This document shows, one piece after another, positions 1 to 64,000 of a DNA stretch of 64,000 nucleotides; within the stretch, counting starts at the first letter, position 1, and every line of letters starts with the position of its first letter. Made by a program: the position numbers and the translations under genes. This stretch comes from Platerodrilus igneus (lineage: Eukaryota; Arthropoda; Insecta; Coleoptera; Lycidae). The stretch spans positions 248,001 to 312,000 of the forward strand of contig JARFIW010001189.1 in assembly GCA_036346225.1 (NCBI GenBank). Direction: 5' to 3'. Under the pieces are notes generated by a model. It searched no databases and was not told where the DNA came from. It was given only the letters and a program-made list of their open reading frames with translations.

Positions 1-1559
1 GAAAGATGTTTCAAGCAAATCCAACTATTTAGCGACAACGAATTATTCATATTTTCCACCTTTGGCTTATTTTCTACCCGATCTAATTCGCATTGTTCAG
101 CGATAATACGAATATCTAATAGATAATCATCGATTTCACCCTAAGAGCCGAAAATTCATCCAATTGTTCACTTTCTTCATCAAAGAAAATATCCTACTTG
201 AAATGAGTTTCAATTTGCTTGACACTTTTAATCGATTTTCTAATTAAAGCAATCGATACATTTTCCGGTTGATTAATTTTACTGTATATATGATCCAACT
301 TTTAACTACAAATCTAGCTTCAAGAATAGCTTTATCAATTGATATAACCATATTGATTAATGATTAATGAACGACAATAACAATTAATGTAAACACAATG
401 CGTACTCAAATACGCTACAACTAATTAATATACGAAATTAAATTATTAATAGACAAATGCAACTAATTACAGTGCTCGCCCGACAAAAGACGTTTCACGT
501 TTCAAATAAATTCCAACCCCTTTGTTATACAATGAACCGGATGGTTCTTCGAACTTGACACAAAAAATAAGGTAAAGATTTACAATGCAATAACCTTCAT
601 AAATAGTTTACATAAAAGACACCGACAACGACACAAAAGATAAGGGATGTATTGTAAAATCTACTGTTAGGACCAAATGTTACTACCATTAAATGTGTCA
701 GCAGGATGTTATTCTCCTTGTAACACGTGTAAACATACTCAAAACTACGAGAATTATTTAATTTTAGTATAAATAAGGAGCTTAAAAGAGAGGAACTAAT
801 TAATTAATTAATAATCCGGCGACGAAGACCATTTGTTTAGCGCGGGGGGTCTTATAAATTTATATAGACTTGCCTCCGCGGTTTTTGTTGTTCTAAGCTG
901 CAGTTCCTTGCTGCTCAACTAAGTGGACTGTATTGGAGATTATAGTACGTGTTCCGTTGCACTTACATTGGGTTTTTTAGGGGTTTATCGTTGAAGTCGG
1001 CAGCACTATTGACAAACTCACGTTACCGAACGAAAAACTGACTGTTCTGTTTTGATATCGATGAGAGAGTGTTTGTTCACTACTACCTTTAGTCCAACTT
1101 ATTTACCCATGCACAAGGCATTTTTACGACAGGGTATAAGGGAACAAGGGATGCCAGTTTTACTATTAGATTTACAACTACAAATTTAGGACTTAAAATT
1201 AAACTCGACAACGTGCGACAAAGAGACCGAACAGGATCGTTGTCAAAATAATAAAAAATTCGAGTTTGACATTTAAATGTCCGAGCAGAATTACAATTAG
1301 TGTCAGTTTTTTTTGAACGAATTGATGGCCAAAATTGGAGGTGATTTCCGTCCACACATAAAAACGATGAAAGCACTACTCGTCAAAAAAATATGGTGAT
1401 GATACTTTAATTGTCGTCACTGCCAATAAGGCTCCTGTGGTTTGTTTCCGAAATACAGGGTTTGAGCTATTCACGGATGCTTAGTACAATAAAAAAAGTG
1501 ATAACAAGACAGAAGACTAAAGTCTATGAGACAAAACATTATATTTCGTCAGCTAATTT
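1..1559. other. No recognisable gene
   Basis: AT-rich sequence with no reading frame that looks real on either strand. The short open frames around 1089-1376 and 1784-1966 have no recognisable domain. The second overlaps the decayed gene that starts near 1560. The left part may be the 5' flank of that gene, but I see no terminal inverted repeat that would show it. Confidence 0.5.
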
Positions 1560-3813
1560 TTTCAAGACTCTGAGTCAGATATAGCTGAAACTTTCCCAGT
1601 TTTCCTAGATGATGTGATTTTAAAGAATAAACGTGCGTCTCTTGAGAAATTTAAGTAAAAAAGCATAGCTCTATTCCATAATTTTAGCAGCACGGCCGAA
1701 ATCTTTTGCATCATCATTACAGGTCGAGTAGTTGCATTTTTGTTTTAAAAGTATGGATTTCGGCGATTAATTGATACATTATTTTGATATATTATTTTGC
1801 TTTTCGTACATCGAAGCAATGTTGTTCGAAGTTTCAGTTATTGTGCACTCACCGTTGCATATCGATGATAACGCATTTTCTCAATTTGTTTTTGACAACG
1901 CTGATTTTAACAGACACATTAGATGGTCATAAGACTTTCCAAGCCATGAGCGCTTTTATTGTGTAACACCTAAAAATGCTATCGCAGTTAATTAAAATAT
2001 TCCACGATCTAAGCAAAGGCCGTCTGCAAAATCCGTTGGTAGTATTGGTACCATTGCATTAAAAACATTTGTGAAGAAAAACGATACCAGCTTGAAAACA
2101 ATATAGTTTCAAAACCTCGGTCGCATTCGTACTGTTTCGGAAGTAGTTATGCCGTCCGTTTTGGATTTATTGTGGCTATATGGAAAATGAGACGACCTGC
2201 CTAATATACCTGGATGGAGTGGATTCACGGAACAGGCGACAGCGAAACTCCCCTTCCTAAAATCATTTGTAGGATGCTAGCCCTACTGAGTGATTACGAC
2301 ACAATTTTGACCGCTCTCTTATCTGCTTCTGAAAATGTGAATCAATACACCAGCACACTTGTTTCGTTACATTTGACCAGCCCCTGTATTTAAAGCGCGA
2401 GAAATTATTTCCTCTAATGATCAGGACTCCAAATTCAGTAATCCTGTCGTAAGACTAGGTGGATTCCATTTGTTAATGCCGTTCATGGGATCAATCGGAT
2501 ACATAATGACTGCAAGCGGATTGAAAAACTCTTTAACACCATTTACGCATTAAATTCAATTTAAAAGTTATGACTAGACATACGTATTCGCGTGCGGAAA
2601 AAGCGCATATGCTGACTTATCTTTTACTTGCTAAAATTGTACTTGTACTACAATCAATAGACTTCATACCCGATCTCAGTACAGAAATACAATAAATTTC
2701 TATCGGCCAGTGGTACTCAATGCAGACCAGCAAGAATTCTGCAAATAACTTGCTAAAAAATTTGAGAGTCATTTTGTTAAATTTGTACAACGTGGCTCTA
2801 CAGTGAAATTATGGGTACAGTATTTTCGAATGATTACACTTGTTAAACAATTCATCGAAGCTGGAATTTACATCTTGACACTATAGAGAAAATGATGCCT
2901 TAGTTTCATGCCAGTGACTACTTCTTAAATGCAAAATCTTGTCATTTATATTTGCACGACATGTCTGATTTGAAGAATAGAATAACAATTTAAGAATATG
3001 AACTTTTTTCAACTAAAGTATATTTTACAAATAGACGTTCCGACAAATGTTTGTGTGGCACGTAGTCAGATATGTTGATTGAGCAATCATTGATGAGGAA
3101 CGATGAAATGCCTTGGCGGCCTCACTCATGGACGAGGATTCAAGGAAAGCGTGCTTTCCAAGTGGACTTTAGGAGTGGTATTCCAGTACAATATTTGGGA
3201 CGAAGTTGAAAAGTTTGGCAATGTTGCTTTTTTCAGTTCTGAGCAGCGTGTCGAAATGAGAAGTTCGCGGGTTAAACGTGACAATGACGACGTAAAAAAA
3301 CTGATGGATTGGTTGTGCAACCATCCACCTTTTCCAGAAGTTACGGATATCATGTCAATAAGCATTGGAGTTATCGGAGATGAAAAAATAAACTGTCACA
3401 TAGGGTTAAGAAACTGGTTGTACCGGTATCTCTAAAATCAATGGTAGCGATTTTTATACCGTAAAATTTGAACGGAATGACAGAATAAAATCACTTGGTG
3501 TTATGAATGCAGGTAACCTGATAGAAGGTGCATTGTCCCGTCTAATCCATTTCCAAACAATGAGCATTGCAAAAGAATATGAAACAGAACTTAAAATGTT
3601 GCTTACGTACGAACTTGCTCCATTTCCAATATCGCTTTTCAATGACGAAGGTATGAGTAAATGCGTTAATCTTCTATGTATAAGGCATTTAAATAACATT
3701 TTAGAGATATAAATTTTAGAGATGTAATGTATGTCATCGACAGAGGGCACTTATTATACCGAGTCATTAGACTTCGCGGTGAATGGTTTTCATCTATTTG
3801 CAATTACTACATT
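1560..3813 (+). pseudogene. TE-associated gene family of unknown function, part 1 (N-terminal and central portion)
   Basis: Decayed coding sequence of a large protein family that I remember as widespread and multicopy in animal genomes; I do not know its chemistry. Recognisable blocks in order: NAFSQFVFDNADFN (1870-1911), DGHKTFQAM (1922-1948), GFHLLMPFMGSIGYIM (from 2461), KLWVQYFRM (from 2806), GGLTHGRGF inside an open frame 3103-3435, YELAPFPISLFNDEGM inside 3503-3712, and YVIDRGHLLYRVI (from 3730). The blocks change frame repeatedly and are separated by stops, so no intact protein is possible. The gene is cut at 3813 by a hAT-type insertion and resumes at 6938. The family is probably transposon-borne; a domesticated multicopy gene is the alternative. 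Identity of the blocks as one gene is secure from their order; function is unknown. Confidence 0.7.
3806..3813. repeat. Target-site duplication (left) of the hAT-type element
   Basis: ACTACATT, repeated exactly at 6938-6945 on the far side of the element. Eight bases is the duplication length typical of hAT transposons. Confidence 0.9.
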
Positions 3814-3827
3814 TAGGGATGGACTCG

Positions 3828-3990
3828 GGCTCGGGCTTTCGGGCCGGCCCGGCCCGGGCCCGGCCCGATTTCGGGCTCGAATCCGGGCCATGTCGTTGAC
3901 TACTTTATTCGGGCCGGGCCGGGGCCGGGCCTATCTTTTTTCGGGTCGGGCCGGGCCAAACGACTCGGGCCGGCTCGAACTTTTCGGGTC
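3828..3990. repeat. Left subterminal GGGCCGGGCC repeat array of the hAT-type element
   Basis: Many overlapping copies of GGGCCGGGCC and GCCCGG variants, mirrored at 6797-6930. The open frames crossing both arrays (Gly/Pro/Arg-rich) are composition artefacts. Probable role: repeated transposase-binding sites; inferred from position only. Confidence 0.8.
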
Positions 3991-5899
3991 GAAAAACGCA
4001 CGAGTAGATACTCCATCGTCCCTTCACTTCTATCTCACATTGAGTAAGTAAACGTTCTTAATTATATTTTCACGTAGTGTCTTCATGAACCCATTAATAA
4101 TCAGTTTTTCGTCTTGTTTAGTGTAAAGGAGACGTGATATTATAACTCACTTCTTATACCGAATATTTTTTCTAGTCTTATTTAATGTTCATGTTGTACT
4201 TTAAGCAAGTTAAAAATGCCCAGGAACATCAAACTAGGTGATTTATTCATAATTCAAAAGTTTCACGATTTATATTATGTATATGTATATACTTCAAATT
4301 TCAATCATGCGGCGAACATCGATATTATCAATTGCGTGTATAATTTATGTCTACCGCTTAAAACACTAGAGAGTTGTTGCAACGTTTATTTTACCAATTT
4401 TTTAATAAAGTTTTCCCTTATTTGACATTTACACATGCGTAATTACACCTTTAATGTTTGTACTTTATTAAAATACAGGACACCTTTATTTAATTTAAAA
4501 TCAAGCAGGAAATGCTTGTATTTAAGGCGCCTTAATTTTGACATATGCCAAATGCCTAACGCACAAACTTACATTTAATTGTCTGCTTTTTGTATAAATA
4601 CAGCAAAATAAATGTTTTTTTGTAGTGTTGTTTCCGTAATTAAACTTAGAAAGTTAATGTCCAAGTGTATAACACGAAAAAGAAATAAAACGTCAACGCT
4701 CTAAATACGATAATGCTGTTTTGTAATCCTTTTCTTCGAAGTAAGCTGTAAAAATCCTTTTGAAAACAGATATGCTATATGCTTGGGAAGAAGTAAAAAC
4801 AGTGTGTTCAAGTAAACTCGAAAAATATTCCGTGAAAACACTTTGACAACACATACAAATGTTATCGAATCTGTGGGAAATGAAAGACTCAAATAACAAA
4901 AAAAAAAAGGTTAATCTTTGTATGAATACAATTTCTTTGATTTTTTCCAATATAGTTAAACATGTATTATAGGTCACCTTATCACAAATGAGATTAATTC
5001 TTTATTCATTTGTAAAACATAACCTATAGATATAGAATACTAAACATATATGTCAGAATAAAGAGTAAAAGAAAAAACACTTGCACTAACACTCCTTTAG
5101 ATTGGATGCAAACTTTTAAAAAAGGATACTTTATTTGAAAATTCTTTTAATAAAGTCTGCTTGGAATGAGTTTGCAATAACTCTCTAATTTCAAGTAGGT
5201 AATTTTAGTAAAATTCTTTGAAGTAGAAACGACTAAATAAGGCGGGCGCAAATTTATTATAAAGGTTATAAGGTACGTTAAGCGTACAAATTCATAAACA
5301 TTGAACAGTGCTAAACATTTTGTACCTTTGTTACCTATTTCTAGGATTTTTTAAAGAATTGTTACGTTTATTTTCAGCATAAATTAATTACCCTATTTTT
5401 CTCCCTTTTTAATTCAATACCCGCTCCAATAAATTCTGTTTCTACTGTTAAATCCTTCAACATAATTAATAATAAACACGCTTTCGAATAAATTCTTCAA
5501 CTTAAATCTAGTTGCTTTGAAACGACAAGTTTATGCAACAACTAAATATCCTGTTTCAGGTACCCGTTATCTTGGTATACATTACGACCGCCTATAATGG
5601 TTTCCTCTATTGTTTCAATGTAAAGACTTGTTGAAATAAGGTCGCACACTATCCGACAAAACCCGGGTTTTCCTGTTTTAATCGCGCTTCGATAAGCGAG
5701 GATTTGCAGTTCAAATTCGTGTTATTTAAACCATTGTTAAATTTGCTTCTACAACTTGTGCGTCGACACATTATTCGTCACCGTATTTCAAAAGCAATAC
5801 ACGTCTGTTTATTTTCTGTTTGACAACTAGGAGGTGTCTTGCGTAGATTGCTTTTTTTAGCTGGAGGGCAAATAGGTTTTTCCTTTCTGTAGACCAACT

Positions 5900-6430
5900 T
5901 CTTTTGTCCGTAGATCGTTGCTGTAGTTACGATGGCAGGGTAAATGGATCCTGAATACCGCGGCGTTTCTGTATTGACTCACCCCCGACGGTTTTCAAGC
6001 TAAGTATCCGGACACCTACAGGTATGCAACTCGTTTTCTTTTATGTGTGTCTATGGGATATTCCGTATCAACGTTTGGTGTAGTTATGTGACAAGAAACG
6101 TCACATTATAGAACTATTGTTCGTTGCTGCTGATCGATATTATTGCTCTACATGTGTGATGTACCTGTGTTAAAAATATTGGACAGACACACGCTTATTC
6201 CTTTGTACTGATTAGTATGTTTTACAAACGGTACTATATACGATTTAAAAGATATCTGACAAAAGCTCCCACACGTTAATTCTTTCCTACTAATTAGTTA
6301 TTTTACAAAAAGTATTAGGTGAAACTTTAAAAACGCTTGACAAAAGCTCTCGCAGGTTTATTTACTACTGATTAATTTTATTTTGTGTAAATACGAGATG
6401 CGAACTTCGTATCTAATGTACTAAATTGTT
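5900..6430 (+). repeat. Unclassified interspersed repeat, copy A (inside the hAT-type element)
   Basis: Shares GGGTAAATGGATC (5938-5950) and TTTTGTGTAAATACGAGATGCG (6381-6402), with weaker similarity between, with the complement of 60990-61400. Confidence 0.6.
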
Positions 6431-6796
6431 CATATCCCCTAACTGTTTGCTTTGAAATAGTAACGCTTAATTTATCGCTCTTGTTTGTTTGTACAGAATC
6501 CTTTATTTATTTTTATTTGTTAATAGATAATCGTGATCGATGTGTTTTTTTTCTTTTTGGTATGTAGGCGAATACCCCCACTCTCCGCGTTTAATAGTTA
6601 GCCTGGTATTTACTTTTCTTCCGGCTACGTCTAGGTACGTAGAAGAATCAAAAATCAAATGATATACTACGGTATGTTCCACAAGTATCTTGATTCTAAT
6701 TCAAAATCATTATACTCTTAAATTAAACAAAAGAGTGATAGTTACTTGTTGAACACAACAGAAAAAAATATCTTCTCATTCACTGAATGAAAGTTG

Positions 6797-6930
6797 GGCC
6801 GGCCCGAAATTTCGGGCCAGCCCGGCCCGGCCCGGTGGGCCTCGGGTCGGGCCTCGGGCCGGGCCAGTTACCTTTCTGCGTCGGGCCGGGCAGGGCTTAT
6901 TAAAAGACTGGCCTGGCCCGGCCCGAGTCC
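6797..6930. repeat. Right subterminal GGGCCGGGCC repeat array of the hAT-type element
   Basis: Inverted counterpart of the array at 3828-3990, directly inside the right terminal repeat. Same repeat unit, slightly different spacing. Confidence 0.8.
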
Positions 6931-6937
6931 ATCCCTA

Positions 6938-6945
6938 ACTACATT
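6938..6945. repeat. Target-site duplication (right) of the hAT-type element
   Basis: ACTACATT, identical to 3806-3813. Confidence 0.9.
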
Positions 6946-7177
6946 ACATACGTTCGATCGAAATATACACCCAATAACATAATCGTATTTGGCGGATATC
7001 CAGAAGATGTAGCAAACCTTAGTACCAAACATCCGGAGCGATCCCGACGATCACGAAAAACTGCTTTTGACGAAACAATGATTCCAACTTCGTCACAAAA
7101 TAAATTCCTGGAGAATTAGGCAAACAAGTACCGCCTCATTAGAATGTTGAAGACAAAATTAGAAGCAGAGAAGCTCA

Positions 7178-7191
7178 TGGTCAAACAAGCC
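7178..7191. repeat. SINE target-site duplication (left)
   Basis: TGGTCAAACAAGCC, repeated exactly at 7492-7505. A 14-bp duplication fits LINE-machinery (target-primed) insertion. Confidence 0.9.
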
Positions 7192-7491
7192 CTACATGTG
7201 ATTTTTTTCCAATGCTCCACCCGAAGGTACTACACTGGCCAGAAAGCGAGTTTTTTTTTACGTGAAAAATTTTGAATTCTGTCAGTGTCAGTGTCGGTAT
7301 CGGTGTCGGTGCCGATGTCGATATCGATGTCGATGCCGATGTCGATGTTCCAAGCAAGGAATGTGTGTGACGAAGGCGTATTTTTGTAAAAAATGCTTGC
7401 ATAACACTTCCAATCGGACCGTGTCGGGATACGAACCCAAGACCTTCGGCGTACTAGTCACACGCATACCAACTACGCCACGGAGCCACCC
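7192..7491 (-). mobile_element. tRNA-derived SINE, copy 1
   Basis: Reads on the minus strand: a tRNA-like head at the right end with A box (near TGGCGTAGTTGG) and B box (near GGGTTCGTATCC), then a conserved body, ending with GGTGGAGCATTGG and a short A run at the left. An exact 14-bp duplication flanks it. Compared with other copies, part of the body (about 7270-7350) is replaced by a hexanucleotide microsatellite of the GATGTC/GACATC type. That array produces a false Cys/Arg-rich open frame on the plus strand. The SINE encodes no protein; RNA polymerase III transcription is inferred from the boxes. Confidence 0.9.
7270..7350. repeat. Hexanucleotide microsatellite inside SINE copy 1
   Basis: Imperfect tandem hexamers of the GTCGAT / GTCGGT type. 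They replace part of the SINE body found in the copies at 12048, 45741 and 60012, so the array expanded after or during amplification of this copy. Confidence 0.75.
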
Positions 7492-7922
7492 TGGTCAAAC
7501 AAGCCGTTGAAGATGCGGATATGCTAAAATCAATACCGCATTAAGTGTTTCACCTGCATTCAATAACGTAATAGTTGTCGAGGAAGATGTAGATCTTATT
7601 CTTTTAAAAACTTTTCTACGCGATCAAACGTATATATTATGAAACTAGAAATCGGAAAAATTTCACAACAAATATATTCAACTGCAAGTATCATAGATAA
7701 AACAGTCGCAGATTATATTTTATTCGTGCATGCCTTCAGTGGCTGTGATACATGTGCACTCTTCAATCAAGGAAAAACTAAATTTACTAATGTACTCAGA
7801 AAAATCGAAACCTAAACGAGGGTATTCAGGTATTTAAAAATTCAAACGCTGATCCAAAGACCATCGTTAATGCTGGAGAACGCTTCCTTCTTGAATTTTA
7901 CGGTTACATTGATGTTTAAAGT
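7492..7922 (+). pseudogene. TE-associated gene family, part 3
   Basis: Begins with the second copy of the SINE target (7492-7505) and continues the gene. Recognisable blocks are VVVEEDVDLI (about 7574-7603), MKLEIGKISQQIYS (from about 7639) and YILFVHAFSGCDTCALFNQGK (about 7720-7780). The last block is the most conserved part of the family as I remember it. Several frame changes follow. The piece is cut at 7922 by the foldback element, whose 9-bp target is duplicated at 9965-9973. Confidence 0.65.
7914..7922. repeat. Target-site duplication (left) of the foldback element
   Basis: GTTTAAAGT, repeated exactly at 9965-9973. Nine bases matches Drosophila FB and Mutator-like foldbacks. Confidence 0.9.
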
Positions 7923-8227
7923 ACCTCTGTTAAGCTGGCAGGACCAAATCGGCAGAATCAATTCAGACCTATTGTATTATTTAGTGCTTATTTTGTGCTA
8001 ATTTGTGCCATTAATAAAAATTTTGTGCTACGTGCTGTTTTGAAAAAAATTGTGGCGCTGCTAGCTTTATATTATGCTAGCAAGACCGCGTGCAAAAAAA
8101 GGAAAAAAAACAAAAAAAATATAAATACAAAGGCCAGAGTTGGTGCTAATTTGTGCCGTCCAAAACAAGCAGCTAAATAGATTAATTTCACTTGAAACAA
8201 CAGCGAATTACTTTTACCACGATTAGG

Positions 8228-8790
8228 TTCAAGAGTAAAGTACCCGATTGCTTGATCAGAATTAATCAGTACTACTACATTCAAAGTACACTAACTTGTG
8301 CTTCTCAAATGTTCACTCGCGAAATTTTTACCCACCCCTTTTCTGAAAAGCAATCGCGAACGCTACTCGGCACAAGAGTAAAGTATCCGTTTCTACGAGC
8401 AGAATCAATCGGTACTGTGACACTCAAAGCACACTAATTTGTGCGGATTTTGTATCCCACCTCTTCTCAGAAAAGCACTCTCGAAACCTACTTGGCACAA
8501 GAATAACGTATCTGTTTCCACGAGCAGAATCAATCGGTACTGCGACACTCGAAGCATCATAATTTGTGCCTCTCAAATATTCATTCACAGGTTTTGTACC
8601 CAACCCCATTTCTGAAATACCACCCGCGAAACCTATTCGACACAAGAGTAAAGTATCCGTTTCCACAGGCAAAATCAATCGGTACTGCTACATTCGAAGT
8701 ACGCTAATTTGTGATTCTCAATCGTTCACTCACGAAATTTGTATCCAGCCTCTTTTCTGGAAAACCACCCGCGAAACCTACTCGGCACTT
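8228..8790 (+). repeat. Left-arm tandem array of the foldback (~144-bp units)
   Basis: About four units, with spacings near 143, 125, 145 and 143 bp. The second is shortened by an internal deletion. Units differ by scattered substitutions, so the array is not recent. Confidence 0.8.
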
Positions 8791-8804
8791 GTGGAAACAA
8801 ATAC

Positions 8805-9690
8805 TTTACGCTTGTGCCAAATAGGTTTCGCGAATAGTTTTTCAGAGAAGAGGTGGGGTACAAAATCCGTGAGTGAACATTTGATAAGCACAAATTAGTG
8901 TCCTTTGAAAGTAGCAGTACAGATTGATTCTGCTCGTGGAAACAAATACTTTACTCTTGTGCCGAATAGGTTTTGCGAGTGGTTTTTCAGAAAAGAGGTG
9001 GGATGCAAAATCGGTGAGTAAATCTTTGAATAGCACAAATTAGTGTGCTTCGAGTGTTGCAGTACCGATTGATTCTGCTCGTTGAAACGGATACTTTACT
9101 TTTGTGTTCAATAGTTTTCGGAGGTGGTTTTTCAGAGAAGGGGTGAAGTACAAAATACGTGAGTAAACATTTGAAAAGCACAAATTTGTGTGCTTCGAAA
9201 GTAGCAGTACTGAAAAATTCTGCTCGCGGAAACAAATACTTTAACCTTGTGCTGAATAGGTTTCGCGAGTGGTTTTTCAGAGAAGGGGTGCGGTACAAAA
9301 TCCGTGACTGAATATTTGAATAGCACAAATTAGCGTGCTTTGAGTGTCGCAGTATCAATTGATTCTGCTCGAATACTTTATTCATCTGCCAAATAGATTT
9401 TGCGAGTGGCTTTTCAGAAAAGGGGTGGGGTACAAAATCCGTAAGTGAACATTTAAATAGCACAAATTAGTGTGCTTCGAGTGTTACAGTTACGGATTGA
9501 TTCTGCTTGTGGAAACGGATACTTAACTATTGCGCCGAGTAGGTTTCACGGGTGGTTTTCAGAAAAGGGGTGAGGTATAAATTTCGTAAGTGAACATTTG
9601 GGAAGCACAAGTTAGTGTGCTTCAAATGTAGCAGTACTGATTGATGCTGCTCGTGCAATCAGGTACTTTATTCTTAAACCTAATCGTGGT
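8805..9690 (-). repeat. Right-arm tandem array of the foldback (~144-bp units)
   Basis: About six units in the opposite orientation to the left arm. The unequal unit number (about six against four) shows that the arms have changed copy number independently, or that the left arm lost units. Confidence 0.8.
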
Positions 9691-9964
9691 AAATGTAATT
9701 CGCTGTTGTTTCAGGGAAATAAATCTATTTAGCTGTTTATTTTGGACAGCACAAATTAGCATCAATTTTGGCCGTTGTATTTACATCTTTTTTTTGTTTT
9801 TTCCTGCTAGCTTAATATAAGACTAGCGGCGCCACGATTTTTTTCAAAACGGCACGTAGCATAAAATTTTTATTAATGGCACAAATTAGCACAAAATACG
9901 CACTACATAATGCAATAGGCCTGAATCGATTCTGCCTGTTTGATCCTGCCAGTTTAACAGAGGT

Positions 9965-9973
9965 GTTTAAAGT
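9965..9973. repeat. Target-site duplication (right) of the foldback element
   Basis: GTTTAAAGT, identical to 7914-7922. Confidence 0.9.
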
Positions 9974-10560
9974 AAGAAAATCCTGTCTTTAAACGCATAT
10001 AGATGTGCATGCGTCAGAAAATTAGCATATACAAGTAAATTCAATATTGCGTCACTACCACTAGCAGAAGCAGCAGCGCAAAAACATTCATTCCGAACCT
10101 ATCACCAGGTTCAGCAGTGGTATGGGAACGAACAAAATGCAGAGCAATGGGGATGGAATAGAAATAAAAATGATTTAATTCCTATTACGAGCCCCCAGCT
10201 CCAGAAACCTTGTTAAAGCTTATTTCTTGTAAATGCAAAAAGGGATGTCAGAAAGCCTGTGGATGCAAAAATGCTAGGTTAAAATGCTGCTTTATATGCA
10301 TGAATTGTAGTGATGCTTGTAATAATTTGCAAGTTCCATCATATGATAGCGATGAAGGGGAAGAAACGAAGAATATTTTCGAGCAAACGTACGATGGAAT
10401 CGAAAACGAAGAGGATTGTGAAGAGTCTGATAATCCCATCGCAGGTGATGCGGATGAAATTTCGGACTGTGACGTCTAGATCAGTACCGAAGACGAACTC
10501 GTAACGTCTGGTCCATCAGAAGCAGCAAAGCGAAGAAAATTGCGCTTAATTTCGACATTG
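9965..10560 (+). pseudogene. TE-associated gene family, part 4 (C-terminal cysteine-rich module)
   Basis: The gene resumes after the foldback with NIASLPLAEAAAQKHSFRTY and HQVQQWYGN (about 10050-10125), then an open frame 10210-10479. That frame starts with a cysteine cluster, CKCKKGCQKACGCKNARLKC followed by CxxC pairs, and ends in a long acidic tail (repeated E and D). This Cys-rich module followed by an acidic tail is how I remember the family ending. The cysteines suggest metal binding; the role is unknown. The methionine at 10210 is internal and is probably not a real start. Confidence 0.65.
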
Positions 10561-11224
10561 TGCACTACATGTGAATTAGGCCTACGCTAACGCCACGATA
10601 AAAAAACGCGCCGCTTACTCTACTTCGAGATGGCATGGAAATGAGTTTTCTTAGTTAAAACGCATATTGATGTATACTTTGCGACGTTCGTATGTCAAAA
10701 CTATCGATTTTACAAAAAAAATGTTAATACATATATTGTAGAAAAACTATCTCCAGTTAAATTTTGTATATAAATGTTTTTATCGTAAAATGAGTCGGAA
10801 AGGAGATCTTATCAAAAAACTGCTATTAGGCACCATTTTTTCAATATGACGGCGCGAACGGCAAAGATACGAGGTGGTAAAGTTGAAATTGGGAAGAGCA
10901 CATTGAAATCTATAAAATTACCAATTTTCAAAATTTCTGAAAACTTTTCACGTAAAACTATCAAATGATTGTACTATATTTATATTGTCCACGTTTAACT
11001 TCCATACAAAATCACGCTGCATACAAAAACCTTCAGAAATATTTTACTAATATTTAAATTTATGTTTGATGTCATCAAAATTTCTCTTTTTCAGGAACGC
11101 TGGCTTGTGCTAGCTTATACTGTGTCCTCTTCGCAGCTACCGTCCCGAATTTTCTTAACTAGCGTATCATTTCCTTCTATGTTTTATCTTCCAATATGAT
11201 ATTCGCTGTTTCACTTGATCTTAC
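10561..11224. other. No recognisable gene
   Basis: AT-rich. May contain the 3' end of the preceding element, but I find no terminal repeat matching the region before 1560. Confidence 0.4.
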
Positions 11225-11635
11225 ACAACCGCACTCCATCATCTCTCTTTTACTCTATTAAATGTTCATCATATAACCATTTTTCAAAATAGATCCCATT
11301 CCATTCAACTGCCGACTCTGATAAAATGACAATCTCATCTGCAAGCCTAAATATCCTAATTTCTTCTACTTGAATTTTAACATATTTTTCAAATTTGTCT
11401 TTGATTTCTTTCATTGCTTGTTCTACGTACAAGTTAAACAGTATATGAGATAAACAACAACCCTGCCTAACATTCTTCTGAACAATTGTCCTGACATTTA
11501 TCACTGCAATCTGCTTTCTGTAAAGTTGTAGATAACCCTCCGATCTCTATATTTTACTCCGCACCTTTTCATAACTCCGAAGAGTTTATTCTAAACAACA
11601 TTGTCTATTTGCTGTTCCTGATTCCAAGGCTACGA
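11225..11635 (-). pseudogene. LINE reverse-transcriptase fragment
   Basis: On the minus strand the frame contains VRQGCCLSHILFNLYVE (the conserved RQGCxLSPxLFNLY motif of LINE reverse transcriptases) and then RLADEIVIL, where the catalytic FADD is degraded to LADE. Upstream the remnant CGVKYRDRRVIYN continues the same domain. Both ends are truncated and the catalytic Asp pair is lost, so it is inactive. It appears distinct from the LINE family that dominates the right half of the window. Confidence 0.8.
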
Positions 11636-11862
11636 ATTCGATTCATGACACAGACCTCTTGAAAAATGTTAATCAAGGATTTTTCTCAAAAAATACGCCC
11701 GCGTTCGGATGAAAGGTAAAAATATAGGTTCTGTGTGCAAATGTTGTCTTGCACGTTAAAGCTTGCTCGAAACGGCAAGGCTTCGGCAAAATAAAAAAAT
11801 TTACAAGTAAAAAAATCCGCTTCCTGACAATTGTAGTACCTTCGGGTGGAGCATTAGAAAGT
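11636..11862 (+). mobile_element. tRNA-derived SINE, copy 2 (5'-degraded)
   Basis: Body and tail match the other copies: a CTTGAAAAATGTTA block, an ACGCCCGCGTTCGGATGA block and the end CCTTCGGGTGGAGCATT. The head is eroded to a weak B box (GAATTCGATTCATGAC). No clear duplication is visible. Confidence 0.75.
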
Positions 11863-11904
11863 AAAGTATAGGAAGTATTTTAGAAGAGCCCGATCCGTTG
11901 AACA

Positions 11905-12033
11905 GACAAGTTCACGTATAATTGCTGATCGCAAGATCTCGGGTTCGATTCCCGACCCGAACCGCTTGAAAAATGTTAGGTGAGCATTTTTCACAAAACA
12001 TGCCCTCATTGGACTTAGGTAAAACGTAGGCCC
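11905..12033 (+). mobile_element. tRNA-derived SINE, copy 3 (second head type), interrupted
   Basis: The head carries a good B box (GGGTTCGATTCCCGACC) followed by CGCTTGAAAAATGTTAGG and the body. The sequence before the B box (GATCGCAAGATCTCG) resembles copy 6 (54718) rather than the GGCTCCGTGGCGTAG head of most copies. It is cut at about 12034 by copy 4, whose left target duplication lies inside this SINE's body. Confidence 0.75.
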
Positions 12034-12047
12034 CGTGAATGTGTTAC

Positions 12048-12337
12048 CGTGTGTTACAATGCTCCACCCGAAGGTACTACATTGGCCAGGAAGCGAGTTT
12101 TTTTACCTGGAAAATGTGGAATTTTGCCGAACCCTTGCTGTTCCAAGCAAGGTAGGGATTTTTAACGTGCGTGACAACACTCACACGCGGGACCTCCATT
12201 TTACCTCTCATCCGAACGAAGGTGTATTTTTGTGAAAAATGTCGCCTAACATTTTTCATGCGAACCTTGTCGGGATTCGAACCCGAGACCTCGGGCGTAG
12301 TAGTCACACGCATACCAACTACGCCACGGAGCCGCCT
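12048..12337 (-). mobile_element. tRNA-derived SINE, copy 4, nested in copy 3
   Basis: Complete copy on the minus strand. The head at the right includes A box TGGCGTAGTTGG and B box GGGTTCGAATCC; the 3' end at the left reads GGTGGAGCATTG. Flanking 14-bp duplications (12034-12047 and 12338-12351, CGTGAATGTGTTAC with one mismatch) lie in the body of SINE copy 3. This is the best copy from which to read the family's head. Confidence 0.85.
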
Positions 12338-12379
12338 CGTGTATGTGTTACTCCAGGTGCCGTATTCTTACTCAGAACT

Positions 12380-12905
12380 TTCATTGGCCTCTCGAATTCA
12401 GACTTAGGCATCCTATCATCCTTCTATCTTTATGAACCACCTCTTCTCCTTCGAGTACTGAAGAGTAAGTTCTCTTCTTTGATACAGTCCTGTATGTGCT
12501 ACTTTCATCCATCAGCTTTTCCTTCTTTGTCTGTAAGTGGCTTTCCATTTGAGTCCCTTAGATTTGTACAACTGTTCTTCTTCTTATTAATCGTTTCTAT
12601 GGATTTCCTGTAAGCTGCATCTTAACAAGGTCCCGCCTATTCGACTTTTTGCTTTTCAGTTTCTTTAGTTTCAGCCTGCAATGCACTGTCAACAAACTAT
12701 GGTCAAAATCTAGATTTGCTCTCGGATTTGTCTGACAGTCAAGAACGTTTCTCTGGATTTCCTGTAAATTGCATTTTAACAAGGTCCCACCTATTCGACT
12801 TTTTGATTTTCAGTTTTTTAGTTTCAGCCTGTAAGGCGCTGCCAACAAACTATGATCAGAGGCTACATTTGCTCTCGGATTTGTCTGACAGTCAAGAACA
12901 TGGTT
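12380..12905 (-). pseudogene. LINE endonuclease and linker fragment with internal tandem duplication
   Basis: Minus-strand translation gives DCQTNPRANLDFDHSLL, the degraded C-terminal endonuclease motif (normally SDH), then a basic RLKLKKLKSKKSNRRDL stretch. Further downstream lies LRDSNGKPLTDKEGK, a linker block found before the reverse transcriptase in CFDP2-type LINEs. A 154-bp unit (12601-12754) is repeated in tandem at 12755-12903, so the endonuclease tail is present twice. Both units are pseudogenic. It may belong with the fragment at 11225. Confidence 0.7.
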
Positions 12906-15274
12906 TAATCTTTGTGGTTACGAGATAAAACTTTTTAGTGGTAGCCGAGCTATCTACAGCCAAAAATCACTCATCTGGTATTTATGATTAAAATTTCTGA
13001 AACTATAACCAACGAATACTGTAAATGAATAAACATTTCTAATTAACTGCGTGAAATTTATAAACGTGCCCAGAGTGCGTACTTGTTATTAGGTTAAGAA
13101 TTTAAGTAGTCATTTTGTTCGCGTAAAATGTTTTCCAATAAGCTGCGTAATTTTTGATATATTTGATTTTCAATTTTTGCTTAAGGATGTCTATCATATA
13201 CTTGTAATGAAACCAATTGTATAAAACCGATGGAACAATAATCATGTAATTAATTTACACACGCGCGCGCACATGCACGCCCGCGCGCAAGCACAAACGC
13301 ACGCACACACACACACACACCCCCACACATGCCTATATTCGGCATCGCCTTTATTTTCTTTTTGTCCTGTTTCTTAGGGTTTTTATTTTGATTTTGTTTC
13401 TCCGTTCCTCTTGATCGACTTTACATCCCTTTCCTTTGGCTGATTTTTCTTACTGTTAGTCCTCCTACTGACTTGACTAAATTTTTCGATTCATTCTTTG
13501 CGGTATGTGCTTTCTAAACCTTTTTCTTTTTTTCGGCAACAACAACTTAATAGACTTTTCGGCCTAGTTAGTTATTCTTTTCCTTGGTTGTTGGTTTAAT
13601 ACAATTCTTTTTACCACAGCTTGTAGCTCAATCTTTCTATTCAGCATTCTTGTATGCTTTGTGGCTTGACAGTTACTGTCACGTTTTGATTTGTATTGTT
13701 GGTTCTCCTTGTTACTTTTCTTACTTTTGGTTTTTCACAAAACAAATTTCTTTTTTTGAGGTTGAACACTGTTATAGCACTGTGCTACAATTAATTATTT
13801 TTGTTTTTACTGTAGAATGTAAACCCAATCATGACTGTATAGAAATCAACCGTTATATTTTAGAAACGTTGACCTTGTTGTGGCTCACTTAGTTAAAGGA
13901 ATAAAACATAATTACACAGCGACTGAACGTTTACTTTCAAACATGTATTTTAATAAGTGAAATAATATTGTAAATTAATTAACTGAATAACATTTCATCT
14001 TACGCTAACATTAGTTCGTGTTGTAGCGCGTAAATCTACTCGACTACTGTTGTTACTGTTCTAACGACCCCCTACATTTACACTTGTATGCTGCGTCCAT
14101 AGCTAGAAAGGGGTTAACCTTGACACAACCGCAACGCACCTGCTTATTACAGGGTGAATATCCATTGGTTGAAGATTAGAATGTGAAGGATAAAACCCAA
14201 GCTTTTAGTTATAGATGTATATCCTGATATTAATCCAAAATAATCTTAACAAACACATTACTATTTAATCCTTAAAGATATCCGTCCTTCAACGACTTTT
14301 GCAGTGTTAGGCCATTCGATCTTTGTCCTCGGTGATTGCTACCATATCCTTTTCCTTTTTCTATAATCCTCTACCTTTTTTGTTTGGTCCTGTATATTGG
14401 ATCTACGAGCCGAATAAACATTATTTTTTTATTTTAGGCTTTCCTTGGGTTTTCTGAAACCAATTTTCTCTTGGTTTATCCTATTAATGTATATAAACCC
14501 TTCGAAACGGATAAAAAATTTAGTTTCTTCGGTTTTTTTGGGTTTTCTGAAACGAATTTTTTTTTGTTTGTCTTATTAGTGTACTTCCTTGTCCGTTGCT
14601 TCTGCTTCCTACGCCGACTTTTTAACTTTTTTAAGGGGAGTTTTATTACGTTTCGTCCCCTTAATTAAATAATAAGACGCATGGTTAATTTACAATTGCA
14701 CATTCAGTACTGTTTCCACGGTTATTTTGCGATTGTTAGCAAGTCCAACTTCCTTGCAGTTTTAAACAATTATTGTAGAATCTTATTAAATATTTAGTAT
14801 TAATATTTAAGGTACTTAAACCTGCCATTATTATTATCATAAACAGAATTAAACATTTCGAATCCTTTTTATTTTGATAAGTGCTAAACCTCGGGTTCAT
14901 TATTACAAAGTATGAAAATTTATTTTGGTTATCAAAGGTTAAAGTTATGTATTTCGTCAATACGTTATATTAGTTCATGCAATTATAATATATTCTGAAA
15001 CATGGTTTTCGACTGCTAAAGCATTTGTTTTGGAAGAATTATATTCATTTAGCAATGTGTATCAAATGGGTTTTAGGTTATCAGTTGTTGTTGACTTATA
15101 AATTTCTATGTGGGCTATTCGGTTAATTCGTTTTAAAATTTTTATTTTGGATTAATCTAAAGACTAAAACGAATCGAATTAAAATATATTTCTAGAGAAA
15201 ATTATTGATAAATTTATAACATGGCATTCTGAAATTAGTCTGCACGAAGCTGTTGCTTTGAGATATGGAATTTT
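12906..15274. other. No recognisable gene
   Basis: AT-rich, with pyrimidine-rich stretches. Contains the microsatellite at 13259-13328 and a local direct duplication (about 14438-14500 against 14528-14590, sharing TTGGGTTTTCTGAAAC). Open frames at 13584-13892 and 14471-14668 are aromatic- and Leu-rich with no domain, and I do not consider them genes. Confidence 0.4.
13259..13328. repeat. (CG/CA)n microsatellite
   Basis: Alternating ACGCGCGC, CACGCCCGCGCG and ACACACAC runs: a purine-pyrimidine alternating tract of about 70 bp. Confidence 0.85.
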
Positions 15275-15855
15275 TCCTCATCATCATTAGATCTTCAGTC
15301 CTGGAGCTGATTAAACACGTACTTTCATTGTTTCCTATTCTTAGCTTACCTAGACATTTCCATGAAATATACACAGTTTGAATCTTTCACTATCTGCATC
15401 CAATAGCCTGATCTAGGTCAACCTTTACCTCTTTTCTTCCTATCTTTGTTTGTAATATATCTCGCACTGTTCTCCAAAGATTCCCTAGAACGTATCCTGC
15501 CCTTCTATTCCTCTCTTTCTTTTTGTTTGCCACAGATATCTTTATTCCTCCACTATTTCAATAATCACCTTGTTATTAACTTTGTCTGTCCATGCTAGTA
15601 TTTCCATACAACTCAAGAACAACATTCCAAAAGGCTTCTACCATTTTTCTGTCTGCTTCTTCTACTGCCCCTATTTCATAAACATACTATGTTGTGCTCA
15701 ACACATACGCTTTCAACAATTTCTTCCTTGTTTCCATGTCTGTTGTCGTCAAACATAGCCACTGCTCTTTCTTGTTAGATGGAATTTGGTTACCCTTGTG
15801 CTGTTTACAAATATATACCCTATTTTCCCGAAATTCAGTGGTATGTGAAGGGGAT
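15275..15855 (-). mobile_element. CFDP2-type LINE 3' end with recurring 5' spacer
   Basis: A 3' fragment on the minus strand. It starts at the left with CATCATCATTAG, the complement of the LINE's (TGA)n-type 3' tail. Upstream on the minus strand lies the eroded C-terminal domain that follows the reverse transcriptase. At the right it joins ATATATACCCTATTTTCC...TTCAGTGGTATGTGAAGGGG, a module found at the same junction in the copies near 54680, 55315 and 59780. No catalytic domain is present. Confidence 0.75.
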
Positions 15856-16894
15856 TGCTTGTTTCATTTGACCTAATTTGTATTTTCGTTTTTCTTCTAT
15901 CAAATTCAAGATATTATGAACTTAACTTTTCAAATGTGGCTTTGGATCAAAATTATGCTTTATAAAATTGTTTATCTAACAAAATCTTTATGAATTTACA
16001 TTATGAATAATATAGTCATATATTTGATTACACAGGACAACTTTTTAACAAAGATTATGTTTGCTAATTTAAAAGATCTTGTTACAAAACTAATTTTGTA
16101 TACATGTGAGTCATTTAGTCAGTACTGAAAAGATGACAAAAAAAGCTCATAATTATGTAAATGATATTTGTAGTATCTATTTGCGTTAGAGGCTGTTTTT
16201 ATTTAAATTGACAAAGATTAACAAAATAAGTATATAAAATTAATTGAACATTCAGGAAACTTATAATAATTATCTGTCAAAATAAATCAAAAATATTTTT
16301 GAGGAATATGTGTTGATACTTAACAGCCTTAATTTCTTTATAAACTTAAACAAGGTTAATTACACTCAAAGAAGCACTTAAGCAATAGTATTTATTTTGT
16401 CCATACTTATCACTGGATTCAAAAAATTACATATAAACCAGAAGTGCATAAATTTAATAAGTAGAGTGTCCATGCACAATTATACAATAGAAAGAAATTA
16501 TAGATGTACAAAACCTGTCTGATTTATTAATTTTATTTTGAGGCTCAAATTGCTGTCTCTAATATTACTTTATGTACTTTATTTTATTTCAGGATAAACG
16601 TACTACCATGTAAAAATACAAAATCTTGTATTCTTATAACAGAATATACTCGTTGAGGTTCCTGTATTTTATTTAGCGATATTTCTTGCTTTTACACACT
16701 GTCTAAGTACAGTGACGCCTTATTCATCCGTATTTATTTAACGACCCCCCTGACAGTCTCTCTAAACCGCTGAAGATAGAGTTCAGAGCTAATGCAAAAG
16801 TCTTCAAAAAGCAGTAGTCTTAATACGAATAAAACAACATCTTCTGCACGGCTTTTGTAAGAAAAAATAAACATCTCTTTAGAAAGTTGCACTA
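15856..16894. other. No recognisable gene
   Basis: AT-rich sequence without a credible frame, repeat array or terminal repeat on either strand. Confidence 0.4.
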
Positions 16895-17210
16895 TCGCCC
16901 AAGGCGTGTGGCTAGATAGATTACAGTACGCTATGTACTTGGGAAGTAATGTGATGGATTCCCGTTGCCTTCCAAATCGCAGTAGTGTGTCTTAGAATGC
17001 CTTACCAACCCCTATGGTCTCTGGCAATCTGAGTACCGGAAGAGGTGCTGCCTTCTTTCGGTAACCTATCTTAGGCTGGTTCCTCACTAGAGACCCTACT
17101 ACTTTCGTTGGACTTGTAACTTGGCTATTTAGATCACTGCAGCACGGAAGCTACTCCACCCGTTCTAATAATCTACAATTTCCTCAAGGTAAAGGTCCAT
17201 TCGGAATGGG
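16895..17210 (-). mobile_element. Isolated 5'-UTR fragment of the CFDP2-type LINE
   Basis: Matches, in complement, the leader of the plus-strand LINE at 26830-27060 and the fragment at 53345-53610. Shared blocks include GAAAGAAGGCAG, CTTCCGGTACT and TTACTTCCCAAGTACA. No endonuclease sequence follows on the minus strand, so only the leader was kept. Confidence 0.7.
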
Positions 17211-18581
17211 AATTTTTCCTGTAATGAAATTATTTACGACGATTAATGTTAAATTACATTTAACTACTGTAATCTATTTTTAATTAATATGTATAGACAT
17301 ATATCCTAGCTCAGGTAACGATGTGCTACCAACTACTGGTCAAGGGATGTGAAGAGGTACTCCGTTCACTGTTGCTTCTTCCGTTTTGATTCACTTGATT
17401 GTGATCCCGCCTAAGTCGGCTGTAATCAGTGTGGAATCGCAACGGAACGTCCAACTAATCTGTAAAGATTCCTATTTCTTGTCTGCATTGCTTTGATAAA
17501 ATGCATCAGGAAGAGTTGTCTGAATTTTTTAATTAAGCTTTTCTGGTTGCTCATCGTACATATGGAGGTATCGCGATGTTGAAATTAAATTTACTTTACT
17601 CAAAACTGGGGGAATATACTAATAAAGACAGCTTATTCTAGTTGGGGTGTCAATTTTTAAGATATAATTTTACAACTCTATAAAAATTTAGCATATTCTA
17701 TGTATAGTGTGACGTTTGCTAATATTGTATTTAACAACCGCGAGGAAAAATGCTTTTCGACTCGTAGCGTGGCTATTGATTCTAATTTACCGTTACTAAT
17801 TTTTAATTACTTGTCAGGCATTAGTATACAATGTGTACGTATAGGACTTTTTTTTTAATTTCTAGCATTAAGATAGCAATTTAGATAAAGGTAATCAAAG
17901 ACAGGTATTATTTTTTTGCGAAATCTTTTGCACTATATAAATCCTTCGAGATATTTTTGATAAATGTTTTGTTCTATACGAGTTGGTTTTTCTTTATTTT
18001 ACATGTTGATTTCTCAAAGGTTTGTAAATGAAACGTGTTTCTTGTGGTTTATTTTTTCTTTCTGAGTGACCCATTCTACGCTACGACGCTTTTAGCTGGT
18101 ACGGAAAAATTATTTCAATTCTCTCCTTTATTTTGATGCAGTACTCGGTGTGGTCTACTGTTGCTCGACTTACTGTAGTTTACTTTTCTCTTGTCCGCAC
18201 GGATTACAGTAACAACAGACCCAAACTTCTTAATCCTGATTCGGTGGCGCCCTCTTCTTCATTATATTTAACCCTATTATCCTTATAAACCTCACTCCCT
18301 TATGGCTCTATCGTCTTAACACCAGATAGCCAATTTCCATCCCTGAGTTATTCCATTTGTTTTGGTCCTTTATTCCATCCATATCAACTCTCAGTTCAGT
18401 CGCCAAACAAAAATCTTCCTTAACACCTTGACCTCGTAAAAAGTGTCGCACACGTTATAAGTTGACTGATGAATCCAGCGCGGTATGTGCATTACGTAAA
18501 GTTACGACTTACGAACTCGATATACAACATTAGCACTCCAAAGTATGTACAACAAAATCTCATTAATAAAAGTTATGATTA
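17211..18581. other. No recognisable gene
   Basis: AT-rich flank of the Gypsy element. No frame, tandem repeat or terminal repeat recognised. Confidence 0.4.
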
Positions 18582-18585
18582 GTAT
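18582..18585. repeat. Target-site duplication (left) of the Gypsy element
   Basis: GTAT, repeated at 25780-25783 directly after the 3' LTR. Four bases is usual for Ty3/Gypsy integrases. Confidence 0.85.
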
Positions 18586-19180
18586 TGTTGCGAGCTACTA
18601 TTAGGCAACCGTCAAACACACAAGCGTTGTAGGGTCTGCATAGTCTCCAGGATTCGAGAATTCTTCTAGCAATCAAACACACAAAACGCCGTCAGCACTG
18701 TTTATTCTCACTGGACCGGGAAGCTTCTCGTAATTACCAGAGGATGAGTCATATCTTTAACTCGGAGTATATATAAGACCGCTAATAAATGCAAGAGTCA
18801 GTCTATACTAGAATGTCTGATATAAATTATATCATTGTAAGGTAATAGTAGTTGAGCTTTTGGGAAGTTCAAGTGTATACATAAATGTTATATGCTGTGT
18901 CTAATATACATTCAGCTTGTAGTATACATAAATAGACAAAGTGTATAATAAATAAATAGTTGTGTTAGTGTTGTTAATGGGCCGATCCTAAATAGGTTAG
19001 TTTAAGAAAATATTAGGGCTTGTAAATTCATTAGTGTAATAGTGCTTCATTGTTAAGTGGACTGAAAACATCTATAAATAAGGCATATACTGTTAATTAG
19101 ACTTGTGAACAGTGAGTAGTAAAGACTCTGGTTATTACTTGTTTTAAATTAAAGAAATGCGGTAGCAGTAGCCCGCTACA
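18586..19180 (+). repeat. 5' LTR of the Gypsy element
   Basis: Begins TGTTGCGAGC and ends CCCGCTACA. The solo copy elsewhere in the window shows the original ends to be the inverted pair TGTAGCG/CGCTACA. A TATA box, TATATATAAG, lies at 18768-18777, and AATAAA-type signals lie around 18945-18955, giving a plausible promoter and polyadenylation region. The partner LTR is at 25184-25779. Confidence 0.95.
18768..18777 (+). promoter_or_regulatory. TATA box in the 5' LTR
   Basis: TATATATAAG, conserved in the 3' LTR (25367-25376) and in the solo LTR. It probably drives the genomic transcript. Confidence 0.7.
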
Positions 19181-19181
19181 C

Positions 19182-19198
19182 TGGTGCCAGGTCTGGGG
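19182..19198 (+). promoter_or_regulatory. Primer-binding site
   Basis: TGGTGCCAGGTCTGGGG, starting two bases after the 5' LTR. Its TGG start pairs with a tRNA CCA end. The implied acceptor stem resembles that of a leucine tRNA; the tRNA identity is a guess. Confidence 0.75.
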
Positions 19199-19259
19199 TA
19201 TATAGTGATTAATTTAAAAAGAGAACACACAAGTCTAAAGACATTAAAGTAGTTTGTAT

Positions 19260-21008
19260 ATGCCTGTAACAAGAAGTCAAAGTAAGAAACTTTAATGAAT
19301 TTCCTTAAGGATTTTAAATCCGGAATAGAAGAAAAGTTAAAAAAAAATGCTGAGAAAATGGAAGATAGGTCGGCTAAACTAGAAGTGACAATAAATGAAA
19401 ACGTAGTGAGGTCAGTTGAACTAGAATCAAACCTTACCGAAAAGTTTAGTGAAAATGTTGAGAAAATGGAAAAGTTGAGTGAAAATGCTGCCAAAACGGA
19501 AATAAGGTTTAGTGAAAATGCTGAGAAAATAGAAGAAAAGTTAAGCGAAAATGCTGCGAAATTAAAAGAAAAGTTGAATGAAAAAACAGCCACGTTAGAA
19601 CAAAGATTAATGGAAAGCTCCGTTGCATTGATAGAAGATTTCACTGAACAGGTAAAAACAGTTGAGCAAAAGTTGGACAGTAAATTGATAAAAATGGAAG
19701 AAGATGTGATGAAGCTGCAAGAACAAATGATTTTACTAACAACACGGCCACTTGAATTAGCAAACGAAGTCGTAAATCAGAACATTCCAGAAATAAGAAG
19801 CACGGAAAGAAGCGAGTCGATATCGTCTAAATTTAAAGTGAAACCACCCACATTCGATGGTAAAACACCTTGGCCTACACATTTGAAACAATTTGAAGCT
19901 GCTGCAATAGCCAACGGTTTGTGCAACAAAGAGAAGGCTATCTCCTTAATAGAGGCCCTGAGGGGGGAAGCTCTTAACATCTTACAAACGATTCCCGATC
20001 ACCAGCAGAATGATTACGGCCTCTTAACATCGAAGCTTGGAGAGATGAGATATGGCGACGCTCACCTTCAACAGATTTACCACGCACAAGTTAAGAGCCG
20101 CTCGCAAAAGACAAGTGAAAGCCTGCAAGAATTCGAAGCGACATCGCCAGATTAGTTAGATTGGCATATCCAACGGAACCAGATAGTTTCCTCGAACAAC
20201 TGGCTGTACAAACATTTGTGGATGGCATTAAAGATGGCGAAATATAGCAAGCGTTAAGATTAGCACGGCCAAAAATGTTAGATGATGCACTAGCTCATGC
20301 GCTTGAATTTGAAGCAGCTAAGCAAACATTACACAGGATGGGTCATAAAATTCGGTCTGACTTGGAGGAACCTTGTCAAGCTCAGAACAGCATATGTAAA
20401 ATAATCAACCGTGTGTTTGAAAAGCGAAAGGCGGAAAGGCTGGAAAGACAACGACCGCGGAGATGGCGTCTACGATGCTGGAGCTGCGGTGAAGTTGGTC
20501 ATATGCAGAGATGTTGTACTCAACCAAAGAAACAACCGGTTGCGCCAAAGCAGGTCAATGTAAGGGGGCGAACTTCAACAGCACAACGTAGTGCCCCGGA
20601 GATTATCATCCGTGCTGCATCGTCGATGGGAAGTCTGGACAGTATTTATATCGATGGTAGAATTAATGGTAGGATTGTCCGATTACTTGTGGATACAGGA
20701 GCGACCAGGACTATTGTGAGACCAGATTTGGTTGGTCGTGGAAAAGTGCTACCTGTATCGGTGTGTCTTCGAACGGCAAGTGGTGAGAAAATTTGTACTC
20801 ACGGAGAGACTGCCGTAACGTTGGAAATTGGAGACAAATTAATTAATCATCGGGTGTTGGTAGCTGAAATTACAGAAGAAGTGACTTTGGGAATGGATCT
20901 CATGAGGGAATATGGGTTTCATGTAAACATGAAAGAAAATGTGCTTCGGATAGATAATGATGAGATTCCATTTCAAGGGACGAGAACCAGACGATGCAAG
21001 TTCGAATG
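19260..21008 (+). pseudogene. gag and protease of the Gypsy element (broken)
   Basis: A likely original start at 19260 reads MPVTRSQSKK, a common Gypsy Gag opening, but is cut off by a stop. The main frame starts at 19295 in another frame. Gag: a long coiled coil (residues 1-130 of the 19295 frame) built of 11-residue repeats of the LSENAEKxEEK type, then a capsid-like region from PTFDGKTPWPTHLKQFE to EMRYGDAHLQQIY. A frameshift near 20140 and TAG at 20245-20247 break it. A CCHC zinc knuckle (CWSCGEVGHMQRCC, 20476-20517) marks nucleocapsid. The same frame continues into the aspartic protease, with the catalytic LLVDTGATRTIV motif (DTGA at 20692-20703) and a closing region around GMDLMREYGF. 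Gag and protease share a frame, so they were probably made as one polyprotein. The frame shifts near 21003. Confidence 0.9.
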
Positions 21009-21418
21009 ATTTGTGATATGAAAATACCCGAGAAGGCGGAAATGATAGTGATGGGACGCCCGGATGGTACGCTCCGAGAAGGACAAGTATGCATGATGGA
21101 AGCAACTGAATCGAGAATGGGTCAGGAGGGATTACTGATTGGAAGAACGCTGGTGAAGTTTCGAAGCATAATACCAGTAAGGGTGCTAAACATTAATCCC
21201 CATACGGTGACTTTGAAGAAAGACATGATTGTGGGAAGTTGCATTCCAGTATGCCATATTAAACATTGTGTGGACGATACGAAAGATAAACGAGCCAACG
21301 GTTGCTCACAGAAATTGCTGGATATGTTGATACCCTCGTGTCAAGGATTAAACGACGACCAACTGGGCAAGGTAAAAGAACTAGTCGGACATTATCGAGT
21401 TGTGTTTTGTACTAGGCC
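20994..21418 (+). pseudogene. Protease-reverse transcriptase linker of pol
   Basis: An open frame after the protease, with VRVLNINPHTVTLKKDMIVG and a linker ending VGHYRVVFCTR. This segment normally runs straight into the reverse transcriptase, but here it is cut at about 21418 by an insert that brings in stop codons. Confidence 0.8.
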
Positions 21419-21908
21419 GCCCCTATAATAAGAGGGAGAAGTATCCCTAATGTTTAAGTGGTCCGGTAGGTAGCAGGGAGTCGAGTGAAGCGTGCGAAAG
21501 AGTACGGCACGTTTATCCTACCGCGTATCGAGTGTTGTAGAACTTGGTTAATTTGTGAACTTTGCGTGAAATTAAATCGTAAAGTGATCCGTAAGAGAGG
21601 ATGCTAATGTTAATGATCCGTTGGATTGTACTTACAGATAAGTAGTAGCGTAGTATTATTTCTTTGTTTGTTTTCTATGCAGTAATATTGGTTACAAGTC
21701 ATTAAACTACATAAATCCATCTACGAGTTATTATTAAATATTCACAGGTTGTAACAGCTAAAACGAAAAGGATCACGACAATACAGCATGCGAAGGGTGC
21801 CGCTAGTTCGGGCAGACATCAAGGGCATCCACTCGTGTCCACGCCTCCGGGAAGGTCTGATCTTTCTGTAGGAGCATAGTGCAGTTTGCACTGGATGATA
21901 GTGAGAAA
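21419..21908. other. ~490-bp insert inside the Gypsy pol gene
   Basis: The pol frame stops after ACTAGGCC (21411-21418) and resumes at GGAAGGACGAATG (from 21909) with no pol residues missing. The intervening ~490 bp is foreign. It has no frame, no clear target duplication and no recognisable terminal repeats. It could be a short LTR or DNA-element remnant; I cannot assign it. Confidence 0.7.
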
Positions 21909-24470
21909 GGAAGGACGAATGTTGTGCAACACAAGATCAATACTGGAGATGCGCAACCGATAAGACAACACCCCAGGCGGCTTCCTTTGGCAGAACGTAA
22001 AGAAGCCGAGCAAATTATTACCGATTACAGGGAGTGATTGAACCCTCGAATAGTCCATGGGCATCCCCGGTAGTGCTTGTCAAGAAAAAGGACGGGTTGA
22101 CAAGGTTTTGTGTAGACTACCGGCGGCTTAACAATGTGACAAAGAAAGACAGCTATCCTTTGCCCAGAATTGACGACATCTTGGATACTCTATTCGAATC
22201 CAAATGGTTTTCGACCTTGGACTTAAAAAGCGGATACTGGCAGGTAGGCTCCTGCTACTTTTGAACGTTTGATGGAGTCGATATTGCGTGGACTGTCCTG
22301 GAAGACATGTCTTGTGTATCTAGACGACGTGATAGTGTAAGGCCGGTCTTTTGAAGAACATCTTAAGAACCTAGAGGAGATATTCCAAAGATTACGCGGG
22401 GCAAACCTTACATTGAACCCAAATAAGTGCCACCTATTTGGAAAAGAGGTGAAATACCTAGGACATATCGTTTCGGAGACCGGAATAAAAGCTGACCCTG
22501 ACAAAATAAAAGCAGTGCAAGAGTGGCCTACACCAGCAGATATACACCAACTACGCAATTTTCTAGGATTGTGTACATATTACAGACGTTTCATACTTGG
22601 GTTTGCGAACGTTGCCAATCCGTTAACGAAATTAACCGAAGATAGACAAGAATATGATTGGAATGACGACTGTCACAGTGCATTTGAACAACTGAAACGG
22701 CTACTAGTTACAGCACCAATTTTGAGTTATCCGAGGATGGAGGGTAAATTTGTGTTGGATACCGATGCCAGTAACACAGCTATAGGAAGCGTTCTTTCTC
22801 AAGTGCAGGATGGACAAGAAAAAGTTATTGGGTATTTCAGTAAGGTCTTGTCGCGTCCAGAAAGAAACTATTGTGTGAAAAGAAGGGAGCTGTTGGCCGT
22901 CGTCAAATCCGTAGAGCACTTTTATAAGTACTTATACGGCCGTGAATTCCTGTTGAGAACAGACCATGCTGCACTAAAATGGTTACTGCAGTTTCGAAAT
23001 CCTGAAGGGCAAGTTGCAAGGTGGATAGAGCGGCTGCAGGAATATGACTTTGACACAGAACATCGTGTAGAAACCAGCCATCGGAATGCAGACGCTCTAT
23101 CAAGGAGACCTTGTCCGGTGGACTGCAATCATTGCTCCAAAATGGAAGAGAAGATAAGTGTCATTCATAGAATGACGGTGACCGATGATATTTGGCAACC
23201 CGAAAGAATACGAGAAGACCAGGAAAAGGACGCCGAATTGGGACGCATTATTGAGTGGAAAAATAGAGGACAACGACCAGCTCGGGAAGAAATTAGTATT
23301 TTAAGTAGGAGCCTGAAGGCATATTGGGCACAATGGGACTCCTTGAAGATTGGAAATAGAATCTTGAAACGACGCCTGGAATGTGAAGATGGCACTGTGA
23401 GACTTCAAGTTATAGTGCCGAGAAGCAGAGTGCCGGTAGTGTTACAGCACTTGCACGATGATATTTCCGGAGGGCACTTTGGCGTGAAAAGAATTCTCGA
23501 ACGAGTGAGAGAAAGATTCTATTGGGTGAACTGCAAAGATGATGTGAAGGCGTGGTGCCGGTAATGTGAATTGTGTGCCTCTGCAAATGGCTCGGTCACA
23601 AAACGGAAAGCCCCAATGAGATAGTATAACGTGGGGAATCCTTTTGAGAAGGTAGGCGTTGATATAGGTGGTCCGTTTTCTGAATCAGAAAAAGGAAATA
23701 AATACATCTTGGTTGCAATGGATTATTTTACCAAATGGCCGGAGGCATATGCTATACCTAACCAAGAAGCCGAGACGATTGCAGATGTATTAGTGAGGGA
23801 GTTGTTTTGTCGCTTTGGAGTTCCGTTGGAATTACACTCCGATCAAGGTCGGAACTTCGAATCAGCGTTGTTTCAAAACGTCTGCAAGTATCTTGGAATC
23901 AGGAAGACTAGAGCCACGCAACTTCATCCCGAATCGGATGGAACGGTTGAAACAATGAACAGGACGTTAGGAAAGTACCTGGCCAAAGTTGTCTTTGAAC
24001 ATCAACGAGACTGGGACCAATATTTACATTTGTTCCTACTGGCGTACCGATCTTAGGTACATGACAGTACAGGATACTCGCCCGCTTGCGTAATGTTAGG
24101 ACGTGAATTGCGGCTACCATGTGATCTTCAGTTTGGATTTAAACCTGGAGAAGAGATCGCAGGTGAAGATTACGTTAGTAAGCTTCGTGAAAGATCAAAT
24201 ACCATTCACGAAAACGTCCGAAAGAATATCCAGGCAGCAAGCAATCGAATGAAATCACAATATGACACGAGAGCACAAGAAGGTGGCTATCAATCTGGGG
24301 ATTTGGTGTGGTTGTATAATCCACAAAGAAAACGTGGTTTTGTCGCCAGAATTACAAAGACAATGGGAAGGCCTGTACGAAGTGATGAAAAGGATTAATG
24401 ATGTAGTGTACCGGATCAGAAGATCTCCCCGTGGTAAACCGAAAGTGGTACACTTTGACCGTTTAACATC
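21909..24470 (+). pseudogene. Reverse transcriptase, RNase H and integrase of the Gypsy element (broken)
   Basis: Reverse transcriptase: [42 protein letters not shown] and [13 protein letters not shown], then a deletion of roughly 30 codons near 22243 that removes the segment before the YLDD box. YLDD itself is present (22317-22328) but TAA follows at 22338. RNase H (about 22740-23100): LDTDASNTAIGSVLSQ, RRELLAVV and RTDHAALKWLL. Integrase: an HHCC zinc-binding region (about 23440-23580, broken by TAA 23562), the DDE core with D in VGVDIGG, D in LHSDQGRNFES and E in DGTVETMNRTL (23640-24050), then a GPY/F-like module (WEGLYEV). TAG at 23622 and 24054 and a frameshift near 24338 complete the damage. 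The protein is inactive but all domains are identifiable. Confidence 0.93.
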
Positions 24471-24579
24471 CTACGCTGGCAACAACCAGGAAGGCTCGAA
24501 TAATGAGAATGGTATTCGACAAGTTATTAATCATGAGCCAAATGTAGATTTTGAGAGTTTTATGGCGGCGTATGGTGGT

Positions 24580-25242
24580 TCCGCTAAGGCGAGATTTGGC
24601 GTTGTTGTTGAAAAACAGCAAGATCTGTTTAGAGCACCAGAAGAGTATTCCCTTGCACATTGCTTAGCTCAAGATTTGGCAATGTCAAGGGGAATAGCTG
24701 TTGTTTTTAAGAAAAAGTTTGGATGTGTGGATGAATTAGTACAACAGCAGCCAACTGTAAGAAAAGCTTTGGTTCTTTAAGATAAAAATCGTTATGTTTA
24801 CTATCTGCTCACCAAAAATTCTTCGTGGCAGAGACCTAGTTATGAACATCTATGGGAGGCTTTGCTAAATCTTAATGGGCAGATGATGGAAAATGGAGTA
24901 ACGAGACTAGCGGTGCCCAAGCTAGGCTGTGGACTGGATTGCTTAGATTGGAGGATAGTCCGAAATATGCTAGAAGTAGTTTTCCAGGAAACCAACGTCC
25001 AGGTCCTTGTTTGTTGTTATCAACCGGTTGCCTACCAAGACCAAGAAAAGAGTGTTGACTGTTACTTCCAAGGACGCGGTGGATGCACCAGACGAGATAG
25101 CTGCCGATACCGTCATCATTCATCGAATTGGCGTCAAAATGTATTTGCAGTTACGAGACGTAACGGTTTTAAAGAGGGGGTAGCGTTGCGAGCTACTATT
25201 AGGCAACCCGTCAAACACACAAGCGTTGTAGGGTCTGCATAG
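24580..25242 (+). pseudogene. TARG1/OARD1-like macro domain and CCCH zinc finger at the C-terminus of Pol
   Basis: In the same frame as the integrase tail, after a ~35-residue linker. Macro domain about 24592-25020: SLAHCLAQDLAMSRGIAVVF, KKKFGCVDELV, YYLLTK and VPKLGCGLDCLDW follow the order and spacing of human TARG1 (OARD1), which removes ADP-ribose from proteins. The TARG1 catalytic lysine (Lys84) corresponds to the Lys at 24814-24816 and Asp125 to the Asp at 24937-24939; both are kept. TAA at 24778-24780 interrupts the domain. A CCCH finger follows (25060-25116) with spacing C-x7-C-x5-C-x3-H, then a basic tail. The frame ends at 25240-25242, about 59 bp inside the 3' LTR. Domain identity is confident; the role, reversal of ADP-ribosylation on host or element proteins, is inferred. 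Confidence 0.88.
25171..25180 (+). promoter_or_regulatory. Polypurine tract
   Basis: AAAGAGGGGG directly upstream of the 3' LTR: the plus-strand priming site. It is also coding in the macro/CCCH frame. Confidence 0.85.
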
Positions 25243-25779
25243 TCTCCAGAATTCGAGAATTCTTCTAGCAATCAAACACGCAAAACGCCGCCAGCACTGT
25301 TTATTCTCAATGGACCGGGAAGCTTCTCCTAATTACCAGAGGATGAGTCATATCTTTAACTTAGAGTATATATAAGACCGCTAATAAATGCAAGAGTCAG
25401 TCTATACTAGAATGTCTAATATAAATTATATCGTTGTAAAGTAATAGTAGTTGAGCTTTTGGGAAGTTCAAGTGTATAGAAAACTGTTATATGCTGTGTC
25501 TAATATACATGCAGCTTGTAGAATACATAAATAGACAAAGTGTATAATAAATAAATAGTTGTGTTAGTGTTGTTAATGGACCTATGGTAAAGCAGTTAGT
25601 TTAAGAAGATATTAGTGCTTGTAAAGTCATTAGTGTGATAGTGCTTCATTGTTAAGTGGACTGAAAACATCTATAAATAAGGCATAAATACTGTTAATTA
25701 GACTTGTGAACAGTGAGTAATAAAGACTGGTTATTACTTGTTTTAAATTAAAGAAACGCGGTAGCAGTAGCCCGCTACA
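25184..25779 (+). repeat. 3' LTR of the Gypsy element
   Basis: Partner of 18586-19180. Starts CGTTGCGAGC (first base mutated from T) and ends CCCGCTACA. TATA box at 25367-25376. Short indels and clustered substitutions relative to the 5' LTR around 25578-25605. Confidence 0.95.
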
Positions 25780-25783
25780 GTAT
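25780..25783. repeat. Target-site duplication (right) of the Gypsy element
   Basis: GTAT, matching 18582-18585. Confidence 0.85.
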
Positions 25784-26814
25784 TGACTTTTATATGGCAA
25801 AATTTTTCGAATTTTTAAGTCAACTTCTTAGTTTAATTAAATAAAATTTATTAAGAATTGAATTTTTAACTTTTTATTTCCTACTAAAAATTTTGGACAC
25901 ACCAGAGGTTAGTCAAAAAAAATAATTGTCATATTTTTCAGGCACATATAAAAAGGTTCGTCATCGCTAGCTTAAGAGTACGGTATTAAAACAAACTCAT
26001 TAAGAAAACTTAATGCTTTAATGCCAAGTATGTAAATGAATTACGCGACCTTGTGCAAAAACCCTATGATACATATCGCTGAATCCTCTACATGAAATTA
26101 AATTTTCCCATTTTATGTATCATGAGTTTACATAAAAGCTACTGCTAGTTATTTATATACTCTACTGCAAAGCGAAAGAGTGCTTTCGTCGCTTTGCAAA
26201 CTACGCCCGAGATGAAAGTAAAAATTCCAATCAATATACGTTGGCACGCGTAATCAAATTGGATTGGGGATATCTATAGTAGGTTCTGCTATGTGTTACC
26301 TACGTTTACTTATGATGCTGTATCATTATTTAACCATGTTTATTTTTGTCTCTCCATAGCAAAAATCACAGAAATAGGAATAATCGTAAATTGAAGTCAG
26401 CATAATTCAAATAAATTAATTTGTAAGAAAATTGAAAAAATATAACCTACGGCGTTTATAGCAGAAGCTTTTAGAAAGCTGGCGCTTGATATAAATATTC
26501 TACAAAATGAAATTGTATACTATTGGGAACGTGTCTAATGTTTCTTATTTTTTAAAAAATTGATTTAACATTATATTTGAATTTGGTAAGCAAAGTATCT
26601 AATTACATGTAGCTCCATTGTATCAATACAGAACTTGTATAACAAAGTAGATTAGAAACACCATACTCCAAAAGAGTAGGTAGTGATTACATCACAATAC
26701 ACTAATGTAACATCATATAAGTTGCTTTCATTTTGTTCAAAAATTCCGTTAATCCTTACTTATGACGTCACTACGCCATATAAGTTAGACTAACCATTCT
26801 GAACGTACCTACAC
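25784..26814. other. No recognisable gene
   Basis: AT-rich. Contains a small hairpin at about 26169-26199 (GCAAAGCGAAAG against CTTTCGTCGCTTTGC) and a palindromic TGACGTCA at about 26763. Neither can be tied to a function. Confidence 0.4.
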
Positions 26815-28065
26815 CTTGACAAAGTTCTAAAATATTAGAACGGGTAGAATGGCTTGAGTACTTCAGTGAGCTAAAAAGCCGAACATAAGTTTAATCAATC
26901 TAGTGAGATGTTTAGTGAGGACCAGACTAATATAGTTCTCCGAAAGAAGGCAGAAGTTCTTCCGGTACTTGAGTGGCAGATAACTTGGGAGTTCCTATGG
27001 CACTCTAACGCACATTACTGCAGTGTGGAAAGCAACGGGAAACCACCACATTACCTCCCAAGTACACAGCGTCTGAAAATATTTTAAAGTGACAGCATTC
27101 TCTGGGGTAAAATATTCTGGAGTTAAAATAGTCCCTCATTCAGATCTCCGGGAGGGGACTATTTCAGAGGTTGTGATCGACAAGTTTAAAGGAAGAGATA
27201 CAAGATAGGACAGTGTGTAGAAAACTACTTAGGAAAAAACGAATGAGTGTTCATAGTTAAATTAAAATCTAAACCGGTAAATACAGTAATAATACAAGTG
27301 CACATGCGCAAATCTAACTATAGTAAAGAGTAGGTAGAAGCGAGGGCAGGGAAGGAGCGGTAGTAGGTATATTTGGTTTAGGCACGAGAAACGACAGGGA
27401 CAATAGGCTGATAAGATTTTGAACAAAAACAATTTAATCATCACAAACATATTATTTCAACATCATGCTAGAAAACGATACACGTCAAAGATGCTGGTAA
27501 ACATAGGGAGATAAAAAATAGCTTACATTCTTGTTCTACAACTTAGAAAGCACGTAATAGACTGTAGAAGCTACCCAGAAACAGATGTAGACACTGACCA
27601 CACATATTAATTATAAAAGCAGTGCTCAAATTAAAAAAATTTGAAAAGGAAACAGAAAAGGGCACTTTGACTTTGAAAAAAGTCAACTTAAGTTCTGAAT
27701 ACATTCAGAAAATATCTGATACTAAGGAAGTAGAAACAAATGGAATAACATAAAATCCAGCTTAGACATGGCGGCCAGAGATATTTTGGGTTATAAACAA
27801 AAAGAAAATAAGAAGTCTTGAGCAGGAAAAGATATTCTGAATTTTAAAAAAACGAAAAAAATACAAAAACAGACCATACGAAGCGGGAAAACAGAAATAA
27901 AATGCCATAAAATGGGAAATTATTTGCAAATGCACAAAAGCTAAAGAACCGCAGATTGATGAAAAGTGTAAAGAGGTAGAAACTACGATGGAAATGAGAA
28001 GCATACAAACTAATTAGAATGAATTTTATGGATATAAAACTGTACAGCAAAAATATAAAAAGGTA
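26815..28065 (+). mobile_element. CFDP2-type LINE, plus-strand copy, piece 1 (leader, endonuclease, linker)
   Basis: The leader (about 26815-27120) matches, in complement, 53345-53610 and 58430-58530. Then come eroded endonuclease and linker regions colinear with the minus-strand copy at 55505-58540: the GGGAGGGGACTATTT block near 27150, the linker near 27780 and ATGAATTTTATGGATATAAAAC near 28018. Frames are destroyed throughout. It is cut at 28065 by a CR1/L2-type LINE and resumes at 32945. Confidence 0.8.
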
Positions 28066-28234
28066 TTGAATTGAATTGAATTGAAACGTCTTTATTATTT
28101 AACTAAATATACATTATAAGATACAAAGTTTTGATACAAACTGCATCGAGCGCGATTAGGGCCATTAGGCCCTGTCTTACACCTAACTTGCATACAGCTG
28201 TACTCTTGAATAAGGTAAAAAAAAAAAGAAATCA

Positions 28235-28350
28235 CTACACACACGCACACACCCTCGCACAAACGCACCCTACGCCACACACATGCACACACAACACACA
28301 CTTACACACAACTCTCTCTCACACATACAAACCCACGCACACACTCATCG
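28235..28350. repeat. CA-rich simple repeat in the CR1/L2-type LINE 3' UTR
   Basis: ACACACGCAC-type imperfect repeats between the end of ORF2 and the GAATT tail. Open frames here are artefacts. Confidence 0.75.
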
Positions 28351-28379
28351 AGCATCAGTTTAGGAAGATGCACTTGCCT

Positions 28380-31275
28380 CTACACCTGAAAGTTTAAAAG
28401 ATGTTCCTGCAAGAGTTTACGAAAACGTTGCACGGTCGGAGCCTGCCTAATATCAAGAGGAATAGTATTCCACAAGAGGGAACCGGAAACAAGAAAAGAC
28501 AAATGGAATGTATGGGTATGGTGTATGGGGATAGATAGCAAGTCATCTCGCCTAGTGTTATAGCGCCGATTTGAAAGAAAAGAAAAATGTTGGCTTAGGT
28601 AGAACGGGTTGCGGTTAGAAATAAGTTTATAGACAAGCACTGCCAAGTGAAGTTTTCGCCTATTGTTTAGTTTAAGCCACGACATTCTTGTGTAGAATGG
28701 GGTGACTCTTTCCCAATATTTTAGTTCGAAGATAAACCGTACACAACTATTTTGCGAGCGTTGTAGACGTAAACTTAAATTAGATGAAAGATTGGTATAT
28801 AATGCATCGCAATAATCGAAATGTGGAAGAATTAATGATTGTACTAACTTTAACTTTAATTTAGTCGGTATAAACCGTTTTAGACGCTTAAGAGTATGCA
28901 GAGTAAATAGAACTTTTCTACACACGCTTGATACCTAATCTTTCCATCTGAGGTTTGGATTTTTAATTATAGGTAAAAAGTTTAGGTTTGATTTACCAAG
29001 CATTAACATGGGAAGATCCACGAACTGAACTGATCTAATTAAATTTTGTGTTCCCAGAAGCAAAGCTTGGCATTTGGCCGGATTTATGGTTAATAAATTA
29101 TTTTTACACTAATCGTCAACCCTTGATAGATCATCATTAACTGCCTGGAACGCTTCAATTATTTCTGTTGGAGAAAAATGGAAATAAATCTGCACGTCAT
29201 CTGCATAGCAGTGGTAACGACAAAACTTCAATGTTGTGGAAAAGTCTTGAATGTACAAGCTAAACAAAAGAGGACCGAGTACACTGCCTTGAGGTACGCC
29301 TGTAACCAGGTCAACAGATTGTGAGATGTGACCATTTTCATCTTTAACTTGCTGCGTGCGTTGTGATAAGTATGATTCTACCCAAGAGATTGCTAACTCT
29401 GAAAAATTATTTAGACATTTTAATTTAGTTAAAAGGATGTTAAAGTCGACACTGTTAAAGGCTGCACTGAAATCTAATAAAATCAGTAAAGTTAGTTTTT
29501 GACAATCCATGGCCTTTCTGACATCATCAGTTACCCGCAAAAGCGCAGTACATGTACTATAATTCGCACGGAAACCCGATTGGTATTTGTCTAGTAATGT
29601 GTACTGTTTTAAAAATAACAACATTTGATCAAGTGCTAGGTATTCAGCGGATTTTGAAAGCGCTGGTAAAATGCTAATCGGACGATAACCATCTGACCTA
29701 AAGGGTTTGCTTTCTTTGGTAATGGCCTAACTATGGAGTGTTTCCATACTAATGGAAAACGAGCAGTGCTAAAAGATGTATTAATTATACTTGTTAAAGA
29801 TTCTAGAGCAATTGGGCAGATTTGTGTAAGCATTGAGCTCGATATTTTATCAAAACCCAAAGCTTTTGATTTAATGCGCAGAACAGACTTGTGGACATCA
29901 TCGGTCGACACTTCAGTAAACACAAATTGTGAAAATGAAAGGGGCGGTATACTGATTAAGCGTTTGATAGTATTCAGTTTAGCTGTATTGTCTTGCATCT
30001 TTAATGCAGAAAAATGTCGATTCAGTGTATCTACATGTATGCTGTAAGGCATCTGCAATAATGGTTTTCCTATACCAGCTTTCTTTAAAGCAGCCCAAGT
30101 CCTTCGGGAATCGGTATATGAAGCTATAGAACGATAATATTTTAATTTAGAGTTTCTAATCAACTGCTTGGTCCTATTACGTATACTTTTGTAACGGTCA
30201 TAATTCAATGCAGTATTAACTTTCTTATAAAATGCAAGTGCACTGTCTCTCATTCGTCTCATTTCATTAATTTTAGGGGTTAACCACGGAGATTTTGGTC
30301 TAGTTACCCTAACTGTTTTAAATGGAGCATGAATGTCAAAAATATTGTTAACAAGTGTATTGAACTTGTGGAGTTTAGCATCAACATCTGCTTCCTCATC
30401 GATTTCATGCCAGCTCGCACGTTCTATATCTGTCTGTAGAAGTTCAGAATTAACACTCTTAAAATCCCGGTAAGTAATTAATTTAGGTTGAAATTTATAT
30501 GTTTTAAGTAAATATGATACAAAAATAAGATCGTGTTTAGAGATTTCTAATATCGGTATTTGTCCAAAATTTAGTGCTCTGTCCTTATTCGAAATTATAA
30601 TATGGTCAATAATCGATGATGAAAGGGGTGCATGGTGAGTGGGTTCAAGTGGTAAAATGCTAAGATTACATGCATCCATCATAGTTCGAAAATAATGGAC
30701 CTCAAATGTATCATTCAGTAAATTGATGTTCCAGTCTCCAAGCACGATTATATCTGTATAATGCGGGGCATATTGAAAAATTACCTCCTCAACATCAACC
30801 AAAAACCCAATTTTTGGGGGCTTATAAACAACTCCAACTCAAGAAAAAGAAATTCCGGACGCGCCTTATACATGGAGGAGGAAGATGCTATAAATTTACA
30901 ATTAAGATCATTACGAACATAAAGAGCCACCCCTCCACCACTTTTCCCTGTTCTGTCGTTTCGTATAATTTTATATCCTTCTAACTTGACCAAGGAATCA
31001 GACAAAGTTGGTTTCAGCCACGTTTCTGACACAGCAACACAGTGTGGAAGACAAGACTCAAAAAGGTAAATAAACTCATCTAAATGAGAAAGTAGTGAGC
31101 AGGCATTAATATCACAGCATTGAAACGATTTCGGATGACGAGAGAGTGATTGACAAAGGAGAGCGGAACAAGACGGGACAGGTGACAGGGAGTAGGGTTG
31201 TTCTAGATCAATACCAACAACTCTTTCAGGAAAATCCAACTCAATTAAGCATAAATCAGAAAAATTTTCAGCCAT
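28380..31275 (-). pseudogene. ORF2 of the CR1/L2-type LINE (endonuclease and reverse transcriptase, broken)
   Basis: Four minus-strand segments. 31275-30781 is the N-terminal half of the endonuclease (INACSLL, VAVSETWLKP, GGGVALYVR). 30802-29636 holds VLGDWNINLL, SIIDHIIIS, the linker and the start of the reverse transcriptase. 29624-29109 has LLILLDFSAAFNSVDF, GVPQGSVLGPLLFSLYI and the catalytic HCYADDVQIYF. 28925-28380 is the thumb and C-terminus (LPHFDYCDALY). Frameshifts near 30790 and 29630 and stops at 29109-29111 (TAG) and 28935-28937 separate them. Catalytic residues of both enzymes look intact. It would nick target DNA and copy its own RNA there. The size is normal for the group. Confidence 0.9.
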
Positions 31276-31572
31276 TAATAAATTTCACCCAGAAATAAAA
31301 AAATAAGTATTTAAATATAGGGCAAACCACTTTACCAAACAGTATAAAGCAATGCATCCCTGTAACTAAGCTCGAACATTCACACTTATACACATACCCG
31401 CACACATTCTTAACTACAAACACTAACCATAACAAACGCTTAATACTAAACCTAATCATAATAATAAACAGACAGTACAAACAAATAAGCGCAAAACAAA
31501 TAAGCGCCAAAAAGCAAAACAAGACACAATGCGATATAAAGGGAGCCAGCCGATACTATATAGTTAGCTCAC

Positions 31573-31622
31573 AAAATCAAAATCAAAATCAAAATCAATA
31601 GCAAATATCAAATATCAAATAA
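31573..31622. repeat. AAAATC simple repeat between ORF1 and ORF2
   Basis: Short tandem AAAATC followed by AAATATC repeats in the inter-ORF spacer of the CR1/L2-type LINE. Confidence 0.7.
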
Positions 31623-31735
31623 CAGAAACAAATACAAATGTAGTTGAAAAGAAACGCCAGATTATGTAATATTATAGAGCACCCTATCTTATCATATAGC
31701 TATCAAAATAAGGCGGTAGATACCAAGCATACAAC

Positions 31736-32466
31736 TTAGTTACTTTTACTTTGACTTCGAGTACTATATTTAACTCGTTTAATTGCAGTCTCATTCTCAC
31801 AAACTTGGATGCAAGAATTTAACTGTGACAAATTGATAACACTCTTTATACTGTTATTAGGCAGGTGACTAAAAATTCGTCCGTCTAATGTCCAAACTTT
31901 TGATGCACCAAAGTGTTCTTTAGCAGTATTATACGTCAGAAGTCTGCGCTTAGTTAATGATTCCGTAATCATGAACGGTTTTCCTTTTAATAATTTTTTA
32001 TTTATCCACACGTGATGACGATATTTATAGGACACCATTTTTATAATTATAGGTCGTGGTTTGTTGCTGGTATCTTTACGAATGGGACCAAGTCTATGAC
32101 ATCGGTCAATCATAGAATCCGGGAAATCAGGAAGTCCAAGATGAGATTTTATAAAATCCAAAGCTAAGCTACGAGTATCTTCACCAGTGCTATCTTTAAT
32201 CCCGTGTATTAAGAGGCAATTACGTCGTGAATAAGCCTCCAATTGATCGATCTGATCTCCAACGTTTACAATTAGGTTTTAATGTTATTTAGTGAGTCAA
32301 AAACGCTTTGTTTAAATTGTGAAAATTGCAACTGCAGATCATCAAGCGTAGATGGAACACATGTGTGAGTACTTGATAATTGAGCCTTTGAGGCAGTTGC
32401 AAGTTTAGCTTCAAACTCCTGCATAGTTGAAAGAAAATTTTTTTCAAGGCTATCTAAGGCACTCAT
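31736..32466 (-). pseudogene. ORF1 of the CR1/L2-type LINE (RNA-binding protein, frameshifted)
   Basis: 32466-32272 gives an N-terminal helical region (MSALDSLEKNFLSTMQEF). 32242-31736 gives the RRM-like core with EAYSRRNCLLIHGI, DRCHRLGP, RPIIIKMVSY and a basic C-terminus. This resembles L1-type ORF1 proteins that coat the element RNA. One frameshift between 32272 and 32242 splits it; otherwise it is open. It lies upstream of ORF2 on the same strand with a spacer holding an AAAATC repeat. Confidence 0.85.
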
Positions 32467-32944
32467 TATATATATTGAAATTATATCTTAGAGATAGCAA
32501 TATCCAGAATGAAACTAATTGCATGTACAGTATTTTAAATAAATGTATGATATCTATATCTCAGTTTGAACGCTGATTATTGTAATGTAATATAATTTTA
32601 GTCTAAGTACATACCGCTTGTTAAACACATTGTGATAAAATATGCACTAATAGACTATCAATACAAGTTTAATTAAAATTTAGAGTTCACTTTTGTGTCA
32701 TCAAATTGCATAAATTGCATAAGCAAACTACAAAAGTACCGGCCGGCCAGAGCGAATGATCAAAATGACATGTTGAAAGTTAATACGGGTTGTGAATACA
32801 CATTCGCTAAATAAACTATCAAACTAGAACTCACTGTATAAATTATAGAATTATAATAATAATTACAGAGAGAGCGCATTTAAATACGTCTGTTCACTTC
32901 GACTACAACTCGCGTTGATTGACAAGGTACGGAAGGGGACATCA

Positions 32945-33437
32945 TTACAAGAAATGTAGGAAATATCATAGAAAATATAAAGAAAGTGGTTAGATGACAA
33001 GAATATATAGAGAATTTATAAGCAGGACAGGAACTAGAGGTACTAAAACTGGAATTAGACATTGAAAAGAATGACTTGGGATATCTTATACCTATATATG
33101 AGTTTGAATTAGCATTAAAGAGTCTGAAAAATAACAAAGCACCTGGTATATTTAAAGTGCACGCAGAAACTCTAAAAGCCGCTGGACAAGCAGAAACAGA
33201 ACGTCTATTCTAACTTGTAAGTTATATGTATGAGAGAGGGAAGATACCCAAAGTCACTAATCAAAAAAATTAAGATGCGCATAGATGTAATAACTTACGA
33301 ATAATATGTTTGACAGCACACGTGTCAAAAATATTAACTAGAATTGTATAAAGACGGATGAAAAACGGGTTGAAAAAATACTAGTACAAGACCAATTTAG
33401 ATTATGCGAAACAGGGAAACACGGGAAGCCATTGTAA
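32945..33437 (+). mobile_element. CFDP2-type LINE, plus-strand copy, piece 2 (linker and start of reverse transcriptase)
   Basis: Resumes the LINE interrupted at 28065. Shows the linker (AGAATATATAGAGAATTTATAAG near 33000), a remnant of the GKAPGTDKV-type block (NNKAPGI) and QDQFRLCETG near 33390, equivalent to the DQYGFRK block of the intact copy. It ends at about 33437, where an unclassified insert begins. Confidence 0.75.
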
Positions 33438-36031
33438 CGTTTTTTTTTGTTTATGCAACTAAGTATTACATTTCATGCCCTGTAAGCTGCCTGAATTTAG
33501 GCGCATATAGTCCCGCAAACACGCTTGAAGCCTAGCGCAGTCGTAATTGGAAATAACTAGGCGCATAGAAATAGAACGTACAATATTCTTGCTAGTCTTC
33601 CAAATGTAGTCGCCAGACACGTTTTTAAGAAAAGAAGTGTGATGAATTTTGGGGCCCTCATGGCTGAAAAGCTTCAGTCATGGCAGTTGCGTTTGGCGTT
33701 GTGGTACAGCCATAGCTACAAACTCTGATAGAACATAACTCCAATAATATTTATAAGACGGTTTGTTATTTTCTTATAATGTGGCATTTTAACTGTTGCT
33801 AACGGAAATCTTAATTTTTAGCAAGCAAACAATACCCGTATAACTTTATGGTTTGGAAAACCGACAAGGATTTTATTTTCATATCAATCATCAGAACTTG
33901 TAGTTTTGGTTAAAACAAGCTCTCCTGTTTCTTATAAAAGATGGCTGACGCTTGATGATGTATTAATAGGTGTTCAGTAAATTTGTTGTTGTAGTTTAAT
34001 ACGCAAAACTCTGGTGAGCACAATTTTTTTTATGATCCGGAAGAATCAACACGGATGTGATGAACCTTCTGTTTGGAAAGCTTGTAACATACCGTTTTAG
34101 TACAGTCTGTTATGTAAAAATAACTCTCTATTATTTCTCAAATTGGTTTATTTTCTAGTTTAATTTTAGCTTCCCAATTATTAGGATAACGTTTTTGTAG
34201 CATAAATATGTCTGCGATTTTAAACGGCTTCAAAAGCTCCGTTCCCAAGTAACCCGAGCAGGGTTCTTGGAAAATATAATCCAAAGATTTAATTAACATT
34301 CCCAAGGTAGGAAGCTCTACTTGGAAGGCACTTAACGTGTCAGATTAGTAGTATCTACTAATAGATGTCAATCAAGTAGCTAAGACCCTAGTTATGTATA
34401 AAGCAGCCCGCGTTGTCTGAATAATTTTCAATTAGTTTGGGCACTTAACTAAAATTATAGTTTCAGAGTTTTCTTGTGAGAGAGATTTTGGTTATCCTAA
34501 AGCAATTGTTAGTTTTATGTAACTTTTAAGATTTATGACAGGCTTAACCTTTTCGATTATGAGAGCTATACTGGACTGGGTATTTTTCAATTAACTTAAA
34601 GGTATATAAGGAGTTCAACGTGGGATGGAAGGGGCTTTTTTTTCGATACTTCCGACAGACAGGGTTTATTTTTGTACTTCTGAAAGTAAAGTGATGTGTG
34701 TTTTTTTATTTTATTCTGAGTAAGCACTTTCCCAGTTACTAAAACAGAGTGCATGGTCTTTTTTTAAATAATGAACTCAAGGGTTGTGTTATGAATTATG
34801 TATCCGTAATTGTTTAACTAAATTGTGTCGACGTTCTGTAACAATACCGACGTTCAGATTAAAGCTCTGAGTTTGAACTTAAGTTGAACGCGTTGAAATT
34901 TTATTCCCTGTGTACTTATTTAGGCAGACAGGGGTGTTTCAGCAGGGTACACCGCTTCATTCGACGGTAGCCTGGGGGCTCACGCAATAGCTTAGCAACG
35001 AAACCTACCTGATTACGCAATTTTCAGGTCGGGTATAGTAGTAAAGGACCCCCCGTAGTGATAATCTTTGTTGTACTTGAACGAGTTCCGTTACAGTAAT
35101 AGTTGACCGGTGAAAAGGTCGTTTCTGTCCCGTTAATTAGAGACACCCTTGTTAACTTAGAGCGTGGGTCACAGTAGGTAACTTTATTAGAATACTGTAT
35201 TTATGATTAATTATTGTATTGGGGTGTTTGAGCCCGAAATCGGTTCCTATATCCTTAAAAAGTAGACTAGTCCTAAGGAATTTAGACATTAATTTGGTTT
35301 AGTTGTATAGTGTTTAGCTAGCCGGGGACTATAAAGCTCCACAGTAGTGCAGTGTTAAAATTTTCTGCGTGCGTATTTGTGACAATCTTTTCTCATTCTC
35401 AAGAAGAAAGTGCAACGAGTGATAATACCTTGATAAGGTCCGTAAGCCTTCCCCTCTTTTACGGTGGCGCCCTATTGTATATAACGGCAAATATTGTATA
35501 TATTTTGTACTCATATGTCATTAGGTTAAGGTTTAATTAGTTGTACAGTTAATAAAACAATCTAAATTAATATCTTAGTGTGTTGTAGCTTAATGAACCT
35601 CACCCTCTCACCGACTGTAGCAAGCTTGCGAGGCAATGTTCCAAAACGTTTGGGTACTTTAGGTTCAGGGGTCATGCCCTATTATTTTATTGTTAATTTG
35701 ATACCCTCACGAGGCAGGAATGTATATTTAGTTACAAGCTGCACTAGCTAAAAATAAATTCTTAATTATGAAACTAAGAACCTTGATTCATAAGTTTAAA
35801 CAATATCTAGTTGAAACAAAGTCTGCTTTCATTTTATAGTAATTTAAATAATTTGGTAAAATTTGTATGCTCTCATATTCTATTTTAAAACGTTTATTAT
35901 AAACAACACCATATTAAAATCACATATGGTATGATAAGAATAGGTTTTATGTGTTTGTTTGAAACAAATGACCATTATGTTACTAAGCAACTTTTAATTT
36001 GAGATATTTGAAGATATGGAGTTTAACATAA
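33438..36031. other. Left part of a 3.7-kb unclassified insert in the LINE
   Basis: The LINE is interrupted from about 33438 to about 37189. The insert opens with a T run (33440-33451), which would be the A-tail of a minus-strand retroposed sequence. No coding frame is recognisable. It includes TGGCGCCCT at about 35465 but no supporting LTR. It is split by the solo LTR at 36032-36568. Confidence 0.5.
36028..36031. repeat. Target-site duplication (left) of the solo LTR
   Basis: ATAA, repeated at 36569-36572. Confidence 0.8.
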
Positions 36032-36568
36032 TGAAGTGGGCTACTTCTACCGTGTTTCTTTAATTTAAAACAAGTAATAACCAGAGTCTTTATTACTCAC
36101 TGTTCACAAGTCTAATTAACAGTATATGCCTTATTTATAGATGTTTTCAGTCCACTTAACAATGAAGCACTATTACACTAATGAATTTACAATCACTAAT
36201 ATCTTCTTAAACTAACTTCTTTAGGATTGGTCCATTAACAACACTAACACAACTATTTATTTATTATATACTTCTATCTATTTATGTATACTACAAGCTG
36301 CATGTACATTAGACACAGCATATAACATTTATGTATTCACTTCAACTTCCAAAAGCTCAACTACTATTACTTTACAACGATATAATTTATATTAGACATT
36401 CAAGTATAGACTAACTCTTGCATTCATTAGCGGTCTTATATATACTCTGGATTAAAAAGGATGACTCATGCTCCAGTAATTTTTAGAAGAATTCTAGAAT
36501 CCTTGAGAATAAACAGTGCTTGCGGCGTTTTGTGTGTTTGATGGGTTGCCTACTAGTAGCTCGCTACA
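36032..36568 (-). repeat. Solo LTR of the Gypsy family
   Basis: Minus-strand relative of the LTRs at 18586 and 25184, ending TGTAGCGAGCTACTAG in its own orientation, with an exact 4-bp duplication ATAA. It keeps the TATA box (AGTATATATAAG) but lacks a segment of about 55 bp near its start, so it is 537 bp against ~595. It arose by LTR-LTR recombination that removed the internal region, within an already inserted unclassified sequence. Confidence 0.92.
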
Positions 36569-37189
36569 ATAAAGTAAATTTTTGTAAACTAAATTTAAGA
36601 TCTTAGATTACAAGCAATATAAATTGTGTATTTAAATTTTGAATAATACTTTTTAAAGAACAGGTTTACCCTGTTAGTAGTTGTAATTTTTTGCTAACTG
36701 AATAATTTCTATTTAACATTCATGCTCATCATATAGTTACACTGTAACTCTCTTTAATTTTTTTGTACATATTTGAAAAGAAACAAAATTTTTCTATTAT
36801 TAGATACACGTCAAAACTCATGATCGTTTTATTTCCAACAGCTCAATAAATGAAATAACTAAGCTCTCCATTTCAATTGAGATAAGAATAAGTAATAAAA
36901 TCATGTTCCTTTATTCCTAACTTCAGGTAGATATGATTTCCTTAAGGTTTATCTGCCTCTATGTTTAAGATAAATTTTTGTGTTGACGCAGTGGCGCCCT
37001 AGTTTATTTAAAGGCAGGTTTAGTCTCAGAAAGACCCCCCCCCCCAGCTTATGCCACCGCAAGAATAGACCCCGAGCTTAGACCGAGAGCAAGCTATATT
37101 TTCTTGCAACATCAGCGTGGCCCCACTACATCCTCAATAAAGGCCCATTTCTGAGAATATATTAGACAAAAAAATATAAACATTACACC
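36569..37189. other. Right part of the unclassified insert
   Basis: Begins with the second ATAA duplication. AT-rich, with a C run at about 37027-37039 and TGGCGCCCT near 36991. No gene. Confidence 0.45.
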
Positions 37190-38310
37190 ATTTAAGCTTT
37201 AAAGTATTAATGGAAATAAACAATAGAAAAAGAATAAGGAGTGTATATACGATTTGTAGATCTGGAAAACATTCGTCAATGTAAAATGAAAGAAAATTTT
37301 CGAAAAGGTTGCAGTGAGTTATAAGAATAGACGAATAGTAGATAGCTTATAAGAGCAAACCGCGGTAATAGAATTAGAGCAGGATCGTGGAGAAGTAAAT
37401 GTTAGAAAAGGAGTCAGCCAGGGATATGCCCTATCTCCATTAATTTTAAATTATACAATTTTAAAATTAACTGAGATAGGGCACATCAAAGACGCAATAA
37501 ATAATGTCAAATGCAAAAAAACATTTTGAGTTATTATACAGAGACAAACGATTGATATGCTTAGATTTACAGAGGTTTATTACGGTATTAGCAATTAGCA
37601 AGGAAGAGTTAGAAACAGCTTTTACTGAATTGGAAACAGTACCAACAGAGAGATACGGTATGAATATTAACAAAAATAGAACTAAAGTATTAATATGTAA
37701 AGGAGAGGTAAATAAGTCAAAAATCTGAATACTAATAACAAATGAGAACTTACAAGAGATTAAAGATTTTTGCTGCCTTGAAAGTCAAATAACACAATAT
37801 CGGAAAAGCACAAAAGATAAAAATAAAGAATAACATAAAGTCGCGCTGCATTAAACAAAAAAACTTTTATGTTCAAAGATAATAAACATAGAAACAAGGA
37901 AAAGATTGCTGAAAACATATGAGTGAAGCACAACACTACACGGCTGTGAAAACTGTACACTGGAAGAAGTGGACAGGAAATGTGATACTACAGACATATA
38001 ATGAAGATATCATGGACCTAGAAAGTTAACGAAATGGTTGGGGAAGAAAGAAATATTTGGAAAAGAGTAAAAAATAGGAAAGATATGATGATAGGACACA
38101 TGCTAAAACACAAAGAAATAGTGCGAAATATATTAGGAGCTGAGAAAGGAAAAGAGAGGTAGATGTAGACCTAGATTAGACTTTTGCACATAGATAGTGA
38201 AAGATGTAGGCTGTGGAAACTTCAAGAAAATGTGTAGATTAGCTCAGAATAGAACAATGAAGATACGCATGCAACCAGTACTAGTACTAAAGATCTAATG
38301 ATGATGATTG
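37190..38310 (+). mobile_element. CFDP2-type LINE, plus-strand copy, piece 3 (reverse transcriptase to 3' end)
   Basis: Resumes at the reverse transcriptase (GTGTATATACGATTTGTAGATC near 37239, the FVDLE block), passes the degraded RKGVSQGYALSPL region (37406-37440), the C-terminal domain and the 3' UTR, and ends in AATGATGATGATTGATG (38298-38315). That (TGA)n-type tail is the family's 3' end. Together the three pieces make an almost full-length LINE with every frame broken. Confidence 0.82.
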
Positions 38311-38544
38311 ATGAAGTTAGACTAAACTGAGCTTGCAATCTTAAAAAGTTTCAACCCATTGTGACATAATGAAATTGTTATTCTTACATCAAAACTGGGG
38401 TTATTTTATTTATTTTACATATGAAACTCATTTAAAAAGCCTGTATGATAAACAGCATCCTTTGTCAGTGAATAGTAATCTACATTTAAATTAGTTTTAT
38501 CTTTCGTATCTATTTATATAAAACAAAATGCCTTTTCAAATTTT
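38311..38544. other. Short AT-rich spacer
   Basis: Nothing recognised. Confidence 0.4.
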
Positions 38545-39245
38545 AAGAATTAATCCTCAAATAACAATTTGTTTTCTTTGTAAGATGATTAGACACATCC
38601 TCCATTGTTTCCTATTCTGAGCTAACCTACACATTTCCGTAAAATTTCCACAGTCTGCATCTTTCACTATCTGCGTTTACTTTTACTTCTCGTTTTCTCC
38701 TTTCTTTGCTTCTAATATATCCAACACTATTCCCACATGCCTTAGAAGTGTCCTATCGTTCTAATCTCTCCTATTTTTCTACGGTTTTTAACATATTTCT
38801 TTCTTTGCCTACTATTTCTAGTATATAGGTTTATTCTCAATTTCGCCTGTCCATGATATCTTTATCTTTCACAATCTGTGTGCAGTACTTTAATCTAGGT
38901 CTACCTCTACCTACCTTGTTTCCTTTCTCTGTTTCTAATATATTCCGGGCTATTTTCTCATGTTCTAGTATGTGTCCTATCACTCTGACTCCTATTTTTT
39001 TACTGTTTTCCACATACTTCTTTCTTCTCCTGCCGTTTCTAGAACTTTTTTGTTCTTAACTTTGTCTGTCCATGCTATCTTCATTATACGTCTGCAGCAC
39101 CGCATTTTAAAGACATCTCCCTTTATACTGTCCGCTTCTTGTACTATCACAGTCGTACAATGCTGTGCTTCACACATACGCTTTCAGCAATCTTTTCTCC
39201 TGCTTTTGAACATAGCAGCTGTCTTGTTAAATAGAGCATTGCGAA
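38545..39245 (-). mobile_element. Two LINE 3' ends in direct tandem
   Basis: The same ~260-bp C-terminal and 3'-UTR segment of the CFDP2-type LINE occurs twice on the minus strand (about 38600-38860, then 38862-39130, extending to 39245). Shared blocks include TTTCACTATCTG, TCTAATATATTC and TTAACTTTGTCTGTCCATG. The second copy extends further into the coding domain. Both are pseudogenic. Confidence 0.75.
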
Positions 39246-40288
39246 AAATAATAAAGAATGAGAAAATTTAAAGTGATATAATAAAGCATAAAATACGTTA
39301 GCAGGGAAAAATTTTTTCATGAAGATAACTTCCTTGTATCAACTACTAATGTAAACCCAAGAAAACATATTATTAAGGCATTAGTGTGGAGTGTAGCATT
39401 ATATATTTCGCTGCTTCAGAGAAGAAAGTACACCGAATCCGTCGCATCTTTGCCTCTACCACCGCTTGCTACCAAGGCCGCCCACAGAATAATTTGTAGA
39501 GGGGGTCAAGACTACTTTCAAAAATATTAGTTATGTTACACAAAGGATGAACACTTTTAATGCAACCCCGTTACCGGACGTATTGGAAAGTAATGTAAGG
39601 CATAAAATATTATTTCCTTAGAGTAGCTCAAAAGCAGTTAGGACCATCGATAATGCAGCGTTTTTTAATATTATAGTTGAAATCACGAAAGAATGCATTC
39701 ACGCCATAGGTTACTGAATTTAAAAGCGAAATACATTAAAAGTATGTCGGTATTTAATTCAGAAACCTATGACGCGAATGCATTCTTTCGAGATTTTGTC
39801 TATAGTATTTGAAATTGAAAGAAAAACGTAGGATTGATAGTTTCTTAATAAATGCAGCATTCTGAAATTAATCGAATTTTCATAAAGTGTAAAGTTACTT
39901 ACCAATCTGGTAAATTGCTGGTGCAGCAGGCTATCAATTCTTTTGGCTTGATGATGCACAGGGTAGCAAATGGAAAAAATTGGATTTTACATTAACACAC
40001 ACTAATTGAAAATTGAATGGACTTATCCCGATACACGTAATAAACCGCCCGTAAGAAAATGTAAAAATACAGACACGACACAACCATATTTAACGGAAAC
40101 AGAAAAGCCACATTGTCAATCAAATGGCCACAAACCACAGATATTAATTAATAGTAAATAAATATCCGACCGGCACTTTAAATAGTGTCTTTAATATTTG
40201 ATGCACAAGCAAACATGACTAAGAACTAAGAAGGGTACAACAAACTATTATAACTGGCACTGCTGAATAGGACTGTTCTCGCGTTTTA
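39246..40288. other. No gene; probable 3' region of the hAT transposon
   Basis: Lies downstream of the minus-strand hAT transposase C-terminus. A possible hAT-like terminus, CAAGGCCGCCCACAG, starts near 39471, but no partner is seen beyond 45541. Contains the hairpin at 39681-39795. Confidence 0.4.
39681..39795. repeat. Long hairpin
   Basis: Inverted arms of about 42 bp (39681-39722 and 39753-39795) with a loop of ~30 bp. The arm core CGAAAGAATGCATTC is exact, with few mismatches elsewhere. Could be a small MITE or a structural element of the hAT 3' region. Confidence 0.75.
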
Positions 40289-40482
40289 TTAATCATCATC
40301 ATTTTTGAATAAAAATATCAATCTTCTTCGGTCTTGACCAAATCTATTTAGGACTTCATTTATAAATGCTTGTTTCTCCCTACCTACCATGTCCTTATGT
40401 ACACTAAGCATGCATAAACCTGATAATCTATCCCCTGACATGCTTAATGTAAGCCACGATTTTACCCGCTTTAGCGTACTAA
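40289..40482 (-). pseudogene. hAT transposase, C-terminal piece
   Basis: Minus-strand frame STLKRVKSWLTLSMSGDRLSGLCMLSVH, the C-terminal hAT dimerisation region, ending in a normal stop at 40289. It continues directly from IERSFSTL at the end of the main piece (43510 side); the two are separated only by a LINE. The 10-bp sequence AGCGTACTAA is duplicated at the break (40473-40482 and 43510-43519). Confidence 0.85.
40473..40482. repeat. Target-site duplication (left) of the LINE inside the hAT gene
   Basis: AGCGTACTAA, identical to 43510-43519. In the hAT gene it encodes the STL junction. Confidence 0.88.
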
Positions 40483-41633
40483 TAGATAAAAATGATAGAA
40501 TAATTATGGTTAGATTGAGTACAAAACCCACAGACATTGTTTTAGTACAGGTTTGCATGCCAACAACTCAGTACGAGGATGAGGAAGTAGAAAAGGTATA
40601 CGAGGATATAAATAGTATAGTGAGAAAAGTAAAAGGAGATGAGAATTTAATAGTTATGGGCGATTTTAATGCGTCAGTGGGAGAAGGTAGTGAGGGAAAA
40701 ATGGTAGGAAAATTTGGGTATGGCAGACGAAATGATAGAGGAGAAAGATTAGTTGAGTTTTGCCAGGAACATAGATTAGTAACTGTAAACACCCTATTCG
40801 AACAACATGTTAGGAGAAGATATACCTGGAAAGCCCCAGGTGATAGGGCTAGATACCAAATAGATTATATTTTAGTTAAACAAAGATTTAGAAACCAAGT
40901 TAAAAACTGTCGTAGTTATCCAGGGGCTGACATAGATAGCGATCATAACTTAGTTAAAATGAAGTGTAAACTAAAATTCAAAAAATTGAGAAATGTTAAA
41001 AGAGAGGGATGGGATCTAGGTAAGCTTAATGATAGTAGGGTAGAAGAGGAATATAAACAAGTATTAGATAATAAGAGCAAAGAGATAGCTGTAAGAGGGA
41101 ACGTAGAAAATAGATGGAAAGAAATAAAACTGACTGTACATGATACAGCAACACAGACTATAGGTAAGAAAAAAATAGCAGCGAGAAAACCTTGGGTAAC
41201 AAAGGAGTTATTAGATTTAATAGAGAATAGAAGAAAGCTTAAACCTTTCAGAGAAGTGGAAAGTGAAAGTAAGCAAAAATATAATACAGTTAGAAATACG
41301 ATAGTACATGTGTGCAGGAAAGCTAGAAATAAATGGATGGAGGAGAATTGTAAGGGAATACAAGACGATTTGAGAGTAGGTAAGACAGACAGGGCTTACA
41401 GGGCAGTTAAAAAGTTTTTTGGGGAAGATAGGAAAAAATATAATGGTATTAGAGACGAGAATAATGAGCTTCTAATAAATAAAGTTGAGGTAGCAGATAG
41501 ATGGAAAAGATATTTAGAAGATTTATATAAGGGAGACGATATGGATGAGTTAGAGAACGACCAAGAAGAGGATGTAGAAATAGGGTTCTCAATATTAAGA
41601 GAGGAATTTGATAGAGCTGTTAAGGGATCTTAA
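40483..41633 (+). pseudogene. LINE endonuclease (5'-truncated) and linker
   Basis: Apurinic-type endonuclease lacking its N-terminal part. Kept motifs are VMGDFNASVGEG, RRNDRGERLVEF, RRYTWKAPGD, YQIDYILV and the catalytic DSDHNLV. Then comes a lysine-rich linker with KPWVTKELLDLIE. It would nick target DNA to prime reverse transcription. The frame is open to 41633, where a one-base shift leads into the reverse transcriptase. The endonuclease class (CFDP2/bucentaur-like) is that of RTE-type LINEs. The methionine at 40389 lies in hAT sequence, so it is not the original start. Confidence 0.88.
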
Positions 41634-42420
41634 ACTAAATAAAGCGCCAGGGATAGACGATATTCCCGCAGAATTAATAAAATATGCAAGTCAGAAAACT
41701 TTAGACAGATTACATGAACTAGTAAAAGTAATATATGACACAGGTGAGGTTCCAATAGATTTCGAAAAAAATATTATTATCCCAATCCCAAAAAAGTCAG
41801 GAGCTGATAGGTGTGAGAATTTTAGAACGGTTAGTTTAACTTCTCGTGCTTCCAAAATACTAACAATAATAATTAAAAATAGAGTAGAAGCTTTGACTGA
41901 GAATTATTTAGGCGAAGACCAATATGGTTTTCGTAAAGACAGAGGGACTAGAGAACCGATACTAATGATTAGTCTAATTATCGAAAAAAGGTTACAAAAA
42001 AATAAAAAGACTCATTTCGCGTTTGTAGATTTAGAAATAGCATTTGATAGGGTTAATTGGATTGTTATGTTCAGGGTTTTGCAAAAAATAGGAATCTCTC
42101 ATAGGAATAGAAAAATTATTTACAGTCTATATAAAAACCAAAGCGTAGTAATTAGATTTGATGAAATAGAAAAGGAAGCTAAGATTAGAAATGGTGTTAG
42201 ACAGGGTTGTATACTGTCTCCCTTGATTTTTAATGTTTATATTAAAGAAGCTTTAAACTTAGCTAGACAGAGAAAAGAGATAGGTATTAGTGTACAAGGA
42301 CAGAAAATAGACATGTTACGTTTTGCAGATGATATAGCCATTAAAGCAGAGTCTAGAAAAGAGTTAGGAGAGTTTTTAAATATTTTAGATGAGATACTAC
42401 GCGGAGTAACTATAGTATGA
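41608..42420 (+). pseudogene. LINE reverse transcriptase
   Basis: Continues the endonuclease frame after a single frameshift. Motifs: KAPGIDDIPAELIKY, NIIIPIPKKSGADRCENF, EDQYGFRKDRGTREPI, FAFVDLEIAFDRVNW, NGVRQGCILSPLIFNVYI and the catalytic LRFADDIAI, all intact. It ends at TGA 42418-42420, overlapping the ATG of the next segment. That is again a one-base frameshift, not a real gene boundary. Confidence 0.9.
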
Positions 42421-43037
42421 GAATTAACTCAGTAAAGACAAAGATAATGACTAATGATTTACAGCCTAGTTCTAAACCAAAATTAAAAATAGGTAATACC
42501 GAGTTAGAGGAGGTAGATGAATTTTGCTATTTAGGTAGTATAATTACAAAGGATGGACGTAGCAGAAGAAATATAGTAGCTAGAATAGCTCAAGCTAGAA
42601 AAGTGTTTTTAAAAAAGAAAAACTTACTAATAGCTAATAGTATTAGTTTAGATAATAGAAAAAGTTTCTTAAAGTCGTATGTATGGAGCGTTCTATTATA
42701 CGGTAGTGAGACTTGGACAATTAAAGAAGTAGATAAGGAAAAGATAGAAGCTTTTGAAACTTGGTGTTATAGGAGAATGTTAAAGATTAGTTGGACAGAT
42801 AAAGTAAAAAACGAGGAAGTTTATAGAAGGATAGGTGAGGATCCCTGTATGTGGAAACAATTGAAGGTCAGGAGAGATAGAATGATAGGGCACCAGTTAA
42901 GACATGAGGGACTATTTAGTAAAGTCTTAGATTATAGACTACCAAATAAAAATAGAGTAGGAAGGCCTAGACAAAGCTATATTAGTCAAATTATTAGAGA
43001 TTTAGGTTGTGAAGGGTATGTGGACCTTTTAGACTAG
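42417..43037 (+). pseudogene. LINE C-terminal domain
   Basis: Thumb and C-terminal region: FCYLGSIITKDG, YGSETWTI, RRMLKISWTDKVKNEEV and GRPRQSYISQIIRDLG. The ISWTDKVKNEEV block is a hallmark of this LINE family and lets its 3' ends be spotted throughout the window. It ends with a shift near 43030; remnants (LRIEKN) continue into the 3' UTR. Confidence 0.88.
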
Positions 43038-43509
43038 CTCAGAATAGAAAAGAATTTAGAGCTGCGTCAGACCGACTTCAAGTAAGTTCGAAAACAAAAC
43101 AAAAAAAATAAAAATCAGTTAACTAAATGTCACCATGACATAACTCACAATTAGTTAGCGGTCTGGCATGTTGGCAGCGATTTGTTGCTTAAGCCTTACC
43201 ATAACATATAATTTAACACTTTTCCTTTTTGAAGCGGATAACCAGGTTATATTTCATTTCCTTATAAATGGTAATCATGTATACATGTTAGAGTTCTTTA
43301 ACAACCATCAGGTTGCTAATATCTATGTAGAGCCAGCTGGATAGGAAAAAGATAGAAGGATATAGGAAGACCTAGACCAAACTATATTAGTCAAATTATT
43401 AGAAATTTAGGTTGTGAAGGGTATGTAGAGCTTTTTAGATTAGCACAGAATAGAAAAGTTAGAGCTGCGTCAAACCGACCTTAAGTAAGATCGAAAACAA
43501 AATGAATGA

Positions 43510-43519
43510 AGCGTACTAA
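43510..43519. repeat. Target-site duplication (right) of the LINE inside the hAT gene
   Basis: AGCGTACTAA, identical to 40473-40482. Confidence 0.88.
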
Positions 43520-45541
43520 ATGACCTTTCTATTGTTGCAGTAGTTGGAGGAAATGCCAAACAAATATTCAGCGCAGTTTTGATGGCCGGAAAAAAAGAAA
43601 CTTCATTATCAAGCACATGTACAAAGTCTGTATCTTGTTGAATCTCTCTATTTTGCCAAAGTTCAACCCACGTTTGCAATTGTTTTGAAAAGTTATCATT
43701 GTTGTAACTTCTGGCTATTTCTTCTTTTTTATTTAACAATGCTCTTTTTATATTGTTGTCTTTTAAGTTATTTGGATGTATTCCAGAGAGTAAAAAAGAA
43801 GTCGTAGCATTTTCAGAAACCCTTGTGGAAATAGACTGTATAACAGAATCCAAATAAGGAATAAAAAGGTTTACTCGAAAGTAATCTTCAACACTACTCA
43901 TACGATAATTAGACCTATGAGTTTGTCTTGGTGCAATACGTGGTAATGTAATTTCCAATCCAAAACCATGGGCATGTTCAACACTTTTTTTATAAACCTC
44001 TTTAAAATATTGTTCAGGATCACTACGGTGTGTCTTAAAAAGTTTGAGTAGTTCATCTATGTGTTGTTTAACGGAAAATAAGTTTATACTTTTAGACTGC
44101 AGTGCATTACAAACAGGTTCCAATTTGCTAGAATATTTGGCCATAATATGCAGACAAAGAATAAATTTCGACGAAGAAAGGCAATTTAAAAGTTGACTGG
44201 CCCTATTTCTTGTCTGAGCATTTATTTCACGGTTATGAGCTAAATCTTCCAGAGCGTTCATAGTATCTGCAAAATGTTCTGCACACAACCTCATTGATTT
44301 ATATTTGGCGGACCAGCGTATTTCACATAATAGTGGAATATTAGAAACATATCTACGTCTTAATGGACTATCTCGAACGAAAGTAATTACTTCTTCAATG
44401 GTACCTACTGAATTTTGAATATCCGGAATCTTGTTCAAATCATTTATCACTAAATTTAATCTATGGGACGCGCAGTGAAAATATATCGCTTTTGGATATT
44501 TATTTTTAATAAGTTTTTGGACTCCCTGCTCATGACCTGCCATCTTTGAGCAACCATCAAATCTAATCCAACTAATTTATCCATACAAAGACCATATTCA
44601 TTACAAGCGTTTAAAATTGCAGCAGTTATACCTTCTGCGTTCATCGATGTAAGGACTACAAAGCCTAAAAATTCTTCTCTGACCGAATTGTCATTACTAA
44701 CAAATCTTACTCCAAGTTGTACCCCAGCAATATCTGCACTTTCGTCAGCCAGAATTGAAAATGTTTCACTCAAATTCACATCTTTCACAATTTTTTCCCT
44801 AATTAATGTTCCACAAATTGAAATTATTTGATTTTGAGTTCTGTGAGAGGTGTATTTTGAGTTCTTCTTGCAAAAGTTTAAGTGCTCGTTTAAAATGTGA
44901 TCCCCACTTTCTATTCTGAATTGTAAAAGATCCTCAAAATTACCTTTTTTATCACCTCGGAATGGCAAATCATGCATACCACAAAAAATGACGGTGGATA
45001 TTTAAGGTATAAGTTTTTTGCGATTCGATTCAATCAAATCCCGCTCAGCTTCATTTATTTGAGAGGTAATTGATAGATGTTTTCCTTCAATAATTTTTGT
45101 AAAACTAGAAGCTTTTATAGTTGAATCACGATGCCATTCGGTTGTAGCATGTGCTTTTGCAGAAGCGACAAAGTCATGATATTTTGTGAAGGGCTTCACA
45201 ATGAAAGAACCAAGAACCCCTCTTTTAACAGTTGGCCGAAAAACTACGCAATATTTGCAAAGTGCGCCTTTGAGTTTTGGAGAATACGCAAGCCAATCGT
45301 ATTGTTGAAGCCAGTCATATCTAAAAGCACGTCTTCTTTCTTCGGAATCGTTCTTGAAATTATATTTAGGATCTGGTTTGTAAGGATTTGTTAATAATGA
45401 AAAGCGAACATCGTAGGAAAGTGTTTCATTCGAGTTAACAAAATTGCCCAAATCGAGCATGTACTCATTCTTATCAGTTGAAAGATTGGTGTCATATTCA
45501 CATGTGAGAGATTTTAAAGTATTTCTTTGAAATTCCCACAC
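43510..45541 (-). pseudogene. ZMYM1/TTF-type hAT transposase, main piece (frameshifted)
   Basis: Three minus-strand segments. 45541-45002: N-terminal region with a TTF-type zinc finger (WLAYSPKLKGALCKYC, then HATTEWHRDS). 44977-44456: HDLPFRG, ILADESADIAG (catalytic-core region with the first acidic residue) and the core. 44543 to about 43500: KAIYFHCASHRLNLV, the long helical insertion and FPPTTATIERSFSTL of the dimerisation domain. Frameshifts near 45003 and 44545 break it. The C-terminus lies at 40289-40482, beyond the LINE. It would cut and paste hAT DNA. The upstream side is lost: a LINE fragment starts at about 45575. Size and order match ZMYM1-like hAT proteins. Confidence 0.9.
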
Positions 45542-45574
45542 TTCACAACTATCACGATCTATGTGTGATAGTCT

Positions 45575-46290
45575 AATATAGGTCTACTTGTATCTCTCTT
45601 TTTTTGTTCTCTGCATCTAATGCATGACGCACTATTTTCTCATGCCCTATTATTCCATTTCGCCTATTTTTACTATTTTCCACATATTTCTTTCCTCTTC
45701 TAGCATTTCTGATACCCTTTTTTTTCTTAACTTTGTTTGTCCTTACATGTAATTTCCAATGCTCCACCCGAAGGTACTACATTGGCTAGAAAGCAAGTTT
45801 TTTTTACTTGGAAAATTTGGAATTTTGCCGAACCCTTGCTGTTCCAAGCAAGGTAGCGATCTTTAACATGCGTGACGACACTCACATACGGGACCTCCAT
45901 TTTACCTCTCATCCGAACGAGGGTGAATTTTTGTGAAAGATGCTCGTCTAACTTTTTTCAAGCGGACCGTGTCGAGATTCGAACCCGGGACCTTGGGCGT
46001 AGTAGTCATACACTTACCACTACGTCACGGAGCCGCCTAACTTTGTCTGTAAATGAAATCTTCATCATACATCTGTAGCAGTAAATTTCAAATGCTTTTA
46101 TCTCTTCCTTGTTCTTATTTCATACTATCTACGTTTGATAACCGTACAGTGCTGCGCTACCCGCAAATGCTTTCAGCAATCTTTTCCTTGTTTCTATGTG
46201 TTCTGTCTGCGAACCTCGCAGTAGCCCTTTCATGTTAAATACAGCACGACCGAGTACTAATAATTTATCATATCCTTTGTACTTTTTCCT
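45575..46290 (-). mobile_element. LINE 3' end, split by a SINE
   Basis: Minus-strand CFDP2-type LINE fragment: 3' UTR from about 45575, C-terminal domain on both sides of the SINE (45741-46037). The LINE sequence continues across the SINE duplication TAACTTTGTTTGT (45728-45740) and TAACTTTGTCTGT (46038-46050). A further frame near 46129-46374 keeps IETRKRLLKAF. Confidence 0.75.
45741..46037 (-). mobile_element. tRNA-derived SINE, copy 5
   Basis: Full-length copy on the minus strand, head at the right (B box GGGTTCGAATC near 45975), 3' end GGTGGAGCATTGG at the left. A 13-bp duplication with one mismatch flanks it. Inserted in a LINE 3' end. Confidence 0.88.
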
Positions 46291-46555
46291 TTCTATTGTT
46301 TTTAAAAATAATTTCACTAAAATCCAATTATCCAATGGTATGCAAATGGAGTTGAGCAACCTGACGTCTACCAAGGTACCCCACTACTCAGATACTTGCC
46401 GTATCAATAAATTTACAACTACTTCTATCCCACAATCAACATTTTGATGAGCGTATTACAAAACCAACACCTAAACTTGTTTACGATAATCATCAAGTTT
46501 AAACGCAATGATTTCTTTCTTCATTTCGTTTCCGTCTTGGAACTGGTTGAACGCG
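46291..46555 (-). repeat. LINE-linked spacer module, copy 1
   Basis: Recurrent ~250-bp module lying between LINE 3' ends. Markers: TTGAGCAACCTGACG (GTTAAGCAACCTGTGG in other copies), a CAAAACCAA block and AATCATCAAGTTTAAACGCAAT. Other copies are at 49325-49560, 55315-55535 and 60311-60530. Confidence 0.65.
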
Positions 46556-47870
46556 TACCCCCGATAACTTTTATTTTGAGCTAACCTACACATTTACTTG
46601 AAATTCCTACAGCCTACACCTTTCGCTATCTGGATGCAGTAGTCTAATCTAGGACTACCTCTATCTCTCTTTTTCCTTTTTCAGTTTCTAATATATTCTG
46701 CACTATTCTCTCACGCCTTAGTATGTGTCCCACCGTCCTATCTTTCCCATTTATTTTACTGTTTTCCATGTATTTATTTGTTCTCCTACGATTTCTAGAC
46801 CCTCTTCGTCCTTAACTTTGTCAGTCCACGATATCTTTAACATACGTATGTAGGACCACATTTTAAAGTTTTCTATCTTTTTCGTGTCCGTTTCTCCTAC
46901 TGTCCAAGTTTCACAGCCGTACAGTCCCGTGCTTCGCACATATGCTTTCAACAATCTTTTCCTTGTTACTATGTTTGTTGCCTTTGTTAAACGCAGTGTG
47001 GCCTTAAGCTAATCTTTGGTTTATATCTTGCAATCCTTAATCTTTTGTAAGTTCTCGTTTCCTTTTTGCATTATGTTTTATAACTTGTTTACCCTTACTT
47101 TGCATATTAGTACTTTACCTTTATTTTTCTTAATTTTCATATCGCATCTTTCGGTTAGTACTGTTTCCTAGATGCTAATATCGTCAGATCATCTGTAAAT
47201 CTGAGTATTTTATTCGTTTGTCGCCGCATAATAATTCCAAATGTCGTTCTGCATTTGACAGTATTAATTGTCTCTTTGATATAAAAGTTAAAAATTAGCC
47301 AAGTTTGGGCACATCCTAGTCCCACTCCTATCCTAATATTTACTTCTCTACGTTCCTGCTATAATTTTATTACAGCTTTTTGTTCTTGGTATAAGCTATG
47401 CACTATAAGTCTATCCCTAAAACTTTAGAACTCATTCCTATCTTTGTTGGGTATTTCGAAAATTTTTCCCATTTTACATTGTCGAATGCTTTTTCCAGAT
47501 CTACAAAACCTATATAGACAATTTCCTTTTTTTCTATTGTTTTCTTCAATATTACCCTTAAAGATAAAATGACCTCCCATGTTCTCCAGTTTCGTCTAAA
47601 CCCAAATTAATTTTCTCCTAGTATTTTTCAGCCTGTTTTTCCATCTTTGCACAATTCTAGTTAATATTTTTAACACATGTGCTACCAAACTTATTGTTCG
47701 AAGTAATCACATCTCTCTGCGCCTATCTTTTTGGTATAGTGACTCTGATGTTATGTTTATAGTCTTTGGGTACTTCGCTTGTTTCATACATATAGCTTAT
47801 AAATTGAAAGAGACGTTCTGTTGCTCGTACAGTGGCTTTTAGAGCTTCTGCATGCATCTTATCTATATCC
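46556..47870 (-). mobile_element. LINE fragment (reverse transcriptase to 3' end)
   Basis: Minus strand. The 3' end lies at the left (GAGCTAACCTACACATTTAC). Then the C-terminal domain (frame 46954-46751 with ISWTDKVKDEEGLE), the reverse transcriptase with a degraded catalytic region (ATCATCTGTAAATCTGAG near 47190) and its N-terminal part (AAACCCAAATTAATTTTCTCC near 47597), ending near the KAPGTDK block. 5'-truncated there. Many stops. Confidence 0.78.
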
Positions 47871-49324
47871 ATTCATAATCACAATTAGGTCTGCAGTCCT
47901 AAAACTGATTGGACGCGTTCCTCCATTGTTTTCTATCCTGAGCTAATCTACACATTCTCCTGAAGTTCCCACGGCCTACATGTTTTACAATATGTGCGAA
48001 ATAGTCTAGTCTACCTCTACCTTTCTTTTTCCTATCTCTACTTCTAATAGGGAGCTCGCTAAAAAATGATGCACGCATACTTGTAGAACTCGAACAAAAA
48101 CAAATTGCAAGATCGAACAAAAATTAAACCAAAGTACAATTCTTAAGGTTCTAAATCATATATTTATTTTTCAACATAGTCACGGTCAAGCCTAACCCAT
48201 TTCTCACAACGTGTAACAATTTTTTCACCTCGTCACTGACTTCACTTGAATTTAGGATGCGATAATTGTCTTCGGCTCATTGTCCGAGGTGTAACTACTC
48301 TTGCGATCTTTCTTAGAGTAAAAAGATAAAAATCGTAAGGCACGAGATCGGGGGAGTAAGGAATGTGTAGAATCGGGTCAAACTTTAGGTTTTGCAGTAT
48401 TTCAATTAACCCTGTTTGTTCTCGTCTGAGAGAATGTGTGGTATCTAGCGAACAAAGATTTTACGATATTCCAATTGATCAATATTCCTTGAATATTTCA
48501 ATATGGTTCGTGATACGCTTTTGAGCGATTCTTCGGTGATTTGATGATTTTTATCGTCTGTGGTAGTGATCGAACATCCGCTGCGTGTTTCATCAACAAC
48601 TATGGCTTTTCCAGCCTCGCAACTTCGAAATTTCAATACTCATCGAGTTACAGTAGATCTATCAACAGTATCATTCCCGCAAACCGTTTTTAAACGGCAA
48701 TGAGTTTCAGTAAAGGTCACATTTCCAACGGTTAAAAATTCGATAACAACGCAATCTTTAACTCACGTTGACGGAACATTATAACACACCTTCATACTTT
48801 CGACATTCAAAACGAACTGGTGAATACAATGCCTTCAAAATAGGCAAGTCTATAGAGTGCGATTATGACTTCAAAATACCACTAGGCACGCTTCTGTAGA
48901 TTATGTTGTTCGTGTTCTACAAACATGTATGCATCATTTTTCAGTCTATCTTCGTATACGATGCGATATTCCCTTATACCCAGGTATGTCCTAACGTCTT
49001 ACTCTCTTATTTTTTACTGCTATCCACATACTTCTTCTTCCCCTACTATTTATAGTACTTCTTTGTTCTTAACTATGTCTCTGCAAGATTATTTTCATCA
49101 TACGCCTGTAGTTCCAAGGTTTCTATATTTTTCTGTATGTTTCTTGTACCCTCCGCGTTTCTCACAGCCATACTGCGATGTACTCCACACATCCGCTTTC
49201 AGTAATCTTTTATTGTTTCTATGTTTGTTGTCTTCCAATATAGCAGCTGCTTTTTTTGTTAAGTAGAACACGGCTTTGTGCTAATCTTTTTTGTATATTT
49301 TGCACATTTCTCTTTCATTGTTTT
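47871..49324 (-). mobile_element. LINE 3' end, split by a mariner element
   Basis: Begins with ATAATCACAATTAGGTCTGC (3' tail) directly after the previous LINE, head to tail. It is interrupted at about 48050 by a mariner and resumes at about 48955 with the C-terminal domain (TGTTCTTAACTATGTCTCTGC near 49062). It joins the spacer module at about 49325. Confidence 0.75.
48050..48954 (-). mobile_element. Mariner-family element, internally deleted
   Basis: ~0.9-kb element with ~30-bp terminal inverted repeats sharing AAAAATGATGCA and TTGTAGAAC (48060-48090 and 48912-48943), and TA at the borders. Minus-strand remnants: an N-terminal helix-turn-helix region ending GKAIVVDETRSGCS (frame 48636-48445), then a large deletion, then IPYSPDLVPYDFYLF (about 48315-48366), the block around the last acidic catalytic residue of mariner (DD34D) transposases, and a C-terminal CVEKxxDYVEK-like remnant. 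Inserted into a LINE 3' end. Inactive. Ends are given to within a few bases. Confidence 0.82.
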
Positions 49325-49560
49325 CTGAAAATGTACCCTATTTCACCGACATTCAATTGCACGCGATGAGGGTTAAACAACCTAACGGTTACTAATATCC
49401 CCCACCACGTAAACACTTACCGAATTAATAGTTTCCAATTACCCCTTTCGAACGAACAACATTTATTCAGGATATTGCAAAACCAACAGCAGTCATTGTT
49501 TAAGATAATGATCAAGTTTAAACACAATTACTTTTTTCACTTTTAAGTTTTCTGTGCCCG
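49325..49560 (-). repeat. LINE-linked spacer module, copy 2
   Basis: Same module as 46291-46555: TACCCTATTTCACCGACATTC, GGGTTAAACAACC, CCGAATTAATAG, ATTGCAAAACCAAC and a CAAGTTTAAACACAATTAC end. Confidence 0.7.
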
Positions 49561-51460
49561 AACTGGTTGGATGCGTACTTCCATTGATTTCATTTCTGAG
49601 CTAACCTATACATTTCCCTGAAATTCCCAGACCTACATCTTTTACTATCTTTGAAGTTTAATCTAGATCTATCTTTCTTTATCTTTTCTCTGTTTCTAAT
49701 ATATTCCACACTATTCCCTCATGTCTTAGTATGTGGCCTATCATTTGCTTTCTTTTTTACTCTTTTCGACATACTGCTTTCTTTTCCTACTACCATTTTT
49801 AGAATCGCTTTGTTCTTAACTTTGGTCGTCTATGATGTCTTCACCAAACGGTCTGTAGTACCACATTTCAAAGGCTTCTATCTTTTTCCTGCCCGCTTCT
49901 CCTACTGCACGTATTACACAGACGTACAGTACTGTGTTTCGCACATTATGTGTTCAGTAATCTTTTCCTTGCTTCTATGTTTGTTGTTTTAGACCACAGT
50001 AGTTGCTTTTTCTTGCTAAATGCAACACGGCTTTGTGCTAGTCTATGTTTATATCGTTTGCACTTTTCTCATATTGTGTTCTTTGACTGTTTCCCGTACC
50101 TTATTAATTTTTAGACTCTTTAGTGCTTATCCAAAGTCATCTCTAAGCATAGAATATTCCAAGTCATCTTCGTCAATATATGATTCGTGTTCTAGTGCTT
50201 CTAGTTCCTGTGATTAATGCAAATTCCCTATATATTCACTTTTTCTACATTTTCTATAATGAAGTTTCCTCATACTCTTCTTATGTTTTAGCTATACGAT
50301 TTTATATGGCTGAAATTCCTTCTAATTAGTTTCGGCTCTCTTTCTTATTACCATCTTAGTTTGTACTCTTTACGCTTTTCATCATTGCAATTTTCTTTAG
50401 CTTTTCTGAATTGGCAAATAATCTCCTATTCTATGGCTCTGAATTCCTGCTTTCCTGCTTCGTTTGGTTTGTTTTTGTATTTTTGTCTTTCTTATATTAA
50501 ATTCAGAATACTCTTTCTTACCCATGGTTTCTTATTTTTTCTTTGTTTATACCCCAGAATATCTCTGGCCGCCATGTGTAAGCTGAATTTAACGGTATTC
50601 CATGCTGTTTCTACTTCCTTAATATAGGGAATTTTCTCGATGTCTTTCGTTTGACCTTTTATCAAATCTTTTGTGGATATCTTTATTTTTTAGTTTCTCA
50701 AATTCAAAGTACCTTTTTATGATCATTTTGTTTAAATTTTTAAATTTAGGTATGGCTTTAATAGTTACTATGTTGGGGCCAGTGTCTATATCTGGTTCTG
50801 GGTTTCTAAAGTCTTTTACTTGATTCTAAACCGTTGTCGAACAAGAATGTAACCTATTTGATTTCTCCCTATGTCTTCTGGCATCTTCCACGAGTATCAC
50901 CTTCTAGCATGATGTTGAAATAATGTGTTAGTGATAGTTAAATTGTTTTTGTTGCAAAATTCCACTAGCCTATTTCCTCCTTCGTTTCTCGTTCCTAAAC
51001 CAAAACACCTACTACCGCTCCTTCCCTATCCTCATCTATCTCTGCATTAAAATCTCTCTTAAATGTTAAATTTTCATGTCCTTGTAGTATGTCTTCGATA
51101 TTCTTCTTACTGTAGCTAGAGATGGGCATGTATACATGTATTACAGCAATATTTACCAGTTCAGATTCTAATTTAACCATGAGTACTCTTTCGTTCTTTT
51201 TTAAGTAATTTTCTCACAGCGTCTTTTTTAGCATGACCATCCCCACACCCGAATTTTCTTCCTTTGATATTGTACGAATCATCCTAATGTCTCCGCTTCA
51301 AAAATCTGCCGCGTCTGTCCACCTAACTTCACCATCCACTATTCACTAGCCATTTAAACTTTTAAATTCTCTAGCTTACGTATTTGCTTCATGCTTCTTC
51401 ATGCTTCTGGTATTCCATGTTCCGAGTCGGAAAATATTCCCGGCTCTTGTTTGTAACCTT
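49561..51460 (-). mobile_element. LINE copy with internal deletion of the reverse transcriptase
   Basis: Minus strand. 3' end and C-terminal domain at 49570-50080, then directly the linker (50100-50700: KPWI-type block near 50515) and the endonuclease (50750-51460: IAVIHVYMP, ERDGAVVG remnants in the frame 51180-50995). The reverse transcriptase, about 1 kb in the copy at 55505, is missing near 50095. It ends at the start of the endonuclease near 51430. Confidence 0.75.
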
Positions 51461-53269
51461 CAGTTTTATTTAATAAATTCACATTACCTATCTCGTATAC
51501 TTTTCCATTTTAAGATTAATATTTTAGGAAGTTCATTGTGATTTATTCAAGGTAGTTTTAAAATAGTTTATCTTATTCTTGTTAGGGCAGGTGGTCGAAA
51601 TTCCATTTGGTATATTAGTCATTTTAGAAACTCATGATGAGTAAGCGGTTCTATTCAATGCATACTCTTTTTAAGCCGTGTGGTACGGTTAACTACAGCT
51701 CATCCCATTCCCAGAATACATAATAAGAGGTTTCAGTAAGAAGCCACTTTCACGTTTCACGTGCATGCCAAGCACGTGTTCAGGTTAGTTGTTACACCCA
51801 ACTTATTTTCTAGAGTGGTAACATAGGGTAGTTCGTAGTTCTTTAGAGTCAGTCAGTGTTTGTGACTCAAGGGTTAAGGTGTGAATGCACCCTCGCTAGC
51901 TCGGGGACGAAAGGTAGAACAGGTTGTGCGCGGAAGATGTACTTTTAAAGAATTCGAGTCAAGGGTGTGATGCTTGATCAAATTGTTACCCCGTATTTAT
52001 ATTGGGGGATTTGATTAGCGTTTCGACGAAATTGGTTTCTACTGTGTTGTGTGATCCGTGGGTCTTCAAGTGTAATTCAGTGGAAACCCTTACCCAACGT
52101 ATATAAAGATTTTAGTGTTACGGTATTAGGCTAAAAAGTTAATTATTAACCCACTACGACGATATTTCTATAGATATACCCTTTAGTTTCAATTGCAAGT
52201 CTAGTTCAAGCGGGATACTTCTAAATAGTAAGTTAGTAGTTCATGGAGTACATTTTATTGTGCCGCGTCTGAAACCGTCTTCAAGGATTGCTTATGCTGC
52301 CGTTCTAGTCCTGGAGCGTCCACATATTTTTGTGATACCATCAAAAAAACCCTGTTCTGAATTCCTAGATTTACAACAATATTTCTGTGCTGTAAGTAAT
52401 ATTCATTCCCATAAACATTTTTAATTTATACGTGTGCGGTTTAAAAACATGTATAGATGTTTCTCGTATAACATTACTTTAAAATTGTTTTCTTAATTTA
52501 GATTATTAGCAGTTATCATTATTCTCGCACAGGTATAGAAGGATCCGTTAGGGCGTGGGTTAATTATTCTTATTTTACACTTCACAGGAGATGTACAAAT
52601 GTGATGTTGACAATAATTTCTGTAGAAAATAGAAGTGTATTATTTGAAAAGTGACATAATTTAACTGTATGTGTTTCATAGTGAATGTCATGGTGTTAGC
52701 CTTCAGCGTGAGTTAATGTTGGTAAAGAGAGGAAATTAATTACTGTACACAGGAACTCAGATATTTTAATTTACAGGGTGTTGCGCCTATTAATTGATCA
52801 TTGCATTGTAGAGTCATAGTTTAGACAAATTGTTTGTCTTTATTTCCAGCGACCAGGTACTACATATAAGCTTTGTTGCAGTAACTTTAGGGATATAATT
52901 GGTACCCCGATATTTCGCCGTCTCAGGTTCTTGCCAGAAGAGGTCGACTTTTCCCTTATTTCACAGGCCTCTGGTACCGACAAGGAATCCGTGCCATCAT
53001 CTTACGATATTAGGCAGACCTCAATTAAAATAAGGGTGGTGCCCACAATTTCGATTTGCGACGACACGTCACCATAGCACCTCCCCCCCCCTCAAATCTG
53101 ATCCTACCCCACCGCGACTGCAGCTAGCGAGCCACGACTGAGTTTACTATGTCAAGTAGTTTACCGTGCTTTGTTCGTACTTTCCCCACCCCCACCTGCA
53201 CCCCCTTAATCTAATGACAATTTGGTACGTAACGTATTTTTAACTTGCCGGTCACACCCTCTTAAGTAG
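51461..53269. other. No recognisable gene
   Basis: About 1.8 kb without a credible frame, array or terminal repeat. Some stretches are more GC-rich (51780-52080), which could be a decayed LTR-like sequence, but I find no partner. Confidence 0.4.
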
Positions 53270-53610
53270 TGCCCTCCTGGAGATCTGAATGGGGAACTAT
53301 TTTAACTCTGGAATCTTTTACCCTAGAGGATGTCATCGCCTTAGAAACGCCGTGTACTTGGAAGGTGATGTAGTGGTTTCCCGTTGTTTTAGAATGTCAT
53401 ACCAACCCCTATGGTATCTGCCAGTGTTATAGAGCAGCTGCAATTTTTCGGGAACCTGTTTTAGTATGGTTCTTCACTAAAGATCTCACTAATTTGGTTA
53501 GACCGATAATTCGGCTCTTTAACTCAACGAAACATGTAAACCGTTCTACCCTTTTAAGTAATCTAGAATTTCTCTAAGGTGCAGGTCCGTTCAGAAAAGG
53601 TTTTGAATCA
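53270..53610 (-). mobile_element. 5' end fragment of the CFDP2-type LINE
   Basis: Starts at the left with CCTGGAGATCTGAATGGGG (the region just before the endonuclease in the copy at 58430-58500), then the leader matching 26830-27060 and 16895-17210. It contains no coding domain. Confidence 0.75.
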
Positions 53611-54150
53611 ACTTTGGTTATTTCACTTCCTGACGGTATGCCGGTAATAGAACGTGCTTACGTGTCTTGCGTTTAATTAAAAGTTATTCCTTAATTTTTT
53701 AACGAATTTATCAACTATTTGATGAAAGAATTGTAAAATAATAAAGCAATACTTAAGAATTCATTTTCCGATTGCTGCATTATAAACTTCTTGATTTGAC
53801 TACGAGCAATTGATTGGCTTGTTGTTGGTGTTTTACCGTATTTTGTTCTGAAATGACGCTGCACAACAGTAACAGACTTTGTTTTGGCTAATTCAAGAAC
53901 ACAACTTTAGTAGCGGCCATTTTGCTAGACTGGTCGTTGTTTTAACAGCAGTACCAACCTAGCCGTTGTACCAACATAAACTTTAAGAAATTCCCTATAA
54001 ACCTATCTCGCTTACTATATTCAAATACACCAGTCTGATTTTTTAAAGGCTATCCAAACTGTCTATTTCATTTGTAATAACCCTGTACAATTATTAACTT
54101 TGGGAAAATTGAATTTTATACATTAATTTTTGTTTGCAGAATGTTAACTA
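53611..54150. other. No recognisable gene
   Basis: AT-rich, nothing recognised. Confidence 0.4.
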
Positions 54151-54717
54151 AAGGAGCCCATTTCATCATCATTAGGTCTTCAGTCCTGGAACTGGTTAGA
54201 CGCGTACTATCATTGTTTCCTATTCTGAACTAACCTACAGATTTCCCTGAAATTTGCACAGTCTGCATCTATAACTATCTGATCTAAGTCTACATCTACC
54301 TCTTTTTTCCTATTTCCGCTTGTAATATATCCCATACTATTCCCCAAAAATGCCTTAGAACGTATTCTGCCCTTCTATTTCTCTTATCTTTTTCCCGAGA
54401 TATCCCTCTTCCCCTACTATTTCTATAACCTATTTGTTATTATCTTTGTCTGTCCATGCTATCGTCCTCATACATCTGAAGCACAGCATTTCAAAAGGCT
54501 GCTACCGTTTTTCTGTTTGCGTTTCAGACTGCCCGTATTTCATAGGCATACTGTGCTGTGCTCCACACATATGCTTTCAACAATTTTATTCTTGTTCTAT
54601 GTTTGTTGTCTTTCCTTACAGGCGCTGTTCCTTCTTGTTATTTGCAGTTTAATCGCCTTCTATTGTTTTACAATTATATACCCTATTTCTCCGACCTTCA
54701 GTGGTTGTGAAGGGAGG
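54151..54717 (-). mobile_element. LINE 3' end with start of the spacer module
   Basis: Starts at the left with TTTCATCATCATTAGG (tail). Then 3' UTR and C-terminal domain, then the ATATACCCTATTTCTCCG and TTCAGTGGTTGTGAAGGG junction with the spacer module, where SINE copy 6 is inserted. Confidence 0.75.
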
Positions 54718-55019
54718 CATCGCCGTGGATCAATGTAGTAAGCGTAAGACTACGGATCCCAAGGTCCTGGGTTCAATTCCCGACACGGCCGACTGCTTGA
54801 AAAATGACAGGTGAGCATTTTTCACAAAAATTACGCCCTCGTTCGGATGAGAGGTTAAATGGAGGTCCCGTGTGTGAGTGTTTTATCACGCACGTTAAAG
54901 ATCCCTACCTTGCCTGGAACGACAAGGGTTCGACAAAATTCTAAATTTCCAGGCAACAAAAAACTCGCCTCCTGGCCAATGTAGTACCTTGTGGTGGAGC
55001 ATTGGAAATATAAATGCAC
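54718..55019 (+). mobile_element. tRNA-derived SINE, copy 6 (second head type)
   Basis: An exact 15-bp duplication GGTTGTGAAGGGAGG (54703-54717 and 55020-55034). The head reads GCCGTGGATCAATGTAG...GGGTTCAATTCCCGACAC, different from the GGCTCCGTGGCGTAG head of copies 1, 4 and 5, while the body from CTTGAAAAATG to GGTGGAGCATTGG is shared. Inserted at the TTCAGTGG(T)ATGTGAAGGG site of a LINE-linked spacer. Confidence 0.92.
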
Positions 55020-55504
55020 GGTTGTGAAGGGAGGTAGGGGTTCCCCAACACTTAACCATATACCGATTTAATATATTTCCAATATATCTTTTTGCACAGT
55101 CATCATTAGTTGCAGATATTTCGCAACCACCAACTAGTTGTTTATACTAATCATCAGATTTATCTGCGCTTATTTTTTCGTCATTAGGTTTTCCGTCTCA
55201 AAACTGGTTGAACACGTACCTGCACTTATTTATATTCTGAGCTAGCCTACCTAGTTCCCTGAAATTCTCACACAACATGTGTATTCAGCTCGTTCCCCCT
55301 CTATTTTTTCTAATTTTATGCCCTATTTCACCGAGATTCAGTGAAGGGGGTTAAGCAACGTGTGGCTACCAAGATCCCCCAACACTTAGACATTTGCCGA
55401 AGTAATGGTTTTCCAGTAAATCCTTTCACACACTTAACATTATTCGAGAATATTGCCCAACCAATTCTTGTAGTTACTTATAATAATCATCATGTTTAAG
55501 CACA
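55020..55504 (-). mobile_element. Remainder of the spacer module, a short LINE 3' end and a second spacer
   Basis: After SINE copy 6 the spacer continues (CCCCAACACTTAACC, AATCATCAGA), followed by a short LINE 3' end (55180-55275: GGTTTTCCGTCTCAAAACTGG) and another spacer module (55315-55535: TTAAGCAACGTGTGGC, AATCATCATGTTTAAGCACAG). This is a head-to-tail series on the minus strand. Confidence 0.7.
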
Positions 55505-55560
55505 GTTATTTTTTCGTCATTAGTTTATCCATCTTGGGATTGGTTGGATGCGTACCTCCA

Positions 55561-55950
55561 TCAATTTCTATTCTGGGCTAGCCTACACATCTCCCTGAAA
55601 CCCCTACAGCCTACATCTTTTACTATCTGTGTGCAGTAGTCTAACCTAGGTCTGCCTCTTCTTCTCTTTTTTCCTATCTCTGCTTCTAATATATTCCGCA
55701 CTATTCCCTCATGCCGTATTATGTGGCCTATCATCCTATCTCTCCTATTTATTACCGTTTTCCACATATTTCTTTCTTTCCCTACCATTTTTAGTACCTC
55801 TTCGTTCTTAACTTTGTCTGTCCATGATATCTTCATCATACGCCTGTAACACCACATTTCAAAGGCTTCTACCTTTTTCTTGTCCGCTTCTCCTATTGTC
55901 CAGGCTTCACAGCCGTACAGTGCTGTGCTCCACACATATGTTTTAAGCAA
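55561..55950 (-). pseudogene. LINE C-terminal domain
   Basis: YGCEAWTIGEADKKKVEAFE, YRRMMKISWTDKVKNEEV and GRPRLDYCTQIVKDVG. Follows the reverse transcriptase frame after a stop; same layout as 42417-43037. Confidence 0.85.
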
Positions 55951-56022
55951 TCTTTTCCTTGTTTCTATGTTTGTGGTCTTTGAGCACAGTAGTTGCTTTT
56001 TCTTGTTAAATGTAGCACGACC

Positions 56023-56733
56023 TTATGCTAATCTTTGTTTTATATCTTTTGTGCTTTTCCCATCTTGCGTTGTTTGGCTTCCTAGGTAGCAGAAATCTTT
56101 AACCTCTTGTAAGTTCGTGTTACATACTTGTATTCTTGTTTTTGATTTATTTTCCCCACCTTTGCATACTTGAACTTTAGTTTTAGTTTTGTTAATTTTC
56201 ATACCGTATCCCTCTGTTAGAACCGTTTCCATTTCATTAAGAGCAGCTTCTAACTTTTCCTTGCTAGATGCTAATACCGCTATATCATCTGCAAATCTAA
56301 GCATATCAATTTTTTGTCTCTGCATAGTAATTCCAAATGTCTTTCTGCATTTGACCTTATTCATTGCCTCTTCTATGTACAAGTTAAAAATCAATGGGGA
56401 TAGGGCACATTCCTGTCTCACCCCTTTCCTAATGTTTGCTTCTCTACGTTCCTGCTCTAATTCTATTACTGCTGTTTGCTCTTTGTATAAGCTATGTACT
56501 ATTCGTCTATCCGTATAACTCATTCCAATCTTTTTGAGTATTTCAAACATTTTTTTCCATTTTCCATTGTCGAATGCTTTTTCCGGATCTACAAACCCTA
56601 TATACACGCTTTCCCCTTTTTCTATTGTTTTCTCCATTATCACCCTCAGAGCTAAGATAGCCTCCCGTGTTCCCCTGTTTCGCGTAAACCCAAATTGGTT
56701 CTCACCTAGTATTTCTTCAGCCCGTTTTTCCAT
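56023..56733 (-). pseudogene. LINE reverse transcriptase
   Basis: GENQFGFTRNRGTREAIL, GFVDPEKAFD, RKGVRQECALSPLIFNLYIE and the catalytic LRFADDIAVL are present; FCYLGSQTTQDGK starts the thumb. Only the G of RQGC is replaced (RQEC). The first part of the domain, to the KAPGTDKVQ block, lies in the preceding frame. Confidence 0.87.
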
Positions 56734-56878
56734 TCGTCTTTGTACAATTCTAGTTAATATTTTTGATACGTGTGTTGTTAAACTTATTGTTCGAAAATTT
56801 TCACATCTATCTGCGCCTTTCTTTTTTGGTATGGTTACTATGATGTTAAGTTTGAAATCTTTAGGTATCTCACCTGTT

Positions 56879-57550
56879 TCATACCATATAGCTTACAAGT
56901 TGGAAGAGACGTTCTGTTACTGCTTGACCAGCGGCTTTTAGAGTCTGTGCTTGCACCTTATCTGTACCCGGCGCCTTACCATTTTTCAGACCCTTTAATG
57001 CTAATTCAAATTCATCTCTAAGTATAGGATATCCCAAGTCATCATTTTCAATGTCTGATTCCTTTTCTAATGCAGTTAGTTCTTCTCCTGCATATAAATT
57101 CCCTATATATTCTTGCCATCTACCCACTTTCTCTACATTTTCTATAATGACATTTCCTCCCGCATCCCTTATATTTTTGCTATACGGTTTTATATCCCTA
57201 AAATTCATTCTAATTAATTTGTATGCTTCGTCTGTCTTTCCTATTTCCATCTTCGTTTGTACCTCTTTGCACTTTTCATCAATCCATTGTTCTTTAGCTT
57301 TCCTGCATTTTAGAATAATTTCCAATTTTATGGCTTTGTATCTCTGTTTTCCTGTTTCGTCTGATTTATTTTTGTATTTTCGTCTTTCTTCTATTAAATT
57401 CAGGATATCCTTTGTTATCCATGGTTTCTTATTTTCTTTTTGTGTATACCCCAGAATATCTCTGGCCGCCATGTCTAGGCTGGATTTAATGTTATTCCAT
57501 TCTGTTTCTACTTCCTTAGTAGCAGATATTTTTCCGATATCTTTGAGCAA
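56879..57550 (-). pseudogene. LINE linker and start of reverse transcriptase
   Basis: Basic, helical linker with RDILGYTQKENKKPWITKD, KCRKAKEQWIDEK and ILRDEFELALKGLKNGKAPG. This sequence recurs in the copies at 27780 (+), 50515 and 63780. Confidence 0.82.
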
Positions 57551-57598
57551 TTCATTTGACTTTTTTTCGAATCTTTCTTGAATATCTTTATCTTTTAG

Positions 57599-58501
57599 TT
57601 ACTGTAAGTCCAAGTGCATTTTTCCGTTTCTTTTTTTCACATTCTTAAATTTAAGTGCGGCCTTCATAATTACGATGTTGTGGTCAGTATCTATATCTGC
57701 TTCTGGGTAGCTTTTACAGTCTTTTACTTGATTCCTAAACCGTTGTCTAACAAGAATGTAATCTATTTGATATCTTCCTATATCTCCTGGCATCTTCCAC
57801 GTATATCGTCTTCTACCATGATGTTGAAATAACGTGTTTGTGATGATTAAATTGTTCTTGTCGCAAAATTCTATCAGCCTATTTCCCCTGTCGTTTCTCG
57901 TGCCTAAACCAAATAAACCTACTACCGCTCCTTCCCTACCCTCACCTACCACGGCATTAAAATCCCCCGTAATTATTAAGTTTTTATGTCCTTTTACGTA
58001 TCTTAATATGTCTTCGATATCTTTGTAGATGGCTTCTACCTCTTCGTCACTGTAGCTAGAGGTGGGCATGTATACTTGTATTATTACTGTGTTTACCAGT
58101 TTAGATTCAAATCTAACCATGAGTACTCTTTCGTTCTTTTGTAAGTAATTTTCTACACAGTATCCTATCTTTTTCCGCATGACTATCCCCACACCCAAAT
58201 TTCCTTCCTCTGCCACTGTATGAATTACCCTGAAGTCTCCACTCTAAAAATCCCCCGCCTCTGGCCACCGAACTTCGCTAATCCCTACTATGTCTAATGA
58301 TAACCTATTCATTTCGATTTTTAGGTTCTCTAACTTACCTACTTGCTTCATACTTCTAACATTCCACGCTCCGACTCGCAGAATGTTCCTGACTCTTATT
58401 TTTAACTTTCCGATCGCATCCTCCGAAGTAGTCCCCTCCCGGAGATCCGAATGGGGGACTATTTTAACTCCGAAATCTTTTACCCCAGAGAATGCCATCA
58501 T
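57599..58501 (-). pseudogene. LINE endonuclease
   Basis: 58501-58244 contains VGAWNVRSMKQVGKLENLK and LDIVGISEVRW (endonuclease start). 58216-57599 contains VIIQVYMPTSSYSDEEVEAI, ITGDFNAVVGEGREG, GTRNDRGNRLIEF, RRYTWKMPGD and DTDHNIVIM, in which the catalytic SDH is changed to TDH. A stop near 58240 separates the two. Confidence 0.87.
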
Positions 58502-58540
58502 GTTTGTTACAATTTAAGTACGCCGTGTACTTGGGAGCCC

Positions 58541-58724
58541 ATTTATATATTTTAAAACTTCAGTTATAAATGTAATGGGATTCCTAGTTTCACCTGTCTA
58601 TCTAAGTTACACGCCTACTACATCATACTTTATACATGTCATTTTGTTTCTATGCATTACTTCATTCAAAATCTCACTATCATCCTGCATTTGTTAATAA
58701 TATATGAAGCAAACGAACAAATAT
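58541..58724. other. Short AT-rich spacer
   Basis: Nothing recognised. Confidence 0.4.
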
Positions 58725-59130
58725 ACACAGCCACGCACAGATACACATACGCGTATGCACACATTCAGGTACGCACAAAATCACTCACACGCGCATACAC
58801 GAGCGTACGTATGCACTTATACACGCACGAGCTTTCGCAAATACACATGCACGTGACGTACGCACGCAAATATAAACAAACGCATGCGTGTATCGCATAC
58901 ACACATGCGATTAGGTACACATACATGAATGCGTGCACGCTTGAACACGCATAAACACGTACGCGTATGTACGCACACAAGTGTAGACATATCTACCCAC
59001 GCATGCTCATGTTACTTTCAACAAGCTCAAACGCGTGTGTGTACCCACGAGCTGCGTGCGCGCGGTCATGGATGTATAAAGCACGCTCGCACGCACAACC
59101 GCATACACGCTTTCGCGCGCATACAAGACA
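58725..59130. repeat. ~400-bp alternating purine-pyrimidine tract
   Basis: Long cryptic repeat of ACGCAC, ATACAC, GCGTAT and ACGCGT units, mostly alternating purine and pyrimidine on both strands. It is not a clean microsatellite. It opens several spurious His/Thr/Ala-rich frames on both strands. Confidence 0.85.
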
Positions 59131-59234
59131 CACACTATTCTCTACACTAATATTCATTGCCACAATACGTTCCAATATAAAATGAATATATTAAATAAAG
59201 CATAATACACCAGGCTCTTCACATTTTGTGTAAT

Positions 59235-59935
59235 TATCCTCATCATCATCATCATTAAGCCTTCAGTCCTGAAACTTGTTAGACGCATATCTCCATTGTT
59301 TTCTATTCTGGTCTAACCTACACATTTCCCTAAATTTCACATAGCCTACATCTTTCACTATCTGTGTCTGATTTAGGTCTACACATGTCTCTCTTTTTTT
59401 CCTATATCTGCTTGTGGTATAGCCCACACTATTCCCCAAAACTGTCTTAGAACGTATCCTGTTCTATTTCTCCTATTTTTTTTTTGTTTTCCACGGATAT
59501 ATTTATTTCCCTACTACTTCTATAACCTTCTTATTATTAACTTTATCTGCCCATGCTATCTATATCATACATCTAAAGCATAAAATTTTAAAAGGCTTCT
59601 TTTTCCTGTCTGCTTCTTCTGCTGTTCGTATGTCAAAGGCATACACTACTGTGCTCCATACATCTGCTTCCAACATTTTCGTGCTTGTTTTTATGTTTCT
59701 TGTCTTTGAATATAGCCGCTGTTCTTTCTTGTTAGATACAGTTTTGTTACGCTTCCATTGTTTTGTAAATATATACCCTATTTCACCAATAGTCAGTGGT
59801 ATGTGAAGGGAGTTAAGCAGCCTGTGACTCCCTGATATTCCTACAGCCTAGATACAGCTTGGTTCCACTTCTATTGTTTTCTAAATAAACGTCCTATTTC
59901 ACCGATATTCAGTAGTATGTGAAAGGGGGAGGGGT
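59235..59935 (-). mobile_element. LINE 3' end with duplicated spacer start
   Basis: Starts at the left with ATCATCATCATCATCATTAAG (tail), then 3' UTR and C-terminal domain. The junction with the spacer (ATATATACCCTATTTCACC, TTCAGTGGTATGTGAAGGG) occurs at about 59770-59815 and again at 59890-59925, a short local duplication. SINE insertions follow. Confidence 0.75.
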
Positions 59936-59998
59936 TAAAAAATCGCTTCCTGATCAATGTAGTAACTTCGAGTGGAGCATTGAAAAATCACATGTAGG
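59929..59998 (+). mobile_element. SINE 3' end fragment (copy 7)
   Basis: Only the last ~60 bp of the SINE (TTCCTGATCAATGTAGTAAC...GTGGAGCATTG plus tail). Preceded by GTATGTGAAAGGGGG (59914-59928), which recurs after it at 59999-60013, so it looks like a strongly 5'-truncated insertion with its own duplication. Confidence 0.75.
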
Positions 59999-60011
59999 GT
60001 ATGTGAAAGGG

Positions 60012-60310
60012 GGGGGGGGCTCTGTGGTGTAGTCGGTATGCATGTGACTACTATGCTCAAGGTACAGGGTTCAAATCGCGACACGGTCCGCATGAAAAAT
60101 GTTAGGCGAGCATTTTTCACAAAAATACGCCCTCGTTTGGATGAGAGGTAAAATGGAGGTCCCGTGTGTAAGTGTTGTCACGCACGTTAAAGATTCCTAC
60201 CTGCTTGCAACAGCAAGGGATCGGCAAAATTCAATATTTCCGGGTTAAAAAAACTCGATTCCCGGCCAATGTAGTACCTTCGAGTGGAGCATTGGAAAAT
60301 CAAATATAGA
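60012..60310 (+). mobile_element. tRNA-derived SINE, copy 8
   Basis: Head GGCTCTGTGGTGTAGTCGG with B box GGGTTCAAATC; the body and GTGGAGCATTGG end are intact. Flanked by GTATGTGAAAGGG (59999-60011) and GCATGTGAAAAGGG (60311-60324). The short G run at 60009-60019 expanded at the junction. Confidence 0.88.
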
Positions 60311-60530
60311 GCATGTGAAAAGGGTTAACAAGCCTGCGGGTACCAAGATCCTCCAACACGGACAATTGCCGAATTAATGATTTTCCAGTAAATTCTTTCA
60401 CACAATTAACATTAGTGGGACTATTGCAAAACCAATACTTATAGTTGTTTATAATAATCATCAGGTTTAAGTACAATTATCTTTTTCTTCATAAGGTTTT
60501 CCGTCTTGCAATTTGCTACGTACCTCAACG
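60311..60530 (-). repeat. LINE-linked spacer module, copy 4
   Basis: Continues after SINE copy 8: GGGTTAACAAGCC, ACCAAGATCC, GCCGAATTAATG, GCAAAACCAATAC, AATCATCAGGTTTAAGTAC, then the LINE end GGTTTTCCGTCTTGC. Confidence 0.7.
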
Positions 60531-62009
60531 TAGCCTGAAATATAAAAACAAGAATGACCGGACTCAATCGGCGTGTAGGCAAGGTATTACCAAAATAAAA
60601 GTAAAGGATAGGCCTGAAATAAAAGCACGCATTAATTTAGAACAAAAAAACCATGTAACAGAAAAACGTCTAATTAGGCAACATGTTACATAAAAAAATG
60701 AAAACCAACTTAAAAAGAAAACACTATCCCCTTTCATTTGTCATACTCTTCAGAAGAAATTCTATAATATAAAATAAAGGGTATGACGGCAACATTATTT
60801 AATACCTTCCTAAATTCCCCACTATTAATTTAGATGGTAACGTCTTCCATGTCTATGAATCCAGAAAAATTTACACTCAAAGTTAATTAGGATATACAAA
60901 AAAATTAATTCAATACAAACCAGCAAAAGAAATGAACTGAGGGTTGCTGTTTAACCATCCACAAATATACTATATGGACAAATTAATAGTTTCGATACGA
61001 AGTGCGCATCTCGTATTTCACAAAAGAAAACCCAAAAAAAAAAATCAGTGAAACTATTCAGTCTAATCATAAAACTTGTGAGTTTCTTTTGACTAACGTT
61101 TTTGTTTTTGTTTCAAAATTGCACATCGTACCTGTAAAATGATTCTAATATTTATGTATAGCAACCAACAATAGTCTTACGTTTCCAAGTTTATTGGCAG
61201 ATAACTACACTAAACGCTGATAAAGGGTAATCTCTTGATGTACATACAAAGAAAGCAAGTCATATACCTAAATGTGGCTGGCTCCTTATCTTACGCTCCA
61301 GCGGACGTGACTCGGTACAAAATCGCCACGGTAGTCAGATCCATTTACCCAATTACCATAACGGCAACAGCGATCTATAAGTAAACAGCACCAGTAGGCC
61401 TGTGGCACCGACCAGTCGGGCCCACATAAAAAACAACTTGGCCCACAGTTAAGAGCTAAAAGATAATCTTATTAGTATGAGTAAGCGTGGGGGAACTTAC
61501 CGATGCATCCAAGATATCCACCACTTGTCAACAAAAAAAAACGTGCATCGCTCTTAAAGTACCAGAACGAGTAAATCAAAAATACTACCAAGCACAAGCT
61601 GCAGCATCAGATTCAATTCGTTTTTGAAAGCAGAAATCAACATTCAACTCTTACGTTATCACAACATGCTAAGAGGTGATTAGAAACTCGAAACACTAAT
61701 CAAATAGTAAAATACCTTATTTTGACAAGTTTCTAGGTCGTAGCATTTAGGAAGTAATTTTACGTTATCAGAATATATAGCGAGCCAGCGGAAATCTAAA
61801 ACAAGGTGCAGACTAATTCATTTAGAACAGAAACTTTCCAAATTCGTAGCAAACGAGTTTCATTTAAAATATAACAAACGGACTTATTGTAAGAAAATGA
61901 AATATACAGAATGGTGTTGGAGTATTGAAAAGTAGAAACAGAATCTATGTGAATGGATAATAAATTAAAAGAAAAAAGTGTATTTTGAGTTATGCCAAAA
62001 ATAAACAAA
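60531..62009. other. No recognisable gene
   Basis: AT-rich. Holds the segment 60990-61400 related in inverted orientation to 5900-6430. The open frame at 60445-60693 is lysine-rich with no domain. Confidence 0.45.
60990..61400 (-). repeat. Unclassified interspersed repeat, copy B
   Basis: Minus-strand relative of 5900-6430: complements of the two anchor blocks at 61338-61350 and 60995-61025, in the same order but about 120 bp closer together. It could be an internal piece of a second hAT-type copy whose ends are lost. Confidence 0.6.
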
Positions 62010-64000
62010 ACAAATTGGTTGGACACACACTTCCATTAATTTCTATTCAGAGCTAGCCTACACATTTCCCTGAAATACTGACGGCCTACATCTTTGACTA
62101 TCTGTGTGCACTAGTCTAACCTAGGCCTACTTCTATCTCGCATTTTTCCTATTTCTGCTTCTAAAATATTCCGCACTATTCCCCCATACGTTAGTATGTG
62201 CCCTATCTCATACTATCTCTCCTATTTTTCACTGTTTTTCACATATTTCTTTCTTCTCCTACGATTTTTAGTACCTCTTTGTTCTTAACCTTCTCTGTCC
62301 ATGATATTTTCTTCGTACGTCTGCAGCACCACACTTTAAAGGTTTCTACTTTTTTCCTGTCCGCCTATCCTACAGTCAAAGTTTCACGGCCGTACAGTGT
62401 TGTGCTCCACATATATGCTTTCAGCAATCTTTTTCTTGCTTCTATGTTTGTAGTCTTTGAACACAGTAATTACTTCTTCTTGTTAAATGTAGCACAACCT
62501 TGGCCCAATCTTTGCCATACAGTTTTGCGCTTTTCCTATATTGCGTTATTGAGCCTCCTGGGTAGCAGAAATCCTTAATCTCTTGTAAGTTCTCGTTTGC
62601 TATTTGTATTCTAGTTGTTGATTTTTATTCTCCTTCTTTTAGTTTTATTTTTATTAAATTACATACCGTGTCTATCTGTTAGAACTATTTCCATTTCATT
62701 AAGATCAGTTTCAAACTCTTCCTTGCTAGATGCTAGTACCGCTATATCATCTGCAACACTAAAAATATCAATCTTTTGTCCCTGCATAACAATACCAAAT
62801 GTCTTCCTGTATTTGACAGTATTCATTGTATCTTCGATGTACAAGTTAAGAGTTAGCGGAGATAAGGCACATTCCTGTCCCACCCTTTTCCTAATATCTA
62901 CTTCTCAACGTTCCTATCAGTTTTTTTCCCTTTCCATTTTACATTGCCAAATGCTTTTCCAGATCTACAAACATTATATACGCTTTATCTTTTTTCTATT
63001 GTCTTCTCCATTATCACGCTCAGAGCTAAAACAGCCTCCCGTGTTTCCCTGTTTCGTCTAAACCCAAACTGATCTTCTTCTATTACTTCTTCGGTTCGTT
63101 TTCCATCCGCCTTTGTACAATTCTAGTTAATACTTTTGACGTGTACTCTTACACTTCTTGTTCGAAAATTTTCACATCTATCTGCGCCTTTCTTTTTTTG
63201 TATGTGAATATAATGTTCAGTTTGAAGTCTTTGAATATCCTGCCTGTCTCATACATATAGCTTAGAAGTTGGAAGATACGTCCCGTTACTGCTTGTCTAG
63301 CGGCTTTTAGAGTTTCTGTTTGCACTTTATCTGTACACGGTGCCTTACCATTTCTCAGACCCTTTAAATGCTAATTCAACCTCATCCCTAAGTATAGAAT
63401 TTCCCAAATCATCGTTTTCAATTCTGATTCCTGTTCTAGTGCTGTTAGTTCCTCTCCTGCATATTAATTCTGTATATATTCTTGCCATCTAACCAGTTTC
63501 TCTACATTTTCTATAATGATGTTTCCTTCCGCATCCCTTATATTTTTGCTATTCGGTTTTATATACCTAAAATTCATTCAAATAAATTTGTATGCTTTGT
63601 ATGTCTTTCCTATTTCCATCAAGTTTGTACCTCTTTGCACTTTTCATTACCCATTGCTCGTTGGCTTTCCTGCACTTGCGAATAATTTCCCATATTATGA
63701 CTTTGTATCTCTGTTTTCCTGTTTCGTCTGATCTGTTTTTGTATTTTTGTTTTTTTTCTATTAAATTCAGGATATCCTCTGTTATCCATGGTTTCTTATT
63801 TTCTTTTTGTGTATACCCCAAAATATTTCTGGCCACCTTCTCAAAACTGGATTTAACGTTAATCCATTTTGTTTTTACCCTCTTACTATAAGAAATTTTT
63901 CCGATATCTTTCAGCAATTCATTTCACTCTTTTTTACAAATTTTTAACTTAAAGTGCCCTTTTCCATTCCTATTTTTCAAATTTTTTAATTTAACATCGG
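62010..64000 (-). mobile_element. CFDP2-type LINE, runs off the window
   Basis: Minus strand, 3' end at the left (GAGCTAGCCTACACATTTCCC near 62050). C-terminal domain, then reverse transcriptase (frame 62883-62659 with CALSPLTLNLYIEDTMN and a degraded catalytic VADDIAVL near 62750). Then the start of the reverse transcriptase and the linker (63917-63567, KENKKPWITEDILNLIE). The endonuclease should lie beyond 64000. A ~60-bp region near 62910 is missing relative to 56430-56530. Pseudogenic. Confidence 0.85.

What the first reader, a model, noticed from the sequence alone, without database searches (positions are those of the whole stretch)
24580..25242. Ty3/Gypsy Pol ends in a TARG1-like macro domain plus CCCH zinc finger
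Seen: after the integrase GPY/F-like module the same frame runs into a segment that follows human TARG1/OARD1 along nearly its whole length (SLAHC, MSRGIAVVF, KKKFG, YYLLTK, GCGLD). The residues equivalent to TARG1 catalytic Lys84 and Asp125 are kept. A C-x7-C-x5-C-x3-H finger follows, and the polypurine tract and LTR come straight after. Known: TARG1 removes ADP-ribose from proteins, viral macro domains counter host ADP-ribosylation, and CCCH fingers often bind RNA. Inference: the element captured a de-ADP-ribosylase, possibly to counter PARP-based silencing or DNA-repair responses at integration. I do not recall a described Gypsy lineage with this module, but I could not search.
Basis: partly seen in the sequence, partly recalled or inferred. 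Interest (0 to 1): 0.93.

Follow-up and report, generated by a model that had tools for sequence, protein, structure and literature searches.

The report
Beetle retrotransposon carrying an ADP-ribose eraser
A large family of "copy-and-paste" jumping genes, found so far in beetles, carries behind its integrase a captured cell enzyme of the kind that strips ADP-ribose marks from proteins and DNA, and appears to have kept it under selection, which suggests the jumping genes use it against host marking or repair.

Summary
Confirmed and extended. The window holds a degenerate Ty3/Gypsy-type element (LTRs 18586-19180 and 25184-25779, 4.7% apart). Behind its integrase GPY/F-like module the same frame enters a TARG1/OARD1-type macro domain (about 24607-25011), then a CCCH finger and the polypurine tract. 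This copy has a stop inside the domain (24778-24780); the last 59 bp of the stated span are 3' LTR. Human TARG1 is by far the best PDB match; the Lys84 and Asp125 equivalents are kept. It is not a one-off: 39 further scored DNA matches in the 2.7-Gb host assembly are 95-96% identical, 135 of 150 scored protein matches lack a stop, and integrase-macro proteins (several partial) occur in Aromia, Molorchus and Leptinotarsa. Element domains form one clade (bootstrap 100) apart from human and phage TARG1 and TARG1-like repeats of the same genome. Changes shared by five or more copies are enriched for silent ones relative to singletons (p=0.007, small sample; not so for changes shared by 2-4). Best reading: one old capture, retained as an integrase-tethered de-ADP-ribosylase. 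Activity and target are inferred; an ADP-ribose reader steering integration is the main rival. Macro genes in fish endogenous retroviruses are a looser precedent.

The parts
18586..19180 (+). 5' LTR
   Evidence: direct repeat with 25184-25779; TG...CA ends; preceded by GTAT at 18582-18585
19182..19198 (+). primer-binding-site-like stretch starting TGG
   Evidence: read directly, one base after the 5' LTR; tRNA not identified
19295..20152 (+). Gag-like ORF with long coiled-coil N-part
   Evidence: weak PNMA match (E=0.005) and Apolipoprotein-type coil, both below cut-off
20275..21006 (+). zinc knuckle and aspartyl protease piece
   Evidence: gag-asp_proteas 42 bits; zf-CCHC 18 bits, below its cut-off of 20.8
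22413..23561 (+). end of reverse transcriptase (read by eye), RNase H, integrase H2C2 finger
   Evidence: RT_RNaseH 114 bits, Integrase_H2C2 53.5 bits
23631..24053 (+). integrase core
   Evidence: rve 57.8 bits
24340..24474 (+). integrase C-terminal GPY/F-like module, in frame with the macro domain
   Evidence: Integrase_p58_C 48 bits; this and the linker 55% identical to P0001 over 76 residues
24475..24606 (+). linker; FExFM and KARxGV motifs shared with several but not all related elements
   Evidence: P0014 lacks the motifs
24607..25011 (+). TARG1/OARD1-type macro domain; Lys84 equivalent 24814-24816, Asp125 equivalent 24937-24939; interrupted here by TAA 24778-24780
25060..25116 (+). C-x7-C-x5-C-x3-H finger
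   Evidence: read directly; same spacing in P0009, where Pfam zf-CCCH passes its cut-off
25171..25180 (+). polypurine tract (coding FKEG in frame)
   Evidence: FKEG/LKEG residues also near the end of P0014 and P0008
25184..25779 (+). 3' LTR; the ORF ends 59 bp inside it; GTAT repeated at 25780-25783
36032..36568 (-). solo LTR of the same family, flanked by TTAT
   Evidence: about 90% identical to the 5' LTR over most of its length; no internal sequence of the element elsewhere in the window

Best explanation
Well supported: a lineage of Ty3/Gypsy-type retrotransposons, in named cases all in beetles, captured a TARG1/OARD1 macro domain behind the integrase C-terminal module, most likely once, and has kept it. 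Inferred: it is made as the C-terminal part of Pol, stays attached to integrase (or is cut off beside it), and so travels with the cDNA into the nucleus. There its Lys/Asp dyad removes ADP-ribose, either from DNA ends, single-stranded cDNA or integrase and histones at the nicked integration site where PARPs fire, or from chromatin proteins marked for silencing, so that integration or expression is not blocked.
For: Homology: TARG1 is the best PDB match for the window pieces and for 4 of 4 relatives with a whole domain (91-117 bits, next macrodomain at most 27). Lys84 equivalent kept in 6 of 6 and Asp125 equivalent in 5 of 5 element sequences that cover them reliably; DarG has the Lys but not the dyad (PMC9411070, passages). 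TARG1 K84A fails to rescue cells from DNA ADP-ribosylation and D125A fails to clear it from DNA ends (PMC8501950, PMC5725667, passages). Fusion: predicted proteins P0003, P0009 and P0014 hold integrase module sequence and a whole macro; P0002, P0004, P0005, P0006, P0008 hold part of one or both. Own genome: 40 of 40 scored DNA and 150 of 150 scored protein matches, the latter in open frames of up to 1653 codons. Single capture: element macros monophyletic, bootstrap 100, against human, five phage and two TARG1-like repeats of the same genome. Retention: macro 44-45% identical between the window and P0003/P0014 while the linker is 26% and 16%; over 24580-25183, changes shared by 5 or more copies N6:S12, singletons N110:S50, p=0.007.
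Against: No activity was measured. The loop MGxG of human and phage TARG1 has S/T for the first G in 7 of 7 element sequences and R/K next in 7 of 7 (the diverged own-genome copy L092 has S-G instead), which could alter or weaken substrate binding. Changes shared by 2-4 copies do not differ from singletons (N39:S23, p=0.43). The >=5 class is small (19 sites); for the macro alone N5:S8, p=0.03. P0009 has lost three residues around the catalytic Asp. P0010 and P0013, in the same integrase clade with 96-97 residues behind the module, show no macro. Structure comparison did not complete. The true beetle OARD1 gene was not identified, and horizontal transfer of the element between beetles was not tested.
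Confidence: 0.55

Rival explanations
1. Reader, not eraser: the macro domain binds ADP-ribose on chromatin or PARP1 at breaks and steers integration there, as the chromodomain at the same place behind integrase does in chromoviruses.
For: Same position as the chromodomain behind integrase (PMC3605345, passages); loop change in the elements next to what is, from memory, the ligand pocket.
Against: Both catalytic residues are kept in every element sequence that reliably covers them; a pure reader need not keep Lys84.
Confidence: 0.25
2. Eraser aimed at silencing: it removes ADP-ribose from silencing factors so the element is transcribed, and has no role at integration.
For: SIRT6 mono-ADP-ribosylates KAP1 to silence L1 (PMC4695847, passages); more mobile elements, many of the gypsy superfamily, go up than down in Drosophila parp-1 mutants, not all significantly (PMC7712786, passages).
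Against: As a Pol part it would be low in amount and mostly packaged (inference); the Drosophila paper itself allows an indirect effect. Whether insects use the SIRT6-KAP1 route was not looked at.
Confidence: 0.12
3. Passenger: the captured segment is carried without function.
For: This copy is broken; 25 of 63 fetched segments have a stop; changes shared by 2-4 copies look neutral.
Against: Macro conserved between distant relatives while the flanking linker is not; changes shared by 5 or more copies are enriched for silent ones; 135 of 150 scored copies have no stop in the domain, though scored copies are the best-matching ones.
Confidence: 0.06
4. Several independent captures of host OARD1 by related elements, each young.
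For: The host gene itself is missing from the tree; P0014 does not share the linker leading into the macro.
Against: Element macros are monophyletic with bootstrap 100 and share the changed loop; TARG1-like repeats of the same genome keep MGAG and fall outside; the other relatives share the linker to varying degree.
Confidence: 0.05

Closest known systems
TARG1/OARD1 (C6orf130), ALC1-like macrodomain class
   Same: Best PDB match by far; Lys84/Asp125 dyad kept
   Different: Fused behind a Gypsy integrase; whole element domains are 36-46% identical to human; MGAG loop changed
Fish endogenous retroviruses with macro-domain or CNPase ORFs (Basta et al. 2009, as cited in PMC4977317)
   Same: Reverse-transcribing elements that carry a macro-domain gene (one passage)
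   Different: Vertebrate retroviruses with additional ORFs; the macro subtype and any integrase fusion are not stated in the passage I saw; the original paper was not seen
Chromoviruses (Ty3/Gypsy with a chromodomain behind integrase)
   Same: Extra chromatin-related domain at the integrase C-terminus (PMC3605345, passages)
   Different: No chromodomain found; the domain here is an enzyme fold with its catalytic residues
DarG antitoxin and TARG1-like proteins of phages
   Same: Related macro domain in prokaryotic counter-defence or phage settings
   Different: Weaker profile matches (41-48 bits); DarG lacks the dyad; prokaryotic, not fused to integrase
Viral macrodomains of plus-strand RNA viruses
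   Same: Virus-borne de-ADP-ribosylating domain (titles and abstracts in the listing)
   Different: No viral macrodomain among the PDB matches of the window pieces at E<=1

Membership tests
TARG1/OARD1 macrodomains | closest PDB sequence match is TARG1 rather than another macrodomain | tested here: met
TARG1/OARD1 macrodomains | Lys84/Asp125 catalytic dyad | tested here: met
   roles from PMC9411070, PMC5725667, PMC8501950 passages
TARG1/OARD1 macrodomains | MGxGI loop shared by human and five phage TARG1-like proteins | tested here: not met
   S/T-R/K in 7 of 7 element sequences, S-G in L092; whether the loop defines the family is my inference
TARG1/OARD1 macrodomains | ADP-ribosyl hydrolase activity | not testable with these tools
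   none
TARG1/OARD1 macrodomains | macro fold like solved TARG1 | tested here: inconclusive
   AlphaFold2 model of P0014 is confident over its macro part (whole model mean pLDDT 65, pTM 0.53), but fold search did not complete
Ty3/Gypsy LTR retrotransposons | LTRs with TG..CA ends, short target duplication, polypurine tract | tested here: met
   (the 3' LTR starts CG in this copy)
Ty3/Gypsy LTR retrotransposons | domain order protease - RT - RNase H - integrase | tested here: met
   protease, RNase H and integrase in that order; the RT core itself was not scanned
Chromoviruses | chromodomain at the integrase C-terminus | tested here: not met
   no chromodomain listed in Pfam scans of the window pieces and ten relatives
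CCCH zinc fingers | C-x7/8-C-x5-C-x3-H passing a curated profile | tested here: inconclusive
   below cut-off in the window, above in P0009; not seen in P0003 and P0014
Fish ERVs with macro genes | retroviral pol/env context | not tested
   one review passage only

The most novel reading that the evidence does not exclude
A retrotransposon lineage armed its integrase with an enzyme that cleans ADP-ribose off nucleic acid: the TARG1-type domain removes ADP-ribose from the element's own cDNA or its ends. To my knowledge this would be the first counter-measure of a retroelement against ADP-ribosylation of DNA, and would imply that insects use DNA ADP-ribosylation against reverse-transcribing elements.
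Probability: 0.2. Interest if true: 0.92.

Novelty: new variant of a known kind. Interest (0 to 1): 0.76.

Why it matters
Viral macrodomains are a well-known counter-defence in RNA viruses. A Gypsy lineage that keeps a TARG1 domain with its catalytic residues tethered to integrase, in high copy number and in several beetles, would say that ADP-ribosylation acts against retrotransposons in insects, and gives a direct enzyme test of where: on cDNA, on integrase, or on chromatin. It also offers a natural TARG1 variant with a changed loop.

Tried and rejected
Rejected: chance resemblance (E-values of two separate pieces); one-off capture; host exon next to the element (shared frame and linker, and an end coded by the polypurine tract); DarG or phage origin (weaker matches and trees; DarG itself was not put in a tree). 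Led nowhere: the second half of the macro alone in the protein collection, IMG/VR scans and the GTDB scan. One search listed only 120 of 260 hits; the rest were not seen. The macro profile was built from P0003, P0008, P0009 and P0014, which match it by construction; P0004 and P0006 match over 22 and 28 residues only. Rows dropped: 7 duplicate places among the 30 loci, 67 multi-allelic sites and sites without a codon pair differing only there; P0008, P0009 and P0014 are too short in the integrase part for the tree. P0005's Asp is an alignment artefact at its cut end and is not counted. Copies were chosen by best score, so open-frame shares are biased upwards. In one search the 15 matches of 72 bits or more are the second TARG1-like repeat, not a proven host gene.

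Full report
The element. Two direct repeats, 18586-19180 and 25184-25779, differ at 28 of 591 ungapped positions, 4.7%, and are flanked by GTAT. Protease, RNase H, integrase zinc finger, integrase core and the integrase C-terminal module follow in Ty3/Gypsy order; the RT core was not scanned. The copy is degenerate: frames change and stops occur along pol. A solo LTR of the family lies at 36032-36568.

The observation. After the integrase module (Integrase_p58_C, 48 bits) the frame 24262-24777 runs straight into a macro domain, stops at TAA 24778-24780, and continues in the same frame to 25242, which is 59 bp inside the 3' LTR. Searched apart, the two pieces match human TARG1 with E=7e-12 and 1e-17. 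The next macrodomains for the second piece, among them 5m31 (a DarG, as I recall), score 23 bits or less. The Lys84 and Asp125 equivalents are kept. The CCCH finger is there by spacing but below Pfam's cut-offs in this copy.

Relatives. A search seeded with the window piece and a jgi fragment (P0001, 55% identical over 76 residues) gave 260 proteins, 120 listed. A macro profile made from four of them finds the domain, whole or in part, in 8 of 120, the four included: P0002 and P0006 (Aromia moschata, partial), P0004 and P0005 (partial) and P0008 (Molorchus minor), P0009 (Leptinotarsa decemlineata), and P0003 and P0014 (unnamed). P0014, P0008, P0003 and P0009 match human TARG1 with 117, 108, 101 and 91 bits. 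Aromia and Molorchus are longhorn beetles and Leptinotarsa a leaf beetle (recalled). In the integrase tree of 118 sequences, midpoint-rooted, the five macro carriers long enough to be placed (P0002-P0006) fall with the window in one clade of 15 (SH-like 0.894). The 8 proteins outside that clade with at least 60 residues behind the integrase module show no macro; neither do P0010 and P0013 inside it, with 96 and 97 residues there. P0009 shares the finger with identical spacing and passes Pfam zf-CCCH; P0003 and P0014 lack it, and in P0014 a short tail with the residues seen at the window's polypurine tract follows the macro. So the macro looks like the general part and the finger is optional.

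Own genome. The assembly has 2.71 Gb in 1723 contigs. The 663-base segment gave 2823 first-look candidates, 40 scored, 40 matched: the window itself and 39 places at 95-96%. Human TARG1 gave 8976 candidates, 150 scored, 150 matched at 45-50% identity; 135 of 150 have no stop in the match, and open frames reach 1653 codons. Candidates are not confirmed copies; the scored numbers are lower bounds. Of 63 distinct segments (the window, 39, and 23), 38 have no stop and 32 have neither stop nor indel; the window's stop is seen in 2 of 63, the window included. Pairwise differences among the 63 have a median of 4.6%. The host is probably a beetle, judged from the relatives only; the assembly is unnamed.

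Single capture and retention. Macro domains of four relatives form a clade with bootstrap 100 against human and five phage TARG1-like proteins; in trees of the halves the window's N and C pieces fall in the element clade, support 93 and 90. With three own-genome copies and two TARG1-like repeats of the same genome added, the element clade again has 100; the repeats stay outside (99 as a pair) as nearest neighbours with support of only 42. The seven element sequences that cover the loop have S/T and R/K where human and all five phage proteins have G and A/L; the diverged copy L092 has S and G. The window's macro is 44-45% identical to those of P0003 and P0014, where the linker in the same ORF is 26% and 16% identical and the integrase end 69% and 73%. 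Among 62 own-genome copies (window left out), over 24580-25183, singletons are N110:S50 (plus 8 stops), near the neutral expectation of about 0.67-0.70 N to 0.25-0.28 S, and spread evenly over codon positions. Changes shared by five or more copies are N6:S12 (plus 1 stop), Fisher p=0.007, with 11 of 19 at third positions; macro alone N5:S8 against N75:S32, p=0.03. Changes shared by 2-4 copies are N39:S23 (plus 1 stop) and do not differ from singletons, p=0.43. This fits purifying selection on active lineages and decay of dead copies, on a small sample. No codon-level dN/dS between families was possible, as only proteins of the relatives were at hand, and horizontal transfer between hosts was not tested.

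Structure. AlphaFold2 on P0014 with ten sequences has block means of 75-98 pLDDT over residues 61-200 and mostly under 50 for the linker and tail; mean 65.1, pTM 0.53. The comparison with the PDB did not complete.

Mechanism. Human TARG1 reverses ADP-ribosylation of thymidine in DNA, and its K84A mutant fails in rescue tests (PMC8501950, passages). It acts, less strongly than others, on ADP-ribosylated DNA ends, where D125A is inactive (PMC5725667, passages), and is thought to work through a Lys84/Asp125 dyad (PMC9411070, passages). PARPs 1-3 are activated by DNA breaks. A Pol-borne TARG1 domain behind integrase would be delivered where cDNA ends and nicked target DNA meet. The placement is read from sequence; delivery, activity and target are inferred. 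Silencing routes through ADP-ribose exist (SIRT6-KAP1 on L1, PMC4695847, passages; several gypsy-superfamily elements up in Drosophila parp-1 mutants, not all significantly and perhaps indirectly, PMC7712786, passages) and keep that rival alive.

Known and new. A macro-domain ORF in fish endogenous retroviruses is mentioned in one review passage (PMC4977317, citing Basta et al. 2009, which I did not see). Searches of the open-licence library (listings seen, cut at 10 or 20 rows in some) showed no Gypsy element with a macro or TARG1 domain. Subscription papers and repeat databases such as Repbase were not searched, so a prior description there is possible. I rate it a new variant of a known kind: captured cellular gene in an LTR element, with a new combination and place.

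Noticed in passing
L083, L084, L086, L087, L088, L090, L091 (own genome; 15 places at 72 bits or more): A second, separate multi-copy TARG1-like repeat; six of the loci have an unchanged MGAGIA loop. Copies hold stops, L084 runs intronless over residues 7-137 of the query, and L084, L086 and L090 resemble L087 for about 1 kb upstream. Either OARD1 retropseudogenes or another element with a captured TARG1.
   Followed up: partly
window 36032-36568 (-): Solo LTR of the same Gypsy family with a TTAT target duplication.
   Followed up: yes
window 40389-42417 (+), 56026-58216 (-), 29112-29624 (-): Non-LTR retrotransposon remnants (Exo_endo_phos_2 and/or RVT_1).
   Followed up: partly
window 43470-45541 (-): ORFs that resemble a hAT-type/ZMYM6-like transposase (recalled resemblance; no Pfam match at 0.001).
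   Followed up: no
Lactobacillus phages LpeD and LP65, Fusobacterium phage FNU3, Lysinibacillus phage LC76P1, Bacillus phage G: These phages carry stand-alone TARG1-like proteins that keep both catalytic residues (5 of 5); a role against DNA ADP-ribosylation defence is a guess.
   Followed up: partly
L092 (C1392:430900-431700): A diverged element macro copy with MSGGIA in the loop and stops, perhaps an older subfamily.
   Followed up: no
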